A stretch of 42,436 nucleotides of DNA from Desulfuromonas sp. (GTDB lineage Bacteria; Desulfobacterota; Desulfuromonadia; Desulfuromonadales; BM501): NCBI RefSeq assembly GCF_002868845.1, contig NZ_PKUB01000015.1, positions 20,076 to 62,511 of the forward strand, given 5' to 3'. The position numbers were made by a program, and so were the translations under genes. The stretch's first letter is position 1. Each line of letters opens with the position of its first letter. This document shows, one piece after another, positions 1-42,436 of this stretch. The notes beneath the pieces were generated by a model. That model worked only from the letters and a program-made list of their open reading frames with translations, was not told where the DNA came from and made no database searches.

Positions 1-572
1 GCCTCGTCCATGAGCAGCACCTCGGGGTCGACGGCGAGGCTCCGCGCCAGGCCCACCCGCTGCTGCATCCCCCCGGAGAGTTCGTCGGGGCGGCTGTCCC
101 TGTAGGCCTCCAGGCCGACCTGCTCAAGGGCCGCCGCGGCGCGCTCCAGGCGGATTTTCCTGTCGACGCCGGCCATCTCGAGGCCGAATGCGGCATTCTC
201 CAGCACCGTCATGTGGGGCATGAGGGCGAATGACTGGAAAACCATGCTCATCTTCTTGCGCCGCAACTGGATCAGGTCCTCGTCGGGCATGGTCGCTACG
301 TCCTGGCCATCGAAAAAAACGTGGCCGGAGGAGGGCTTGATGAGGCGGTTGAGCATCCGCACCAGAGTCGACTTACCCGACCCGGACAGACCCATGACGA
401 CGAAGATCTCGCCCTCCTGGATCTCGAAGCCGGCGTCCTGGACCCCGACGGTCATCCCGGTGCGCTCGTGGATCTGGTCCTTGTCCAGGCCGTCGCCGAG
501 CATCTTCAGGGCTTTTTTCGGTTGGGGTCCGAATATTTTGTACAGATTTTCGACCTTGATCTTTGTGGGCAT
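1..572 (-). CDS. proV: ProV-type glycine betaine/proline ABC transporter ATPase (3' end off window)
   Basis: ATP-binding subunit of an osmoprotectant (betaine/proline) importer; it energises uptake at the cytoplasmic face of the inner membrane. Seen: the start [15 protein letters not shown], then the ProV-specific extension before the Walker A motif (residues about 15-45, [18 protein letters not shown]), Walker [10 protein letters not shown]-loop [13 protein letters not shown], signature [15 protein letters not shown] and the beginning of Walker B LLMDEA, where the window ends. Length so far is 190 codons; the rest of the ATPase, any CBS domains and the permease and binding-protein genes would lie to the left. 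It follows the MarR gene by 75 bp on the same strand and is probably cotranscribed with it. The extension plus LMPHMTV separates it from amino-acid (GlnQ) ATPases. Confidence 0.9.
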
Positions 573-647
573 GACGAAACCTTGCGAGATCGGGCTCGCT
601 TGAAGAGGAAAAGGACAGTTGCGGAGGTGGGAAAGCGGAAAAGGGCG

Positions 648-1268
648 CTATCTATCGGTCGGAGGTTTTTTGGCCGGGCCCGCCGAAATCGGACCCGTTT
701 CGAGCAGGGGAGCCGCATCGATCTGCCGGGCCTCCATCAGGTCGACGACCTTCTCCATCGCCAGGGTGATGGAAACCTGCTCCAGCTCGGGCAGTTTCAC
801 CAGCGCCTCGGAGAGGGTGTCCTGCAGAGGGGATGGGGCGTTTTCTGCCAGTTTCTTGCCGGCCTCTGTGACACAGATAAGAACCTGCCGGCGGTCCCTG
901 GTGCTGCGCATGCGGTCGACCAGGCCCTTGTCAGCGAGGCGATCGATGATTCCCACCACGGTGCTGGGGCTGAGGTAGACAGCCTGGGCAAGCCCGGTGG
1001 TGGTCAGGGACTCGTTTTCGGCAAGGGCAAGCAGGCAAGCGAGCTGCGGACCGGTAATCTGGTGCTGTGTGGCCAGTTTGCGCGAATGGATCTCCACGGC
1101 GCGGATGATGCGTCGCAGAGATTGAAGGATGCGCAATTCGTAGCTGCCCTTGGGAACCGCGGGCGTCGCCCCAGGTTCTGAGGAGGAATAGCCAGCCGGG
1201 GTTTTGTCGTTTCGATCGGCGTTTTCGGTAGATGTGGGGGAGGCTTGGCGCTTTGGCTTTTCGGGCAT
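648..1268 (-). CDS. MarR-family transcriptional regulator, probable osmolyte-gene regulator
   Basis: Winged-helix MarR regulator, 206 aa. About 40 N-terminal residues are polar, Pro/Ser/Thr-rich and probably disordered. The core runs from SYELRILQSLRRIIRAVEIHSRKL through the recognition helix region LAQAVYLSPSTVVGIIDRL to the wing RMRSTRDRRQVLICVTEAGKKL. I chose the ATG at 1268; a TTG one codon upstream is possible, and neither has a strong ribosome binding site. It lies directly upstream of proV, and a palindrome (1293-1306) sits in its promoter. MarR proteins next to osmolyte genes (EctR, CosR) control ectoine or betaine systems; that this one does the same is inference from position. Confidence 0.88.
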   Translation of the reverse strand: MPEKPKRQASPTSTENADRNDKTPAGYSSSEPGATPAVPKGSYELRILQSLRRIIRAVEIHSRKLATQHQITGPQLACLLALAENESLTTTGLAQAVYLSPSTVVGIIDRLADKGLVDRMRSTRDRRQVLICVTEAGKKLAENAPSPLQDTLSEALVKLPELEQVSITLAMEKVVDLMEARQIDAAPLLETGPISAGPAKKPPTDR

Positions 1269-1292
1269 CAAAGATTTCTTTCAATTAAAATG

Positions 1293-1319
1293 TTTCGTAC
1301 ACGAAATTCTTACACGAAA
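1293..1319. promoter_or_regulatory. Palindromic operator plus direct repeat upstream of the MarR gene
   Basis: TTTCGTACACGAAA (1293-1306) is a perfect inverted repeat with 6-bp arms and a 2-bp centre. The right half recurs as a direct repeat: TACACGAAA at 1298-1306 and 1311-1319. It lies 25-50 bp upstream of the MarR start, in the position expected for an autoregulatory site. MarR dimers typically bind palindromes of this size. Confidence 0.6.
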
Positions 1320-1414
1320 AGGTCCCCCCTGTCAAACCGGCCCTTCGCCTCGGGCTTCGGGCTGTCCCCTGCCCTGCCGACGTTTTTACACAAAAATTGG
1401 CCCGATAAAAAAAG

Positions 1415-1448
1415 AACGCCTCCGGCCCGTACTCGGACCGAAGGCGTT
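1415..1448 (-). terminator. Intrinsic terminator of the thioesterase gene
   Basis: Arms AACGCCTCCGG (1415-1425) and CCGAAGGCGTT (1438-1448) pair with one mismatch. Read leftward, the hairpin is followed by a run of seven T (the A-run at about 1407-1413 on the plus strand). It lies 35 bp past the thioesterase stop codon. Confidence 0.75.
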
Positions 1449-1482
1449 TTCTCTGGCGGGCGGCCATCGGCCGCGCCGCGGA

Positions 1483-1971
1483 TCACTTCTCCGGGATGGT
1501 GATGCAGAGGCACTGGGCCTCGGCGAATACCGTCTCGCCCGAACAGATCCGGCCGTGGACCATCACCTTGCGCCCCTCGGCGGAGACGACCTCGCTCTCG
1601 ACCGTCACCACCTGCTCCAGCGGCAGCAGGTTGCGGAAACTGATGTTGAGGTTGCCGACCACGATCGGGTGGCCCGCCGCCCATGCGGCCAGGCCGAGCA
1701 CCTCGTCGAGGACCGCGGCCATGGCGCCGCCGTGAGAATGCCCGGGCGGACCCTCGGTCTCGGGGCCGAACCAGATGCGCGCCCGCAGCCGCTCCTGCTC
1801 GTCGCGATAGTAGCGGACCCGGTAGCGGTTCCCCTCCGGTTCTCCGGAGACGAAGCGCAGCGACGCGCCGACCAGCGCCGGCGCATCGAAGGGAACCCAG
1901 CCAGCTTCGCCGCTCAGATCGACCGGCGGACATCCGGGTCCCGATTCGTTCTTCTCTGTGGCTGCTTCCAC
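1483..1971 (-). CDS. PaaI/YbgC-like hotdog-fold thioesterase
   Basis: A 162-aa single-domain hotdog acyl-CoA thioesterase candidate. The HGG signature is clear: PPGHSHGGAMAAVLDEVLG, followed by LNISFRNLLPLEQVVTVES and VHGRICSGETVFAEAQCLCI, the usual strand order of this fold. The reading frame stays open far upstream, but the likely start is the GTG at 1971, preceded by AGGAGAAGG with good spacing (VEAATEKNES...). The substrate cannot be read from the sequence. It stands alone between two intrinsic terminators, and the upstream one (1994-2026) lies only about 20 bp before the start codon. That implies either attenuation of this gene or a very short leader. Confidence 0.85.
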   Translation of the reverse strand: MEAATEKNESGPGCPPVDLSGEAGWVPFDAPALVGASLRFVSGEPEGNRYRVRYYRDEQERLRARIWFGPETEGPPGHSHGGAMAAVLDEVLGLAAWAAGHPIVVGNLNISFRNLLPLEQVVTVESEVVSAEGRKVMVHGRICSGETVFAEAQCLCITIPEK

Positions 1972-1993
1972 GGACCTTCTCCTCTGATGAGTC

Positions 1994-2026
1994 AAAAAAA
2001 GACCGGCGCCCGGTTGCGGCACCGGT
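1994..2026 (-). terminator. Intrinsic terminator/attenuator in the leader of the thioesterase gene
   Basis: On the minus strand ACCGGTGCC (2026-2018) pairs with GGCGCCGGT (2010-2002), 9 bp with one G-T wobble and a 7-nt loop, followed by CTTTTTTT. It ends about 20 nt before the GTG start at 1971. No upstream minus-strand gene is present for it to terminate, so it is either an attenuator or a leftover of a lost gene. Confidence 0.6.
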
Positions 2027-2107
2027 TGTCGAAACCCTCCGGGCTCTCCGCAGAGGACGACCCCCCGCGTGCGGTGAAATGCTGCCGGGCGGGCTAGGAT
2101 AGCAGAC

Positions 2108-2120
2108 TGTCCCCCCGAAG
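2108..2120. repeat. TGTCCCCCCGAAG motif flanking the glucosylglycerate cluster (left copy)
   Basis: TGTCCCCCCGAAG here and TGTCCCCCGAAAG at 7187-7199 lie on the two sides of the four-gene cluster in the same orientation. C-rich motifs of this kind are often found at the ends of IS200-like/REP-associated elements, but only the short motif is present. Confidence 0.3.
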
Positions 2121-2182
2121 GGTACCCTCTGCAGCACACTCTGCTACGATTGGAGCGCCAGACTCTCCATTCACAAAACCCC

Positions 2183-2214
2183 AATACGGACGGAACTGTC
2201 CTGTCCGCCGTATT
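2183..2214. repeat. Inverted repeat upstream of the glycerate kinase gene
   Basis: AATACGGACGG (2183-2193) faces CCGCCGTATT (2205-2214), complementary apart from a one-base bulge. It lacks a T-run, so it is not an obvious terminator. It could be an operator or a leader hairpin. Confidence 0.35.
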
Positions 2215-2295
2215 TCGGGCCGCCAGTCTGCACATTTTTTGCGCACAAAACCTTTGCCAGGCTCGAAAGATCCCGCTTTCAGGCCTTTTCGCCCT

Positions 2296-2311
2296 TGGCA
2301 CGATTCGTGTT
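2296..2311 (+). promoter_or_regulatory. Possible sigma54-type promoter of the glucosylglycerate cluster
   Basis: TGGCACGATTCGTGTT matches the sigma54 consensus fully in the -24 box (TGGCACG). The -12 box is only partly matched (TGTT where TTGC is expected). It is 27 bp upstream of the kinase start. The same stretch contains CACGATTCGTG, a palindrome whose TCGTG half resembles the MarR operator half-site, so an operator is the alternative reading. Confidence 0.35.
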
Positions 2312-2337
2312 ATCCATGAAGACAAAGGAGAACGGTC

Positions 2338-3315
2338 ATGCTCCCCCCAACCCTGCACAACCTGACGCCCGGCGAGGTGCTCGCGATCGCGGCCAAGGCC
2401 AGAGAGCCTTTTGTCGCTGCCGCCGGGCAGATGCAGATCGACAATAACCTGGAGCAGGAGCTGGTCGACATCTACATCCCGCTGGCGGCCGCCCTGCAAC
2501 GAAACGCCTGCACCCATGACGGGCCCTTGCTGGTCGGCATCAACGGGGCCCAGGGCGCCGGCAAGTCGACGCTCTGCCGACTGCTGCAGACCGTGCTCGA
2601 ACAGGGGTGGGGCCGGCGGGTCGCAAGCCTCTCTATCGACGATCTCTACCTGACCCGCGCCGAGCGCCGCGGCCTGGCGAAACGGGTCCATCCCCTGCTG
2701 GCGACCCGGGGCGTCCCCGGCACCCATGATGTCGAACTCGGGCTGCGGCTCCTCGGTGCCCTGCGGCAGCTGCGGGACGGCCGGCGCCTGACGGTCCCGG
2801 TCTTCGACAAGGCGATCGACGACCGGCTGCCGAAGGATGAATGGCGCCATGTGGACGGCCCGCTCGACGTCATCCTCTTCGAAGGCTGGTGCGTCGGCGC
2901 CCTGCCTCAGCCGGAGGAGGAATTATCCCTGCCGGTCAACAGCCTCGAGCGCGAGGAGGACCCCGACCTGTCCTGGCGGCGCTACGTCAACGGCCAGCTC
3001 CGAGAGGACTACCGAAGGCTCTTCGCCGAGCTCGACGTCCTGATCATGCTGGAGGTTCCCGGGATGGAGAACGTCCTCGATTGGCGCGGCCTGCAGGAGC
3101 GGAAACTCGCCTCGGCCGCCGGGCAAAAAAAAGAGCACAAGATCATGGATGCCGCGGCGCTGCGCCGCTTCATCATGCACTACGAACGCCTGACCCGGGC
3201 GATGCTGGCCGAGATGCCGGGCCGCGCCGACATCGTCCTGAAGCTGAACGCCGGGCACCGGATCGACGGGGTGCGGATCAACGCCCCTGCCCCGAGCGGA
3301 GAGACCCGACCATGA
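2338..3315 (+). CDS. D-glycerate kinase (plant-type GLYK / P-loop family)
   Basis: A 325-aa P-loop kinase. Walker A is GINGAQGAGKSTLCRLL near residues 68-83, followed by VASLSIDDLYLTRAERR, the D-glycerate kinase signature. HPLLATRGVPGTHDVELG, VPVFDKAIDDRLP and the Walker B-like VILFEGWCVG also match plant-type glycerate kinase and its bacterial relatives. It phosphorylates D-glycerate. Here it could supply 3-phosphoglycerate as acceptor for the glucosylglycerate synthase downstream, and could recapture glycerate released by the phosphorylase. Start ATG has AAAGGAG 6 bp upstream. Its stop overlaps the next start (ATGA), showing tight translational coupling. Product choice (2- or 3-phosphoglycerate) is not visible in the sequence. 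Confidence 0.9.
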   Translation: MLPPTLHNLTPGEVLAIAAKAREPFVAAAGQMQIDNNLEQELVDIYIPLAAALQRNACTHDGPLLVGINGAQGAGKSTLCRLLQTVLEQGWGRRVASLSIDDLYLTRAERRGLAKRVHPLLATRGVPGTHDVELGLRLLGALRQLRDGRRLTVPVFDKAIDDRLPKDEWRHVDGPLDVILFEGWCVGALPQPEEELSLPVNSLEREEDPDLSWRRYVNGQLREDYRRLFAELDVLIMLEVPGMENVLDWRGLQERKLASAAGQKKEHKIMDAAALRRFIMHYERLTRAMLAEMPGRADIVLKLNAGHRIDGVRINAPAPSGETRP

Positions 3316-4148
3316 CCGACCTCCTCGTCTTCACCGACCTCGACGGCACCCTGCTCGACCATCACAGCTATTCGTACGAACCGGCCCTGCCGGCCCTGCA
3401 GCGGCTGGCCGCGGCGGCGGTTCCGGTCATCTTCAATTCGAGCAAGACGGCCGCCGAGATTGACCAGCTGCGGCGCGAGCTCGACAACCGTCACCCCTTT
3501 ATCGTCGAAAACGGCAGCGCCGTCTGCAGCCCCGCCGGGTATTTTATCCCCGACGCGCTCCCCGGGGCGCACGCCGGCCAGGCCTGCGCGGTTCGCACCT
3601 TCGGTCCGGGCTACCCCGACATCCTCGGCCGGCTGCATCGGATCCGCGAGGGCGCCGGCTGCCGTTTCAGGGGCTTTTCCGATATGACCCGCGATGAACT
3701 GGCCACGGTGACCGGCCTCGACCCGGCCGCCGCCGCCCGCGCCCAGCAGCGCCACGCCTCGGAACCTCTGCTCTGGGAGGATACCGATGCGGCCCTCGAA
3801 CAATTTCGCCGGGATCTGCGGAAGAGCGAACTGAGCCTGGTCAGGGGGGGCCGCTTCTTTCACGTCATGGGAGAGGTCGACAAGGCCGACGCCCTGCGCT
3901 GGTTGACGAACCGCTACCGGCAAACCTGGCCGAATCGGCGCTGGCAAACCGTCGCCCTCGGCGACAGCCCGAACGACCGGGCCATGCTCGAAGCCGCCGA
4001 TCTCGCCGTGACCATCCCCCCTGCGGAGGGCCGTCCGCTGCAACTTGCCCGGAACACGCACGTTATCTGCCCCGCGGACCCCGGCCCGAGAGGCTGGCAA
4101 GACGCCATGACCCGCATTCTGAACCGAGAGACCGACAAAGGAGCCTGA
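3312..4148 (+). CDS. gpgP: Glucosyl-/mannosyl-3-phosphoglycerate phosphatase (HAD family)
   Basis: A 278-aa HAD phosphatase of the MpgP/GpgP type. Motif I is FTDLDGTLLD (residues about 7-16), motif II FNSSKTAAEI, the substrate region HPFIVENGSAV, the lysine motif GEVDKADALRWL, and motifs III/IV LGDSPNDRAMLEAAD. It removes phosphate from glucosyl-3-phosphoglycerate (or the mannosyl form) to give the free compatible solute. The start overlaps the kinase stop by ATGA. The adjacent synthase is of the glucosyl type, so glucosyl-3-phosphoglycerate is the likely substrate; these phosphatases usually accept both sugars. Confidence 0.9.
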   Translation: MTDLLVFTDLDGTLLDHHSYSYEPALPALQRLAAAAVPVIFNSSKTAAEIDQLRRELDNRHPFIVENGSAVCSPAGYFIPDALPGAHAGQACAVRTFGPGYPDILGRLHRIREGAGCRFRGFSDMTRDELATVTGLDPAAAARAQQRHASEPLLWEDTDAALEQFRRDLRKSELSLVRGGRFFHVMGEVDKADALRWLTNRYRQTWPNRRWQTVALGDSPNDRAMLEAADLAVTIPPAEGRPLQLARNTHVICPADPGPRGWQDAMTRILNRETDKGA

Positions 4149-4150
4149 CC

Positions 4151-5380
4151 ATGGGGAATTTTTACCAGAACGGCGTCATCACCACGCTGCACAACCTGAC
4201 CCGACGTCCGCTGGCGGAACTCGAGGAGGAGCTGGTCCGCTTTGCCAAGCGCCGCCCGATGTCGCTGGTGCTGCCGTCGCTCTTTTCCGAACTGGAAGGG
4301 CCGGCCCTCGGCCCGATCCTCGACGAACTGACGAAGGTCCCCTACCTGGGCGAGATCGTCATCGGCCTCGACCGTGCCGACGAGGCGCAGTTCCGCTACG
4401 CCAGGGGGTATTTCGACCGGCTGCCGCAGCACCACCGGATTCTCTGGAACGACGGCCCCCGGCTGCGGGCCATCGACCGGATGTTGGCCGACAAGGGGCT
4501 GGCCCCCACGGAGATGGGCAAGGGCCGCAACGTCTGGTACTGCTACGGCTACATCCTCGCCTCGGGGCGGGCCAAGGCGATCGCCCTGCACGACTGCGAC
4601 ATCGTCACCTACTCCCGGGAACTCCTCGCCCGGCTGATCTACCCCGTCGCCAACCCCAACTTCAACTACCAGTTCTGCAAGGGGTACTACTCGCGGATCG
4701 CAGACGGCAAGCTCAACGGCCGGGCCTGCCGCCTGCTGGTGACGCCCCTGCTGAAGTCGCTGCAGAAGATCTTCGGCCACAACGAGTACCTCGAGTACAT
4801 GGACAGCTTCCGCTACGCCCTCGCCGGCGAATTCTCGATGCGGGTGGACGTCCTCAACGACCTGCGCATCCCGAGCGACTGGGGCCTGGAGATCGGCGTC
4901 ATCTCCGAGATGTACCGAAACTACGCCACCAACCGCATCTGCCAGGTCGACATCGCCGACACCTACGACCACAAGCACCAGGACCTCTCCGCCGACGACC
5001 CCCAGGGGGGCCTGTCGCGCATGAGCACCGACATCGTCAAGGCCGTCGTCCGCAAGCTCGCCACCCAGGGGCAGATCTTCTCCCTGGAGCGCTTCCGCAG
5101 CCTCAAGGCGACCTACTACCGGACCGCCCTCGACTTTATCGAGGCGTACTACAACGACGCCCTCATCAACGGCCTGACCCTCGATCGCCACAAGGAAGAG
5201 AAATCGGTGGAGCTCTTCGCCGAGAACATCATGCGAGCCGGCGAGATCTTCCTCTCCAACCCCATGGAGACCCCCTTCATGCCGAGCTGGAACCGGGTGG
5301 TCAGTGCCATTCCCGACATTTTCGAAAAACTCTACGAGGCCGTCGAAGCGGACAACCGCGAATTCCAGGGCCGGAGCTGA
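4151..5380 (+). CDS. gpgS: Glucosyl-3-phosphoglycerate synthase (GT81-like)
   Basis: A 409-aa retaining glycosyltransferase that joins glucose from a nucleotide sugar to 3-phosphoglycerate. Seen: VLPSLFSELEGPALGPILDEL, then EIVIGLDRADEAQF, the metal-binding DxD in ALHDCDIVTY (about residues 150-160), NFNYQFCKGYYSRI and RYALAGEFSMRVDVLNDLRIPSDWGLEIGVISE, all typical of bacterial and archaeal GpgS. It starts 2 bp after the phosphatase stop. Synthase and phosphatase together make the standard two-step glucosylglycerate pathway. No deletion, frameshift or missing catalytic element is visible. Confidence 0.93.
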   Translation: MGNFYQNGVITTLHNLTRRPLAELEEELVRFAKRRPMSLVLPSLFSELEGPALGPILDELTKVPYLGEIVIGLDRADEAQFRYARGYFDRLPQHHRILWNDGPRLRAIDRMLADKGLAPTEMGKGRNVWYCYGYILASGRAKAIALHDCDIVTYSRELLARLIYPVANPNFNYQFCKGYYSRIADGKLNGRACRLLVTPLLKSLQKIFGHNEYLEYMDSFRYALAGEFSMRVDVLNDLRIPSDWGLEIGVISEMYRNYATNRICQVDIADTYDHKHQDLSADDPQGGLSRMSTDIVKAVVRKLATQGQIFSLERFRSLKATYYRTALDFIEAYYNDALINGLTLDRHKEEKSVELFAENIMRAGEIFLSNPMETPFMPSWNRVVSAIPDIFEKLYEAVEADNREFQGRS

Positions 5381-5389
5381 CACGGACCG

Positions 5390-7153
5390 ATGGAAAAGAG
5401 ATCGATCGAGACATTCATCCAGGCCGCGGCGCCCAGGCTTCAGCGCCTCTACGGCGCCAACCAGGCCCCGCTGCTCCTCGATGAAATCACCTCGCTGCTG
5501 CAAAGCCACCGCGCGGCAGGATCGGCTGCCCGATGCGAACGCTGGGACCAGGAGGATGTGATCCTGATCTCCTACGGCGACAGCATTCGCACCGGCGGCG
5601 AAGCGCCGCTGCGGACGTTGGGGCGGTTTCTCCGCGAACACCTCGAAGGGTTGATCAGCACGGTCCATATCCTGCCCTTCTTCCCGTTCAGTTCCGATGA
5701 CGGCTTCTCGGTGATCGACTACGCCGCCGTCGACCCGGAGCTGGGAGACTGGAAGGATATCGCCGCGATCAGGCAGGATTTCGACCTGATGATCGACCTG
5801 GTGATCAACCACGTCTCGCGCGAAAGCCTGTGGTTCATCGATTTCATCAACAACCGGCCGCCGGCCTGCTATTACTTCATCGAGATGGACCCCCAGGTCG
5901 ACCTCAGCGATGTCGTCCGGCCCCGCCAGAACAAGGTGCTGACCCCGGTCCACACCCATCGCGGCCTGAAGCACGTCTGGTCGACCTTCAGCGAAGACCA
6001 GATCGACCTGAATTTCGCCAACCCCAACGTCCTGCTCTAATTCGTCCGCATCCTGCTCCTCTACCTGCGCCGGGGCGGCCGATTCATCAGGCTCGACGCC
6101 ATCGCCTACCTCTGGAAGAAGCTCGGCACCTCCTGCATCAACCTCGAACATACCCACGAGATCGTCAAATTGCTGCGGGAAGTGATGGACGCAGCGGCCC
6201 CCGACGCGGTTCTGCTCACCGAGACCAACCTGCCCCACGCCCAGAACCATAGCTACTACGGCGACGGCGACGAAGCGCACATGGTCTACCAGTTCAGCCT
6301 CGCCCCCCTGCTGCTGCACGCCCTGCACCGCGGCACCAGCCGTTATCTCAACGAGTGGGCCCGAAACCGCTGCACCGCTCCGGAGGGCTGCACCTTCCTC
6401 AACTTCACCGCCTCGCACGACGGCATCGGCCTGCGCCCGGCCGAAGGCCTGATCCCCCAGTCGGAGATCGAGGCGCTGATCGAGTCGATGCACGGCTTCG
6501 GCGGCTACGTCAGCATGAAGAGCAATCCCGACGGCAGCAACAGCCCCTACGAGATCAACATCTCCTATTTCGACGCCCTGCAGGGGACGGCGGGCGGCCG
6601 GGACCAGTGGCAGGTCCCCCGGTTCCTGGCCTCGCAAACGGTCATGCTGGCCATCAAGGGGATCCCGGCCCTCTACGTCCAGAGCCTGATCGCCTCGCCC
6701 AACGATCTGGAAGGGGTCGAAAAGACCGGCCGGACCCGGTCCATCAACCGCCGCAAATGGGACTATGGCCAGCTCTCCGGGTTGATCCGGAACCCTTACA
6801 CCCCGAACAACCTGGTTTTCCATGAACTGCGCCGGCTGCTCGCGATCCGTCGGCAGCAGCCGGCCTTTCACCCCGACGCAGGCCAGGAGATCCTCGCCCT
6901 CGGTGACGCGTTCTTCGGCGTTCGGCGACTTTCGGCTTCGTCGGAACAGGAGATCCTCGCCATCAGCAATCTGACCGAATGGCCGCAGCGCCTCTGCCTG
7001 CAGCCGCAAACCGGCCTGTCACTGACGGATCGCAGCTTTGACCTGATCGGCAACGGACCGGTCACAATGGTCAATGAAGCGACGATCCTGCAGCCTTACC
7101 AGACCCTTTGGTTGGCAGAAAAACAGCCCGCGAAGAAGGTCGCGAAACCATAA
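5390..7153 (+). pseudogene. Glucosylglycerate (sucrose phosphorylase-like, GH13_18) phosphorylase interrupted by in-frame TAA
   Basis: A 587-codon frame of the sucrose phosphorylase/glucosylglycerate phosphorylase family, which splits glucosylglycerate with phosphate to glucose 1-phosphate and glycerate. The N-terminal part (216 aa) includes LISYGDSIRTGGEAPL, HILPFFPFSSDDGFSVIDY and EDQIDLNFANPNVLL. Then comes TAA (6038-6040), and the same frame continues FVRILLLYLRRGGRFIRLDAIAYLWK, TETNLPHAQNHSYYGDGDEAHMVYQF and FTASHDGIGLRP. The expected residue at the stop is Glu (NPEVLLEF in relatives), so GAA to TAA is the simplest explanation. All three catalytic carboxylates (nucleophile Asp in IRLDAI, acid/base Glu in TETN, Asp in SHDGIG) lie after the stop. 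If the stop is real, the first fragment is inactive; an internal start at 6170 gives a piece lacking the nucleophile. Confidence 0.85.
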
Positions 7154-7186
7154 CCCGAACGCCTTTTAGGGCATCAATGAGTAAGG

Positions 7187-7199
7187 TGTCCCCCGAAAG
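7187..7199. repeat. TGTCCCCCGAAAG motif flanking the glucosylglycerate cluster (right copy)
   Basis: Near-identical partner of the motif at 2108-2120, here 34 bp after the phosphorylase stop, in the same orientation. See that entry. Confidence 0.3.
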
Positions 7200-7271
7200 T
7201 CCGAAATTATGAGGACGGGCAAGAGTTATCGATCCAAGGCCTTCACCTGTGACCCCTGAGGCCCAAAAGAT

Positions 7272-7299
7272 AAGAGCGACCCCCGGGGAGGTCGCTCTT
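7272..7299. terminator. Hairpin between the convergent phosphorylase and protease genes
   Basis: AAGAGCGACC (7272-7281) and GGTCGCTCTT (7290-7299) pair perfectly over 10 bp with an 8-nt loop. The downstream sequence on the minus strand is ATCTTTTG and on the plus strand GTGTGG, so it is a better terminator for the leftward protease gene. Confidence 0.6.
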
Positions 7300-7309
7300 G
7301 TGTGGATAC

Positions 7310-7337
7310 TGGCCGGGATGACCGGATTCGAACCAGC
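7310..7337 (-). other. tRNA 3'-end remnant (T-arm, acceptor strand, CCA)
   Basis: On the minus strand GCTGGTTCGAATCCGGT forms a T-arm: 5-bp stem with a G-U pair and the canonical TTCGAAT loop. It is followed by CATCCCG, G and an encoded CCA. The acceptor strand CATCCCG is like that of tRNA-Pro, though the G discriminator is not typical. No 5' half exists: the required position is the 3' end of the protease gene, and no CGGGATG partner is there. Such fragments are often left as attachment-site copies by elements that integrate in tRNA genes. Confidence 0.5.
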
Positions 7338-7363
7338 CCCCCAATGTGCCGGAGCCCTGGGGA

Positions 7364-8752
7364 CTACTCCACCTTCAGGGTCGTGTAGAAGAGTCCCTTG
7401 CCGCGCTGCACGAGCAGGCGCAGCACCTCGTCCTTCTTGACCTTTCCGGCGACGGCCCGGAAGCCGGCCACGTTTTTGACCTCCTTGCCGTTGATCTCGA
7501 GAATCAGGTCCCCCGGCCGCAGGTTGGAGCGGGAAGCCGCCCCGGAAGGGTCGATGGCCGTGACCAGGACCCCCTCGGTCCCCACCAGGTCGTAGCGCCG
7601 CGCCACCTCCGGGGAGATGTCGGCCACGGAGAGACCGAGTTCCCCGCCCGTCTCGCCGGCCGCCTCGGCCTGCCCCTCTTCCCGGAGCCTGCCGACCTTG
7701 ACCGAGAGTTTTTTGGTCTTGCCGTTGCGGAAGACCTTGACCTCGACGGCCTTGTCGACGGGCGTGGCAGCCACCAGGCGCGGCAGATCCCGAAGCTCGT
7801 CGATCTTCTCACCGCCGAAAGCCGTAATGATGTCGCCCCTCTTGATGCCGGCCTTCTCGGCGGGCGATTCGGGCGTCACCTCGGAGACGAGGGCCCCTTT
7901 GGGCTCCTCCAGGCCGAAGGACTCGGCCAGCTCCTCGGAAACCTGCTGGACGGAGACCCCCAGCCAGCCGCGGGTGACGTGCCCCGTCTCCCGGAGCTGG
8001 TCGGCGATCTCCTTGGCGGCGTTGACCGGAATGGCGAACCCGATCCCCTGGCCCCCGGCGATGATGGCGGTGTTGATCCCCACCACCTCCCCCCGGGCGT
8101 TGAACAGGGGGCCCCCCGAGTTGCCGGGGTTGATGGAGGCGTCGGTCTGGATAAAGTCGTCGTAGGGACCGGCGCCGATGACCCGGCCCTTGGCCGAAAC
8201 GATGCCGACGGTCACGGTCTGCTCCAGGCCGAAGGGGTTGCCGATGGCCATGACCCACTCGCCGACCCGCACCTTTTCGCTGTCGCCCAGCTCCGCCACG
8301 GGCAGGTTCTCACCGGTGTCGATCTTGAGCAGGGCGAGGTCGAGCTTGGGGTCTGTCCCCTTGACGGTGGCTGAGAAGGTGCGCCCGTCGGCCAGCTTGA
8401 CCTTGATCTCGTCGGCGCCGTTGACCACGTGGTCGTTGGTCAGGATGAAACCGTCCTTGGAGATGATAAAGCCCGACCCCAGGGAGCGTTCCTTGCGGGG
8501 GGAATGGGGCTGGCCGCCGAAGAAGCGCTCGAAAAACTCGTCGAAGAAATCGTCCCGGGTCGAAGGCAGGCCGGGCCTCAGGGAAGGCCGGGGCTTGACG
8601 GTCTTGGCGGTGCTGATATTGACCACCGCCGGCTTGAGTTCCTGGGAGAGAACGGCGAAATCGGGAGTCGTGACTGCGGGCAGGGAGCACGGCCAGGCAA
8701 GGGCGAGCAGCAGCACGATCAGGGGGACAAAGGGCAGGTTCTTTTTCGACAT
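7364..8752 (-). CDS. degP: DegP/HtrA-family periplasmic serine protease with two PDZ domains
   Basis: A 462-aa Do-type protease/chaperone for misfolded envelope proteins. Seen: a signal peptide (residues 1 to about 26, hydrophobic LIVLLLALAW), then the trypsin-like domain with triad His108 (TNDHVV), Asp138 (KLDLALL) and Ser212 (NPGNSGGPL). PDZ1 follows (about 255-350, GWLGVSVQQVSEELAESFGL) and PDZ2 (about 375-462, GVLVTAIDPSGAASRSNLRPGDLI). The start ATG has AGGAGGAG 5 bp upstream. A TTGACA-17-TAAATA promoter at 8899-8927 precedes it, leaving a GC-rich leader of about 140 nt. The histidine kinase gene lies upstream on the same strand, 211 bp away, so the protease has its own promoter but could also be a read-through target. 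The domain order fits DegP/MucD. Confidence 0.95.
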   Translation of the reverse strand: MSKKNLPFVPLIVLLLALAWPCSLPAVTTPDFAVLSQELKPAVVNISTAKTVKPRPSLRPGLPSTRDDFFDEFFERFFGGQPHSPRKERSLGSGFIISKDGFILTNDHVVNGADEIKVKLADGRTFSATVKGTDPKLDLALLKIDTGENLPVAELGDSEKVRVGEWVMAIGNPFGLEQTVTVGIVSAKGRVIGAGPYDDFIQTDASINPGNSGGPLFNARGEVVGINTAIIAGGQGIGFAIPVNAAKEIADQLRETGHVTRGWLGVSVQQVSEELAESFGLEEPKGALVSEVTPESPAEKAGIKRGDIITAFGGEKIDELRDLPRLVAATPVDKAVEVKVFRNGKTKKLSVKVGRLREEGQAEAAGETGGELGLSVADISPEVARRYDLVGTEGVLVTAIDPSGAASRSNLRPGDLILEINGKEVKNVAGFRAVAGKVKKDEVLRLLVQRGKGLFYTTLKVE

Positions 8753-8898
8753 GGACTCCTCCTCTGCTGGTTTTCAGACAGGGGAGGCGGACCGCCCGGC
8801 TCCCCCCGTCGGCCGGGCTCCGGGAAGGCGCCTCCACGGGCAGCGGGGAGCACCCCGGCCCGGGGGCTCTGCAGGGAGCCGCGGCCTCGGCAGGAGTC

Positions 8899-8927
8899 TA
8901 TTTAATCACTGCCGGGGCGGTTGTCAA
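8899..8927 (-). promoter_or_regulatory. Sigma70-type promoter of degP
   Basis: On the minus strand TTGACA (8927-8922), a 17-bp spacer and TAAATA (8904-8899). It lies about 150 bp upstream of the degP start in the otherwise GC-rich gap after the histidine kinase gene. Confidence 0.65.
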
Positions 8928-8963
8928 TATCGGGGAAAGTGGAACAGGCGGCGGAAAGGGAGG

Positions 8964-10406
8964 TCAGGCGTGGGCGGGCGGACCCGCCAGGGGCAGGCGC
9001 ACGGTGAAGACCGTCCCCTGGCCCGGGGTCGAGCGAACGGAAATCCCGCCCCCGTGGGCCTCGGCGATGGACTTGCCGATCGCCAGCCCCAGCCCCGTCC
9101 CCCCGACTTCGCGGTTGCGGGCCTCGTCCACCCGGTAGAAACGGTCGAAGATGTGGGGCAGGTGCCCGGCCTCTATGCCGATGCCGTTGTCGGCGACCGT
9201 CACCAGGGCCTGTCCTTCCCGGAGGGTCAGTCCGACCTCGACCCTGCCCCCACCCGGGGTGTATTTGATGCCGTTGGTGATGAGGTTGAGAAAGAGCCGC
9301 TGCAGCTGGGGCTGGTCCCCCCGCATGAGGATCTCGCGGGTCACCTCCATGTCGAGGATGACGTCGATGCCCCCGTCCTCCCCCAGGGTCTTGCCCTGCA
9401 GGTAGAGGTCCTGCAGAAGGTCGCTGAGGCTGAACTCGGAGATCTTCAGTGGCCGCTCCCCCGCCTCGCTCTTGGCCAGGGTCAGGAGATTTTCGATGAT
9501 CCGCTCCATGCGGTCGATCTCCTCCAGGTTGGACTGGAGCATCTTGCGGAACTCGTCGGGGGTCTTGGCCCAACGCTGGGCCACCTCGGTCTCCCCTTTG
9601 AGAATGGTCAGGGGGGTGCGCAACTCGTGGGAGGCGTCCCCGGAAAACTGCTTGATCTTGCTGAAGGAGGTCTCAAGGCGGGCGAGCATGGAATTGAAGG
9701 TCTCGGTCAGGTGCCCCATCTCGTCCTCGGCCTTTATCACCGGAAGACGCTGGGACAGATTGTCGGCCGTGATCTTGCGAACCTCGCGGGTAATGTGCAT
9801 GACCGGGGCGAGCGCCCTGCCGGCGAGAAACCACCCCCCGACCAGGACGATCAGCAGGGCCAGCGGGCTGAAGGTCATGAGCATTAGACGCAAATCGTGC
9901 AGCGACTCCTCCGCCAGAGCCATGCTCGCCCCGACCTGGACCAGCACGAGACTTCCCCCGGGGACGCCGAGAGGGCGAGTCAGGATACGGATGGGAAAAG
10001 ACTTCAGGTCTCTGCGGGTTTCGAAGAAAGAGTCTCCCCGGCGAGCGCTCTTAAGGGCCTGTTCGGAAAGAGGGAGGGAGAGTTTTCTAAGGTTGCTGGA
10101 GAAGCAGGCGAGTTCGCCCTGCTCGCTGATCACCTGCACGTACTCCATCCAGCCCCTGTCGCGCAGGAAGCCTTCCAGCGACTCGCAGTACCCGTCCGCC
10201 TGCCGCGGCAGCGCGGGCTGGCCCTCTTGGCTTTTCAGCCGAAAGGCGGCAACCTCCTCGGAGATCAGGGTCAGCCGGTGATCGGTGCGCCTGACCTGGT
10301 CACGGGTGAGGTTGAGGTGCCAGAAAAAACCACTGGCCGCCAGGATGACGGCCAGGGTCAGGACATACCAGAGGGTAAGCCGGAATCGGATGGTCCGGTA
10401 GAACAA
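8964..10406 (-). CDS. Membrane sensor histidine kinase (OmpR-partner type)
   Basis: A 480-aa two-component sensor. TM1 is about residues 11-29, a periplasmic sensor region about 30-175, and TM2 about 177-196. HAMP follows (about 197-250), then HisKA with phosphoacceptor His260 in FSGDASHELRTPLTIL, and an HATPase domain with N-box LFLNLITNGIKYTP, G1 VADNGIGIE, F-box IFDRFYR and G2 GGTGLGLAI. The start is TTG at 10406, fixed by AGGAGG 6-7 nt upstream and by the regulator stop 2 nt away (10408). Domain layout resembles the CusS/heavy-metal sensor group, but no metal-binding motif is visible in the periplasmic part, so the signal is unknown. Its position next to degP makes envelope stress a reasonable guess. 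Confidence 0.93.
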   Translation of the reverse strand: MFYRTIRFRLTLWYVLTLAVILAASGFFWHLNLTRDQVRRTDHRLTLISEEVAAFRLKSQEGQPALPRQADGYCESLEGFLRDRGWMEYVQVISEQGELACFSSNLRKLSLPLSEQALKSARRGDSFFETRRDLKSFPIRILTRPLGVPGGSLVLVQVGASMALAEESLHDLRLMLMTFSPLALLIVLVGGWFLAGRALAPVMHITREVRKITADNLSQRLPVIKAEDEMGHLTETFNSMLARLETSFSKIKQFSGDASHELRTPLTILKGETEVAQRWAKTPDEFRKMLQSNLEEIDRMERIIENLLTLAKSEAGERPLKISEFSLSDLLQDLYLQGKTLGEDGGIDVILDMEVTREILMRGDQPQLQRLFLNLITNGIKYTPGGGRVEVGLTLREGQALVTVADNGIGIEAGHLPHIFDRFYRVDEARNREVGGTGLGLAIGKSIAEAHGGGISVRSTPGQGTVFTVRLPLAGPPAHA

Positions 10407-10407
10407 G

Positions 10408-11079
10408 CTAATCCTCCTGGAGGACGTAACCGACTCCCCGGACCGTATGGATGAGTTTCTTGTCGTAGTCGCGATCGACCTTCTTGCGCAGGTAATTCAC
10501 ATAGACGTCGATGATGTTGGTGAAGGAGTCGAAGGTATAATCCCAGACATGCTCGGCGATCTGAGTCCGGGTAAGGACCTGGTTGGGGTTGCGCATGAAG
10601 TACTCCAACAGCCCGTATTCCTTGGCGGTCAGTTCGATCTCCTTCTCCGAACGCCAGACGCGGTGGGAAACAGGGTCGAGGCGAAGATCGGCGAAGGTGA
10701 GTTCGGCGCCCCGTTCCTGGGCGCCGCGGCGGATGAGGGCCCGGAGACGCGCCAGCAGTTCGGCGAAAGCGAAGGGCTTGGTGAGGTAGTCATCGCTGCC
10801 CGAATCGAGCCCGGAGACGATGTCCTCCACGGTGTCCTTGGCGGTGAGGCAGAGGACGGGGGTGCGCACATCCTTCTCCCTGAGGGCCTTGATGACCGCC
10901 AACCCGTCCATTTTGGGCAGCATGACATCCATGATGATGACATCGTAGAAATTCTGCCCTCCAAGGCTCAACCCCTCTTCGCCATCCTGTGCGACGTCCA
11001 CGGTGAAGGATTCTTCCTCCAGACCCCGCTTGATGAAATTAGCAACCTTTTTCTCGTCTTCAACCACCAGAACGCGCAT
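10408..11079 (-). CDS. OmpR/PhoB-family response regulator
   Basis: A 223-aa winged-helix response regulator, partner of the kinase encoded 2 nt downstream. The receiver starts MRVLVVEDEKKV, has the phospho-Asp in VIIMDVMLPKMDG (about residue 51), the Thr in VLCLTAKD and the Lys in YLTKPFAFAEL. The DNA-binding domain ends IDVYVNYLRKKVD...HTVRGVGYVLQED. I prefer the ATG at 11079: AAAGGAG is 7 nt upstream of it, but only 1 nt upstream of the ATG at 11085, which would add Met-Lys. The gap to ppsR upstream is about 60 bp without a clear promoter, so read-through from ppsR is possible. Confidence 0.95.
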   Translation of the reverse strand: MRVLVVEDEKKVANFIKRGLEEESFTVDVAQDGEEGLSLGGQNFYDVIIMDVMLPKMDGLAVIKALREKDVRTPVLCLTAKDTVEDIVSGLDSGSDDYLTKPFAFAELLARLRALIRRGAQERGAELTFADLRLDPVSHRVWRSEKEIELTAKEYGLLEYFMRNPNQVLTRTQIAEHVWDYTFDSFTNIIDVYVNYLRKKVDRDYDKKLIHTVRGVGYVLQED

Positions 11080-11141
11080 TTTCATTCTCCTTTATCCTGT
11101 TCATGCAAGGGGAATTCTCGCCCCGGCCGGGCCGGGACCAT

Positions 11142-11948
11142 CTATTTCAATTTAAGCTTGACCAGGACCTCGTTAGCGGTCTCCTCCACGGCCTTTCCCG
11201 TGACGTTCACCATGACCCAGGTATGACGCCTGAAAAAACCGCGGGCAAACCGGAGCTCTTCCTCGATTTCATCGTAGTCGGCATAGGCCGCCCGGGGGTC
11301 CTGGCCCAGGTTTCGCAGCCGCGCCGCCCTCAGCTCCACGAGGCGCTGGGGGTCGATGACCAGGCAGGCGACCCGCTTCGGGTCAACCTGGAAAAGCTCG
11401 GCCGGCGGCTCGATGCCCTTGACAAGGGGGACATTGGCCACCTTCCACCCCCGATGGGCCAGATAGACCGAAAGGGGGGTTTTGCTGGTTCGGGAGACGC
11501 CGACCAGGACGATGTCGGCCTGGTGCAACTGGCGGGTCTCCTGGCCGTCGTCGTGCTTGACGGTGAACTCCACGGCGTCGATGCGCCGGAAATACTCTTC
11601 GTCCACGCCGTGCAGCAGCCCCGGAGCCTCCTTCGGGGAGCGCCCGAAAAACTCGGAGAGCTTCATCAACAGCGGGGTGATCAGATCAATGCTGGGCAGC
11701 CCCAGGGAGGCACATTCGTCGTGGGTGAGCTGCGCCAGTTCGCGGTTGACGATGGTGTAGACCACAAGGCCCCTGTCCCGCAGTACCTCATCGAGAGCCT
11801 CGTAGACCTGGTTCTTGTTCAAGACATGGCTGATCCGCTTGAGCCGGACCTGCTTCCCCCGGAACTGGGTCAGGGCCGCCATGACCATCTTTTCGGCCGT
11901 CTCCCCCGTGGCGTCAGAAAGGAGGAAAACGGGCTGGGAAGCGGGCAT
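11142..11948 (-). CDS. ppsR: PEP synthase / pyruvate phosphate dikinase regulatory protein (DUF299)
   Basis: A 268-aa bifunctional ADP-dependent kinase/Pi-dependent pyrophosphorylase. It switches PEP synthase or pyruvate phosphate dikinase on and off by (de)phosphorylating a Thr near the catalytic His. Seen: [19 protein letters not shown] at the start, KHDDGQ, and the nucleotide-binding loop [16 protein letters not shown], then [13 protein letters not shown], all diagnostic of the family; length is normal. The ATG at 11948 fits GAGGAG 5 nt upstream; the GTG at 11954 overlaps that site. A TTGCAC-16-TACAAT promoter at 11977-12004 lies just upstream. The target dikinase is not in this window. 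Confidence 0.93.
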
Positions 11949-11976
11949 AACCACTCCTCATGAAAATCTTGCTAGG

Positions 11977-12004
11977 ATTGTATCAGGTCCGGTTTAATGT
12001 GCAA
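11977..12004 (-). promoter_or_regulatory. Sigma70-type promoter of ppsR
   Basis: On the minus strand TTGCAC (12004-11999), a 16-bp spacer and TACAAT (11982-11977), giving a leader of about 20-25 nt before the ppsR ATG. Confidence 0.6.
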
Positions 12005-12174
12005 GTCGATAAAGGTCGCCGGCCAGGAAAAGAGAGAAAAGCGAACCCCATATCGCATTTCCGTGCCGCTTATTGTATACCCTCATTAACCCTATGGATT
12101 AATTAAACTCCATGAGGTCCGCGCTTGTCAAGGTTTTTATTGCTTTTGCCCCGGGCCTTTGCTAAACAGAACGG

Positions 12175-13098
12175 ATGAGTCGTAACTGGGCGGAAATGCG
12201 CATACAAGTCCCCGCAGCGGGAGTCGATCTGGTCTGCCACGAACTGGCGGAGCTCGGGTGCGACGGGGTCTGCGTCGAGGAGCGGAAGCTGGACACCTTC
12301 GTCGCCCCCGACCCCGACGAAATGCCGGCTGGAGACTTGGTCATCAAGGCCTACTTCCCCGAGGGAGAGGGCCTCGAACCCCTGCGTCGCCAGGTCCTGG
12401 ACCGGCTGACCTGGCTGGCGAACCTCGTCCCCGGCCTGACCCCCGCCCTGCCGGAGGTCTCCCGGGTGGCCCAGGAGGACTGGGCGGAGGGCTGGAAGCA
12501 GCATTTCAGCGCGGTCCGCATCGGCCGCCGCCTGGTCGTCAAACCGAGCTGGGAGGCCTTCTCCCCCGCCCCCGGAGACGTGGTGGTCACCCTCGACCCC
12601 GGCATGGCCTTCGGGACCGGAACCCACGGAACCACGCGCCTCTGCCTGGAGGCCCTGGACCGCCTGTTCGACGGGGCCCCTGCGCCGCAGCGGATCCTCG
12701 ACGTCGGCACCGGGTCGGGCATCCTGGCCATCGCCGCCGCGGCCCTGGGAGCCGGGCGGGTCCTGGCCTGCGACATCGAGGAGGCGGCCGTGCAATGCGC
12801 CCGGGAAAACGCCCTGCGCAACCGGGTCGAGGACCGGGTGGAGGTCACCGGAGAGCCGCTCGAGGCTCTGGAGGGGAGCTTTCACGCCGTGATCGCCAAC
12901 ATCCTGGCCGAGGAGAACATCCGCCTCGCTCCGGAGTTGATTCGCCGCCTCGCGCCCGGGGGCACCCTGATCCTGTCCGGCATCCTGGTGGAGAAAGAGC
13001 CGGAGGTCATCGAAGCGTTTTCCCGCTACGGCCTGAGCGGCCCGGAAGTCCATCGGCAGCAGGAGTGGTCCTGCATCCTGTACCGCCAAGAGGGTTGA
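12175..13098 (+). CDS. prmA: Ribosomal protein L11 methyltransferase
   Basis: A 307-aa SAM-dependent lysine methyltransferase of ribosomal protein L11. The N-terminal substrate-recognition domain is about residues 1-65. The Rossmann methyltransferase domain has VVTLDPGMAFGTGTHGTTRLCLEAL before the SAM motif ILDVGTGSGILAIAAAALGA, acidic loop ACDIEEAA and motif IV VIANILAEENI. Length matches the family (about 300). The start ATG at 12175 has only a weak purine stretch upstream. It is followed directly (TGA then ATG) by rsmE; this prmA-rsmE pair is a common bacterial arrangement. Confidence 0.95.
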   Translation: MSRNWAEMRIQVPAAGVDLVCHELAELGCDGVCVEERKLDTFVAPDPDEMPAGDLVIKAYFPEGEGLEPLRRQVLDRLTWLANLVPGLTPALPEVSRVAQEDWAEGWKQHFSAVRIGRRLVVKPSWEAFSPAPGDVVVTLDPGMAFGTGTHGTTRLCLEALDRLFDGAPAPQRILDVGTGSGILAIAAAALGAGRVLACDIEEAAVQCARENALRNRVEDRVEVTGEPLEALEGSFHAVIANILAEENIRLAPELIRRLAPGGTLILSGILVEKEPEVIEAFSRYGLSGPEVHRQQEWSCILYRQEG

Positions 13099-13866
13099 AT
13101 GCGACGCTTTTTCGTCCCGGAACAGACCCTGTGCGGCAGCGAGGTGCCGCTATTTGGCGAAACCCTTCACCACCTGGGCACGGTTCTTCGGCTGCCCGAG
13201 GGCGAAGAAGTCCTCCTGCTCGACGGGGCCGGCACCGTGTGCCGCTGCCGCATCGAAGCCCTCGCCAAAGCCGAGGGCAAAGCCCGGGTCCTGGAGCGCT
13301 GGCAGGAGACCGAAACCGCCTTTCCGGTCCACCTTTACCAGGCCCTGCCCAAGGGCGAGCGGATGGAACTGGTGCTGCAGAAGGGAACCGAACTCGGCAT
13401 CAGGGCCTTCACCCCTCTGCTGGCCGGCCGCACAATACCGCGGCTTCCGGCGGCCCGGGCGGAAAAGCGCCGACAGCGCTGGGAGCGCATCGTCCGTGAG
13501 GCGGCCCGCCAGTGCCGGCGGCCCTGTCTGCCCCGCCTCGACGCGCCCCGAACGATGACGGAGGCGTTGCCGGAATGCGACCAGGAGCTGCGCCTCATGC
13601 TCTGGGAGCAGGGAAGCCGCCCCCTGAACGAGGTCCTCCCCCCCGCCCCGCCCCGAAGCGCCGCAATCCTCGTGGGCCCGGAGGGCGGGTTCGGCGCCGA
13701 CGAGGCGGGACAGGCCCGCGAGGCGGGCTTTCTCCCGGTCCGCATCGGCCCCCGCATCCTGCGCACCGAAACCGCGGGTTTCGCGGTGGCAGCCATCTTG
13801 CAATACCTGTATGGAGACTTGGGCGCCGGTCCCGGTGGACCCGCTCCCCTGAAGGAGGCCCTATGA
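13099..13866 (+). CDS. rsmE: 16S rRNA m3U1498 methyltransferase
   Basis: A 255-aa SPOUT-class methyltransferase that methylates U1498 of 16S rRNA. An N-terminal PUA-like domain (about 1-70, MRRFFVPEQ...) is followed by the knotted SPOUT domain with YQALPKGERMELVLQKGTELG, ILVGPEGGFGADEAGQAREAG and the C-terminal IGPRILRTETAGFAVAAIL. All expected motifs are present. It starts directly after prmA and its stop overlaps the next gene's start (ATGA at 13863-13866). Confidence 0.95.
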   Translation: MRRFFVPEQTLCGSEVPLFGETLHHLGTVLRLPEGEEVLLLDGAGTVCRCRIEALAKAEGKARVLERWQETETAFPVHLYQALPKGERMELVLQKGTELGIRAFTPLLAGRTIPRLPAARAEKRRQRWERIVREAARQCRRPCLPRLDAPRTMTEALPECDQELRLMLWEQGSRPLNEVLPPAPPRSAAILVGPEGGFGADEAGQAREAGFLPVRIGPRILRTETAGFAVAAILQYLYGDLGAGPGGPAPLKEAL

Positions 13867-15956
13867 AATGCCCCAAGTGCGGCTACCACAGTTTCGACTA
13901 CCTGAACAGCTGCAAGAAGTGCAACGGCGACCTGGTCACGTTCAAGGCCAAATACAGCCTGGCCACCCTGGCCCCTCCCCCCAAGGAGGCCCCGCCCGAA
14001 CCTGAACCCACCGAACCTGAACCCGCCGAAGCCGAGCCGGTCGAACCGGAACCCGCCGAACCGCTAGGCGCCCCGTCGGAAACCGATGCGGCCGATTTCG
14101 GTTTCGATTTTCAGAACGAATCCGACGGGGAAGATCCCTCGGGCACAGCATTCGTCGACGACCTGCTCGGCACCCAGGACGACTCCCCTCCGGAGGCGGG
14201 GGAGCAAGAGGGAGAGACCACCCGACCCGAAGAAGAGGACTCCCCGTTCGCGCCGGGAGACGACCCGGGAGAACAGGAAGAGCCGCTTCCCGACCTCGAC
14301 TGGCAGGAGGAGACCGAGCCCGCCCCGGCATCCCCGGCAGAGGAAGAGACGGGCGCCACACTGGCGGGCGAGCCGGACGACCTCCTCGACCTGAGTTGGG
14401 CGGAGCCGCCCCCGGAGGAAGAAGCCGCTTTTGTGGAGACCGCTGCGCCGGAGGCCGAAGAGGACATCTTCGATTTTTCTATCGAGGAGGACCTGCCCGA
14501 AGGGGATCTCTCGGATTCCGGGTCGGAGCCCGCCAAGAAACGAGAGCCGGAGGAGGGCCCCTCCGACCCTTTTGACTGGGAGGGGGCCCCCAACCGGGAA
14601 GGGACCCCCTCGGAACCAAGCGCCCCCATGGAGGCAGGCTCAGAGCCCGAATCCACGCAGGCCCCGGCGGCCGAAGCCGAAGAGGTCGAACCGCTCCCCC
14701 CCGCCCAGGACGAGCCCGGGGCGACGAAGACGGAGCCCGGGGAGGCCACGGCCCAGCCCCTGACCCTCGCGAAGGACGACCTCGAGCTTCTCATCGACTT
14801 CGAAAACGACCTGCCGCCCCTCTCCGGGGGGGAAGGCCCGACCGAGCCCAGCCCCACCGGTCTCGAACACCTCGCAGGAGGGGCCTTCTCCGCAATGGAC
14901 GAGCCGATCGCCCCTTTCCCAATCGAAGCGAGTCCGGCCTTTTCACCCCCCCCGGAGGACCCTGTAGACGGCGACGTTTTCGACTTCGAGCCCTTCGAAG
15001 TCGAAAACGTCGCCACGCAGCCCGAACCGGCCGATGAGTCGATCGACGGCACCGGCCCTCTCGCCCCTTCGGCCGCGCCGGGAACGCCCCTCGCCCCGGC
15101 CGCCGTGGCAGAGTTCGAAGAGAGCATCCCCGGGGATGACGATTCGCTCCCGAAGCAGGCCGAAGAGGAGCCTCCCGCGAGCGAGGCGGAGGACCTCCAA
15201 GAGGTCGCGGTCGCCCCGCCCGAAGCGGACCCGGCATTCTCTCCGCCGGCCGAAGATCCGGCAGACGACACCTTCGACTTCGAGCCCTTCGAAGTCGAAC
15301 CCCGCGCCCCGGAGGATGCACCGCCTGCCCCGCGGCCCGGCCCGACCGACGAGCCCTCCGGCGATGCCGCTCCCCCCGACCCTGAAGAGGCCGAAGAAAA
15401 CCTGCTCGGGGCTGACGATCTGGTTGCGGAAGAGGAGCGGGACGGGTCCTTCGCCCCCCCCTGCGAAGCGCCCTCCCTTGAGACGATGAGCCCCGTCGCC
15501 CCGGGAGCGCTCCTGCCGGGCCGGCTTGTCGCCGGAGCGTTGGACCTGGCGATTCTCGCGGTAATTTTCTGCCTGTTCCTGGCCGCCGGACAGGGGCTGC
15601 TCCTTCCGGAGCAGGGGGCGCTCCAATTGCCGTCTGCTCCGGCCCTTCTGGAACTTTCCGTCCCCTACTTCCTGCTCCTGTTCGCGGTCAGCTTCGGCTA
15701 CTTCACCCTTTTCCACTTCCTGACCGGGCAGACCATCGGCAAAATGCTGCTCAAACTCCGGGTCGAGGGCGCCGACGGCGAGCCCCTCCTCTTCTCGCAG
15801 GCGTTCCTGCGCAGCGCCGGCGGCCTGCTCTCATTGCTGCCGGCGGGGTGCGGCTACCTGGCCGTGATTTTCGACGGGGAGGGACGGGGCTGGAACGACC
15901 GTCTGGCGGGAAGCAGGGTGCGCAAAGTCGCCCCTGCGCCTGAAAATACGGAGTAG
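13863..15956 (+). CDS. Zinc-ribbon, long acidic disordered region and RDD-family membrane domain protein
   Basis: A 697-aa protein with an unusual architecture. Residues 1-20 form a zinc ribbon (Cys3, Cys6, Cys17, Cys20: CPKCGYHSF...CKKC). Residues about 40-540 are Pro/Glu/Asp/Ala-rich low complexity, strongly acidic, with scattered aromatic modules such as FGFDFQNE, DFSIEEDLPEGD, LIDFENDLPPL and FDFEPFEVE (twice). The C-terminal 150 residues are an RDD membrane domain: three hydrophobic segments, start GRLVAGALDLAILAVIF, FLTGQTIGKMLLKLRV, and end GWNDRLAGSRV. The frame is open well upstream into rsmE, but the ATG at 13863 overlapping the rsmE stop (ATGA) and beginning exactly at the zinc ribbon is the natural start. 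Function is unknown; domain layout suggests a membrane-anchored cytoplasmic interaction scaffold. Confidence 0.85.
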   Translation: MKCPKCGYHSFDYLNSCKKCNGDLVTFKAKYSLATLAPPPKEAPPEPEPTEPEPAEAEPVEPEPAEPLGAPSETDAADFGFDFQNESDGEDPSGTAFVDDLLGTQDDSPPEAGEQEGETTRPEEEDSPFAPGDDPGEQEEPLPDLDWQEETEPAPASPAEEETGATLAGEPDDLLDLSWAEPPPEEEAAFVETAAPEAEEDIFDFSIEEDLPEGDLSDSGSEPAKKREPEEGPSDPFDWEGAPNREGTPSEPSAPMEAGSEPESTQAPAAEAEEVEPLPPAQDEPGATKTEPGEATAQPLTLAKDDLELLIDFENDLPPLSGGEGPTEPSPTGLEHLAGGAFSAMDEPIAPFPIEASPAFSPPPEDPVDGDVFDFEPFEVENVATQPEPADESIDGTGPLAPSAAPGTPLAPAAVAEFEESIPGDDDSLPKQAEEEPPASEAEDLQEVAVAPPEADPAFSPPAEDPADDTFDFEPFEVEPRAPEDAPPAPRPGPTDEPSGDAAPPDPEEAEENLLGADDLVAEEERDGSFAPPCEAPSLETMSPVAPGALLPGRLVAGALDLAILAVIFCLFLAAGQGLLLPEQGALQLPSAPALLELSVPYFLLLFAVSFGYFTLFHFLTGQTIGKMLLKLRVEGADGEPLLFSQAFLRSAGGLLSLLPAGCGYLAVIFDGEGRGWNDRLAGSRVRKVAPAPENTE
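14979..15005 (+). repeat. 27-bp palindromic direct repeat, copy 1 (inside RDD gene)
   Basis: Arms TTCGACTTCGA and TCGAAGTCGAA flank a GCCCT loop, a perfect 11-bp inverted repeat. The same 27 bp recur exactly at 15273-15299. It encodes FDFEPFEVE. Confidence 0.9.
15273..15299 (+). repeat. 27-bp palindromic direct repeat, copy 2 (inside RDD gene)
   Basis: Exact copy of 14979-15005 and in the same reading frame, 294 bp later. It again encodes FDFEPFEVE. Confidence 0.9.
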
Positions 15957-15979
15957 ATACTGCCCTGGAACGGGCGGGG

Positions 15980-16009
15980 AGCTTCGCCCCTGTCACCCCA
16001 GGCGAAGCT
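15980..16009. terminator. Convergent hairpin between the RDD and MBL genes
   Basis: AGCTTCGCC (15980-15988) pairs perfectly with GGCGAAGCT (16001-16009). It sits between the RDD stop (15956) and the original end of the MBL reading frame (15993), overlapping the latter. There is no T-run, so termination efficiency is doubtful. Confidence 0.4.
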
Positions 16010-16058
16010 TGAGAAAACTCGCCAGGTCGGGGCAGCGCAGGTAGGGGTTGTTGGCCCG
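15993..16058 (-). other. Detached C-terminal tail of the MBL hydrolase frame
   Basis: Past the TAG at 16059-16061 the MBL frame continues for 21 sense codons, RANNPYLRCPDLASFLKLRLG, to a TGA at 15993-15995. This tail (NNPYL... motif) is what MBL/glyoxalase II-like hydrolases normally carry at their C-terminus. So the tail belongs to the gene and is cut off by the TAG. Confidence 0.75.
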
Positions 16059-16607
16059 CTAGAAGGCAACCGTGGAGACGGGCCGGGGGCCGTAGTCGTG
16101 ACCGGGAAAGATTTCCGTCTCCGGCGGGAGGGCCGCGAGGCGGCGCAGGCTGCGGTAGAGAGCCTCGGGGTCGCTTCCGGGCAGGTCGGCGCGCCCGACG
16201 CAGGTGACGAAGAGTGTGTCTCCGGTGATCAGGGCTCCCGGCGGGTGGAGGGTAATGGACCCTGGGGTGTGCCCGGGGGTGTGGAGGACCTCCACCCGGC
16301 CTTCACCGACGGGGATCAGCGTCCCCTCTTCCAGGGGCAGATCTGCGCCCGGAAGGTCAAGGGGATGAGCGGCGAGCCGGGCCCCCGTGGCGCTGAGGAT
16401 TCGGTCGTTGCCGGCGATGTGGTCGTTGTGGCCGTGGGTATTGACCAGGACCTCCAGGGCAACCCCGCGTTCGGCGGCGGCGGCCAGCAGCCGTTCGGGA
16501 GCGAAGGAGGGGTCCACGCCGAGGCCCTTTTTGCTGGCGGGACAGTAAACCAGGTAGCTGAAGTTGTCCATGCGCCCCGCAGTGACCTGGACCACCTCCA
16601 GGCTCAT
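16059..16607 (-). CDS. MBL-fold metallo-hydrolase (glyoxalase II-like), C-terminally truncated by TAG
   Basis: A 182-aa metallo-beta-lactamase-fold hydrolase of the hydroxyacylglutathione hydrolase-like/YcbL type. The metal-binding THGHNDH motif (His58, His60, Asp62, His63) is complete, and HTPGHTPGS, ITGDTLF and FPGHDYGP follow, so all metal ligands precede the stop. The natural frame appears to run 22 codons further (to 15993). Relatives have Glu-Arg before the NPYL tail, and here TAG replaces the expected GAG. The start ATG at 16607 overlaps the stop of the 75-aa gene upstream (ATGA), so upstream in-frame extensions of the frame are rejected. The product might fold and work without the last helix. 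Substrate unknown. Confidence 0.85.
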   Translation of the reverse strand: MSLEVVQVTAGRMDNFSYLVYCPASKKGLGVDPSFAPERLLAAAAERGVALEVLVNTHGHNDHIAGNDRILSATGARLAAHPLDLPGADLPLEEGTLIPVGEGRVEVLHTPGHTPGSITLHPPGALITGDTLFVTCVGRADLPGSDPEALYRSLRRLAALPPETEIFPGHDYGPRPVSTVAF

Positions 16608-16831
16608 GGAAGTTCCCAGGGATGGGGCGAGACGTCCTCCTTGCCGATCAGGCGGATCTCCCCGTCGATGACCTTGAAACGCTCCCCGGTGGAGCGCACG
16701 ACCCACTCGTCCCCTTCATCGGGGGGGAGAGGGAACTCGCGACTGCCGAGAAAAACGTCTTCGTTGCCGATAAACCCCCACCAGTCGAGGGCGCCGTTCT
16801 GCCAGATTTTGGTCTTGAGATTGAAAGCCAT
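16604..16831 (-). CDS. 75-aa hypothetical protein, translationally coupled to the MBL hydrolase
   Basis: Small soluble protein, not recognised. It is rich in Trp (five) and acidic residues (FNLKTKIWQNGALDWWGFIG...EWVVRSTGERFKVIDGEIRLIG), without membrane segment or Cys. The start ATG has GGAAGGAG 6 nt upstream and a TTGACC-17-TAACAT promoter is 35 bp further on. Its stop overlaps the MBL start by ATGA, so the two are almost certainly a two-gene operon. The beta-strand-like alternating pattern suggests a small beta-barrel/SH3-like fold, which is a guess. Confidence 0.75.
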   Translation of the reverse strand: MAFNLKTKIWQNGALDWWGFIGNEDVFLGSREFPLPPDEGDEWVVRSTGERFKVIDGEIRLIGKEDVSPHPWELP

Positions 16832-16866
16832 GGTAGGCTCCTTCCTGGGTTGTGATATCTCCGGCC

Positions 16867-16895
16867 ATGTTACCTATCCTTGCCGCCCCGGTCAA
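16867..16895 (-). promoter_or_regulatory. Sigma70-type promoter of the 75-aa/MBL operon
   Basis: On the minus strand TTGACC (16895-16890), a 17-bp spacer and TAACAT (16872-16867). It is nearly back to back with the dapF promoter. Confidence 0.55.
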
Positions 16896-16911
16896 CTTCG
16901 GGTTTTGCCCC

Positions 16912-16941
16912 TTGTGACTCCTGGGCAGGTCTGCTTATAAT
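16912..16941 (+). promoter_or_regulatory. Sigma70-type promoter of dapF
   Basis: TTGTGA (16912-16917), an 18-bp spacer and a consensus TATAAT (16936-16941), about 45 bp before the dapF ATG. Confidence 0.65.
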
Positions 16942-16986
16942 TGACAATTGGGCGGGACAACGTCCCCGCCGAGGGAGGGTCGACCC

Positions 16987-17826
16987 ATGAAATTCGCCAA
17001 AATGCATGGCGCCGGCAACGACTACGTCTACGTCGACGGTTTCCAGGAGACGGTGCGCGACCCCGCCGCCCTCTCGCGAAAGGTCAGCGACCGTCACTTC
17101 GGCATCGGGTCGGACGGCCTGGTGCTGATCCTGCCGTCATCGGTGGCCGACCTGCGCATGCGCATCTTCAACCCCGACGGCAGCGAGGCGGAGATGTGCG
17201 GCAACGGCATCCGCTGCGTGGCCAAGTATGCCCACGACCACGGCCTGGTGGCCCGGGAGGAGATCTCCGTGGAGACCGGGGCGGGGGTCCTGACGGTCCA
17301 CCTGACGGTCGGCGACCGAGGCCGGGTCGGCAGGGTGCGGGTCGACATGGGCAGGCCGCGCCTCACCCGCGGGGAAATCCCCGTCACCGGCCCCCCCGAG
17401 GAGCAGATCATCGGCGCCGAACTGCAGGTGCTGGACCGCACCTTCCACATCACCTGCGTCTCCATGGGCAACCCCCACTGCGTCATCTTCGTCGACAACG
17501 TGGAGGAGTTCCCGGTGGCCAAGTACGGCCCCCCCCTTGAGAGCAACGATCTCTTCCCCAACCGGACCAACGTGGAATTCGTCGAGATCATCTCCCCGAG
17601 GGAGGTGCGGCAGCGCACCTGGGAGCGGGGAACGGGAGAGACCCTGGCCTGCGGCACCGGCGCCTCGGCCGTCACCGTCGCCGGGGTGCTCAACGGCCTC
17701 ACCGAGCGCCGGATTCTCAACCACCTGCCCGGGGGCGACTTGGAGATGGAGTGGCTCGAAGACGGCCACGTCCTGATGACCGGTCCCGCGGTGCAGGTCT
17801 TCGAAGGGGTATACCACCCGCAGTAG
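16987..17826 (+). CDS. dapF: Diaminopimelate epimerase
   Basis: A 279-aa epimerase converting LL- to meso-diaminopimelate for lysine and peptidoglycan synthesis. Both catalytic cysteines are present: Cys71 in [11 protein letters not shown] and Cys222 in [11 protein letters not shown]. The N-terminus [17 protein letters not shown] and [11 protein letters not shown] are typical. The frame is open 13 codons upstream but the ATG at 16987 gives the family N-terminus and has GAGGGAGGG upstream. It is the first gene of a rightward run ending at darP. Confidence 0.97.
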
Positions 17827-17865
17827 CCGTTCCGCGCCCCCGATGCTGGAGAGACAGTCAACACC

Positions 17866-18504
17866 ATGTTCGACGCCATCCTTTTCGACCTCGACAACAC
17901 CCTCTACGCGCCCGAGCGGCAGCTCTTCTCCCTCATCGACGTGCGCATCAACCGCTACATGGAGGACGTAGCGGGGATTCCCGGCGCCGAGGTGGACGGC
18001 CTCCGGCGGCGCTACTGGGCCGAGTACGGCGTCACCCTGCAAGGGCTGATGCGCCACCACGGCGTCGACCCCGAGGACTACCTGGCCTACGTCCATGATG
18101 TCGACGTGAACGCCCGGCTGCACCCCGACCCCGCGCTGCGCCATGCCCTCCGGCCCCTGCCCGGCCGCAAGGCGGTCTTCACCAACGGCACCCGCGACCA
18201 CGCCGAGCGGGTCCTCCGGGCCCTGGAACTGGAGGACCTGTTCGATGCCATATTCGACATCCGGGTCGCCTCCTACCTCCCCAAGCCCGATCCGGCTCCC
18301 TACCGGAAGGTCCTGCAGAGCCTCGACGTGGCCGCGGAGCGCTGCCTCATGGTGGAGGACTCCGCGGCCAACCTGAAGACCGCCAAGGCCCTCGGCATGG
18401 GGACCGTGCTGGTCGGCGGGGGAAAAAAAGAGGCCTTTGTGGATGCCGTCATCCCCGCCGTGTCCCGGCTTCCCGAGACCCTGCCGATCTGGGCCACCCC
18501 CTGA
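17866..18504 (+). CDS. Pyrimidine 5'-nucleotidase-like HAD-IA hydrolase
   Basis: A 212-aa HAD hydrolase related to the YjjG/SDT1 pyrimidine 5'-nucleotidases. Motif I FDLDNTLYAPE (residues about 7-17), motif II FTNGTRDHAERVLRALEL, Lys motif ASYLPKPDPAPYRKVL, motif III/IV MVEDSAANLKTAKALGMGTVLV. The NTLY signature and helical cap fit this group. It dephosphorylates nucleotides or other small phosphates; exact substrate is not deducible. It follows dapF by 39 bp and precedes the HDOD gene by 17 bp. Confidence 0.88.
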   Translation: MFDAILFDLDNTLYAPERQLFSLIDVRINRYMEDVAGIPGAEVDGLRRRYWAEYGVTLQGLMRHHGVDPEDYLAYVHDVDVNARLHPDPALRHALRPLPGRKAVFTNGTRDHAERVLRALELEDLFDAIFDIRVASYLPKPDPAPYRKVLQSLDVAAERCLMVEDSAANLKTAKALGMGTVLVGGGKKEAFVDAVIPAVSRLPETLPIWATP

Positions 18505-18521
18505 CCCCCTGGAGAAGAACG

Positions 18522-20120
18522 ATGCCTACCCCCAACGGACACCCCGCACCGGGACTGCCCCTGCCGGCGGAAAGCCTGATCCGGACGGTGCTCGAGTCCG
18601 GCACCCTGCCGACCCTCTCCCCGGTCGCCTCCAAGCTGGTCTCCCTCTCCTCCCGGCCCGAAACCACCGTCAACGACATCGCCAAGCTGGTCTCGATGGA
18701 CATCTCCCTCTCGGCCAAGGTGCTGAAGGTCGTCAACTCGGCGTTCTACAACTTCCCCCAGAAGGTCGGGACGATCCAGCAGGCGGTTTCCATCCTCGGC
18801 ACCAACGCCGTTCGCAGCCTGGTCCTCTCCTTCTCCTTTCTCAGCATCGAATCCGGTCCCCGGAAAGAGACCTTCGACTACAAGAAATTCTGGGAGAAGT
18901 CCCTGGCCGCCGCCGTCACCGCCAAGCTGATCATGGCGAAGCTCCGCTCCACCGACCTGGAGGAGGCCTTTATCACCGGGCTGCTTCAGAACGTCGGAGA
19001 ACTGATTCTGGCCCGGGCCTTCCCCGAAGCCTACAGCGAGGTCCAGGCAAAGGGCCGGGAGGCAGGGCTGAACCGCCCGGAGACAGAAAAGAAACTGCTC
19101 GGAGCCGATCACAGCCTTGTCGGCTCCGAGGTCTTCAAGGACTGGGGTTTTCCGGAGACGCTCTGGGCCCCGGTCCGCTTCCACCACAACCCGCGGGCCT
19201 TTACCGGGTCGGACGAAAAGCTCCAACTGCTCTGCAAGGTCGTCTTCCTTGCGGGGATTCTCGCCGAGGTCTTCTACATGGACGATCCCCGGACCCAGCA
19301 GGCGCTCATCAAGGCCTTCGGAGTCAGGGCCAAGGCCATGCTCAGGCTCGCCGAAAAGGATGTGGACGACATCTACCGCAAGGTCCACCTCGAGGTCAGA
19401 AACGCCGCCAGCTATTTCGGCCTGGAGATGAAACAGGCCCGCTCCATCACCGAGATCCTCCAGCAGGCCAACGCCGAACTCAGCGTCCTGAACATGTCTT
19501 ACGAGCAGATGAACCGGGAACTGGTCGAGGCCAAGATCAGGCTGGAGAACCTGACCGGGGAGCTGGAGGAAAAGAACCGACTGCTGGAGAAGCTGGCCCA
19601 CATCGACGGCCTGACCGAAATCTACAACCACCGCTATTTCCAGGAATTCCTGGAAAAGGAAGTGAGCCGCACGGCCCGCTACGAACGCCCCCTCTCCCTG
19701 ATTCTGGCGGACCTCGACAACTTCAAGAAGGTCAACGACCTGCACGGCCACCAGGTCGGGGACTTCATCCTGAAGGAGGCCTGCGCGGTAATCGGCGAGT
19801 TGCTGCGGGAGCACGACCTTTTCGCCCGCTACGGAGGCGAGGAGTTCGTCATCGTGCTCCCCGAAACCGACGGGGAGGCCGCAGCCCTGGTCGCCGAGCG
19901 AGTCCGCCAGAGAGTCTCGGAGCACCTTTTCGAGAACGAAACCGGCAGCTACAACGTCACCATGAGCGTCGGAATCGCCACCATGACGCCGGGCGAACAT
20001 GTGTGGCAGCGAAGCGAACTGATCGGCCAGGCCGACGAGGCCCTGTTGTTGGCCAAGAAAAAGGGCCGCAACCAGGTCGTCGCCCATACACCCAAAGCCA
20101 AATGGTTCGGCCGCAAGTAA
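18522..20120 (+). CDS. HDOD-GGDEF protein, predicted diguanylate cyclase
   Basis: A 532-aa cytoplasmic signalling protein. HDOD domain about residues 25-225 (LSPVASKLVSLSSRPETTVNDIAKLVSMDISLSAKVLKVVNSA), coiled coil about 308-358, then GGDEF domain about 360-525. The active-site motif is intact (GGEEF, 438-442) and an RxxD product-inhibition site is present five residues before it (REHD, 429-432). It should therefore make c-di-GMP and be feedback-limited. Typical of Desulfuromonadota, which combine HDOD with output domains. Input signal is unknown. Confidence 0.93.
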   Translation: MPTPNGHPAPGLPLPAESLIRTVLESGTLPTLSPVASKLVSLSSRPETTVNDIAKLVSMDISLSAKVLKVVNSAFYNFPQKVGTIQQAVSILGTNAVRSLVLSFSFLSIESGPRKETFDYKKFWEKSLAAAVTAKLIMAKLRSTDLEEAFITGLLQNVGELILARAFPEAYSEVQAKGREAGLNRPETEKKLLGADHSLVGSEVFKDWGFPETLWAPVRFHHNPRAFTGSDEKLQLLCKVVFLAGILAEVFYMDDPRTQQALIKAFGVRAKAMLRLAEKDVDDIYRKVHLEVRNAASYFGLEMKQARSITEILQQANAELSVLNMSYEQMNRELVEAKIRLENLTGELEEKNRLLEKLAHIDGLTEIYNHRYFQEFLEKEVSRTARYERPLSLILADLDNFKKVNDLHGHQVGDFILKEACAVIGELLREHDLFARYGGEEFVIVLPETDGEAAALVAERVRQRVSEHLFENETGSYNVTMSVGIATMTPGEHVWQRSELIGQADEALLLAKKKGRNQVVAHTPKAKWFGRK

Positions 20121-20146
20121 CCGAGCCGCCAACCCAAAGGAAACCC

Positions 20147-20995
20147 ATGCTCCCCATCGGCGCCCACATGTCGATTGCCGGCGGAATGGATCGGGCCTTC
20201 TCCCGTGGAGAAGAGGCCGGCTGCACCGCCATGCAGATCTTCACCAAGAACGCCAACCAGTGGCGGGGCAAACCCATCAGCCCGGAGGCTGCCGAGGCCT
20301 TCCGCCTGGCCTGGGAGAGAAGCCCCATCGGACCGGTCGTGGCCCACGACAGCTACCTCATCAACCTGGCGGCTCCGGACGACGAGAAGCGTGACAGGTC
20401 GATCGCCGCCTTTCTGGACGAGATGGAGCGCTGCGCCCTGCTCGGCATCCCGCACCTGGTGATGCACCCCGGCGCCCACATGGGCGCCGGCGAGGAGGCG
20501 GGTCTGAAACGGATCGGCGAAGCCTTCGGCCGGATCTTCTCGGAAGGACCGGAAGGGGTCACCGTGCTGCTCGAAAACACTGCAGGCCAGGGCACCTACC
20601 TGGGCTGCCGCTTTGAACACCTGGCTGAAATCATGGAAAGGGTTCCAGCCGGGCGCTTCGGGGTCTGCTTCGACACCTGCCACGCCTTTGCGGCGGGCTT
20701 CGACCTCTCCACCGAAGCGGGCTACTCCCTGGTCATGGCGGAGTTCGACCGCATCGTCGGCCTCGAGGCGATCCGGGTCTTTCACCTCAACGACAGCAAA
20801 AAGGATCAAGGATCGAGGGTCGACCGCCACGAGCACATCGGCCGGGGGACAATCGGCCTCGACGGCTTCCGGGCCCTGATGCGGGACAAGCGGTTCCGGC
20901 AGGTGCCCAAGATTCTCGAAACACCCAAGGGCGATGGCAACGAACTCGACCGGATGAACCTCGCGACCCTTCGCGAGTTGGCGGGGGAGCGATAA
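20147..20995 (+). CDS. nfo: Endonuclease IV (AP endonuclease)
   Basis: A 282-aa TIM-barrel DNA repair enzyme that cuts 5' of abasic sites. Seen: PIGAHMSIAGGMDRAFSRG, MQIFTKNANQW, HPGAHMG, LENTAGQG, VCFDTCHAFAAGFDL, VFHLNDSKKDQGSRVDRHEHIGRG and LETP, covering the zinc-ligand His/Asp/Glu set. The start is the ATG at 20147 after AAAGGAAACCC, 26 bp past the HDOD stop. The TAA is immediately followed by the dtd ATG. Confidence 0.96.
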   Translation: MLPIGAHMSIAGGMDRAFSRGEEAGCTAMQIFTKNANQWRGKPISPEAAEAFRLAWERSPIGPVVAHDSYLINLAAPDDEKRDRSIAAFLDEMERCALLGIPHLVMHPGAHMGAGEEAGLKRIGEAFGRIFSEGPEGVTVLLENTAGQGTYLGCRFEHLAEIMERVPAGRFGVCFDTCHAFAAGFDLSTEAGYSLVMAEFDRIVGLEAIRVFHLNDSKKDQGSRVDRHEHIGRGTIGLDGFRALMRDKRFRQVPKILETPKGDGNELDRMNLATLRELAGER

Positions 20996-21445
20996 ATGCG
21001 CGCGGTTCTGCAGCGAGTCTCCTCCGCCGCCGTCCTCGTCGATGGAAAGACGGTCGGCGCCATCAATCGCGGCATCCTCGTTCTGCTCGGGGTCGAGGCC
21101 GGCGACACCGACAAGGACCTGGGCTTCCTGGCGGAAAAGACGGCGCAGCTGAGGATCTTCGAGGATGACGGGGGAAAAATGAACCTGTCAGTGGAGGACA
21201 TCGGCGGGTCGGTGTTGGTCGTGTCCCAGTTCACCCTGCTCGCCGACTGCCGCAAGGGACGCCGCCCCGGCTTCTCCCGGGCCGCCGCCCCCGAGGCGGC
21301 CGACGCATTCTACGAACGCTTCGTCGAGACGCTGCGGGGCCGGGGACTGCGGGTCGAAACGGGAGTTTTCCAGGCCCAGATGGAGGTCCGGCTGAACAAC
21401 GACGGGCCGGTCACGATGCTGCTCGACAGCCGAAAGGTTTTTTGA
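20996..21445 (+). CDS. dtd: D-aminoacyl-tRNA deacylase
   Basis: A 149-aa proofreading enzyme that removes D-amino acids (and Gly from tRNA-Ala). Seen: [38 protein letters not shown] (active-site SQFTL) and [12 protein letters not shown] (cross-subunit Gly-cisPro motif). It starts directly after the nfo stop and its own stop overlaps the darP start by one base. Confidence 0.96.
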
Positions 21446-21966
21446 TGAACAGGCAATGGGATAAGGAAGAAATGGTCGAGGGTCGGGGCCGCTCGGCGAA
21501 GAAGCGGGCCGCCAAGGAAGTCGAGGAACTGGCCTTCCGTCTGGTGGAGATGCCGGAAACAGGCTTGAAGAAGCTGCCCGCCTCCCAAGAGGTCCGCGAG
21601 GAGATCGAACTTGCGCGATCGACCAAGGGAGGCAGCTCGCGCAAGCGTCAGATCAAGCACCTGGCCGGCGCCCTGCGCCGCCGCGAAGAGGAGGCCGAGC
21701 AACTGCGCTCCTTCCTCGACGGGACCGACGCCGTTCACCTTCAGGAGAAGAGGGACTTTCACTCCCTGGAGGAACTGCGCGACCGGCTCTGCGACCCGGA
21801 ACTCTTCGCCGCCGCCCTCCAGGAGGCGACCGGGGCCTTCCCCCTTCTCGAAAGGGAGGCCCTGTCCCGGCTGGCCCGCTCGGTCCACGACCACGGAGAC
21901 CGGCGAGCCTTCCGGGAGATCTTCCGGCTGATGAGAAAAGCGAAAGACGAGTCCGCCCCGGACTGA
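21445..21966 (+). CDS. darP: DarP/YjgA family ribosome-associated protein (DUF615)
   Basis: A 173-aa highly charged helical protein of the YjgA/DarP family, which helps late 50S subunit assembly. Seen: RSAKKRAAKEVEELAFRLVEM, SRKRQIKHLAGALRR (the signature RQIKHLAG) and a C-terminal helical half ending EIFRLMRKAKDE. The ATG at 21445 overlaps the dtd TGA (TGATG); the TTG one codon earlier is less likely. It is the last gene of the dapF run; a strong hairpin follows at 21983-22010. Confidence 0.9.
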   Translation: MNRQWDKEEMVEGRGRSAKKRAAKEVEELAFRLVEMPETGLKKLPASQEVREEIELARSTKGGSSRKRQIKHLAGALRRREEEAEQLRSFLDGTDAVHLQEKRDFHSLEELRDRLCDPELFAAALQEATGAFPLLEREALSRLARSVHDHGDRRAFREIFRLMRKAKDESAPD

Positions 21967-21982
21967 GCGCCGGACAAACAAA

Positions 21983-22010
21983 CAGGGCCCCCGCACCGGC
22001 GGGGGCCCTG
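21983..22010. terminator. Bidirectional hairpin between darP and trxA
   Basis: CAGGGCCCCCGC (21983-21994) and GCGGGGGCCCTG (21999-22010) pair perfectly over 12 bp with a 4-nt loop. TTC follows on the right and GTTTGTTTGTCC on the leftward strand, so it works best for trxA. Confidence 0.8.
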
Positions 22011-22032
22011 TTCAGCTTCGGGAAGGGTGACC

Positions 22033-22362
22033 CTAGAGGGCTTTCTTGATCAGGCCCTCGAGCTGGTTCTTGGGCACCGCGCCGACGACCTGGTCCAGCA
22101 CCTTGCCGTCCTTGAACAGGATCAGGGTGGGGATGCCCCTCACTCCGTACTGTCCGGGGGTGGCGGGATTTTCATCCACATTGAGCTTGCCGACCTTGAC
22201 CTTGCCCTCGTACTCCTCGGCCAGGCCGTCAACGACGGGGCTGATGGCCTTGCAGGGAGCGCACCAGGACGCCCAGAAATCGACCAGAACGGGAACCGAG
22301 GACTGAAGGACATCGCTTTCAAATGAATCATCGGTGAACTGCGTCACTTTATCACTCGCCAT
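22033..22362 (-). CDS. trxA: Thioredoxin
   Basis: A 109-aa cytoplasmic thioredoxin with the variant active site WCAPC (Cys34, Cys37). It has the buried Asp in VPVLVDFWASW, cis-Pro in GIPTLILFKDG and the Gly in VGAVPKNQL. The start ATG has AAGGAGAAG upstream, and a TACAAT -10 element (22391-22396 on the plus strand) lies about 30 bp before the start without a good -35. Single-gene unit convergent with darP. Confidence 0.96.
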   Translation of the reverse strand: MASDKVTQFTDDSFESDVLQSSVPVLVDFWASWCAPCKAISPVVDGLAEEYEGKVKVGKLNVDENPATPGQYGVRGIPTLILFKDGKVLDQVVGAVPKNQLEGLIKKAL

Positions 22363-22470
22363 CGCTTCTTCTCCTTGTGGATAGAATTAAATTGTACATT
22401 TCGTTAAGAATAAAACACCGCCAAAAAAAATCAAGGCTTTAATTCCCTCCGGCCACCTGCCAACAGCGTC

Positions 22471-22499
22471 TTGACAGGCCTCCTTGCGCACCCTATCAT
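22471..22499 (+). promoter_or_regulatory. Sigma70-type promoter of the SIS-hem operon
   Basis: Consensus TTGACA (22471-22476), 17-bp spacer, TATCAT (22494-22499), 32 bp before the first ATG of the operon. Confidence 0.75.
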
Positions 22500-22531
22500 G
22501 CCGGAGGAAATTCACGGGAGGAGAAAACCGC

Positions 22532-23107
22532 ATGGGACAGGAAAAGATCACCAAAGCCATCGCCGACCACGGCGCGCTGATCGAACAGGCCTTCGGGGAG
22601 CAGTCATCCGAGCTTGAACGCATCGCCGAAGCCCTTGTCGAGACGTTCCACCAGGGGGGACGACTCCTGGTGTTCGGCCACGGGTCCCTGGGGGCTGTGG
22701 CAAACCTGGTGGCCAATCTCTTCCTTCACCGCCTGACCCTCGACAGGCCCCTGCTTCCCGCCCTGTCCCTCTCCCACGACGCAACCCTGGCGGGCGCCCT
22801 GCACCGGGACGGCCAGAGCAGCCAACTCTTCGTGCGGCCCCTGCGAGCCGTGGCGGCCCAGGGGGACGTGGTCCTGGCCCTGGGCGGCCCGGGGCGGAAC
22901 GAAGCCCTGGAGGAGGCACTGGCCGCGGCCCGCCAACTCGGCTGCAAGACGGCCGTGGTTCTCTGGGGCAAGGGCGAGACGAACAGCCTGTCGCCCGACT
23001 TCCTTTTCTGCCTCAAAACCGATTCCGCTCCCCGAGGGGTCGAAGGGACCCTCACCTTCGGGCACCTGCTCTGCGAACTGGTCGAGTCGGACCTGTTCGG
23101 AATCTGA
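22532..23107 (+). CDS. SIS-domain protein (GmhA/DiaA-like)
   Basis: A 191-aa single SIS-domain protein. Seen: LERIAEALVETFHQGGRLLVFGHGSLGAVANLVANLFLHRL and DVVLALGGPGRNEALEEALAAARQLGCKTAVVLWGKGE, the sugar-phosphate-binding fold of phosphoheptose isomerases and DiaA. The serine-rich SGxS phosphate loop usual in GmhA is degenerate here (GGPGRN), so isomerase activity is doubtful. ATG at 22532 after GGGAGGAG; the frame is open 16 codons upstream but that part overlaps the promoter. It leads the tetrapyrrole operon. Confidence 0.8.
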   Translation: MGQEKITKAIADHGALIEQAFGEQSSELERIAEALVETFHQGGRLLVFGHGSLGAVANLVANLFLHRLTLDRPLLPALSLSHDATLAGALHRDGQSSQLFVRPLRAVAAQGDVVLALGGPGRNEALEEALAAARQLGCKTAVVLWGKGETNSLSPDFLFCLKTDSAPRGVEGTLTFGHLLCELVESDLFGI

Positions 23108-23124
23108 ATCATGCGGCCCCTGCG

Positions 23125-23790
23125 ATGACCGACTACCCCGTGACCCTGCAGATCGCCGACCGCCTCTGCCTTGTCGTGGGGGGCGGCGCCGTCGGACTGC
23201 GAAAAGCCCGGGGCCTCCTCGAGGCGGGAGCCCGGGTCCGGCTCGTCAGCGACACCCCGCCGCTGCACTCCCCCCCGAAAGGGACGGACCTCGTGCTGCG
23301 CCCTTTCCGCACCGAGGACCTGGAAGGGGCGTTTCTGGCCTTCGCCGCCACGGACGATCCGCAGATCAACGCCGCCGTGGCCGAGGAGGCGCGCAGGCGG
23401 GGCATCCTGGTCAACGTCTGCGACGATCCCCGGAAGGGGGACTTTCACCTCCCGGCCCTCCTGAGGCGGGACGATCTCACCGTGGCGGTCTCCACCACCG
23501 GCAAAAGCCCTGCGCTCGCCGCCCTGGCCCGGGACCGGGCCGGTCAAGTTTTCGGGCCGGAGTGGGGTACGGTTCTTGAGGTGTTCGCCGCGGTAAGGCG
23601 AAAGCGGTTGACACACCAGAAAAAAAATGAATACAATCAAGCCATTCTGCGCCGGCTCCTGGACAGCGGGCTTCCCGGCCTGATCGCCGCCGGTAACGCT
23701 GCGGACATAGACCGATTGCTCGACACCCTCTTTGGCGAGGGTTTTTCGCTGACTACGCTGGAAGTTCGCATGCCGAAAGGAACATCATGA
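23125..23790 (+). CDS. Precorrin-2 dehydrogenase / sirohydrochlorin ferrochelatase (CysG N-terminal type)
   Basis: A 221-aa enzyme that oxidises precorrin-2 to sirohydrochlorin with NAD and may insert iron to make siroheme. Seen: Rossmann motif [41 protein letters not shown] and [20 protein letters not shown] (catalytic Asp), [10 protein letters not shown]. The uroporphyrinogen methyltransferase part of full CysG is absent; that activity is provided by the cobA-hemD fusion downstream. Its stop overlaps the next start by 4 nt (ATGA at 23787-23790). Confidence 0.93.
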
Positions 23791-24623
23791 GCGTCAATCT
23801 CCTGCTGTTCAAAATAACCCTTCTACTCTATTCCCTTTCGACCATCGGCTATCTCGTCAATGTCATCACCCAGAACGAAAAAGCCGGCAAGATAGCGCGC
23901 TGGCTCCTGGTGGGAGGGTTTGGGGTCCACTGCGCCACCCTCGTGGCCCGCTACATCGAGGCAGGCTACACCCCGGTGGCCAACCTTCACGAATCCCTCT
24001 CCTTCTTTGCCTGGACCATCGTCGGCATTTTCCTGCTGTTCGACCTGCGCTACCGGCTTGCGGTGCTGGGGGCCTTCACCTCCCCGCTGGCCCTGGTCCT
24101 CATGCTCGGCGCGGTGGCGGCGCCGCAGGAGGTCCGGGAGCTCAACCCCCTGCTCGACAGCCGCTGGTTCCCGGTGCATGTGACCCTGGCCTTCTCCGGG
24201 TACGCCGTCTTCGCCCTGTCCTTTGCCGCCGGGGTGATGTACCTGATCCAGGAGCGCATGCTCAAGAGCAAGAAATTCTCGGCCCTCTACTACCGGCTGC
24301 CGTCCCTGAGCACCCTCGACAGCATCAATTACAAGTGCCTGACCTTCGGGTTCCCCCTGATGACCATGGGGATCATTACCGGAGCGATGTGGGCCAACTC
24401 GGCATGGGGCGGCTACTGGCGCTGGGATCCGAAGGAGACCTGGGCGCTGGTCGTCTGGTTCCTCTACGCCGCCCTGCTCCACGGCCGGATGTCCATCGGC
24501 TGGCGCGGCCGCCGGGCCGCCATCTTCGCAATCATCGGCTTTCTCTGCCTGCTCTTCTCCTTCCTCGGGGTGAACTGGCTCCTTTCCGGGGAACACAGTT
24601 TCCGTGCCCTGGGGGGCAGTTAG
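23787..24623 (+). CDS. CcsA/HemX-like cytochrome c biogenesis integral membrane protein
   Basis: A 278-aa protein with about eight membrane segments. The tryptophan-rich haem-handling motif is complete: [26 protein letters not shown]. Conserved His residues are in [18 protein letters not shown] and LLHGRMS. CcsA/ResC proteins present haem for attachment to apocytochromes c in the system II pathway. Shorter relatives (HemX) sit in hem operons and influence HemA level. Because the WWD motif is intact, haem handling is the better guess, but its position directly before hemA fits either role. It overlaps the upstream gene by 4 nt. Confidence 0.88.
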
Positions 24624-24649
24624 CTGCGGCTCGTCTACGGATTGAACGC

Positions 24650-25966
24650 ATGAATATCATCGTCGTGGGGCTCAGTCACAAGACCGCCCCCGTGGAAATA
24701 CGCGAACGGGTGGCCTTTCCGCCTACCGCCATGGAAAAGCCCCTGCGCGAGCTGGCGGCCCTGCCTGCCATCAGCGAGGCGGTGATCGTCTCGACCTGCA
24801 ACCGGGTGGAGCTGTACGCCACCAGCCGGGACGCCGAGACGGGAGTGGTCCAGCTCAAGCGCTTTCTCGCCGAGCACCACTACATCCCCCTGGACGAGTT
24901 GGATGCACACCTCTACGAGGTCCGGGGGGAGGAGGCCATCCACCACGTGTTCCGGGTGGCCGCCAGCCTCGATTCCATGGTCATCGGAGAGCCCCAGATC
25001 CTGGGCCAGATCAAGACCGCCTACGGCTATGCCACCGAGTTCAAGACCGCCGGCCTGATCCTCAACCGCTTCCTGCACAAAGCCTTCTCCGTCGCCAAGC
25101 GGGTGCGCACCGAGACCAAGATCGCCAGCAACGCCGTCTCGGTCTCCTTCGCCGCGGTAGAGCTGTCCCGCAAAATCTTCGACACCATCGACGACAAGAC
25201 GGTCATGCTTATCGGCGCCGGAGAGATGTGCGAACTGGCGGCCCGCCACTTCGTCAACAACGGAGTGTCCAAGGTCCTGGTCACCAACCGCACCTTTGAG
25301 CGGGCCGAAAAGCTGGCCGAAGAGTTCCAGGGCCGGGCCATCGCCTTCGACGACTTCCCCGACCACCTCCACCAGGTCGACATCGTCCTCACCTCCACCG
25401 GAGCGCCCAACTTCATCCTCGGGCACAAGAAGGTGGAAGAGGTCATCCGCCAGCGCAAGAACAAGCCGATGTTCTTCATCGACATCGCCGTCCCCCGGGA
25501 TATCGACCCCAAGGTCAACAAAGTCCCCAACGTCTACCTCTACGACGTCGACGACCTGCAGGGGGTCGTCCAGGCCAACCTCAAGGAGCGCCACAAGGAG
25601 GCCAAGAAAGCCGAGGGGATCGTCGACCAGGAGATCGGCCAGTTCCACAAATGGCTGGCGAGCCTCGAGCTGAAGCCGACCATCGTCTCCCTGCGCCGCA
25701 AGATCGAAGAGATCCGCCGGGGCGAACTTGAAAAGACCTTCGCCAACCTCAAGGATCTGGACAAGAAGGAGAAAAAGGCGATCGAGGCGCTGACCTCGGC
25801 CATTATCAACAAAGTGCTGCACCGCCCCACGACCGTCCTCAAGCAGACCCAGAACGACGCCTCGGGGGACAGCTATGTCGATGCGGTGCGGGTGCTGTTC
25901 GACCTCGAACCCCCGCAGCCGGACGGGGAGGAGAAACCCCTCCCGGACCCTTCCGAAAAGCCTTAA
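24650..25966 (+). CDS. hemA: Glutamyl-tRNA reductase
   Basis: A 438-aa NADPH-dependent reductase of Glu-tRNA(Glu), first committed step of tetrapyrrole synthesis by the C5 pathway. Catalytic Cys50 in [24 protein letters not shown], Rossmann [23 protein letters not shown] and a C-terminal dimerisation helix are all present. ATG at 24650 begins [20 protein letters not shown] as in the family. The charged, Pro-rich tail (residues about 420-438) is longer than usual. hemL, which takes the product on, is not in the window. Confidence 0.97.
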
Positions 25967-25984
25967 AAGGAGCCGAATATCATT

Positions 25985-26947
25985 ATGTCGAAGACAACCC
26001 TGCGCATAGGAACCCGCGCCAGCCAACTGGCCCTCTGGCAGGCCAACTGGGTCAAGTCCGAACTGGAAAATCGCCACCCCGGCCTGGAGGTGACCCTCAC
26101 CAAGATCAAGACCCAGGGCGACAAGATCCTCGACGTGCCCCTGGCGATGGTCGGCGGCAAGGGCCTGTTCGTCAAGGAGATCGAGGAGGCGATGCTGCGC
26201 GACGAGATCGACATCGCCGTGCACTCCATGAAGGACGTCCCGACGGTCTTCCCCGAGAGCCTGGCCCTGCGCTGCATCACCGAGCGGGAGGACTGCCGCG
26301 ACATCGTCATCCTGCGCCCCGGCGTGGCGAGCTGGAAGGACCTGCCCCAGGGCGCCCGGATCGGCACCAGCGCCCTGCGGCGCAAGGCCCAGCTGCTCCA
26401 CCTGCGCCCCGACCTGAAGATGATCGATATTCGCGGCAACGTCCAGACCCGGATCCGCAAGCTGACCGAGGACAACCTCGACGCGGTGATCCTGGCTGCG
26501 GCCGGCATGAAGCGGCTCGGCTTCGAAACCCAGGTCAGCGAATACCTGCCGGTCGGCATCTCCCTGCCGGCCATCGGCCAGGGGGCCCTCGGTCTGGAGA
26601 GCCGCATCGACGACGACGAGACCAACGCCCTGATCGACTTCTTCAACCACCCGGAAACCGACTGGGCGGTGCGCGGCGAGCGGGCCTTCCTCAAGCGCCT
26701 CGAGGGCGGCTGCCAGGTTCCCATCGCCTGCCACGGCACCGTGGCCGACGGCCAGCTCACCCTGACCGGCCTGGTGGCCGACTGCGACGGCGTCAAGCTC
26801 CTGAAAAAGAGCATCGCCGGCCCGGTCGAAGAGTGCGAAAAGCTCGGCACCTCGATTGCCGACGACCTGCTGATCCAAGGCGCCGGCAAGATCCTCAACG
26901 AGGTCTACCAGCACGAAACCTTCAACGTCGAGAAGGAAGACGTCTGA
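25985..26947 (+). CDS. hemC: Porphobilinogen deaminase (hydroxymethylbilane synthase)
   Basis: A 320-aa enzyme polymerising four porphobilinogens. Cofactor-binding Cys243 is in LEGGCQVPIACH, catalytic Asp in HSMKDVPT (residue 84), substrate-binding RIGTSALRRKAQLL and IRGNVQTRI. Length and motifs are normal. It is 18 bp after hemA. A GC-rich hairpin (26990-27020) separates it from cobA-hemD. Confidence 0.97.
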   Translation: MSKTTLRIGTRASQLALWQANWVKSELENRHPGLEVTLTKIKTQGDKILDVPLAMVGGKGLFVKEIEEAMLRDEIDIAVHSMKDVPTVFPESLALRCITEREDCRDIVILRPGVASWKDLPQGARIGTSALRRKAQLLHLRPDLKMIDIRGNVQTRIRKLTEDNLDAVILAAAGMKRLGFETQVSEYLPVGISLPAIGQGALGLESRIDDDETNALIDFFNHPETDWAVRGERAFLKRLEGGCQVPIACHGTVADGQLTLTGLVADCDGVKLLKKSIAGPVEECEKLGTSIADDLLIQGAGKILNEVYQHETFNVEKEDV

Positions 26948-26989
26948 GCTGCCTCAGGGCACGCCCGGAACGTCACCTTGCGGCTTGTC

Positions 26990-27020
26990 GCGGCCGGGGC
27001 GGAACCACCGTTCCGGCCGC
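26990..27020 (+). terminator. Hairpin between hemC and cobA-hemD (possible attenuator)
   Basis: GCGGCCGG (26990-26997) pairs with CCGGCCGC (27013-27020), with an inner GGAAC/GTTCC stem in the loop, followed by CTTTCTTT. It could reduce, not abolish, read-through into cobA-hemD. Confidence 0.4.
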
Positions 27021-27043
27021 CTTTCTTTGGGGATGAGGGGTTT

Positions 27044-28555
27044 TTGAAGGGAATTGTCTATCTGATCGGAGCCGGGCCCGGCGACCCGGGGCTGATGACC
27101 GTCAAGGGACTGGAGTGCCTGCGCCGCGCCGAGGTGGTGGTCTACGACTACCTGGCCAACCCGGCCTTTCTCGACGAGGCCCCCGAGGACGCCGAGCGGA
27201 TCTACGTCGGCAAGCGCAAGGGCAAGCACCACCGTCCCCAGGAGGAGATCACCCGCCTGCTGGTAGAGAAGGCCCGCCTTGGCAAGGTCGTGGCACGGCT
27301 CAAGGGGGGCGACCCCTACGTCTTCGGACGGGGCGGGGAGGAGGCCCACACCCTGCACCTGGAAGGCATCCCCTTCGAGGTCATCCCCGGGGTGACCGCC
27401 GGCTTCGCCGCCGCCGCCTACGCCGGCATCCCCCTGACCCACCGCGACTACACCACCAGCCTCGGCCTGGTCACAGGCCACGAGACCCCCGCCAAGAAGA
27501 TCTCCAGCATCGACTGGGACAGGCTCGCCACCGGGGTCGGAACCCTGGTCTTCTACATGGGCATGGCCAACCTGCCCCTGATCGTCGGGAAGCTGATGGC
27601 CCACGGCCGCTCACCCCAAACCCCCGTGGCGATCATCCGCTGGGCCACGACCCCCCACCAGAAGACCCTCGTCGCCACCCTGGGCACTGTCGAAGAGCGG
27701 GTCCACCAGGCCCAACTCAAGCCGCCGGCGGTGATCGTTGTCGGCGAAGTGGTCGGCCTACGCGAAAAACTGCGCTGGTTCGACAACCGCCCCCTGTTCG
27801 GCAAACGTATCCTCGTGACCCGCACCGCCGAGCAGGCAGGCAGCTTCACCAAACTGCTCGAGGCGCAGGGCGCCGAGGCCATCGCCTGCCCGGTAATCGC
27901 CATCGCCCCCCCGGCCGGCTGGGACGAACTGGACGGAGAAATCCGCGACCTGGGGAAGACCGACTTTCTGATCCTGACCTCGGCCAACGGCGTCGACGCC
28001 TTCTTTGCCCGCCTGGCCGTCGCCGGGCTCGACGTGCGGGCCCTCCACGGCGTACAGGTGGTCTCGGTCGGCCCGAAGACCTCTCAGACGATATCAGCCC
28101 GCGGCATCAGGCCCGATCTGGAGCCCGCCGAATTCCGGGCCGAAGCGGTTGTCGAGCTGCTGAAAAAAGAGGGCGTCTCCGGCAAGCGCGTTCTCTACCC
28201 CCGAGCCGAACTGGCCCGCAAGCTGATCCCGGCCGAGCTGGCCGCCGCCGGCGCCGACGTCCACGCCCCGGTCGCCTACCGCACCGTCCCGCCGGAAGGA
28301 GGGGGCGAGCGGATCCGCGACCTTCTCGCCGAGGGGGGCATCGACGCGGTGACCTTCACGTCCTCCTCCACGGTCGAGAACTTTCTCGACATGGTCGGCG
28401 AAGGCGCGCAGCGGCTGCTGGAGCGGGTGGATGTCTTTTCCATCGGCCCCCTGACCACCGCCACCGCCGAGCGCCGCGGCCTTTCGGTCTCCGCCCAGCC
28501 AGAGGCCTACACCCTGGAGGGGCTGATCGAGTCCATGGTAGAGTATTATCAATAA
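27044..28555 (+). CDS. cobA-hemD: Fused uroporphyrinogen-III C-methyltransferase / uroporphyrinogen-III synthase
   Basis: A 503-aa fusion. Residues about 1-240 are the SAM-dependent methyltransferase: VYLIGAGPGDPGLMTVKGLECL, RLKGGDPYVFGRGGEEA, VIPGVTAGFAAAAYAGIPLTHRD, FYMGMANL. Residues about 250-503 are uroporphyrinogen III synthase: GKRILVTRTAEQAGSFTKLLEAQGAEA, LILTSANGVDAFFARL, VLYPRAELARKLIP, VTFTSSSTVENFL. It closes the uroporphyrinogen ring and diverts product to precorrin-2, complementing the upstream dehydrogenase. I place the start at the TTG (27044), which gives the family N-terminus LKGIVYLIG and has GAGGGG 3 nt upstream. A TTG at 26978 is in frame but lies upstream of the hairpin. 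Confidence 0.94.
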   Translation: MKGIVYLIGAGPGDPGLMTVKGLECLRRAEVVVYDYLANPAFLDEAPEDAERIYVGKRKGKHHRPQEEITRLLVEKARLGKVVARLKGGDPYVFGRGGEEAHTLHLEGIPFEVIPGVTAGFAAAAYAGIPLTHRDYTTSLGLVTGHETPAKKISSIDWDRLATGVGTLVFYMGMANLPLIVGKLMAHGRSPQTPVAIIRWATTPHQKTLVATLGTVEERVHQAQLKPPAVIVVGEVVGLREKLRWFDNRPLFGKRILVTRTAEQAGSFTKLLEAQGAEAIACPVIAIAPPAGWDELDGEIRDLGKTDFLILTSANGVDAFFARLAVAGLDVRALHGVQVVSVGPKTSQTISARGIRPDLEPAEFRAEAVVELLKKEGVSGKRVLYPRAELARKLIPAELAAAGADVHAPVAYRTVPPEGGGERIRDLLAEGGIDAVTFTSSSTVENFLDMVGEGAQRLLERVDVFSIGPLTTATAERRGLSVSAQPEAYTLEGLIESMVEYYQ

Positions 28556-28606
28556 CCTGCCCTGTTCGGGCATGTGGAACCCCATCTTCAACGCAAGGAG
28601 TTGACC

Positions 28607-29581
28607 ATGTTTTTCCCCGAATTCCGTGCCCGCCGCCTGCGCCGCAACGAGACCATCCGCCGCATGGTGCGCGAGACCCACCTGCGGGTCGATGACCTCA
28701 TCTATCCCATGTTCAGCGCCTTCGGGAAGGACATCCGCAACGAGATCCCCTCCATGCCCGGCATCTACCAGCAATCGATCGAACACATCGTCGCCGAGGC
28801 CCGTGAGGTCTTCGAACTCGGCATCCCGGCGGTGATCCTGTTCGGCATCCCCGAGCACAAGGACCCCGTCGGCCAGGACGCCTACAGCGACACAGGAATC
28901 ATCCAGGAGACGATCCAGGCGATCAAGGAGGAGGTCCCCGGCCTGCTCGTGATCACCGACGTCTGCCTGTGCGAGTACACCGACCACGGCCACTGCGGCG
29001 TCATCAAGGACGGCGACGTGGACAACGACGAGACGCTCCGACTGCTCGCCGCCGAGGCCCTCTCCCACGCCCGAGCCGGGGCCGACATCGTCGCCCCGTC
29101 CGACATGATGGACGGACGGGTTGCGGCGATCCGCGAGATCCTCGACGCCAACGGCTTCGACCAGATCCCGGTCATGAGCTACGCCGTCAAGTATTCCAGC
29201 GCCTACTACGGGCCGTTCCGCGACGCCGCCGATTCGACCCCGCAGTTCGGCGACCGGCGCAGCTACCAGATGGACCCGGCCAACCGCATCGAGGCGTTTC
29301 GCGAAGCGGCCCTCGACGTCCAGGAATGCGCCGACTTCCTGATGGTCAAACCGGCCCTGGCCTACCTCGACATCCTGCGCGACATCAAGGAGCGCTTCGA
29401 CCTGCCCCTGGTCGCCTACAACGTCTCCGGAGAGTACTCGATGATCAAGGCCGCCGCCGAGAAGGGCTGGATCGACGGCGACCGGGTGATGATGGAGACC
29501 CTGATCGGCATGAAGCGAGCCGGCGCCGACCTGATCATCACCTACCACGCCAAGGAGGCGGCCCGGCTCCTGGCGTCCTAG
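28607..29581 (+). CDS. hemB: Delta-aminolevulinic acid dehydratase (porphobilinogen synthase)
   Basis: A 324-aa zinc-type enzyme condensing two ALA. The cysteine zinc site is present ([14 protein letters not shown]). The two active-site lysines are in [17 protein letters not shown] and [15 protein letters not shown] at 28607 has AAGGAG 7 nt upstream, and an in-frame GTG at 28574 is less likely. Last gene of the operon; a strong terminator starts 21 bp later. Confidence 0.97.
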
Positions 29582-29602
29582 CCCTCTCCGCCCTGCTTCC
29601 AG

Positions 29603-29634
29603 AAGGGGGACCGTCGCCGTCGACGGTCCCCCTT
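29603..29634 (+). terminator. Intrinsic terminator of the hem operon
   Basis: AAGGGGGACCGTCG (29603-29616) and CGACGGTCCCCCTT (29621-29634) form a perfect 14-bp stem with a 4-nt loop, followed by TGGCGTTTTT. Confidence 0.88.
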
Positions 29635-29683
29635 TGGCGTTTTTGCAGTCTCCCGCCCCTTTTCGGCTCCCACCTTAACGATC

Positions 29684-29692
29684 TGTTATAAT
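29684..29692 (+). promoter_or_regulatory. Extended -10 promoter of the DUF2270-like gene
   Basis: TGTTATAAT combines a TGn extension with a consensus TATAAT (29687-29692), 27 bp before the ATG at 29719. No good -35 is present. Confidence 0.45.
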
Positions 29693-29718
29693 TGCCGAAA
29701 ACAACGTGGACAGCCGCC

Positions 29719-30399
29719 ATGCCGGAAGAGAAAACCCCACAGAAACTCACTCGCGCCGAGACCATCACCGCCCTGGCCCACTACTACCGGGCCGAGGTCC
29801 AGCGCAGCCTCGCCTGGCGCGAGCGCCTCGACCGCACCACCAACTGGGCGGTGGGGACCACCGCCGCCTTCCTCGGCTTCGGCTTCAGCCACCCCGAGTT
29901 CACCCACCCCTTCTTCGTCTTCGGCCTGGCCATCGTCTATATCCTGCTCTTCGTCGAGTCCCGCCGCTACCGATTTTTCGATGCCTACGAGTACCGGGTT
30001 CGCCTGTTGAATCAAAACTTCATCTACGGTATCCTTGCCGACGGCACCATGGCCGAGGAGGGAGGTCAGACCCACGACGCCTTCTGGCGCTCCGAACTCG
30101 CCTCGGACCTGCGCTACCCCCAGTACAAGATGGGCATGCGCAACGCCCTGGGACGGCGGCTTCAGGCGAACTACATCTTACTCTTCGCCGTGCTGCTCTC
30201 CGGCTGGCTGCTGAAGATCAAGGTTCACCCCCTCCCCGCCGAAAGCCTGGGCCAGTACCTGGAGCAGGCCTCCGTGGGAGGGCTTCCCGGGGCCCTGACC
30301 CTGATCGTCATGAGCCTCTTCGCCCTCCACCTCATCGTGCTGGTCCGGGTGGGGCGGCGCAGCGGAATGGGACAGGACATCCTTTTCCCCCAAAAGTGA
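29719..30399 (+). CDS. DUF2270-like integral membrane protein
   Basis: A 226-aa membrane protein of unknown function. The N-terminal 35 residues are polar (TRAETITALAHYYRAEVQRSLAWRERLD). Four hydrophobic segments follow at about 41-55 (NWAVGTTAAFLGFGF), 62-80 (FFVFGLAIVYILLFVE), 150-170 (NYILLFAVLLSGWLL) and 195-215. The central YRFFDAYEYRVRLLNQNFIYG with paired aromatic and basic residues is the recognisable feature of the DUF2270 family. ATG at 29719 is chosen over an upstream in-frame start because the promoter would overlap the latter. It lies 46 bp ahead of the M16 peptidase. Confidence 0.75.
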   Translation: MPEEKTPQKLTRAETITALAHYYRAEVQRSLAWRERLDRTTNWAVGTTAAFLGFGFSHPEFTHPFFVFGLAIVYILLFVESRRYRFFDAYEYRVRLLNQNFIYGILADGTMAEEGGQTHDAFWRSELASDLRYPQYKMGMRNALGRRLQANYILLFAVLLSGWLLKIKVHPLPAESLGQYLEQASVGGLPGALTLIVMSLFALHLIVLVRVGRRSGMGQDILFPQK

Positions 30400-30445
30400 C
30401 CCCGCCCTGCATCGTATTCTCACCCCGAAAACCGAAACAGAACCG

Positions 30446-31729
30446 ATGAGCGAATACTTCAGAGACACCCTCGGCAACGGCCTGCGGGTCATCACCGTTG
30501 AGATGCCCCACCTGCACAGCTGCGAAATGGCCTGCTACGTCGATGTGGGAAGCCGCCACGAAACCCCCGAACTGGCCGGCATCTGCCACTTCCTGGAGCA
30601 CATCCTGTTTCGCGGCACCGCGGACTATCCCGAAAGCTACCGGCTTGAAAGGGCCTTCGAAGCCCTCGGCGGAGCGGTCAACGCCTCGACCGACTCGGAG
30701 TGCACCTGCTTCCACTCCCGGCTCCATCCACGCCACGTCCGGGAGGGGGCGGCCCTGTTCGCGTCCATGCTGTGCCGCCCCCTTTTCTCCGAATTGGAAA
30801 TGGAGCGGCAAGTCATCATGGAGGAGGCCCTGGAAGAGCTCAACGAGCAGGGCGAGGACATCAGCCCCGACAACCTGTCCGCCCGCCTGCTCTGGCCCGG
30901 GCACCCCCTGAGCCTGCCGACCCTCGGCACCCGGGACTCCATCGCCCGAATCGGAGAGGAGGACCTGCGGCGCCACCACGCCGCCTTCTTCACCCCGGCC
31001 AGGACCGTTCTCGCCGTCGCCGGCAGGGTCTCCCGCAGCGACGTGGTGGCCGCGGCCGAATCGGCCTTCGGCGCCTGGGGGGCCGCCGCTGCCCACGAAA
31101 GCCCACCCGAGCCCCCCCCACAGCCCCCCGTCTCGCCGGCAACCTGCTGGGTCCGGGATTCGGACTCCCAGATCAACATGCAGCTCGCCTTTTCCCTGCC
31201 CGGCCGGGGCGACCCGCGCACCATCGACCTGCGGGTGCTGCGCTGGATCCTCTCCTGGGGGGGCGCCTCCCGGCTCATGCTGCGCCTGCGGGAAAAGCTG
31301 GGCCTGACCTACAGCGCCGATGCCAACCTCGCCCTCTTCGCCGACTGCGGCTGCCTGTCCATCGACATGGCCCTGGCCCCGGCCAAACTGGTCCCCGCGG
31401 TGAAGGAGACGATCGCCATCATCGAAGAGCTTCGGAATGAATTGGTGGGAAGCGAGGAACTGGAGGGAGTGGTGCAGGCTTTCCTCTTCGACCTGGACTT
31501 CAACCGCGACCATGTCGAGGCGGCCACGGCCCGTTTCGGGTGGGGCGAGATGGCGGCCTACCTGCGCACCTCCGAGCAGGACCGGCGGGAGGTAGCCGGG
31601 GTGACCCCGGAGAGGCTCCGGGAGACGGCCCGCGCCCTGCTCGGCCCGCAGCTGCGCAAGGCGGTCGTGGTCGGCCCCTACCGCCCGGAGGACCGGGACC
31701 GGGTGGAGCGCCTGCTGGCGGGCGACTGA
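30446..31729 (+). CDS. M16-family zinc peptidase
   Basis: A 427-aa inverzincin. The zinc motif HFLEH (His48, Glu51, His52) is intact in AGICHFLEHILFRGT, and the distal Glu lies in VIMEEALEELNEQ. The C-terminal M16 half contains the RLMLRLREKLGLTYSADANLALFADCG segment typical of processing-peptidase-like bacterial proteins. No signal peptide, so probably cytoplasmic. Pro-rich linker about residues 218-232. Convergent with the sigma54 activator, 29 bp apart. Confidence 0.93.
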   Translation: MSEYFRDTLGNGLRVITVEMPHLHSCEMACYVDVGSRHETPELAGICHFLEHILFRGTADYPESYRLERAFEALGGAVNASTDSECTCFHSRLHPRHVREGAALFASMLCRPLFSELEMERQVIMEEALEELNEQGEDISPDNLSARLLWPGHPLSLPTLGTRDSIARIGEEDLRRHHAAFFTPARTVLAVAGRVSRSDVVAAAESAFGAWGAAAAHESPPEPPPQPPVSPATCWVRDSDSQINMQLAFSLPGRGDPRTIDLRVLRWILSWGGASRLMLRLREKLGLTYSADANLALFADCGCLSIDMALAPAKLVPAVKETIAIIEELRNELVGSEELEGVVQAFLFDLDFNRDHVEAATARFGWGEMAAYLRTSEQDRREVAGVTPERLRETARALLGPQLRKAVVVGPYRPEDRDRVERLLAGD

Positions 31730-31758
31730 AACCCTGGGCCCCGACCGCCCCGGAAGGC

Positions 31759-34578
31759 TCAGCCGATCTTGATGGTCTTGTAGAGGAAGTTCTTGAACTT
31801 ATAAAAGGTCTTGCGCTCGAGCGGGTCGGCGCTCTTGGGGTCGCAGGCCCCGAGCAGCGACGCGATACGCGGCATGGTGCTCGCCCCGTGGGCCCGGGCC
31901 AATTCCACCACGGCCGCGACCACGTCGCGGGAAATGCGGCTCTCCGAGTAGGGCGCATGCACCCCGCTCCAGAAATCCCCCTCCCCGGCCTGAATGGCCC
32001 GGAAGATCTCCTCGGCGACCTGGTCGGTCAGGCGCTCTGCGGCTCCCTCCCGGGGCTGCGCATCATGCTCCCCGAAGGTATCGGCGATATCCTCCTCGGA
32101 AATCACGCGCCCCTTGCGAAAGAAGAGCGCCCTCAGCAGGATACTGCGCAACTCCCGAATGTTGCCGGTGTAGTGGTGGCGGGCCAGCAGGGCCTGGGCC
32201 TCCCGGCTGAGAACCGGGGCCTCGTCCTGCTCCTCGGGCGTCTTGTAAATCTGATAGAGCTTGCCCAGAAAATGGACCGCCAGGTCGGGAATGTCCTCGC
32301 GGCGGTGGTTCAGCGAGGGCACCTCGACGTGCAGTTCCGAGAGGCGGTGGTAGAGGTCCTCCCGGAAGCGACCCTCGGCGATCAGCTGACGCAGGTCCTT
32401 GTTGGTGGCGGCGATCACCAGAACCCTGGCATAGCGGGTGACGTTCTCCCCCAGGCGCACGAAGCCGCCGTTGTCCAGAAAACGCAGCAGCTGCACCTGG
32501 GTCTTGGGGTCGGCATCGCCGATCTCATCCAGGAAGACCACCCCCCCGTGGGCCTCTTCGAGGATCCCCTTGCGGTCGGTGTGGGCCCCGGTGAAGGCCC
32601 CCCGCTTGTGGCCGAACAGCTCCGAATATGTCAACTCGCCGCTGTAGGCGGCGATGTTGGTCTTCTTCACCGGCAACTCCCCCCGCGGGTTGACCTTGAC
32701 CCGGTACATCTCGTTGAGCCGCGAGAAGATGTTGTTGAACAGGAACTCCTTGCCGCTGCCGGTATCGCCCGTGATCAGGATCGAGGGCATGCCCACCGTC
32801 GTCTCCTGGGAGCCGACATGGCTCCACAGTGCGATCCGGTTGAAGATCGGGGGGCAGATGCGCTGGATGAATTCGACGACCTCGCTGGCCTTGGTCGAGT
32901 TGCCGATGATGTTGCCGAGCTTATAGGAGGAGATCTTCGGGTCCTTGTAGCCGACGTCCGAACGCAGGCGGTTGACCTCCCCGGTCAGCTTCTCGATGCG
33001 CTGCAGATCGGAGAGGTGGCGGGAGATCATCCGCTCGATGATCTGCAGGATGCGCTTGTGCTCGTCGGTGAAGAAATGGGGGCGCAGGCTGTCGAGGCAG
33101 ATCACGGCGATGACCTCCTCGTCGCAGACCACCGGGATGGCCAGCTCCCCCTTGACCACCTCGGTGATCTCCCGGTAAAAGCCGCCGGCGCCCTTCTCTC
33201 CGGCCGTGTCGGAGATCATCGCCGGGCGCCGGGTGTGAGCCGCGTAACCGGTCAGGCTGCGCTCTTTGGCGGGCAGCTCCTCCCCGCCGATGCGGATGGG
33301 AGGGATGTTCCGCTTCAGCCACTCCTTGCTCTTGGCCCCCACCAACTGCCCCTCGGCGTCCTCCACCACAAGCCAGCGCTCGCCGTCCCGCTCCTGGACG
33401 AGGGCGATGCTGCCGGTGTCGGCGCCGATGAGTTCCGTAGCCTTGGAGAGAATGCGGCCGAGAAACGGCTGCAGCCCCTCGAACTTCTCCTGCAACAGAT
33501 CGCTGATCTCGGCGAGGACCTGGATCTCGACGTGTTCCCCGCCGATCTCCTGGATGACCCGTTCAGCCATCTCGGCATGGGCCTCGAGCAGTCCCTTTTC
33601 GAAGTCGCTGAACCGGTAGGCCCCCCGAGTGTAGTAGTTGACCAGGCAGATCACCCGGCGGGTGCGGGGCTCGTAGCGCGGCACGACGTAGAGGGAGCGA
33701 AGGCCCAGCGTCTCCGTGATGTAACGCTTCTGCAGGTTCTCCCCGGGCAGATTGGAGATGTAGAGCGGTGAGAGCAGGGTCTCGTCGACGATGACCCCGG
33801 CACTGTTGATATAGCGCGACAACAGGGACGATCCTGGCTCAAGGTTGATCAGCTTCTGGCCCTCGTAGAGCCGCCTCGCCTCCTTCTCCTCCGAATAGGA
33901 GGCGAGAATCTGCAGCCCTTCCTCGCCGGCTCCCGGCGCCAGGGGGGAGGGGATCAGCACCGAGGCCAGGGTGACCTTGTCGATGAGGCGCACCGCCGAC
34001 TTGACCATGTAGAGGGCGGCCTCCTTCTTCTTGGCCTCGTCCACCCGGCGGGCGAGCACGATCTGCTGGTGGTACTTGCGGGCCTGATCGATGTGGGGAG
34101 CCACCTCCTTCAGGAAGGACTTCAGGACGTCGACCTGCTCCCCGCTGGGAAGCTGGCCCTTGCGGCCGCTGTCTACGCACAGCACCCCCATGGCCCGGCC
34201 CCGGCGGAGCAGGGGCAGGTGGTAGCTGGCGCGGATGGCGAAGCGCTCGGCCAAATCCAGGGCGAAGGGGCTGGAGAAGGAGATCACGTCATCGACCTGG
34301 GCCTCCTCCTGGTTGACGTAGACCCGGGAGACCAGGAATTCGGTCGTGTTGATAGGGAAGCTCTGCTCCCGGATGGCGTCGGCGAGCAGCCCCGAGGCCG
34401 CGGCGCACGAAAGGCTGCCGCTGGTGAGGTCCTCCAGGTAGACCCGGCAGCGGTTGCGCCGGGTAATGAGATTCACCGCATCGACCAGCACGTGGAGGAT
34501 ATCCTCCAGGTTTTCCTTGCCGTAGCTGCGGATCTTGCCGACCAGGCGGGAAAGGCTGGCTTCGATGGTTTTTTCCAT
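31759..34578 (-). CDS. GAF-domain sigma54-dependent activator (AAA+), atypical C-terminus
   Basis: A 939-aa regulator. Three GAF-like regions: about 25-165, 185-345 and 352-520. Then the AAA+ domain has Walker A GDTGSGKE (604-611), sigma54-contact loop GAFTGA (660-665), Walker B VFLDEIG (681-687), and FREDLYHRLSELHVEVPSL, YTGNIRELRSILLRA. These are the hallmarks of bacterial enhancer-binding proteins. The last 100 residues lack an obvious Fis-type helix-turn-helix; instead there is a domain ending RKTFYKFKNFLYKTIKIG. It may bind DNA differently or not at all. Start ATG at 34578 after GGGGGCG. It has a strong sigma70 promoter with a palindrome between the -10 box and the start (34591-34609). 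Confidence 0.92.
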   Translation of the reverse strand: MEKTIEASLSRLVGKIRSYGKENLEDILHVLVDAVNLITRRNRCRVYLEDLTSGSLSCAAASGLLADAIREQSFPINTTEFLVSRVYVNQEEAQVDDVISFSSPFALDLAERFAIRASYHLPLLRRGRAMGVLCVDSGRKGQLPSGEQVDVLKSFLKEVAPHIDQARKYHQQIVLARRVDEAKKKEAALYMVKSAVRLIDKVTLASVLIPSPLAPGAGEEGLQILASYSEEKEARRLYEGQKLINLEPGSSLLSRYINSAGVIVDETLLSPLYISNLPGENLQKRYITETLGLRSLYVVPRYEPRTRRVICLVNYYTRGAYRFSDFEKGLLEAHAEMAERVIQEIGGEHVEIQVLAEISDLLQEKFEGLQPFLGRILSKATELIGADTGSIALVQERDGERWLVVEDAEGQLVGAKSKEWLKRNIPPIRIGGEELPAKERSLTGYAAHTRRPAMISDTAGEKGAGGFYREITEVVKGELAIPVVCDEEVIAVICLDSLRPHFFTDEHKRILQIIERMISRHLSDLQRIEKLTGEVNRLRSDVGYKDPKISSYKLGNIIGNSTKASEVVEFIQRICPPIFNRIALWSHVGSQETTVGMPSILITGDTGSGKEFLFNNIFSRLNEMYRVKVNPRGELPVKKTNIAAYSGELTYSELFGHKRGAFTGAHTDRKGILEEAHGGVVFLDEIGDADPKTQVQLLRFLDNGGFVRLGENVTRYARVLVIAATNKDLRQLIAEGRFREDLYHRLSELHVEVPSLNHRREDIPDLAVHFLGKLYQIYKTPEEQDEAPVLSREAQALLARHHYTGNIRELRSILLRALFFRKGRVISEEDIADTFGEHDAQPREGAAERLTDQVAEEIFRAIQAGEGDFWSGVHAPYSESRISRDVVAAVVELARAHGASTMPRIASLLGACDPKSADPLERKTFYKFKNFLYKTIKIG

Positions 34579-34590
34579 AACGCCCCCAAG

Positions 34591-34609
34591 TGAGTAGTTC
34601 GTGTACTCA
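34591..34609. promoter_or_regulatory. Palindromic operator upstream of the sigma54 activator
   Basis: TGAGTAgttcgtgTACTCA: perfect 6-bp arms, 7-bp centre, lying at the expected transcription start, 13-31 bp before the ATG. A repressor here would block the promoter at 34614-34643. Confidence 0.5.
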
Positions 34610-34613
34610 GGGG

Positions 34614-34643
34614 AGTATATAGCGCTTCAAGAGGCCCTGTCAA
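34614..34643 (-). promoter_or_regulatory. Sigma70-type promoter of the sigma54 activator gene
   Basis: On the minus strand consensus TTGACA (34643-34638), 18-bp spacer, TATACT (34619-34614). Confidence 0.75.
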
Positions 34644-34744
34644 AGGCCCTTTTCGGCCGCCGGGGCAGACCCGAGAATATGCTTGCCAGTTTTCCTCAAA
34701 AGGTGTACCCCTATCGGCTCGACTTTCACCAAAGGAGATGAACC

Positions 34745-35917
34745 ATGGGCATCCTTGCCAATACCGTAAACATCTGCCAGTTCCGGGTCACCGGGGCCCT
34801 CCCCGCCGGGGATCTTGCCGAATGGGCGGGCGAGTGCCTGGCCCGGAAGGGCTTTCGCCCCATCGACCAGGGCGCCGAGGAACTCTCGGTCGGCTGGGCC
34901 CACATCGACGATCCCCAGAGGAGCGATTTCGCCGACTCCGGGGTCTTCAGCCGCGACCACTACCTGGCCTTCACCCTGCGCCGCGACCAGCGCCGGATTC
35001 CCGCCGCTCTGTTCAAGACCTATTTCAATCAGGCCCAGAGCGAGTTCCTGGCGGCCACTCCGGGGCTGCAGCGGGTTCCCAAGCAGAAGAAGGAAGAGCT
35101 GCGCGACGCGGTGCGCCTCTCCCTGTTCGCCCGCACCCTGCCCGCCCCCTCCTTCTACGACGCGGTCTGGGACACCCGCACCGGCCTGGTCAGCTTCACC
35201 AGCCTCAGCCCCCAGGTCGTGGAACTGTTCGAGAACCAGTTCAAGCAAAGCTTCGAGGGGCTGCGCCTGGTGACCGTCCATCCCTACGACCGGGCCGAAG
35301 CGGTGCTGGACGAGGCGCTGAAGCCGGCCCTGGCCAAGGCCAACGGGGCCGGGAGCGAGACCGTCCTCGACCTGATCCAGGGCAACCGCTGGCTGGGCAG
35401 GGACTTCCTGCACTGGCTCCTCTACCAGAGCCTGAACGGGGCCTCGGAATACCGGGTAAGCCGGCCCGGCCCGGCCCTGGAGGACGAGGGCTTCGTCGCC
35501 TACCTCGACGACCGTCTGACCCTGGTGGGAGACGCCGAATCGGGCCAGCAGAAAGTTACCGTGGCCGGCCCTCAGGACCGCTTCAGCGAAGTGCGCACCG
35601 CCCTGCACCGGGGCAAGGAGATCCTCGAGGCCCGTCTCCACATCGAAAAAAGGGAGCAGGAATGGACCCTGACCCTGAAGGGGGAGCTGTTCCAGTTCTC
35701 CTCCTTCAAGGCCCCGGCCGTGCAGCTGGAGAGGGACGAAATGACCGACCCGGGCCGGGAGCGGGAAGCGGTCTTCTACGAACGGATGTATCTTCTGGAA
35801 GAGGGGATGCAGCTGTTCGACAGCCTGTTCGCGGCGTTTCTTCGGGAGCGCCTCGGCGGGACCTGGCCGGAGCAGGAAAAGCTCATGGGCGAGTGGCTGG
35901 CGGAGGAGGAGGCCTAA
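34745..35917 (+). CDS. rdgC: RdgC-family recombination-associated protein
   Basis: A 390-aa RdgC-like protein. In enterobacteria RdgC is a ring-shaped DNA-binding protein that limits RecA. Seen: an N-terminal NICQFRVTG...FRPIDQGAEELSVGWAHIDDP, the LAFTLRRDQRRIPAALFK segment, and a helical C-terminal half; length is somewhat above the usual 300 residues. ATG at 34745 has AAAGGAG 7 nt upstream. It is divergent from the sigma54 activator. Its TAA overlaps the end of the convergent HD-GYP gene by 3 bp. Sequence is diverged from enterobacterial RdgC, so the molecular role is inferred. Confidence 0.82.
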   Translation: MGILANTVNICQFRVTGALPAGDLAEWAGECLARKGFRPIDQGAEELSVGWAHIDDPQRSDFADSGVFSRDHYLAFTLRRDQRRIPAALFKTYFNQAQSEFLAATPGLQRVPKQKKEELRDAVRLSLFARTLPAPSFYDAVWDTRTGLVSFTSLSPQVVELFENQFKQSFEGLRLVTVHPYDRAEAVLDEALKPALAKANGAGSETVLDLIQGNRWLGRDFLHWLLYQSLNGASEYRVSRPGPALEDEGFVAYLDDRLTLVGDAESGQQKVTVAGPQDRFSEVRTALHRGKEILEARLHIEKREQEWTLTLKGELFQFSSFKAPAVQLERDEMTDPGREREAVFYERMYLLEEGMQLFDSLFAAFLRERLGGTWPEQEKLMGEWLAEEEA

Positions 35918-37074
35918 CCGGCCGCCCCCGACGCCTGCCCGTCTTCGAAATATTCCAGGATCTGCAGGAAGTTCGCCGCCAGGGCCGGATGCAATACGGT
36001 CCCCGCCGCGGCGCGCACCCGGGCGGCGACCAGCTCCTTCGAAAGGGCGTCGCGATAGGCCCGGCGGGTGCGCTGGGCGTCGTAGAAATCGGAGACGGTG
36101 GTCAACTGGCTGCAGAGATTCTGCCGCCACCCGGATGCCACACGTGGGTAGCCGGCCCCCTCGAAATGGATGTGATGCTCGAAGGCGGCCACCGCCGCCA
36201 GGCGCGGAACCCCGGGGGTTTCGAGCAGGTAGCGGGCGCCCGTCCGGGGGTGCTGGCGGATCAGTCCCCACTCCTCCTCGGTCAGGGAATCCGGCTTGTT
36301 GAGGACCTCCCCGGGGATGAAGAGCTTGCCCACGTCGTGGAGCATGGCGGCGACCCCGATGTCGTGGAGCAGAGGCCCCTCGATGCCGAGAGCCATGGCC
36401 TGGGCCAGGGTGAGGATGCAGACGTTGACCGAATGGACGAAGGTGTAGTCGTCCCGCTCCTTCATCGGGGCCAGGGCCAGGAAAGGGTTGGACGCACCAG
36501 CCAGGGCCTCGGCGAACTCGGTCACCACCTCCGAGATGCCCGCGGAATGAAGCCTGCGGCGCTTGCGGACCCCCTCGAAAATCTCCGCTCCACACTCCTG
36601 CCCCGCAGAGAGACGCTCGAGGCGGGCATGCACCTTGGAGCCCCCGCCTTTTCCGTCCAGGGCGGGGGAGGGGCCGCGCACGTCGACCTGCCCCAGGCGG
36701 ATCCTGCCCGAAGCTCCCAGCGATCCCGAACCGGGCCCGCCCCGGGTCAGAACGCCGACCAGCGCCTTCAGATCCTCCCTCCCGACCCCCCTCAACAGCT
36801 GGATGTGACCGATTCCCCGGGCGCGAAGAATGCGGGCGAAACGCTCCAGGTGCATGCTCCCGGCCAGGGGGCATCAGGCAAAGACCAGCTCCTCCTCGAC
36901 CAACATCAGGGCCACCTCGTCCTCGCCGGCCAGGGCCTCTTCCAGGCAGGAATAGGCGCTTCCGAGCAGGGCCTCGACCTGCCGGTGCTCCGGAGAATAA
37001 AGCGAAGCGTTGGCGGCGGCCATCACCAGGCGGCGCACAAAGCCTTCGACGCTGTTCATGCGGTCGGTATCCAT
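35914..37074 (-). pseudogene. HD-GYP domain protein interrupted by in-frame TGA
   Basis: A 386-codon frame with one internal TGA (36874-36876). The first 66 residues (FVRRLVMAAANASLYSPEHRQVEALLG...LVEEELVFA) are an N-terminal module also found at the start of the neighbouring HEAT protein. After the TGA the same frame continues CPLAGSMHLERFARILRARGIGHIQLLRGVGREDL and then the HD-GYP phosphodiesterase domain: VHSVNVCILTLA, MLHDVGKLFIP (HD motif), HPRTGARYLL, FEHHIHFEGAGYP (GYP motif). GGA to TGA is the simplest origin. RBS GAGGAA overlaps the HEAT stop. If the stop is real, a 313-aa product could start at the Met at 36855 with an intact HD-GYP domain but without the N-terminal module. Predicted role: c-di-GMP hydrolysis. 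Confidence 0.85.
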
Positions 37075-37082
37075 CTATTCCT

Positions 37083-39227
37083 CTAGATCCTCGCCAGGGC
37101 CGCCTCGGCGAGCTCCGACAGTTCGTTCCCGCCGACCTTCGCCAGCCGCTCCAGCAGACCGCGCGCCTCACCCGCCGGATACCGGTCCAGGCTTCCCACG
37201 ATCTCGACCTTGAGGCGGTGAAGCTGACGCCGGTGCAGAAGCGGCCGGCTCTCCAGCAGGCGCTCCAGCTCCGGAATGGCCTCGGCGCTGCCGATCCCGG
37301 CCAGGGCATGGACCGCGCCGCACTTGAGCTCGAATTCGAAATCGACCACGCTCGCCCTGCCGAGGATCGCGAGCAACTTTTCCAGAACCTGCGGACTGCG
37401 GCTTTTCTCTGCGGACTGCATGAACTGGAGTCGCTCATCCGGGTCGGGGCTGTCCAGCCCCTTGAGCAGCAGCTGCTCCATGCGGGGGTCGCCGAGATGC
37501 AGAAGGGCCTTGAACACCTCCTGCCGCACCCGGGCGTGGGGGTGGTGGATCAGGCGGTGAAGATAGGGGGCGACCCCGGGGTCGCCGAGGTTGCGAAGAA
37601 GCAGCACCAGGTTCCTGACCACGTACCAGCGGGCGTCGGACAGGCGCAGCAGGGCCGCGGGCCGCGCCGCCGCCCCCAGCTTCTGCAGGCAGTCGAGGAC
37701 GTAGCGCCGGCGCGAACGGTCCGCCTCCTCGGCCAAGAGGTCGAGAAGGGGCTCAGCGAAGGGGCTTCCCACCCGCAGGATGAGCGCCCGGATGTCCGGG
37801 GACTTGGACTTGCCCCAGACGGAGAGACCGGCCAGGACCTTCTCGAGAAAGGCGCTCCGGGCGAAGGAGGCGAGAAGGTCGTCCCGGGGCTGAAGCCCCC
37901 CGGCGGCCCACCCGGCCCCCCCGAGGCGCTCGTGCAGCTCCGCCCGGGCGAGGAAATCCCCCATCTCGAGCAGGTAATCGACGTGCTCCGCCAGGCCGTC
38001 CTTGAGCCCCTCCGAGTCCTCGTCCGTCCCCAGCGACCTGAGCACCTCCACGGTGACGGCGGCGGCCTGCACTTCGACCCGGTGCGGCTCCAGCGACTCC
38101 TTGAGCATCTCCACCCCCTCGCGCTGGGCGGGGGGAAGGCGATTCAGACCGACCAGGCTCTCCAGCTTGTCCCGGTAAGCCTCGGGGACGTAGTTCCCAC
38201 TGGTGTCCTGTCCCAGGACATCGCCGAGCATTCGCTCCCGCTCCTCATCGCGCACCCCGGGAGCGGCCGGGGTGCCGGAGGCCCCCTCGCCCAGGCGGGC
38301 GAAGCGCTCGAGGAGCTTCAGGATGGCCGTGGGAACCGTGGCCCGCTGAAGGTTGACATCCTCCAGAACCTCCAGGATCGTCTTTTGGGGCAGGCGCCCG
38401 AGGAGCCCTTCGGCGACCCCCCTGCGGCTCGCCAGGGAGTTGAAGGCGCTGCCGAGGAGCTGCTTGCGAAGACCGGGGTTCAAGCCATCCGCCAGGGCAC
38501 TCATCTTTTCCAGGGCCTCGGCCCGCTCCCCCTCTTCCATCCCCTCGTCGCCCAGCTCCCTGAGGAAGGTGGCGATGGTCTCGTCGTAGGCGGCCGCCGA
38601 TCCGCCGGGGAGGAAGTCCTCCCCCTCGTTCATGACCCGGGCCAGGGCACGGGGATCCTCGATCCCCTCCGGCTCCCCCTCCCCTTTCACATCGCCGGCC
38701 ATGAGGGCACGGATAAAGCGGCCCCAGAGGTCCTCCTGCTGACCCTGCGCCCCTTCGGCGGCCCCAAAGGCCCCGTAGTCGACCCCCTTGATGACCAGGT
38801 GCTCCAGGCCGGCCCCGGCGGCCACCTGCTCGATCCCCCCCTGTTCCTGCACCTGCTCGCGGCTCATCCCCATGATCCGGTGGAACCGGCCAAGGTCCTC
38901 GGCCCCGAGGCCGGGACGAAAGACCAGGGCGGCGGCGCCTTGCCGGGAAAGATCCTGGGCGAGGTCCCGGAAGACCGGGTCGTTCTCGTCCAGCTCTGCG
39001 TCGCCCAGAAAGAGGGTGTTGCGGCCGATCCCCAGGGTGATTTCCCCCCCGGGGGCCAAAAGCTGGTTCAGGAGGTCGAGAGCCTTGCCGGAGGCCGAAG
39101 CGATGATCGGATGATCGCCGGGGTAGGTAACGAAATGACGGCGGGAGATATTGAGGGCGTAGATGAAGTTGGCCAGGACCTTGGCGTCCAGGTCAAGATC
39201 GTTGCTGGCAGGGGCACCTGGCGCCAA
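37083..39227 (-). CDS. HEAT-repeat protein with HD-GYP-partner N-terminal module
   Basis: A 714-aa cytoplasmic protein. Residues about 15-115 form a module (LANFIYALNISRRHFVTYPGDHPII...LGIGRNTLFLGDAELDENDPVFRDLAQDLSRQG) that parallels the start of the adjacent HD-GYP gene. A long helical middle follows. From about residue 500 there are HEAT-type repeats: RALILRVGSPFAEPLLDLLAEE, RRYVLDCLQKLGAAARPAALLRLSD, WYVVRNLVLLLRNLGDPGVAPYLHRLI, VRQEVFKALLHLGDPRMEQLLLKGL. Start is TTG (39227), supported by GGAGG 7 nt upstream. Its stop is 8 bp from the HD-GYP ATG, so they are one operon. HEAT arrays are protein-binding scaffolds; the partner is unknown. Confidence 0.88.
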   Translation of the reverse strand: MAPGAPASNDLDLDAKVLANFIYALNISRRHFVTYPGDHPIIASASGKALDLLNQLLAPGGEITLGIGRNTLFLGDAELDENDPVFRDLAQDLSRQGAAALVFRPGLGAEDLGRFHRIMGMSREQVQEQGGIEQVAAGAGLEHLVIKGVDYGAFGAAEGAQGQQEDLWGRFIRALMAGDVKGEGEPEGIEDPRALARVMNEGEDFLPGGSAAAYDETIATFLRELGDEGMEEGERAEALEKMSALADGLNPGLRKQLLGSAFNSLASRRGVAEGLLGRLPQKTILEVLEDVNLQRATVPTAILKLLERFARLGEGASGTPAAPGVRDEERERMLGDVLGQDTSGNYVPEAYRDKLESLVGLNRLPPAQREGVEMLKESLEPHRVEVQAAAVTVEVLRSLGTDEDSEGLKDGLAEHVDYLLEMGDFLARAELHERLGGAGWAAGGLQPRDDLLASFARSAFLEKVLAGLSVWGKSKSPDIRALILRVGSPFAEPLLDLLAEEADRSRRRYVLDCLQKLGAAARPAALLRLSDARWYVVRNLVLLLRNLGDPGVAPYLHRLIHHPHARVRQEVFKALLHLGDPRMEQLLLKGLDSPDPDERLQFMQSAEKSRSPQVLEKLLAILGRASVVDFEFELKCGAVHALAGIGSAEAIPELERLLESRPLLHRRQLHRLKVEIVGSLDRYPAGEARGLLERLAKVGGNELSELAEAALARI

Positions 39228-39343
39228 GGGACGGCCTCCGGAGACGGATCAGGGATGGAGAACGGGGAAGATTCCTCACCCCGGGAGCCTAGCACGAAAG
39301 GCGGGCCGCCCTCAATCGACAAATGCCCGGACCGGGAGCGGAC

Positions 39344-39371
39344 AAAAAAAACCGGCCATCCGGCCGGTTTT
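39344..39371 (-). terminator. Intrinsic terminator of the 58-aa gene
   Basis: On the minus strand AAAACCGGCC (39371-39362) and GGCCGGTTTT (39357-39348) form a perfect 10-bp stem with a 4-nt loop, ending in TTTTTTT. Confidence 0.85.
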
Positions 39372-39396
39372 CACCCCTCAGCGTCGGAGGGAACTT

Positions 39397-39573
39397 TCAA
39401 TCACGGAATTCGGACCCCGTGGACTCGTCAGTCTTCTTCTCGGCCTCCTCGGAAGCCTTCCCCTTCAATTCTTCCGCGGACTCCCCGAGGCTCTCCTCGT
39501 GGTGCCCCCCGAAGGGATGCATAACCCTTTCCTTCAAATCATGCCAACGCTCTTTCCAAGGTTCGTTTTTCAT
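39397..39573 (-). CDS. 58-aa highly charged small protein
   Basis: A short gene reading MKNEPWKERWHDLKERVMHP, then FGGHHEESLGESAEELKGKA and a Glu/Lys-rich tail ending GSEFRD. It is not recognised. It is hydrophilic and predicted helical or disordered, somewhat reminiscent of CsbD-like or other small stress proteins, but no signature proves that. Support for it being real: AGGGGG ribosome binding site 8 nt upstream, a near-consensus promoter (39617-39646), and a perfect intrinsic terminator directly after the stop, making a compact single-gene unit. Confidence 0.8.
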   Translation of the reverse strand: MKNEPWKERWHDLKERVMHPFGGHHEESLGESAEELKGKASEEAEKKTDESTGSEFRD

Positions 39574-39616
39574 GGTCTAGCCCCCTTTCTTCTTTTGAGG
39601 TGAACCTTACACGACA

Positions 39617-39646
39617 ATTATATCGCGAAATCCTTGAAGTGGTCAA
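39617..39646 (-). promoter_or_regulatory. Sigma70-type promoter of the 58-aa gene
   Basis: On the minus strand TTGACC (39646-39641), 18-bp spacer, consensus TATAAT (39622-39617), about 44 bp before the ATG. Confidence 0.7.
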
Positions 39647-39804
39647 AAGGGACGCAAAATCGGGAATCTGGAGCCTGCAAAGAGGCGGCCCCGATGGAAC
39701 TGAAAAGACCCGAACGATTGTGCACGCCCTCGTTTCGCTCCGCGTGGCACAGAAGCTTTCGCTCTCCCCATTCGCCCCAGCCGAAGCGGAGTGGATGAGT
39801 TTGG

Positions 39805-39851
39805 AAAAAACGCGGACGACTGCTCGAGCCGCAGGCGAGTTTTCGTCCGCG
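39805..39851 (-). terminator. Intrinsic terminator of the SDR-like gene
   Basis: On the minus strand CGCGGACGA (39851-39843) pairs with TCGTCCGCG (39819-39811), with a secondary GC-rich stem in the loop, then TTTTTT. It begins 7 bp after the stop of the SDR-like gene. Confidence 0.75.
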
Positions 39852-39857
39852 CCGAAT

Positions 39858-40751
39858 TCATCTGCGAAGTGGAGGAAGCCCGCCCTCCAGGCTCGCCCTC
39901 AGCCCCGCCTCCAGGGTCGGGTAAAGCAGCTGTACGCCGAGCTTTTCGAGCATCCGGGCGTTGTCCATGCGCCGCGACTCGGCGATATAGGAAAGCATCA
40001 GGGGTGTCATCACCTTGCGGGCCTCGTCCAGGCCGATCCGAGGCGGCCGAGGCAGCCCGGCCGCGTCGGCCACGGCCTCGAAATACTCGGTCATGGTGCC
40101 GGCCTGGCCGTCGCTGACGTTGAAGATCTCGCCGTCCTCCCCTTTTTCCGCCGCGGCCAGGCAGACCCGGACCAGGTCGTCGGCATGGATGCGGTTGGTG
40201 TAGGAAGCGTCCTCGGGGCGCAGCACCGGGTGGCCCTCCCGGATGCGGGCCAGGGGAAGCCGCCCGGGTCCGTAGATCCCCGTCACCCGCAGGATCACCA
40301 CGGGGATGCCGCGTCCCTTGCCCCAGCCGGCCAGCAGCGTCTCGGCGTCGAGGCGGCGCCTGGCCCGGGCGGTCTGGGGATTGACCGGCGTCTCCTCGGT
40401 CACGGTCGCCCCGCCGCAGTCGCCGTAGACCCCGCTGGTGCTGATGTAAACAAGCTTCGCCGGCTCCTCGCCCGGCTCCACCGAGGCGCAGAAGACCCGC
40501 ACCCGGGTGTCGAGCATTCCGCCGCCGGGCGGCGGCGCGAAATAGAAGACCGTCGCCCCCTTCGTCGGCAGCCCGCCGATCGGCTCCATCCCGTCGAGGT
40601 CGCCCCGCACCGCGGCGACGCCCTCCGCCTCCAGGCGCTTGGCGCTCTTCTCCGAGCGGGCCAGTGCAGTCACCGTCCCCCCCCCCTCGATGGCCAGCTT
40701 CGCCACCCGCCGGCCGATGTCTCCGCAGCCGATGATCAGTATCTTGTTCAC
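39858..40751 (-). CDS. NAD(P)-dependent epimerase/dehydratase-like (atypical SDR)
   Basis: A 297-aa Rossmann protein of the atypical extended SDR group (YeeZ-like). Nucleotide motif ILIIGCGDIGRRVAKLAIEGG at the start, YISTSGVYGDCGGATVTEETPVNP, VILRVTGIYGPGRLPLARI, NRIHADDLVRVCLAA and IFNVSDGQAGTMTEYF. The classical YxxxK catalytic pair is missing, as usual for this subgroup, so enzymatic activity is uncertain. The start is GTG at 40751, giving VNKILIIGCGDIG with GGAGAAACAAG upstream; an ATG 30 codons earlier would overlap the palindromic repeat (40839-40870) and add a non-conserved tail. It is downstream of pepN on the same strand. Confidence 0.85.
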   Translation of the reverse strand: MNKILIIGCGDIGRRVAKLAIEGGGTVTALARSEKSAKRLEAEGVAAVRGDLDGMEPIGGLPTKGATVFYFAPPPGGGMLDTRVRVFCASVEPGEEPAKLVYISTSGVYGDCGGATVTEETPVNPQTARARRRLDAETLLAGWGKGRGIPVVILRVTGIYGPGRLPLARIREGHPVLRPEDASYTNRIHADDLVRVCLAAAEKGEDGEIFNVSDGQAGTMTEYFEAVADAAGLPRPPRIGLDEARKVMTPLMLSYIAESRRMDNARMLEKLGVQLLYPTLEAGLRASLEGGLPPLRR

Positions 40752-40838
40752 CTTGTTTCTCCTGTTGAAAAATCGCTCTCTGCCCCTCGCCCCCCCCTTC
40801 GACGCAGGCGGACAAGTCGTTGGGGCGCCCTCTCTTTG

Positions 40839-40870
40839 CATCCTTTCTCTGGGCGGTCAGAGAAAGGATG
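40839..40870. repeat. Perfect 13-bp palindrome, REP-like intergenic repeat
   Basis: CATCCTTTCTCTG (40839-40851) and CAGAGAAAGGATG (40858-40870) flank a GGCGGT loop. It sits between pepN and the SDR-like gene, next to a second hairpin. The perfect, non-terminator stem-loop resembles dispersed intergenic palindromes seen in many copies in some proteobacterial genomes. Confidence 0.75.
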
Positions 40871-40873
40871 GCG

Positions 40874-40893
40874 CCGGGGGCGCAATCCCCCGG
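40874..40893. terminator. Hairpin just after the pepN stop
   Basis: CCGGGGG (40874-40880) and CCCCCGG (40887-40893) pair with a 6-nt loop. TTTTT follows on the plus strand, so it is a terminator in the rightward sense, although the adjacent gene runs leftward. It may be part of a composite repeat with 40839-40870. Confidence 0.5.
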
Positions 40894-40896
40894 TTT

Positions 40897-42436
40897 TTAC
40901 CCCAAACTCTTCGAAACAACCTCGTACAGGTCCCGGGAGATCCCGCCGGTATCGAGGATGCGCTTCAGCTGACCCCGCATCAATCGCTGGCGCCCCTCGT
41001 CGTAGCGCCGCCAACGGCTCAGCCCCCCGGCCAGGCGCGCCGCCCCCATGGGGTTGAGGGGGTCGAGCTCCAGAACCCGGTCGGCGATAAAGGCGTAGCC
41101 CTCCCCGCTGGCGGCGTGGAAAGCGGCCGGGTTGGCCATGGAGAAAGCGCCGACCAGGGCCCGCACCCGGTTGGGGTTCTTGATGTTGAAGTCGGGGTGG
41201 GCGGCCAGGCGCTTCACCTCGGCGAGGGTCCCGGCCCTCTTGGAAGCCGCCTGCAGGGTGAACCACTTGTCGAGCACCAGAGGCTCGTGCCGCCAGCGGC
41301 CGTAGAACGCGTCGAGGGCCTCCTGCCGCCCCGGCAGGTCGCTGTCGGCCAGGCAGGAAAGGGCCGCCAGCTCGTCGGTCATGTTGCCCCCCCGGCGCAG
41401 CTGCTCCAGGCAGAGCCCGACGCCCTCGCCCTCCTCCAGGGTCATCAGGGTGGCCAGGCAGAGGTTCTTCAGAGAGCGCCGCCCCACCGCCCGTGGCTCC
41501 ACTGAGTAGGGTCCCGGCTCTTCCAGGGAGCGGTAGCGGCCGATCAGCTCGGCCTCCAGGGTGCGGGCGAGTTCCCGACGCAGGAACTGGCGGACGGCGC
41601 GGACCGCCTCCGGGTCGATGACCTCCATCTGCTCGCCGAGAAAAGTCTCGGCCGGCAGGGTCAGGGCCAGGGCGAGCAGGGCCTCGTCCGCCTCGGTGTC
41701 GAGCAGGGTCTTGGCGAAGGCCTCGGCCAGCAGGGGATCGAGCTCCAGGGCCTCGCCGCGCCGGTGCCGGTCGACGAGGCGGGCAGAGACCCGCAGGACC
41801 AGCTGCTGGCCCGCCTCCCAGCGGTTGAAAGGATCTCCGTCGTGGGCCATGAGAAAGGCCAGCTCCCCGTCGGAATAATCGAAGCGCAGGGTGACCGGGG
41901 CCGAGAAGTCGCGCAGCAGCGACGGAACCGGCCTTTCTGGCACGTCGACGAAGCGGAAGGTCTGCTCCTCCTGGGTCAGCTCGAGGACCCGCTCCGCCGC
42001 CCCGGGGGCCGTCTCCCCCTCCAGGCGCAGGGGGATCTCCCGCCCCTGCGCATCGAGCAGGCCGACCGTCAGGGGGATGTGAAAGGGCTCCTTCGCCTCC
42101 TGGCCCGGGGTCGCCGGGCAGCTCTGGCGCACGCTCAGCGTGTAGCTCCGGGCCTCTTCGTCCCAGGATGCCTCCGCCGCCAGCTCCGGAGTGCCCGCCT
42201 GGCTGTACCAGAGGGCGAAGCGGGAGAGGTCCCGCCCGCCCGCCTCGGCCATCGCCGCGAGGAAGTCGTCGACCGTCGCCGCCTGGCCGTCGTGGCGCGA
42301 CAGGTAGAGGCGCAGCCCCTCCCGGAACCGCTCGGGGCCGAGCAGGGTGTGGTACATGCGGATCACCTCGGCCCCCTTGTTGTAGACCGTGGTGGTGTAG
42401 AAGTTGTTGATCTCCACGTACGACTCGGGCCGCACC
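40897..42436 (-). CDS. pepN: Aminopeptidase N, M1 family (N-terminal part off window)
   Basis: C-terminal 512 residues of a PepN-type zinc aminopeptidase (full family length about 870). The first visible part has EINNFYTTTVYNKGAEVIRMYHTLLG, containing the transition-state Tyr (VYNKGAE). FREGLRLYLSRHDGQAATVDDFLAAM, DLSRFALWYSQAGTPEL and the alpha-helical C-terminal domain follow (LRRGGNMTDELAALSCLAD, YGRWRHEPLVLDKWFTLQA, HPDFNIKNPNRVRALVGAFSMANPAAFH). The zinc site (HExxH) lies beyond the right edge. No stop or frameshift is visible in this part. Confidence 0.95.
   Translation of the reverse strand, partial: VRPESYVEINNFYTTTVYNKGAEVIRMYHTLLGPERFREGLRLYLSRHDGQAATVDDFLAAMAEAGGRDLSRFALWYSQAGTPELAAEASWDEEARSYTLSVRQSCPATPGQEAKEPFHIPLTVGLLDAQGREIPLRLEGETAPGAAERVLELTQEEQTFRFVDVPERPVPSLLRDFSAPVTLRFDYSDGELAFLMAHDGDPFNRWEAGQQLVLRVSARLVDRHRRGEALELDPLLAEAFAKTLLDTEADEALLALALTLPAETFLGEQMEVIDPEAVRAVRQFLRRELARTLEAELIGRYRSLEEPGPYSVEPRAVGRRSLKNLCLATLMTLEEGEGVGLCLEQLRRGGNMTDELAALSCLADSDLPGRQEALDAFYGRWRHEPLVLDKWFTLQAASKRAGTLAEVKRLAAHPDFNIKNPNRVRALVGAFSMANPAAFHAASGEGYAFIADRVLELDPLNPMGAARLAGGLSRWRRYDEGRQRLMRGQLKRILDTGGISRDLYEVVSKSLG

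Follow-up and report, generated by a model that had tools for sequence, protein, structure and literature searches.

Glucosylglycerate phosphorylase (GGaP; EC 2.4.1.352) is a GH13_18 enzyme that has been characterised from Meiothermus silvanus, Spirochaeta thermophila and E. coli, and the part of a review that deals with it gives two sequence marks, a (T/S)ETN motif and a Glu in loop A (PMC7178133). The reaction, as described in the relevant part of a second source, splits glucosylglycerate into glucose 1-phosphate and D-glycerate (PMC11009771). A gene of the window, by which we mean the whole stretch of 42,436 nucleotides of Desulfuromonas sp. that was analysed, resembles these enzymes in its GH13_18 homology, its TETN motif, its loop A Glu and its neighbours for glucosylglycerate synthesis. 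In contrast to the enzymes characterised in that review, it carries one TAA at codon 217 of the assembled sequence, and its activity is a predicted one. The gene and its neighbours are laid out as follows.

2338..3315, plus strand: P-loop kinase that may be a glycerate kinase; family matches all weak
3306..4148, plus strand: HAD-IIB phosphatase (mannosyl-3-phosphoglycerate phosphatase family), which is probably the partner of GpgS; TIGR01486, 244.8 bits, above the cut-off
4151..5380, plus strand: glucosyl-3-phosphoglycerate synthase (GpgS); NF040724, 369.6 bits, below the cut-off of 700; frame open and conserved
5390..6037, plus strand: the 216 codons of GGaP (GH13_18 phosphorylase) that precede the stop; TIGR03852 profile positions 2-163
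6038..6040, plus strand: in-frame TAA at codon 217, where 66 of the 85 other homologues have Glu
6041..7150, plus strand: GGaP, part after the stop, frame unchanged; 370 codons, TIGR03852 positions 180-458, carrying the catalytic residues
6095..6097, plus strand: codon of Asp236, positioned by alignment with PDB sucrose phosphorylases
6170..6172, plus strand: TTG, codon 261, the first ATG, GTG or TTG in frame past the TAA; downstream of the nucleophile codon
6218..6229, plus strand: TETN motif, codons 277-280, a mark of GGaP that includes Glu278; motif as given in PMC7178133
6419..6421, plus strand: codon of Asp344, positioned by alignment with PDB sucrose phosphorylases
6551..6553, plus strand: codon of Glu388 in loop A, a mark of GGaP where most other clades have Gln (PMC7178133)

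The frame that holds this TAA runs from an ATG at 5390 to a terminal TAA at 7151-7153. NCBIfam model TIGR03852 matches the two halves consecutively, each half alone scoring below the model cut-off, and Pfam PF00128 matches the upstream half only. The best matches of the gene include sucrose and glucosylglycerol phosphorylases of the PDB, and both marks of GGaP are present, TETN at codons 277-280 and Glu388 opposite the Gln of the PDB chains. Judged from its sequence, the gene is by family an ordinary glucosylglycerate phosphorylase. By family position we take Asp236 to be the nucleophile, Glu278 the acid/base and Asp344 the third catalytic residue. The sequence-only reading of this DNA had described a single TAA splitting one GH13_18 frame ahead of all three catalytic residues, and both statements are borne out.

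That reading had also expected Glu at the interrupted codon, with GAA changed to TAA, and comparison with the orthologous loci of relatives, which it had proposed as a check, agrees: they carry a sense codon, mostly for Glu. The alignment comprises 86 sequences (94 before removal of eight loci that partly repeat GGaP, one of them the window's own), and codon 217 of the 85 other homologues encodes E in 66, K in 7, A in 5, R in 3, Q in 3 and T in 1. The four nearest homologues (77, 77, 75 and 65% identity) have GAA or GAG. Glu is thus usual at this position but not invariant, and the position is not a catalytic one.

Of the 129 columns with a conservation of 95% or more, GGaP has the conserved residue at 128, and the exception, Y290, is common to its nearest relatives. 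Because both halves stay conserved, the TAA-split GGaP is more than a product of chance. We looked for relaxed constraint after the TAA and found no private deviation at the 129 conserved columns, as would also be the case for a very recent lesion. Downstream of the stop the window has 16 private changes and L083 has 25 when L004 serves as outgroup; with L002 in that role the counts are 30 and 27. A conserved GGaP without decay implies that the stop is very young, or is read through, or is absent from the organism.

Upstream, GpgS agrees with 68 homologous loci, a count that includes duplicates, at every column conserved to 97% or more, and the synthase appears to be intact. Among the 136 genomes of the order, own genome included, GGaP is matched at E <=1e-100 in 13 and GpgS at E <=1e-20 in 17. 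A GpgS match at E <=1e-20 is unaccompanied by a GGaP match at 1e-100 in four genomes (G120, G042, G054 and G043), three of which are at most 80% complete. In G031 the GGaP match is divided between two contigs (L086 and L107), covering codons 8-387 at 69% and 412-577 at 53% identity.

The TAA of GGaP is most probably an error of the assembled consensus, and the organism would then have an intact gene. The argument for this comes from the rest of the assembly. Sixty further stretches of the genome were scanned together with the window (61 in all; 1,189,933 bases, or 1.19 of 3.70 Mb) for stop codons with a same-frame coding pattern on both flanks. Relatives at strain level were looked for; among the genomes compared, the own genome alone represents its family, and the 80 loci retained in the contig scan have a best-segment identity of <=77%. 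Stricter initial thresholds flagged no stops and missed the known TAA of GGaP, and they were then lowered. The scan flagged 119 stops (108 with the codon model retrained on all stretches), many of them at two adjoining genes. By eye, 77 were put aside as gene ends, overlaps or non-coding; these 77 include the TAA of GGaP, which was tallied separately, and a formate dehydrogenase TGA. The 42 others were judged by eye to be intragenic, and four of these may be selenocysteine codons; the remaining 38 are 28 TAG, 6 TAA and 4 TGA. Recall on artificial stops was 415/600, and 348/500 with the retrained model.

TGAs that by eye resemble selenocysteine codons lie in a peroxiredoxin (L154 6084), a HesB-like gene (L157 13532), a rhodanese-like gene (L170 5547) and a formate dehydrogenase (L176 9387); for the rhodanese-like gene, the matches in the related genomes G029 and G045, among those listed, each have one TGA too. 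The window itself holds an in-frame TGA at 36874-36876 (minus strand) within one apparent coding region, for which a 42% identical relative in G029 has Glu. Two in-frame TAGs (L171 3455 and 1880, minus strand) fall in one apparent alpha-amylase-like gene, and both relatives have Ser (TCG) at the first.

Segments around 41 of the 42 picked stops were searched in G029, G045 and the own genome, and 45 matched places among those listed were fetched and aligned. Relatives show a sense codon at all 27 sites (of the 42) that could be aligned through the stop. Glu is what they have, for instance, at the nuoH, bioA, gmk and aspS stops and at those of a histidine kinase and an RND pump, the names being assigned by eye except where a profile was used. 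Both halves of gmk, bioA, ilvD and fabH match consecutive parts of one NCBIfam profile, and for nuoH the downstream half alone scored on its profile. A G045 paralogue of an HTH gene, outside the 45 fetched places, is listed with a TGA in its matched range.

The sites agree in the kind of change. We call a site interpretable where the relatives share a residue whose codon is a single step from the stop, which holds for 17 of the 27 and for GGaP, 18 in total; the other ten are L169 (TGA, relative Cys) and nine sites where relatives differ among themselves or lie at more than one step. G:C>T:A fits 16 of the 18 (13 Glu, 2 Ser and 1 Gly), GGaP among them, and the remaining two are Lys; Gln, Trp and Arg do not occur. 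Uniform mutation with the genome's own codon usage predicts a fraction of 0.483 in this class (P of at least 16 = 0.0004). Among the picked stops, TAA and TAG are preceded by C in 17 cases, G in 11, T in 5 and A in 1.

Applied to related genomes, the same scan gave 10 flagged stops for G029 (300 kb) and 22 for G045 (400 kb). In these 0.7 Mb no intragenic TAA or TAG was evident, the flagged sites being by eye gene ends or non-coding, except for TGA sites that resemble selenocysteine (L323 2634 and perhaps L317 8406). Flagged stops without a nearby ATG, GTG or TTG number 14 in 1.19 Mb here and 0 in G029 and G045, where about 6 would be expected at an equal rate after adjustment for recall (222/500 and 272/500; P 0.0025). 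The controls are, however, lower in G+C (0.513 and 0.580 versus 0.633) and in recall, which counts against the reading as an error: at lower G+C chance start codons are commoner, so a zero is favoured in the controls.

Essential genes are hit as well, in aspS and gmk, too few for a comparison of rates with other genes. An in-frame TAA lies in aspS (L309 / L185 12532, minus strand; own genome C13:31671-33416), where two relatives have Glu. Numbered from the first Met in this frame, it falls at codon 275 of 567; translation probably starts further upstream. TIGR00459 gives seven matches, of which one exceeds the cut-off; this is the only full-length aspS, and the TAA is inside it. A cell without AspRS is not viable, so the stop in aspS should be absent from the living genome. 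The gene gmk has an in-frame TAG between halves that fall on one profile, with one gmk match among those listed. Stops like these two, in aspS and in gmk, are hardly compatible with a living cell. The stops in fabH and nuoH weigh less, because the matches listed include second copies whose matched range is free of stops.

A similar bias is seen in missense changes. We compared 29 genes of the ribosomal operon (L174) with those of eight relatives; the frames were chosen as open ones, hence this comparison is silent on stops. At 34 of the 2502 columns on which the relatives are unanimous, the own genome alone differs. Its 29 one-step changes include 12 that are clearly G:C>T:A (15 including ambiguous ones), as opposed to 61 of 454 (98 including ambiguous ones) in the eight relatives pooled; for clear changes the excess has a Fisher P of 0.0004. 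Several private changes in rplB (L174 2113-2937) affect positions of L2 that are otherwise conserved and belong to the G:C>T:A class, among them Gly12Cys, Gly152Val and Pro248Thr.

Taken together, one substitution class is in excess at nonsense sites, it affects essential and dispensable genes alike and also conserved missense sites, and it is not evident in relatives, so an error of the consensus is the simplest explanation. The assembly would carry a genome-wide excess of G:C>T:A differences, roughly one to a few per thousand G:C pairs; the 38 picked stops, with a recall of 0.69 and some 36,000 targets, give a rough rate of 1.5 per thousand targets. Falling on the first base of a Glu codon, such a change would give TAA or TAG in any gene, essential or not. 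We infer that the differences are absent from the organism itself and may stem from a damaged or error-prone template, as from oxidised guanine. The organism would then probably possess a working GGaP that converts glucosylglycerate to glucose 1-phosphate and D-glycerate.

Several observations count against this explanation. The 42 sites were chosen by eye. Among the nine one-step private amino-acid changes of GGaP, one is clearly and one ambiguously G:C>T:A, which is no excess. The total of private deviations in the ribosomal operon is low, 34 versus 43 to 118 in the relatives. The picked sites are not clustered by stretch (P 0.12; 38 of the 42 sites, the four possible selenocysteine TGAs being removed), and the absence of clusters speaks against an error because varying read depth might have produced them. 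Nor does the contiguity of the assembly, 3.7 Mb in 56 contigs, point to low depth.

A true and very recent nonsense mutation that inactivates GGaP, leaving a strain that makes glucosylglycerate and cannot phosphorolyse it, is an unlikely alternative. It would account for a single lesion in a frame otherwise intact, and GGaP ends the cluster, with the next gene on the opposite strand, so that no downstream gene is affected. No second copy of GGaP was found in the own genome, and a search for an alternative sink, glucosylglycerate hydrolase, presumably of family GH63, gave no PF03200 match (the control matched in 3 of 14). Against such a mutation stand the dozens of like stops in the assembly, aspS and gmk included, in view of which a stop in the assembly says little about the organism. 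The sequence-only reading had held that the strain can make glucosylglycerate but not recover it by phosphorolysis; the first part is supported in that GpgS looks intact, whereas the loss of the enzyme in the organism is unsupported, given those stops and the lack of evident ones in the control samples. The idea of a broken recycling pathway is probably wrong and is best withheld.

It is very unlikely that the changes are real and that the stop in GGaP is one product of a lineage with strong recent G:C>T:A mutation, a mutator of the 8-oxoguanine type. The spectrum at the stops and the missense excess would both fit. However, a TAA lies in the only full-length aspS, no suppressor tRNA is among the 45 tRNA genes found, and the frame of mutY, the one such gene examined and judged by its frame alone, is open. 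A natural hypermutator of this kind that tolerates the stops in aspS and gmk, for which we see equally little likelihood, would have to read through or bypass them by means not among the tRNA genes found; if real, the changes would make this genome a remarkable example of hypermutation.

Decoding of the stops, mainly as Glu, is scarcely credible. Relatives do have Glu at most interpretable sites and GGaP keeps its conserved residues after the stop, but TAA, TAG and TGA are all affected, Ser and Gly sites are among them, GGaP itself terminates with TAA, and no anticodon reading a stop occurs among the 45 tRNA genes found, a set that lacks some usual tRNAs and tRNA-Sec. Equally hard to credit is a two-part enzyme formed by translation restart, since, despite the conservation of both halves, the first in-frame ATG, GTG or TTG past the stop is codon 261, beyond Asp236, and the restarted product would be without the nucleophile.

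If an error of the consensus is the right reading, the claimed loss of glucosylglycerate recycling should stay out of annotation and physiology, and lone in-frame stops in this assembly are suspect. Before a nonsense codon in a draft genome is taken to break a pathway, it is worth comparing with the remainder of that assembly, beginning with essential genes. Bacterial pseudogenes can arise by single nonsense mutation, and the GGaP gene is like them in having one stop and a frame otherwise intact; it is unlike them in that its stop resembles those in aspS and gmk and belongs with them to one substitution class. Oxidative damage ex vivo is reported to give G>T mismatches (PMC12390751). The case described here differs from that sequencing artefact in being found in the assembled consensus, which normal read depth should clear, and resembles it in consisting of one substitution class that is indifferent to gene function.
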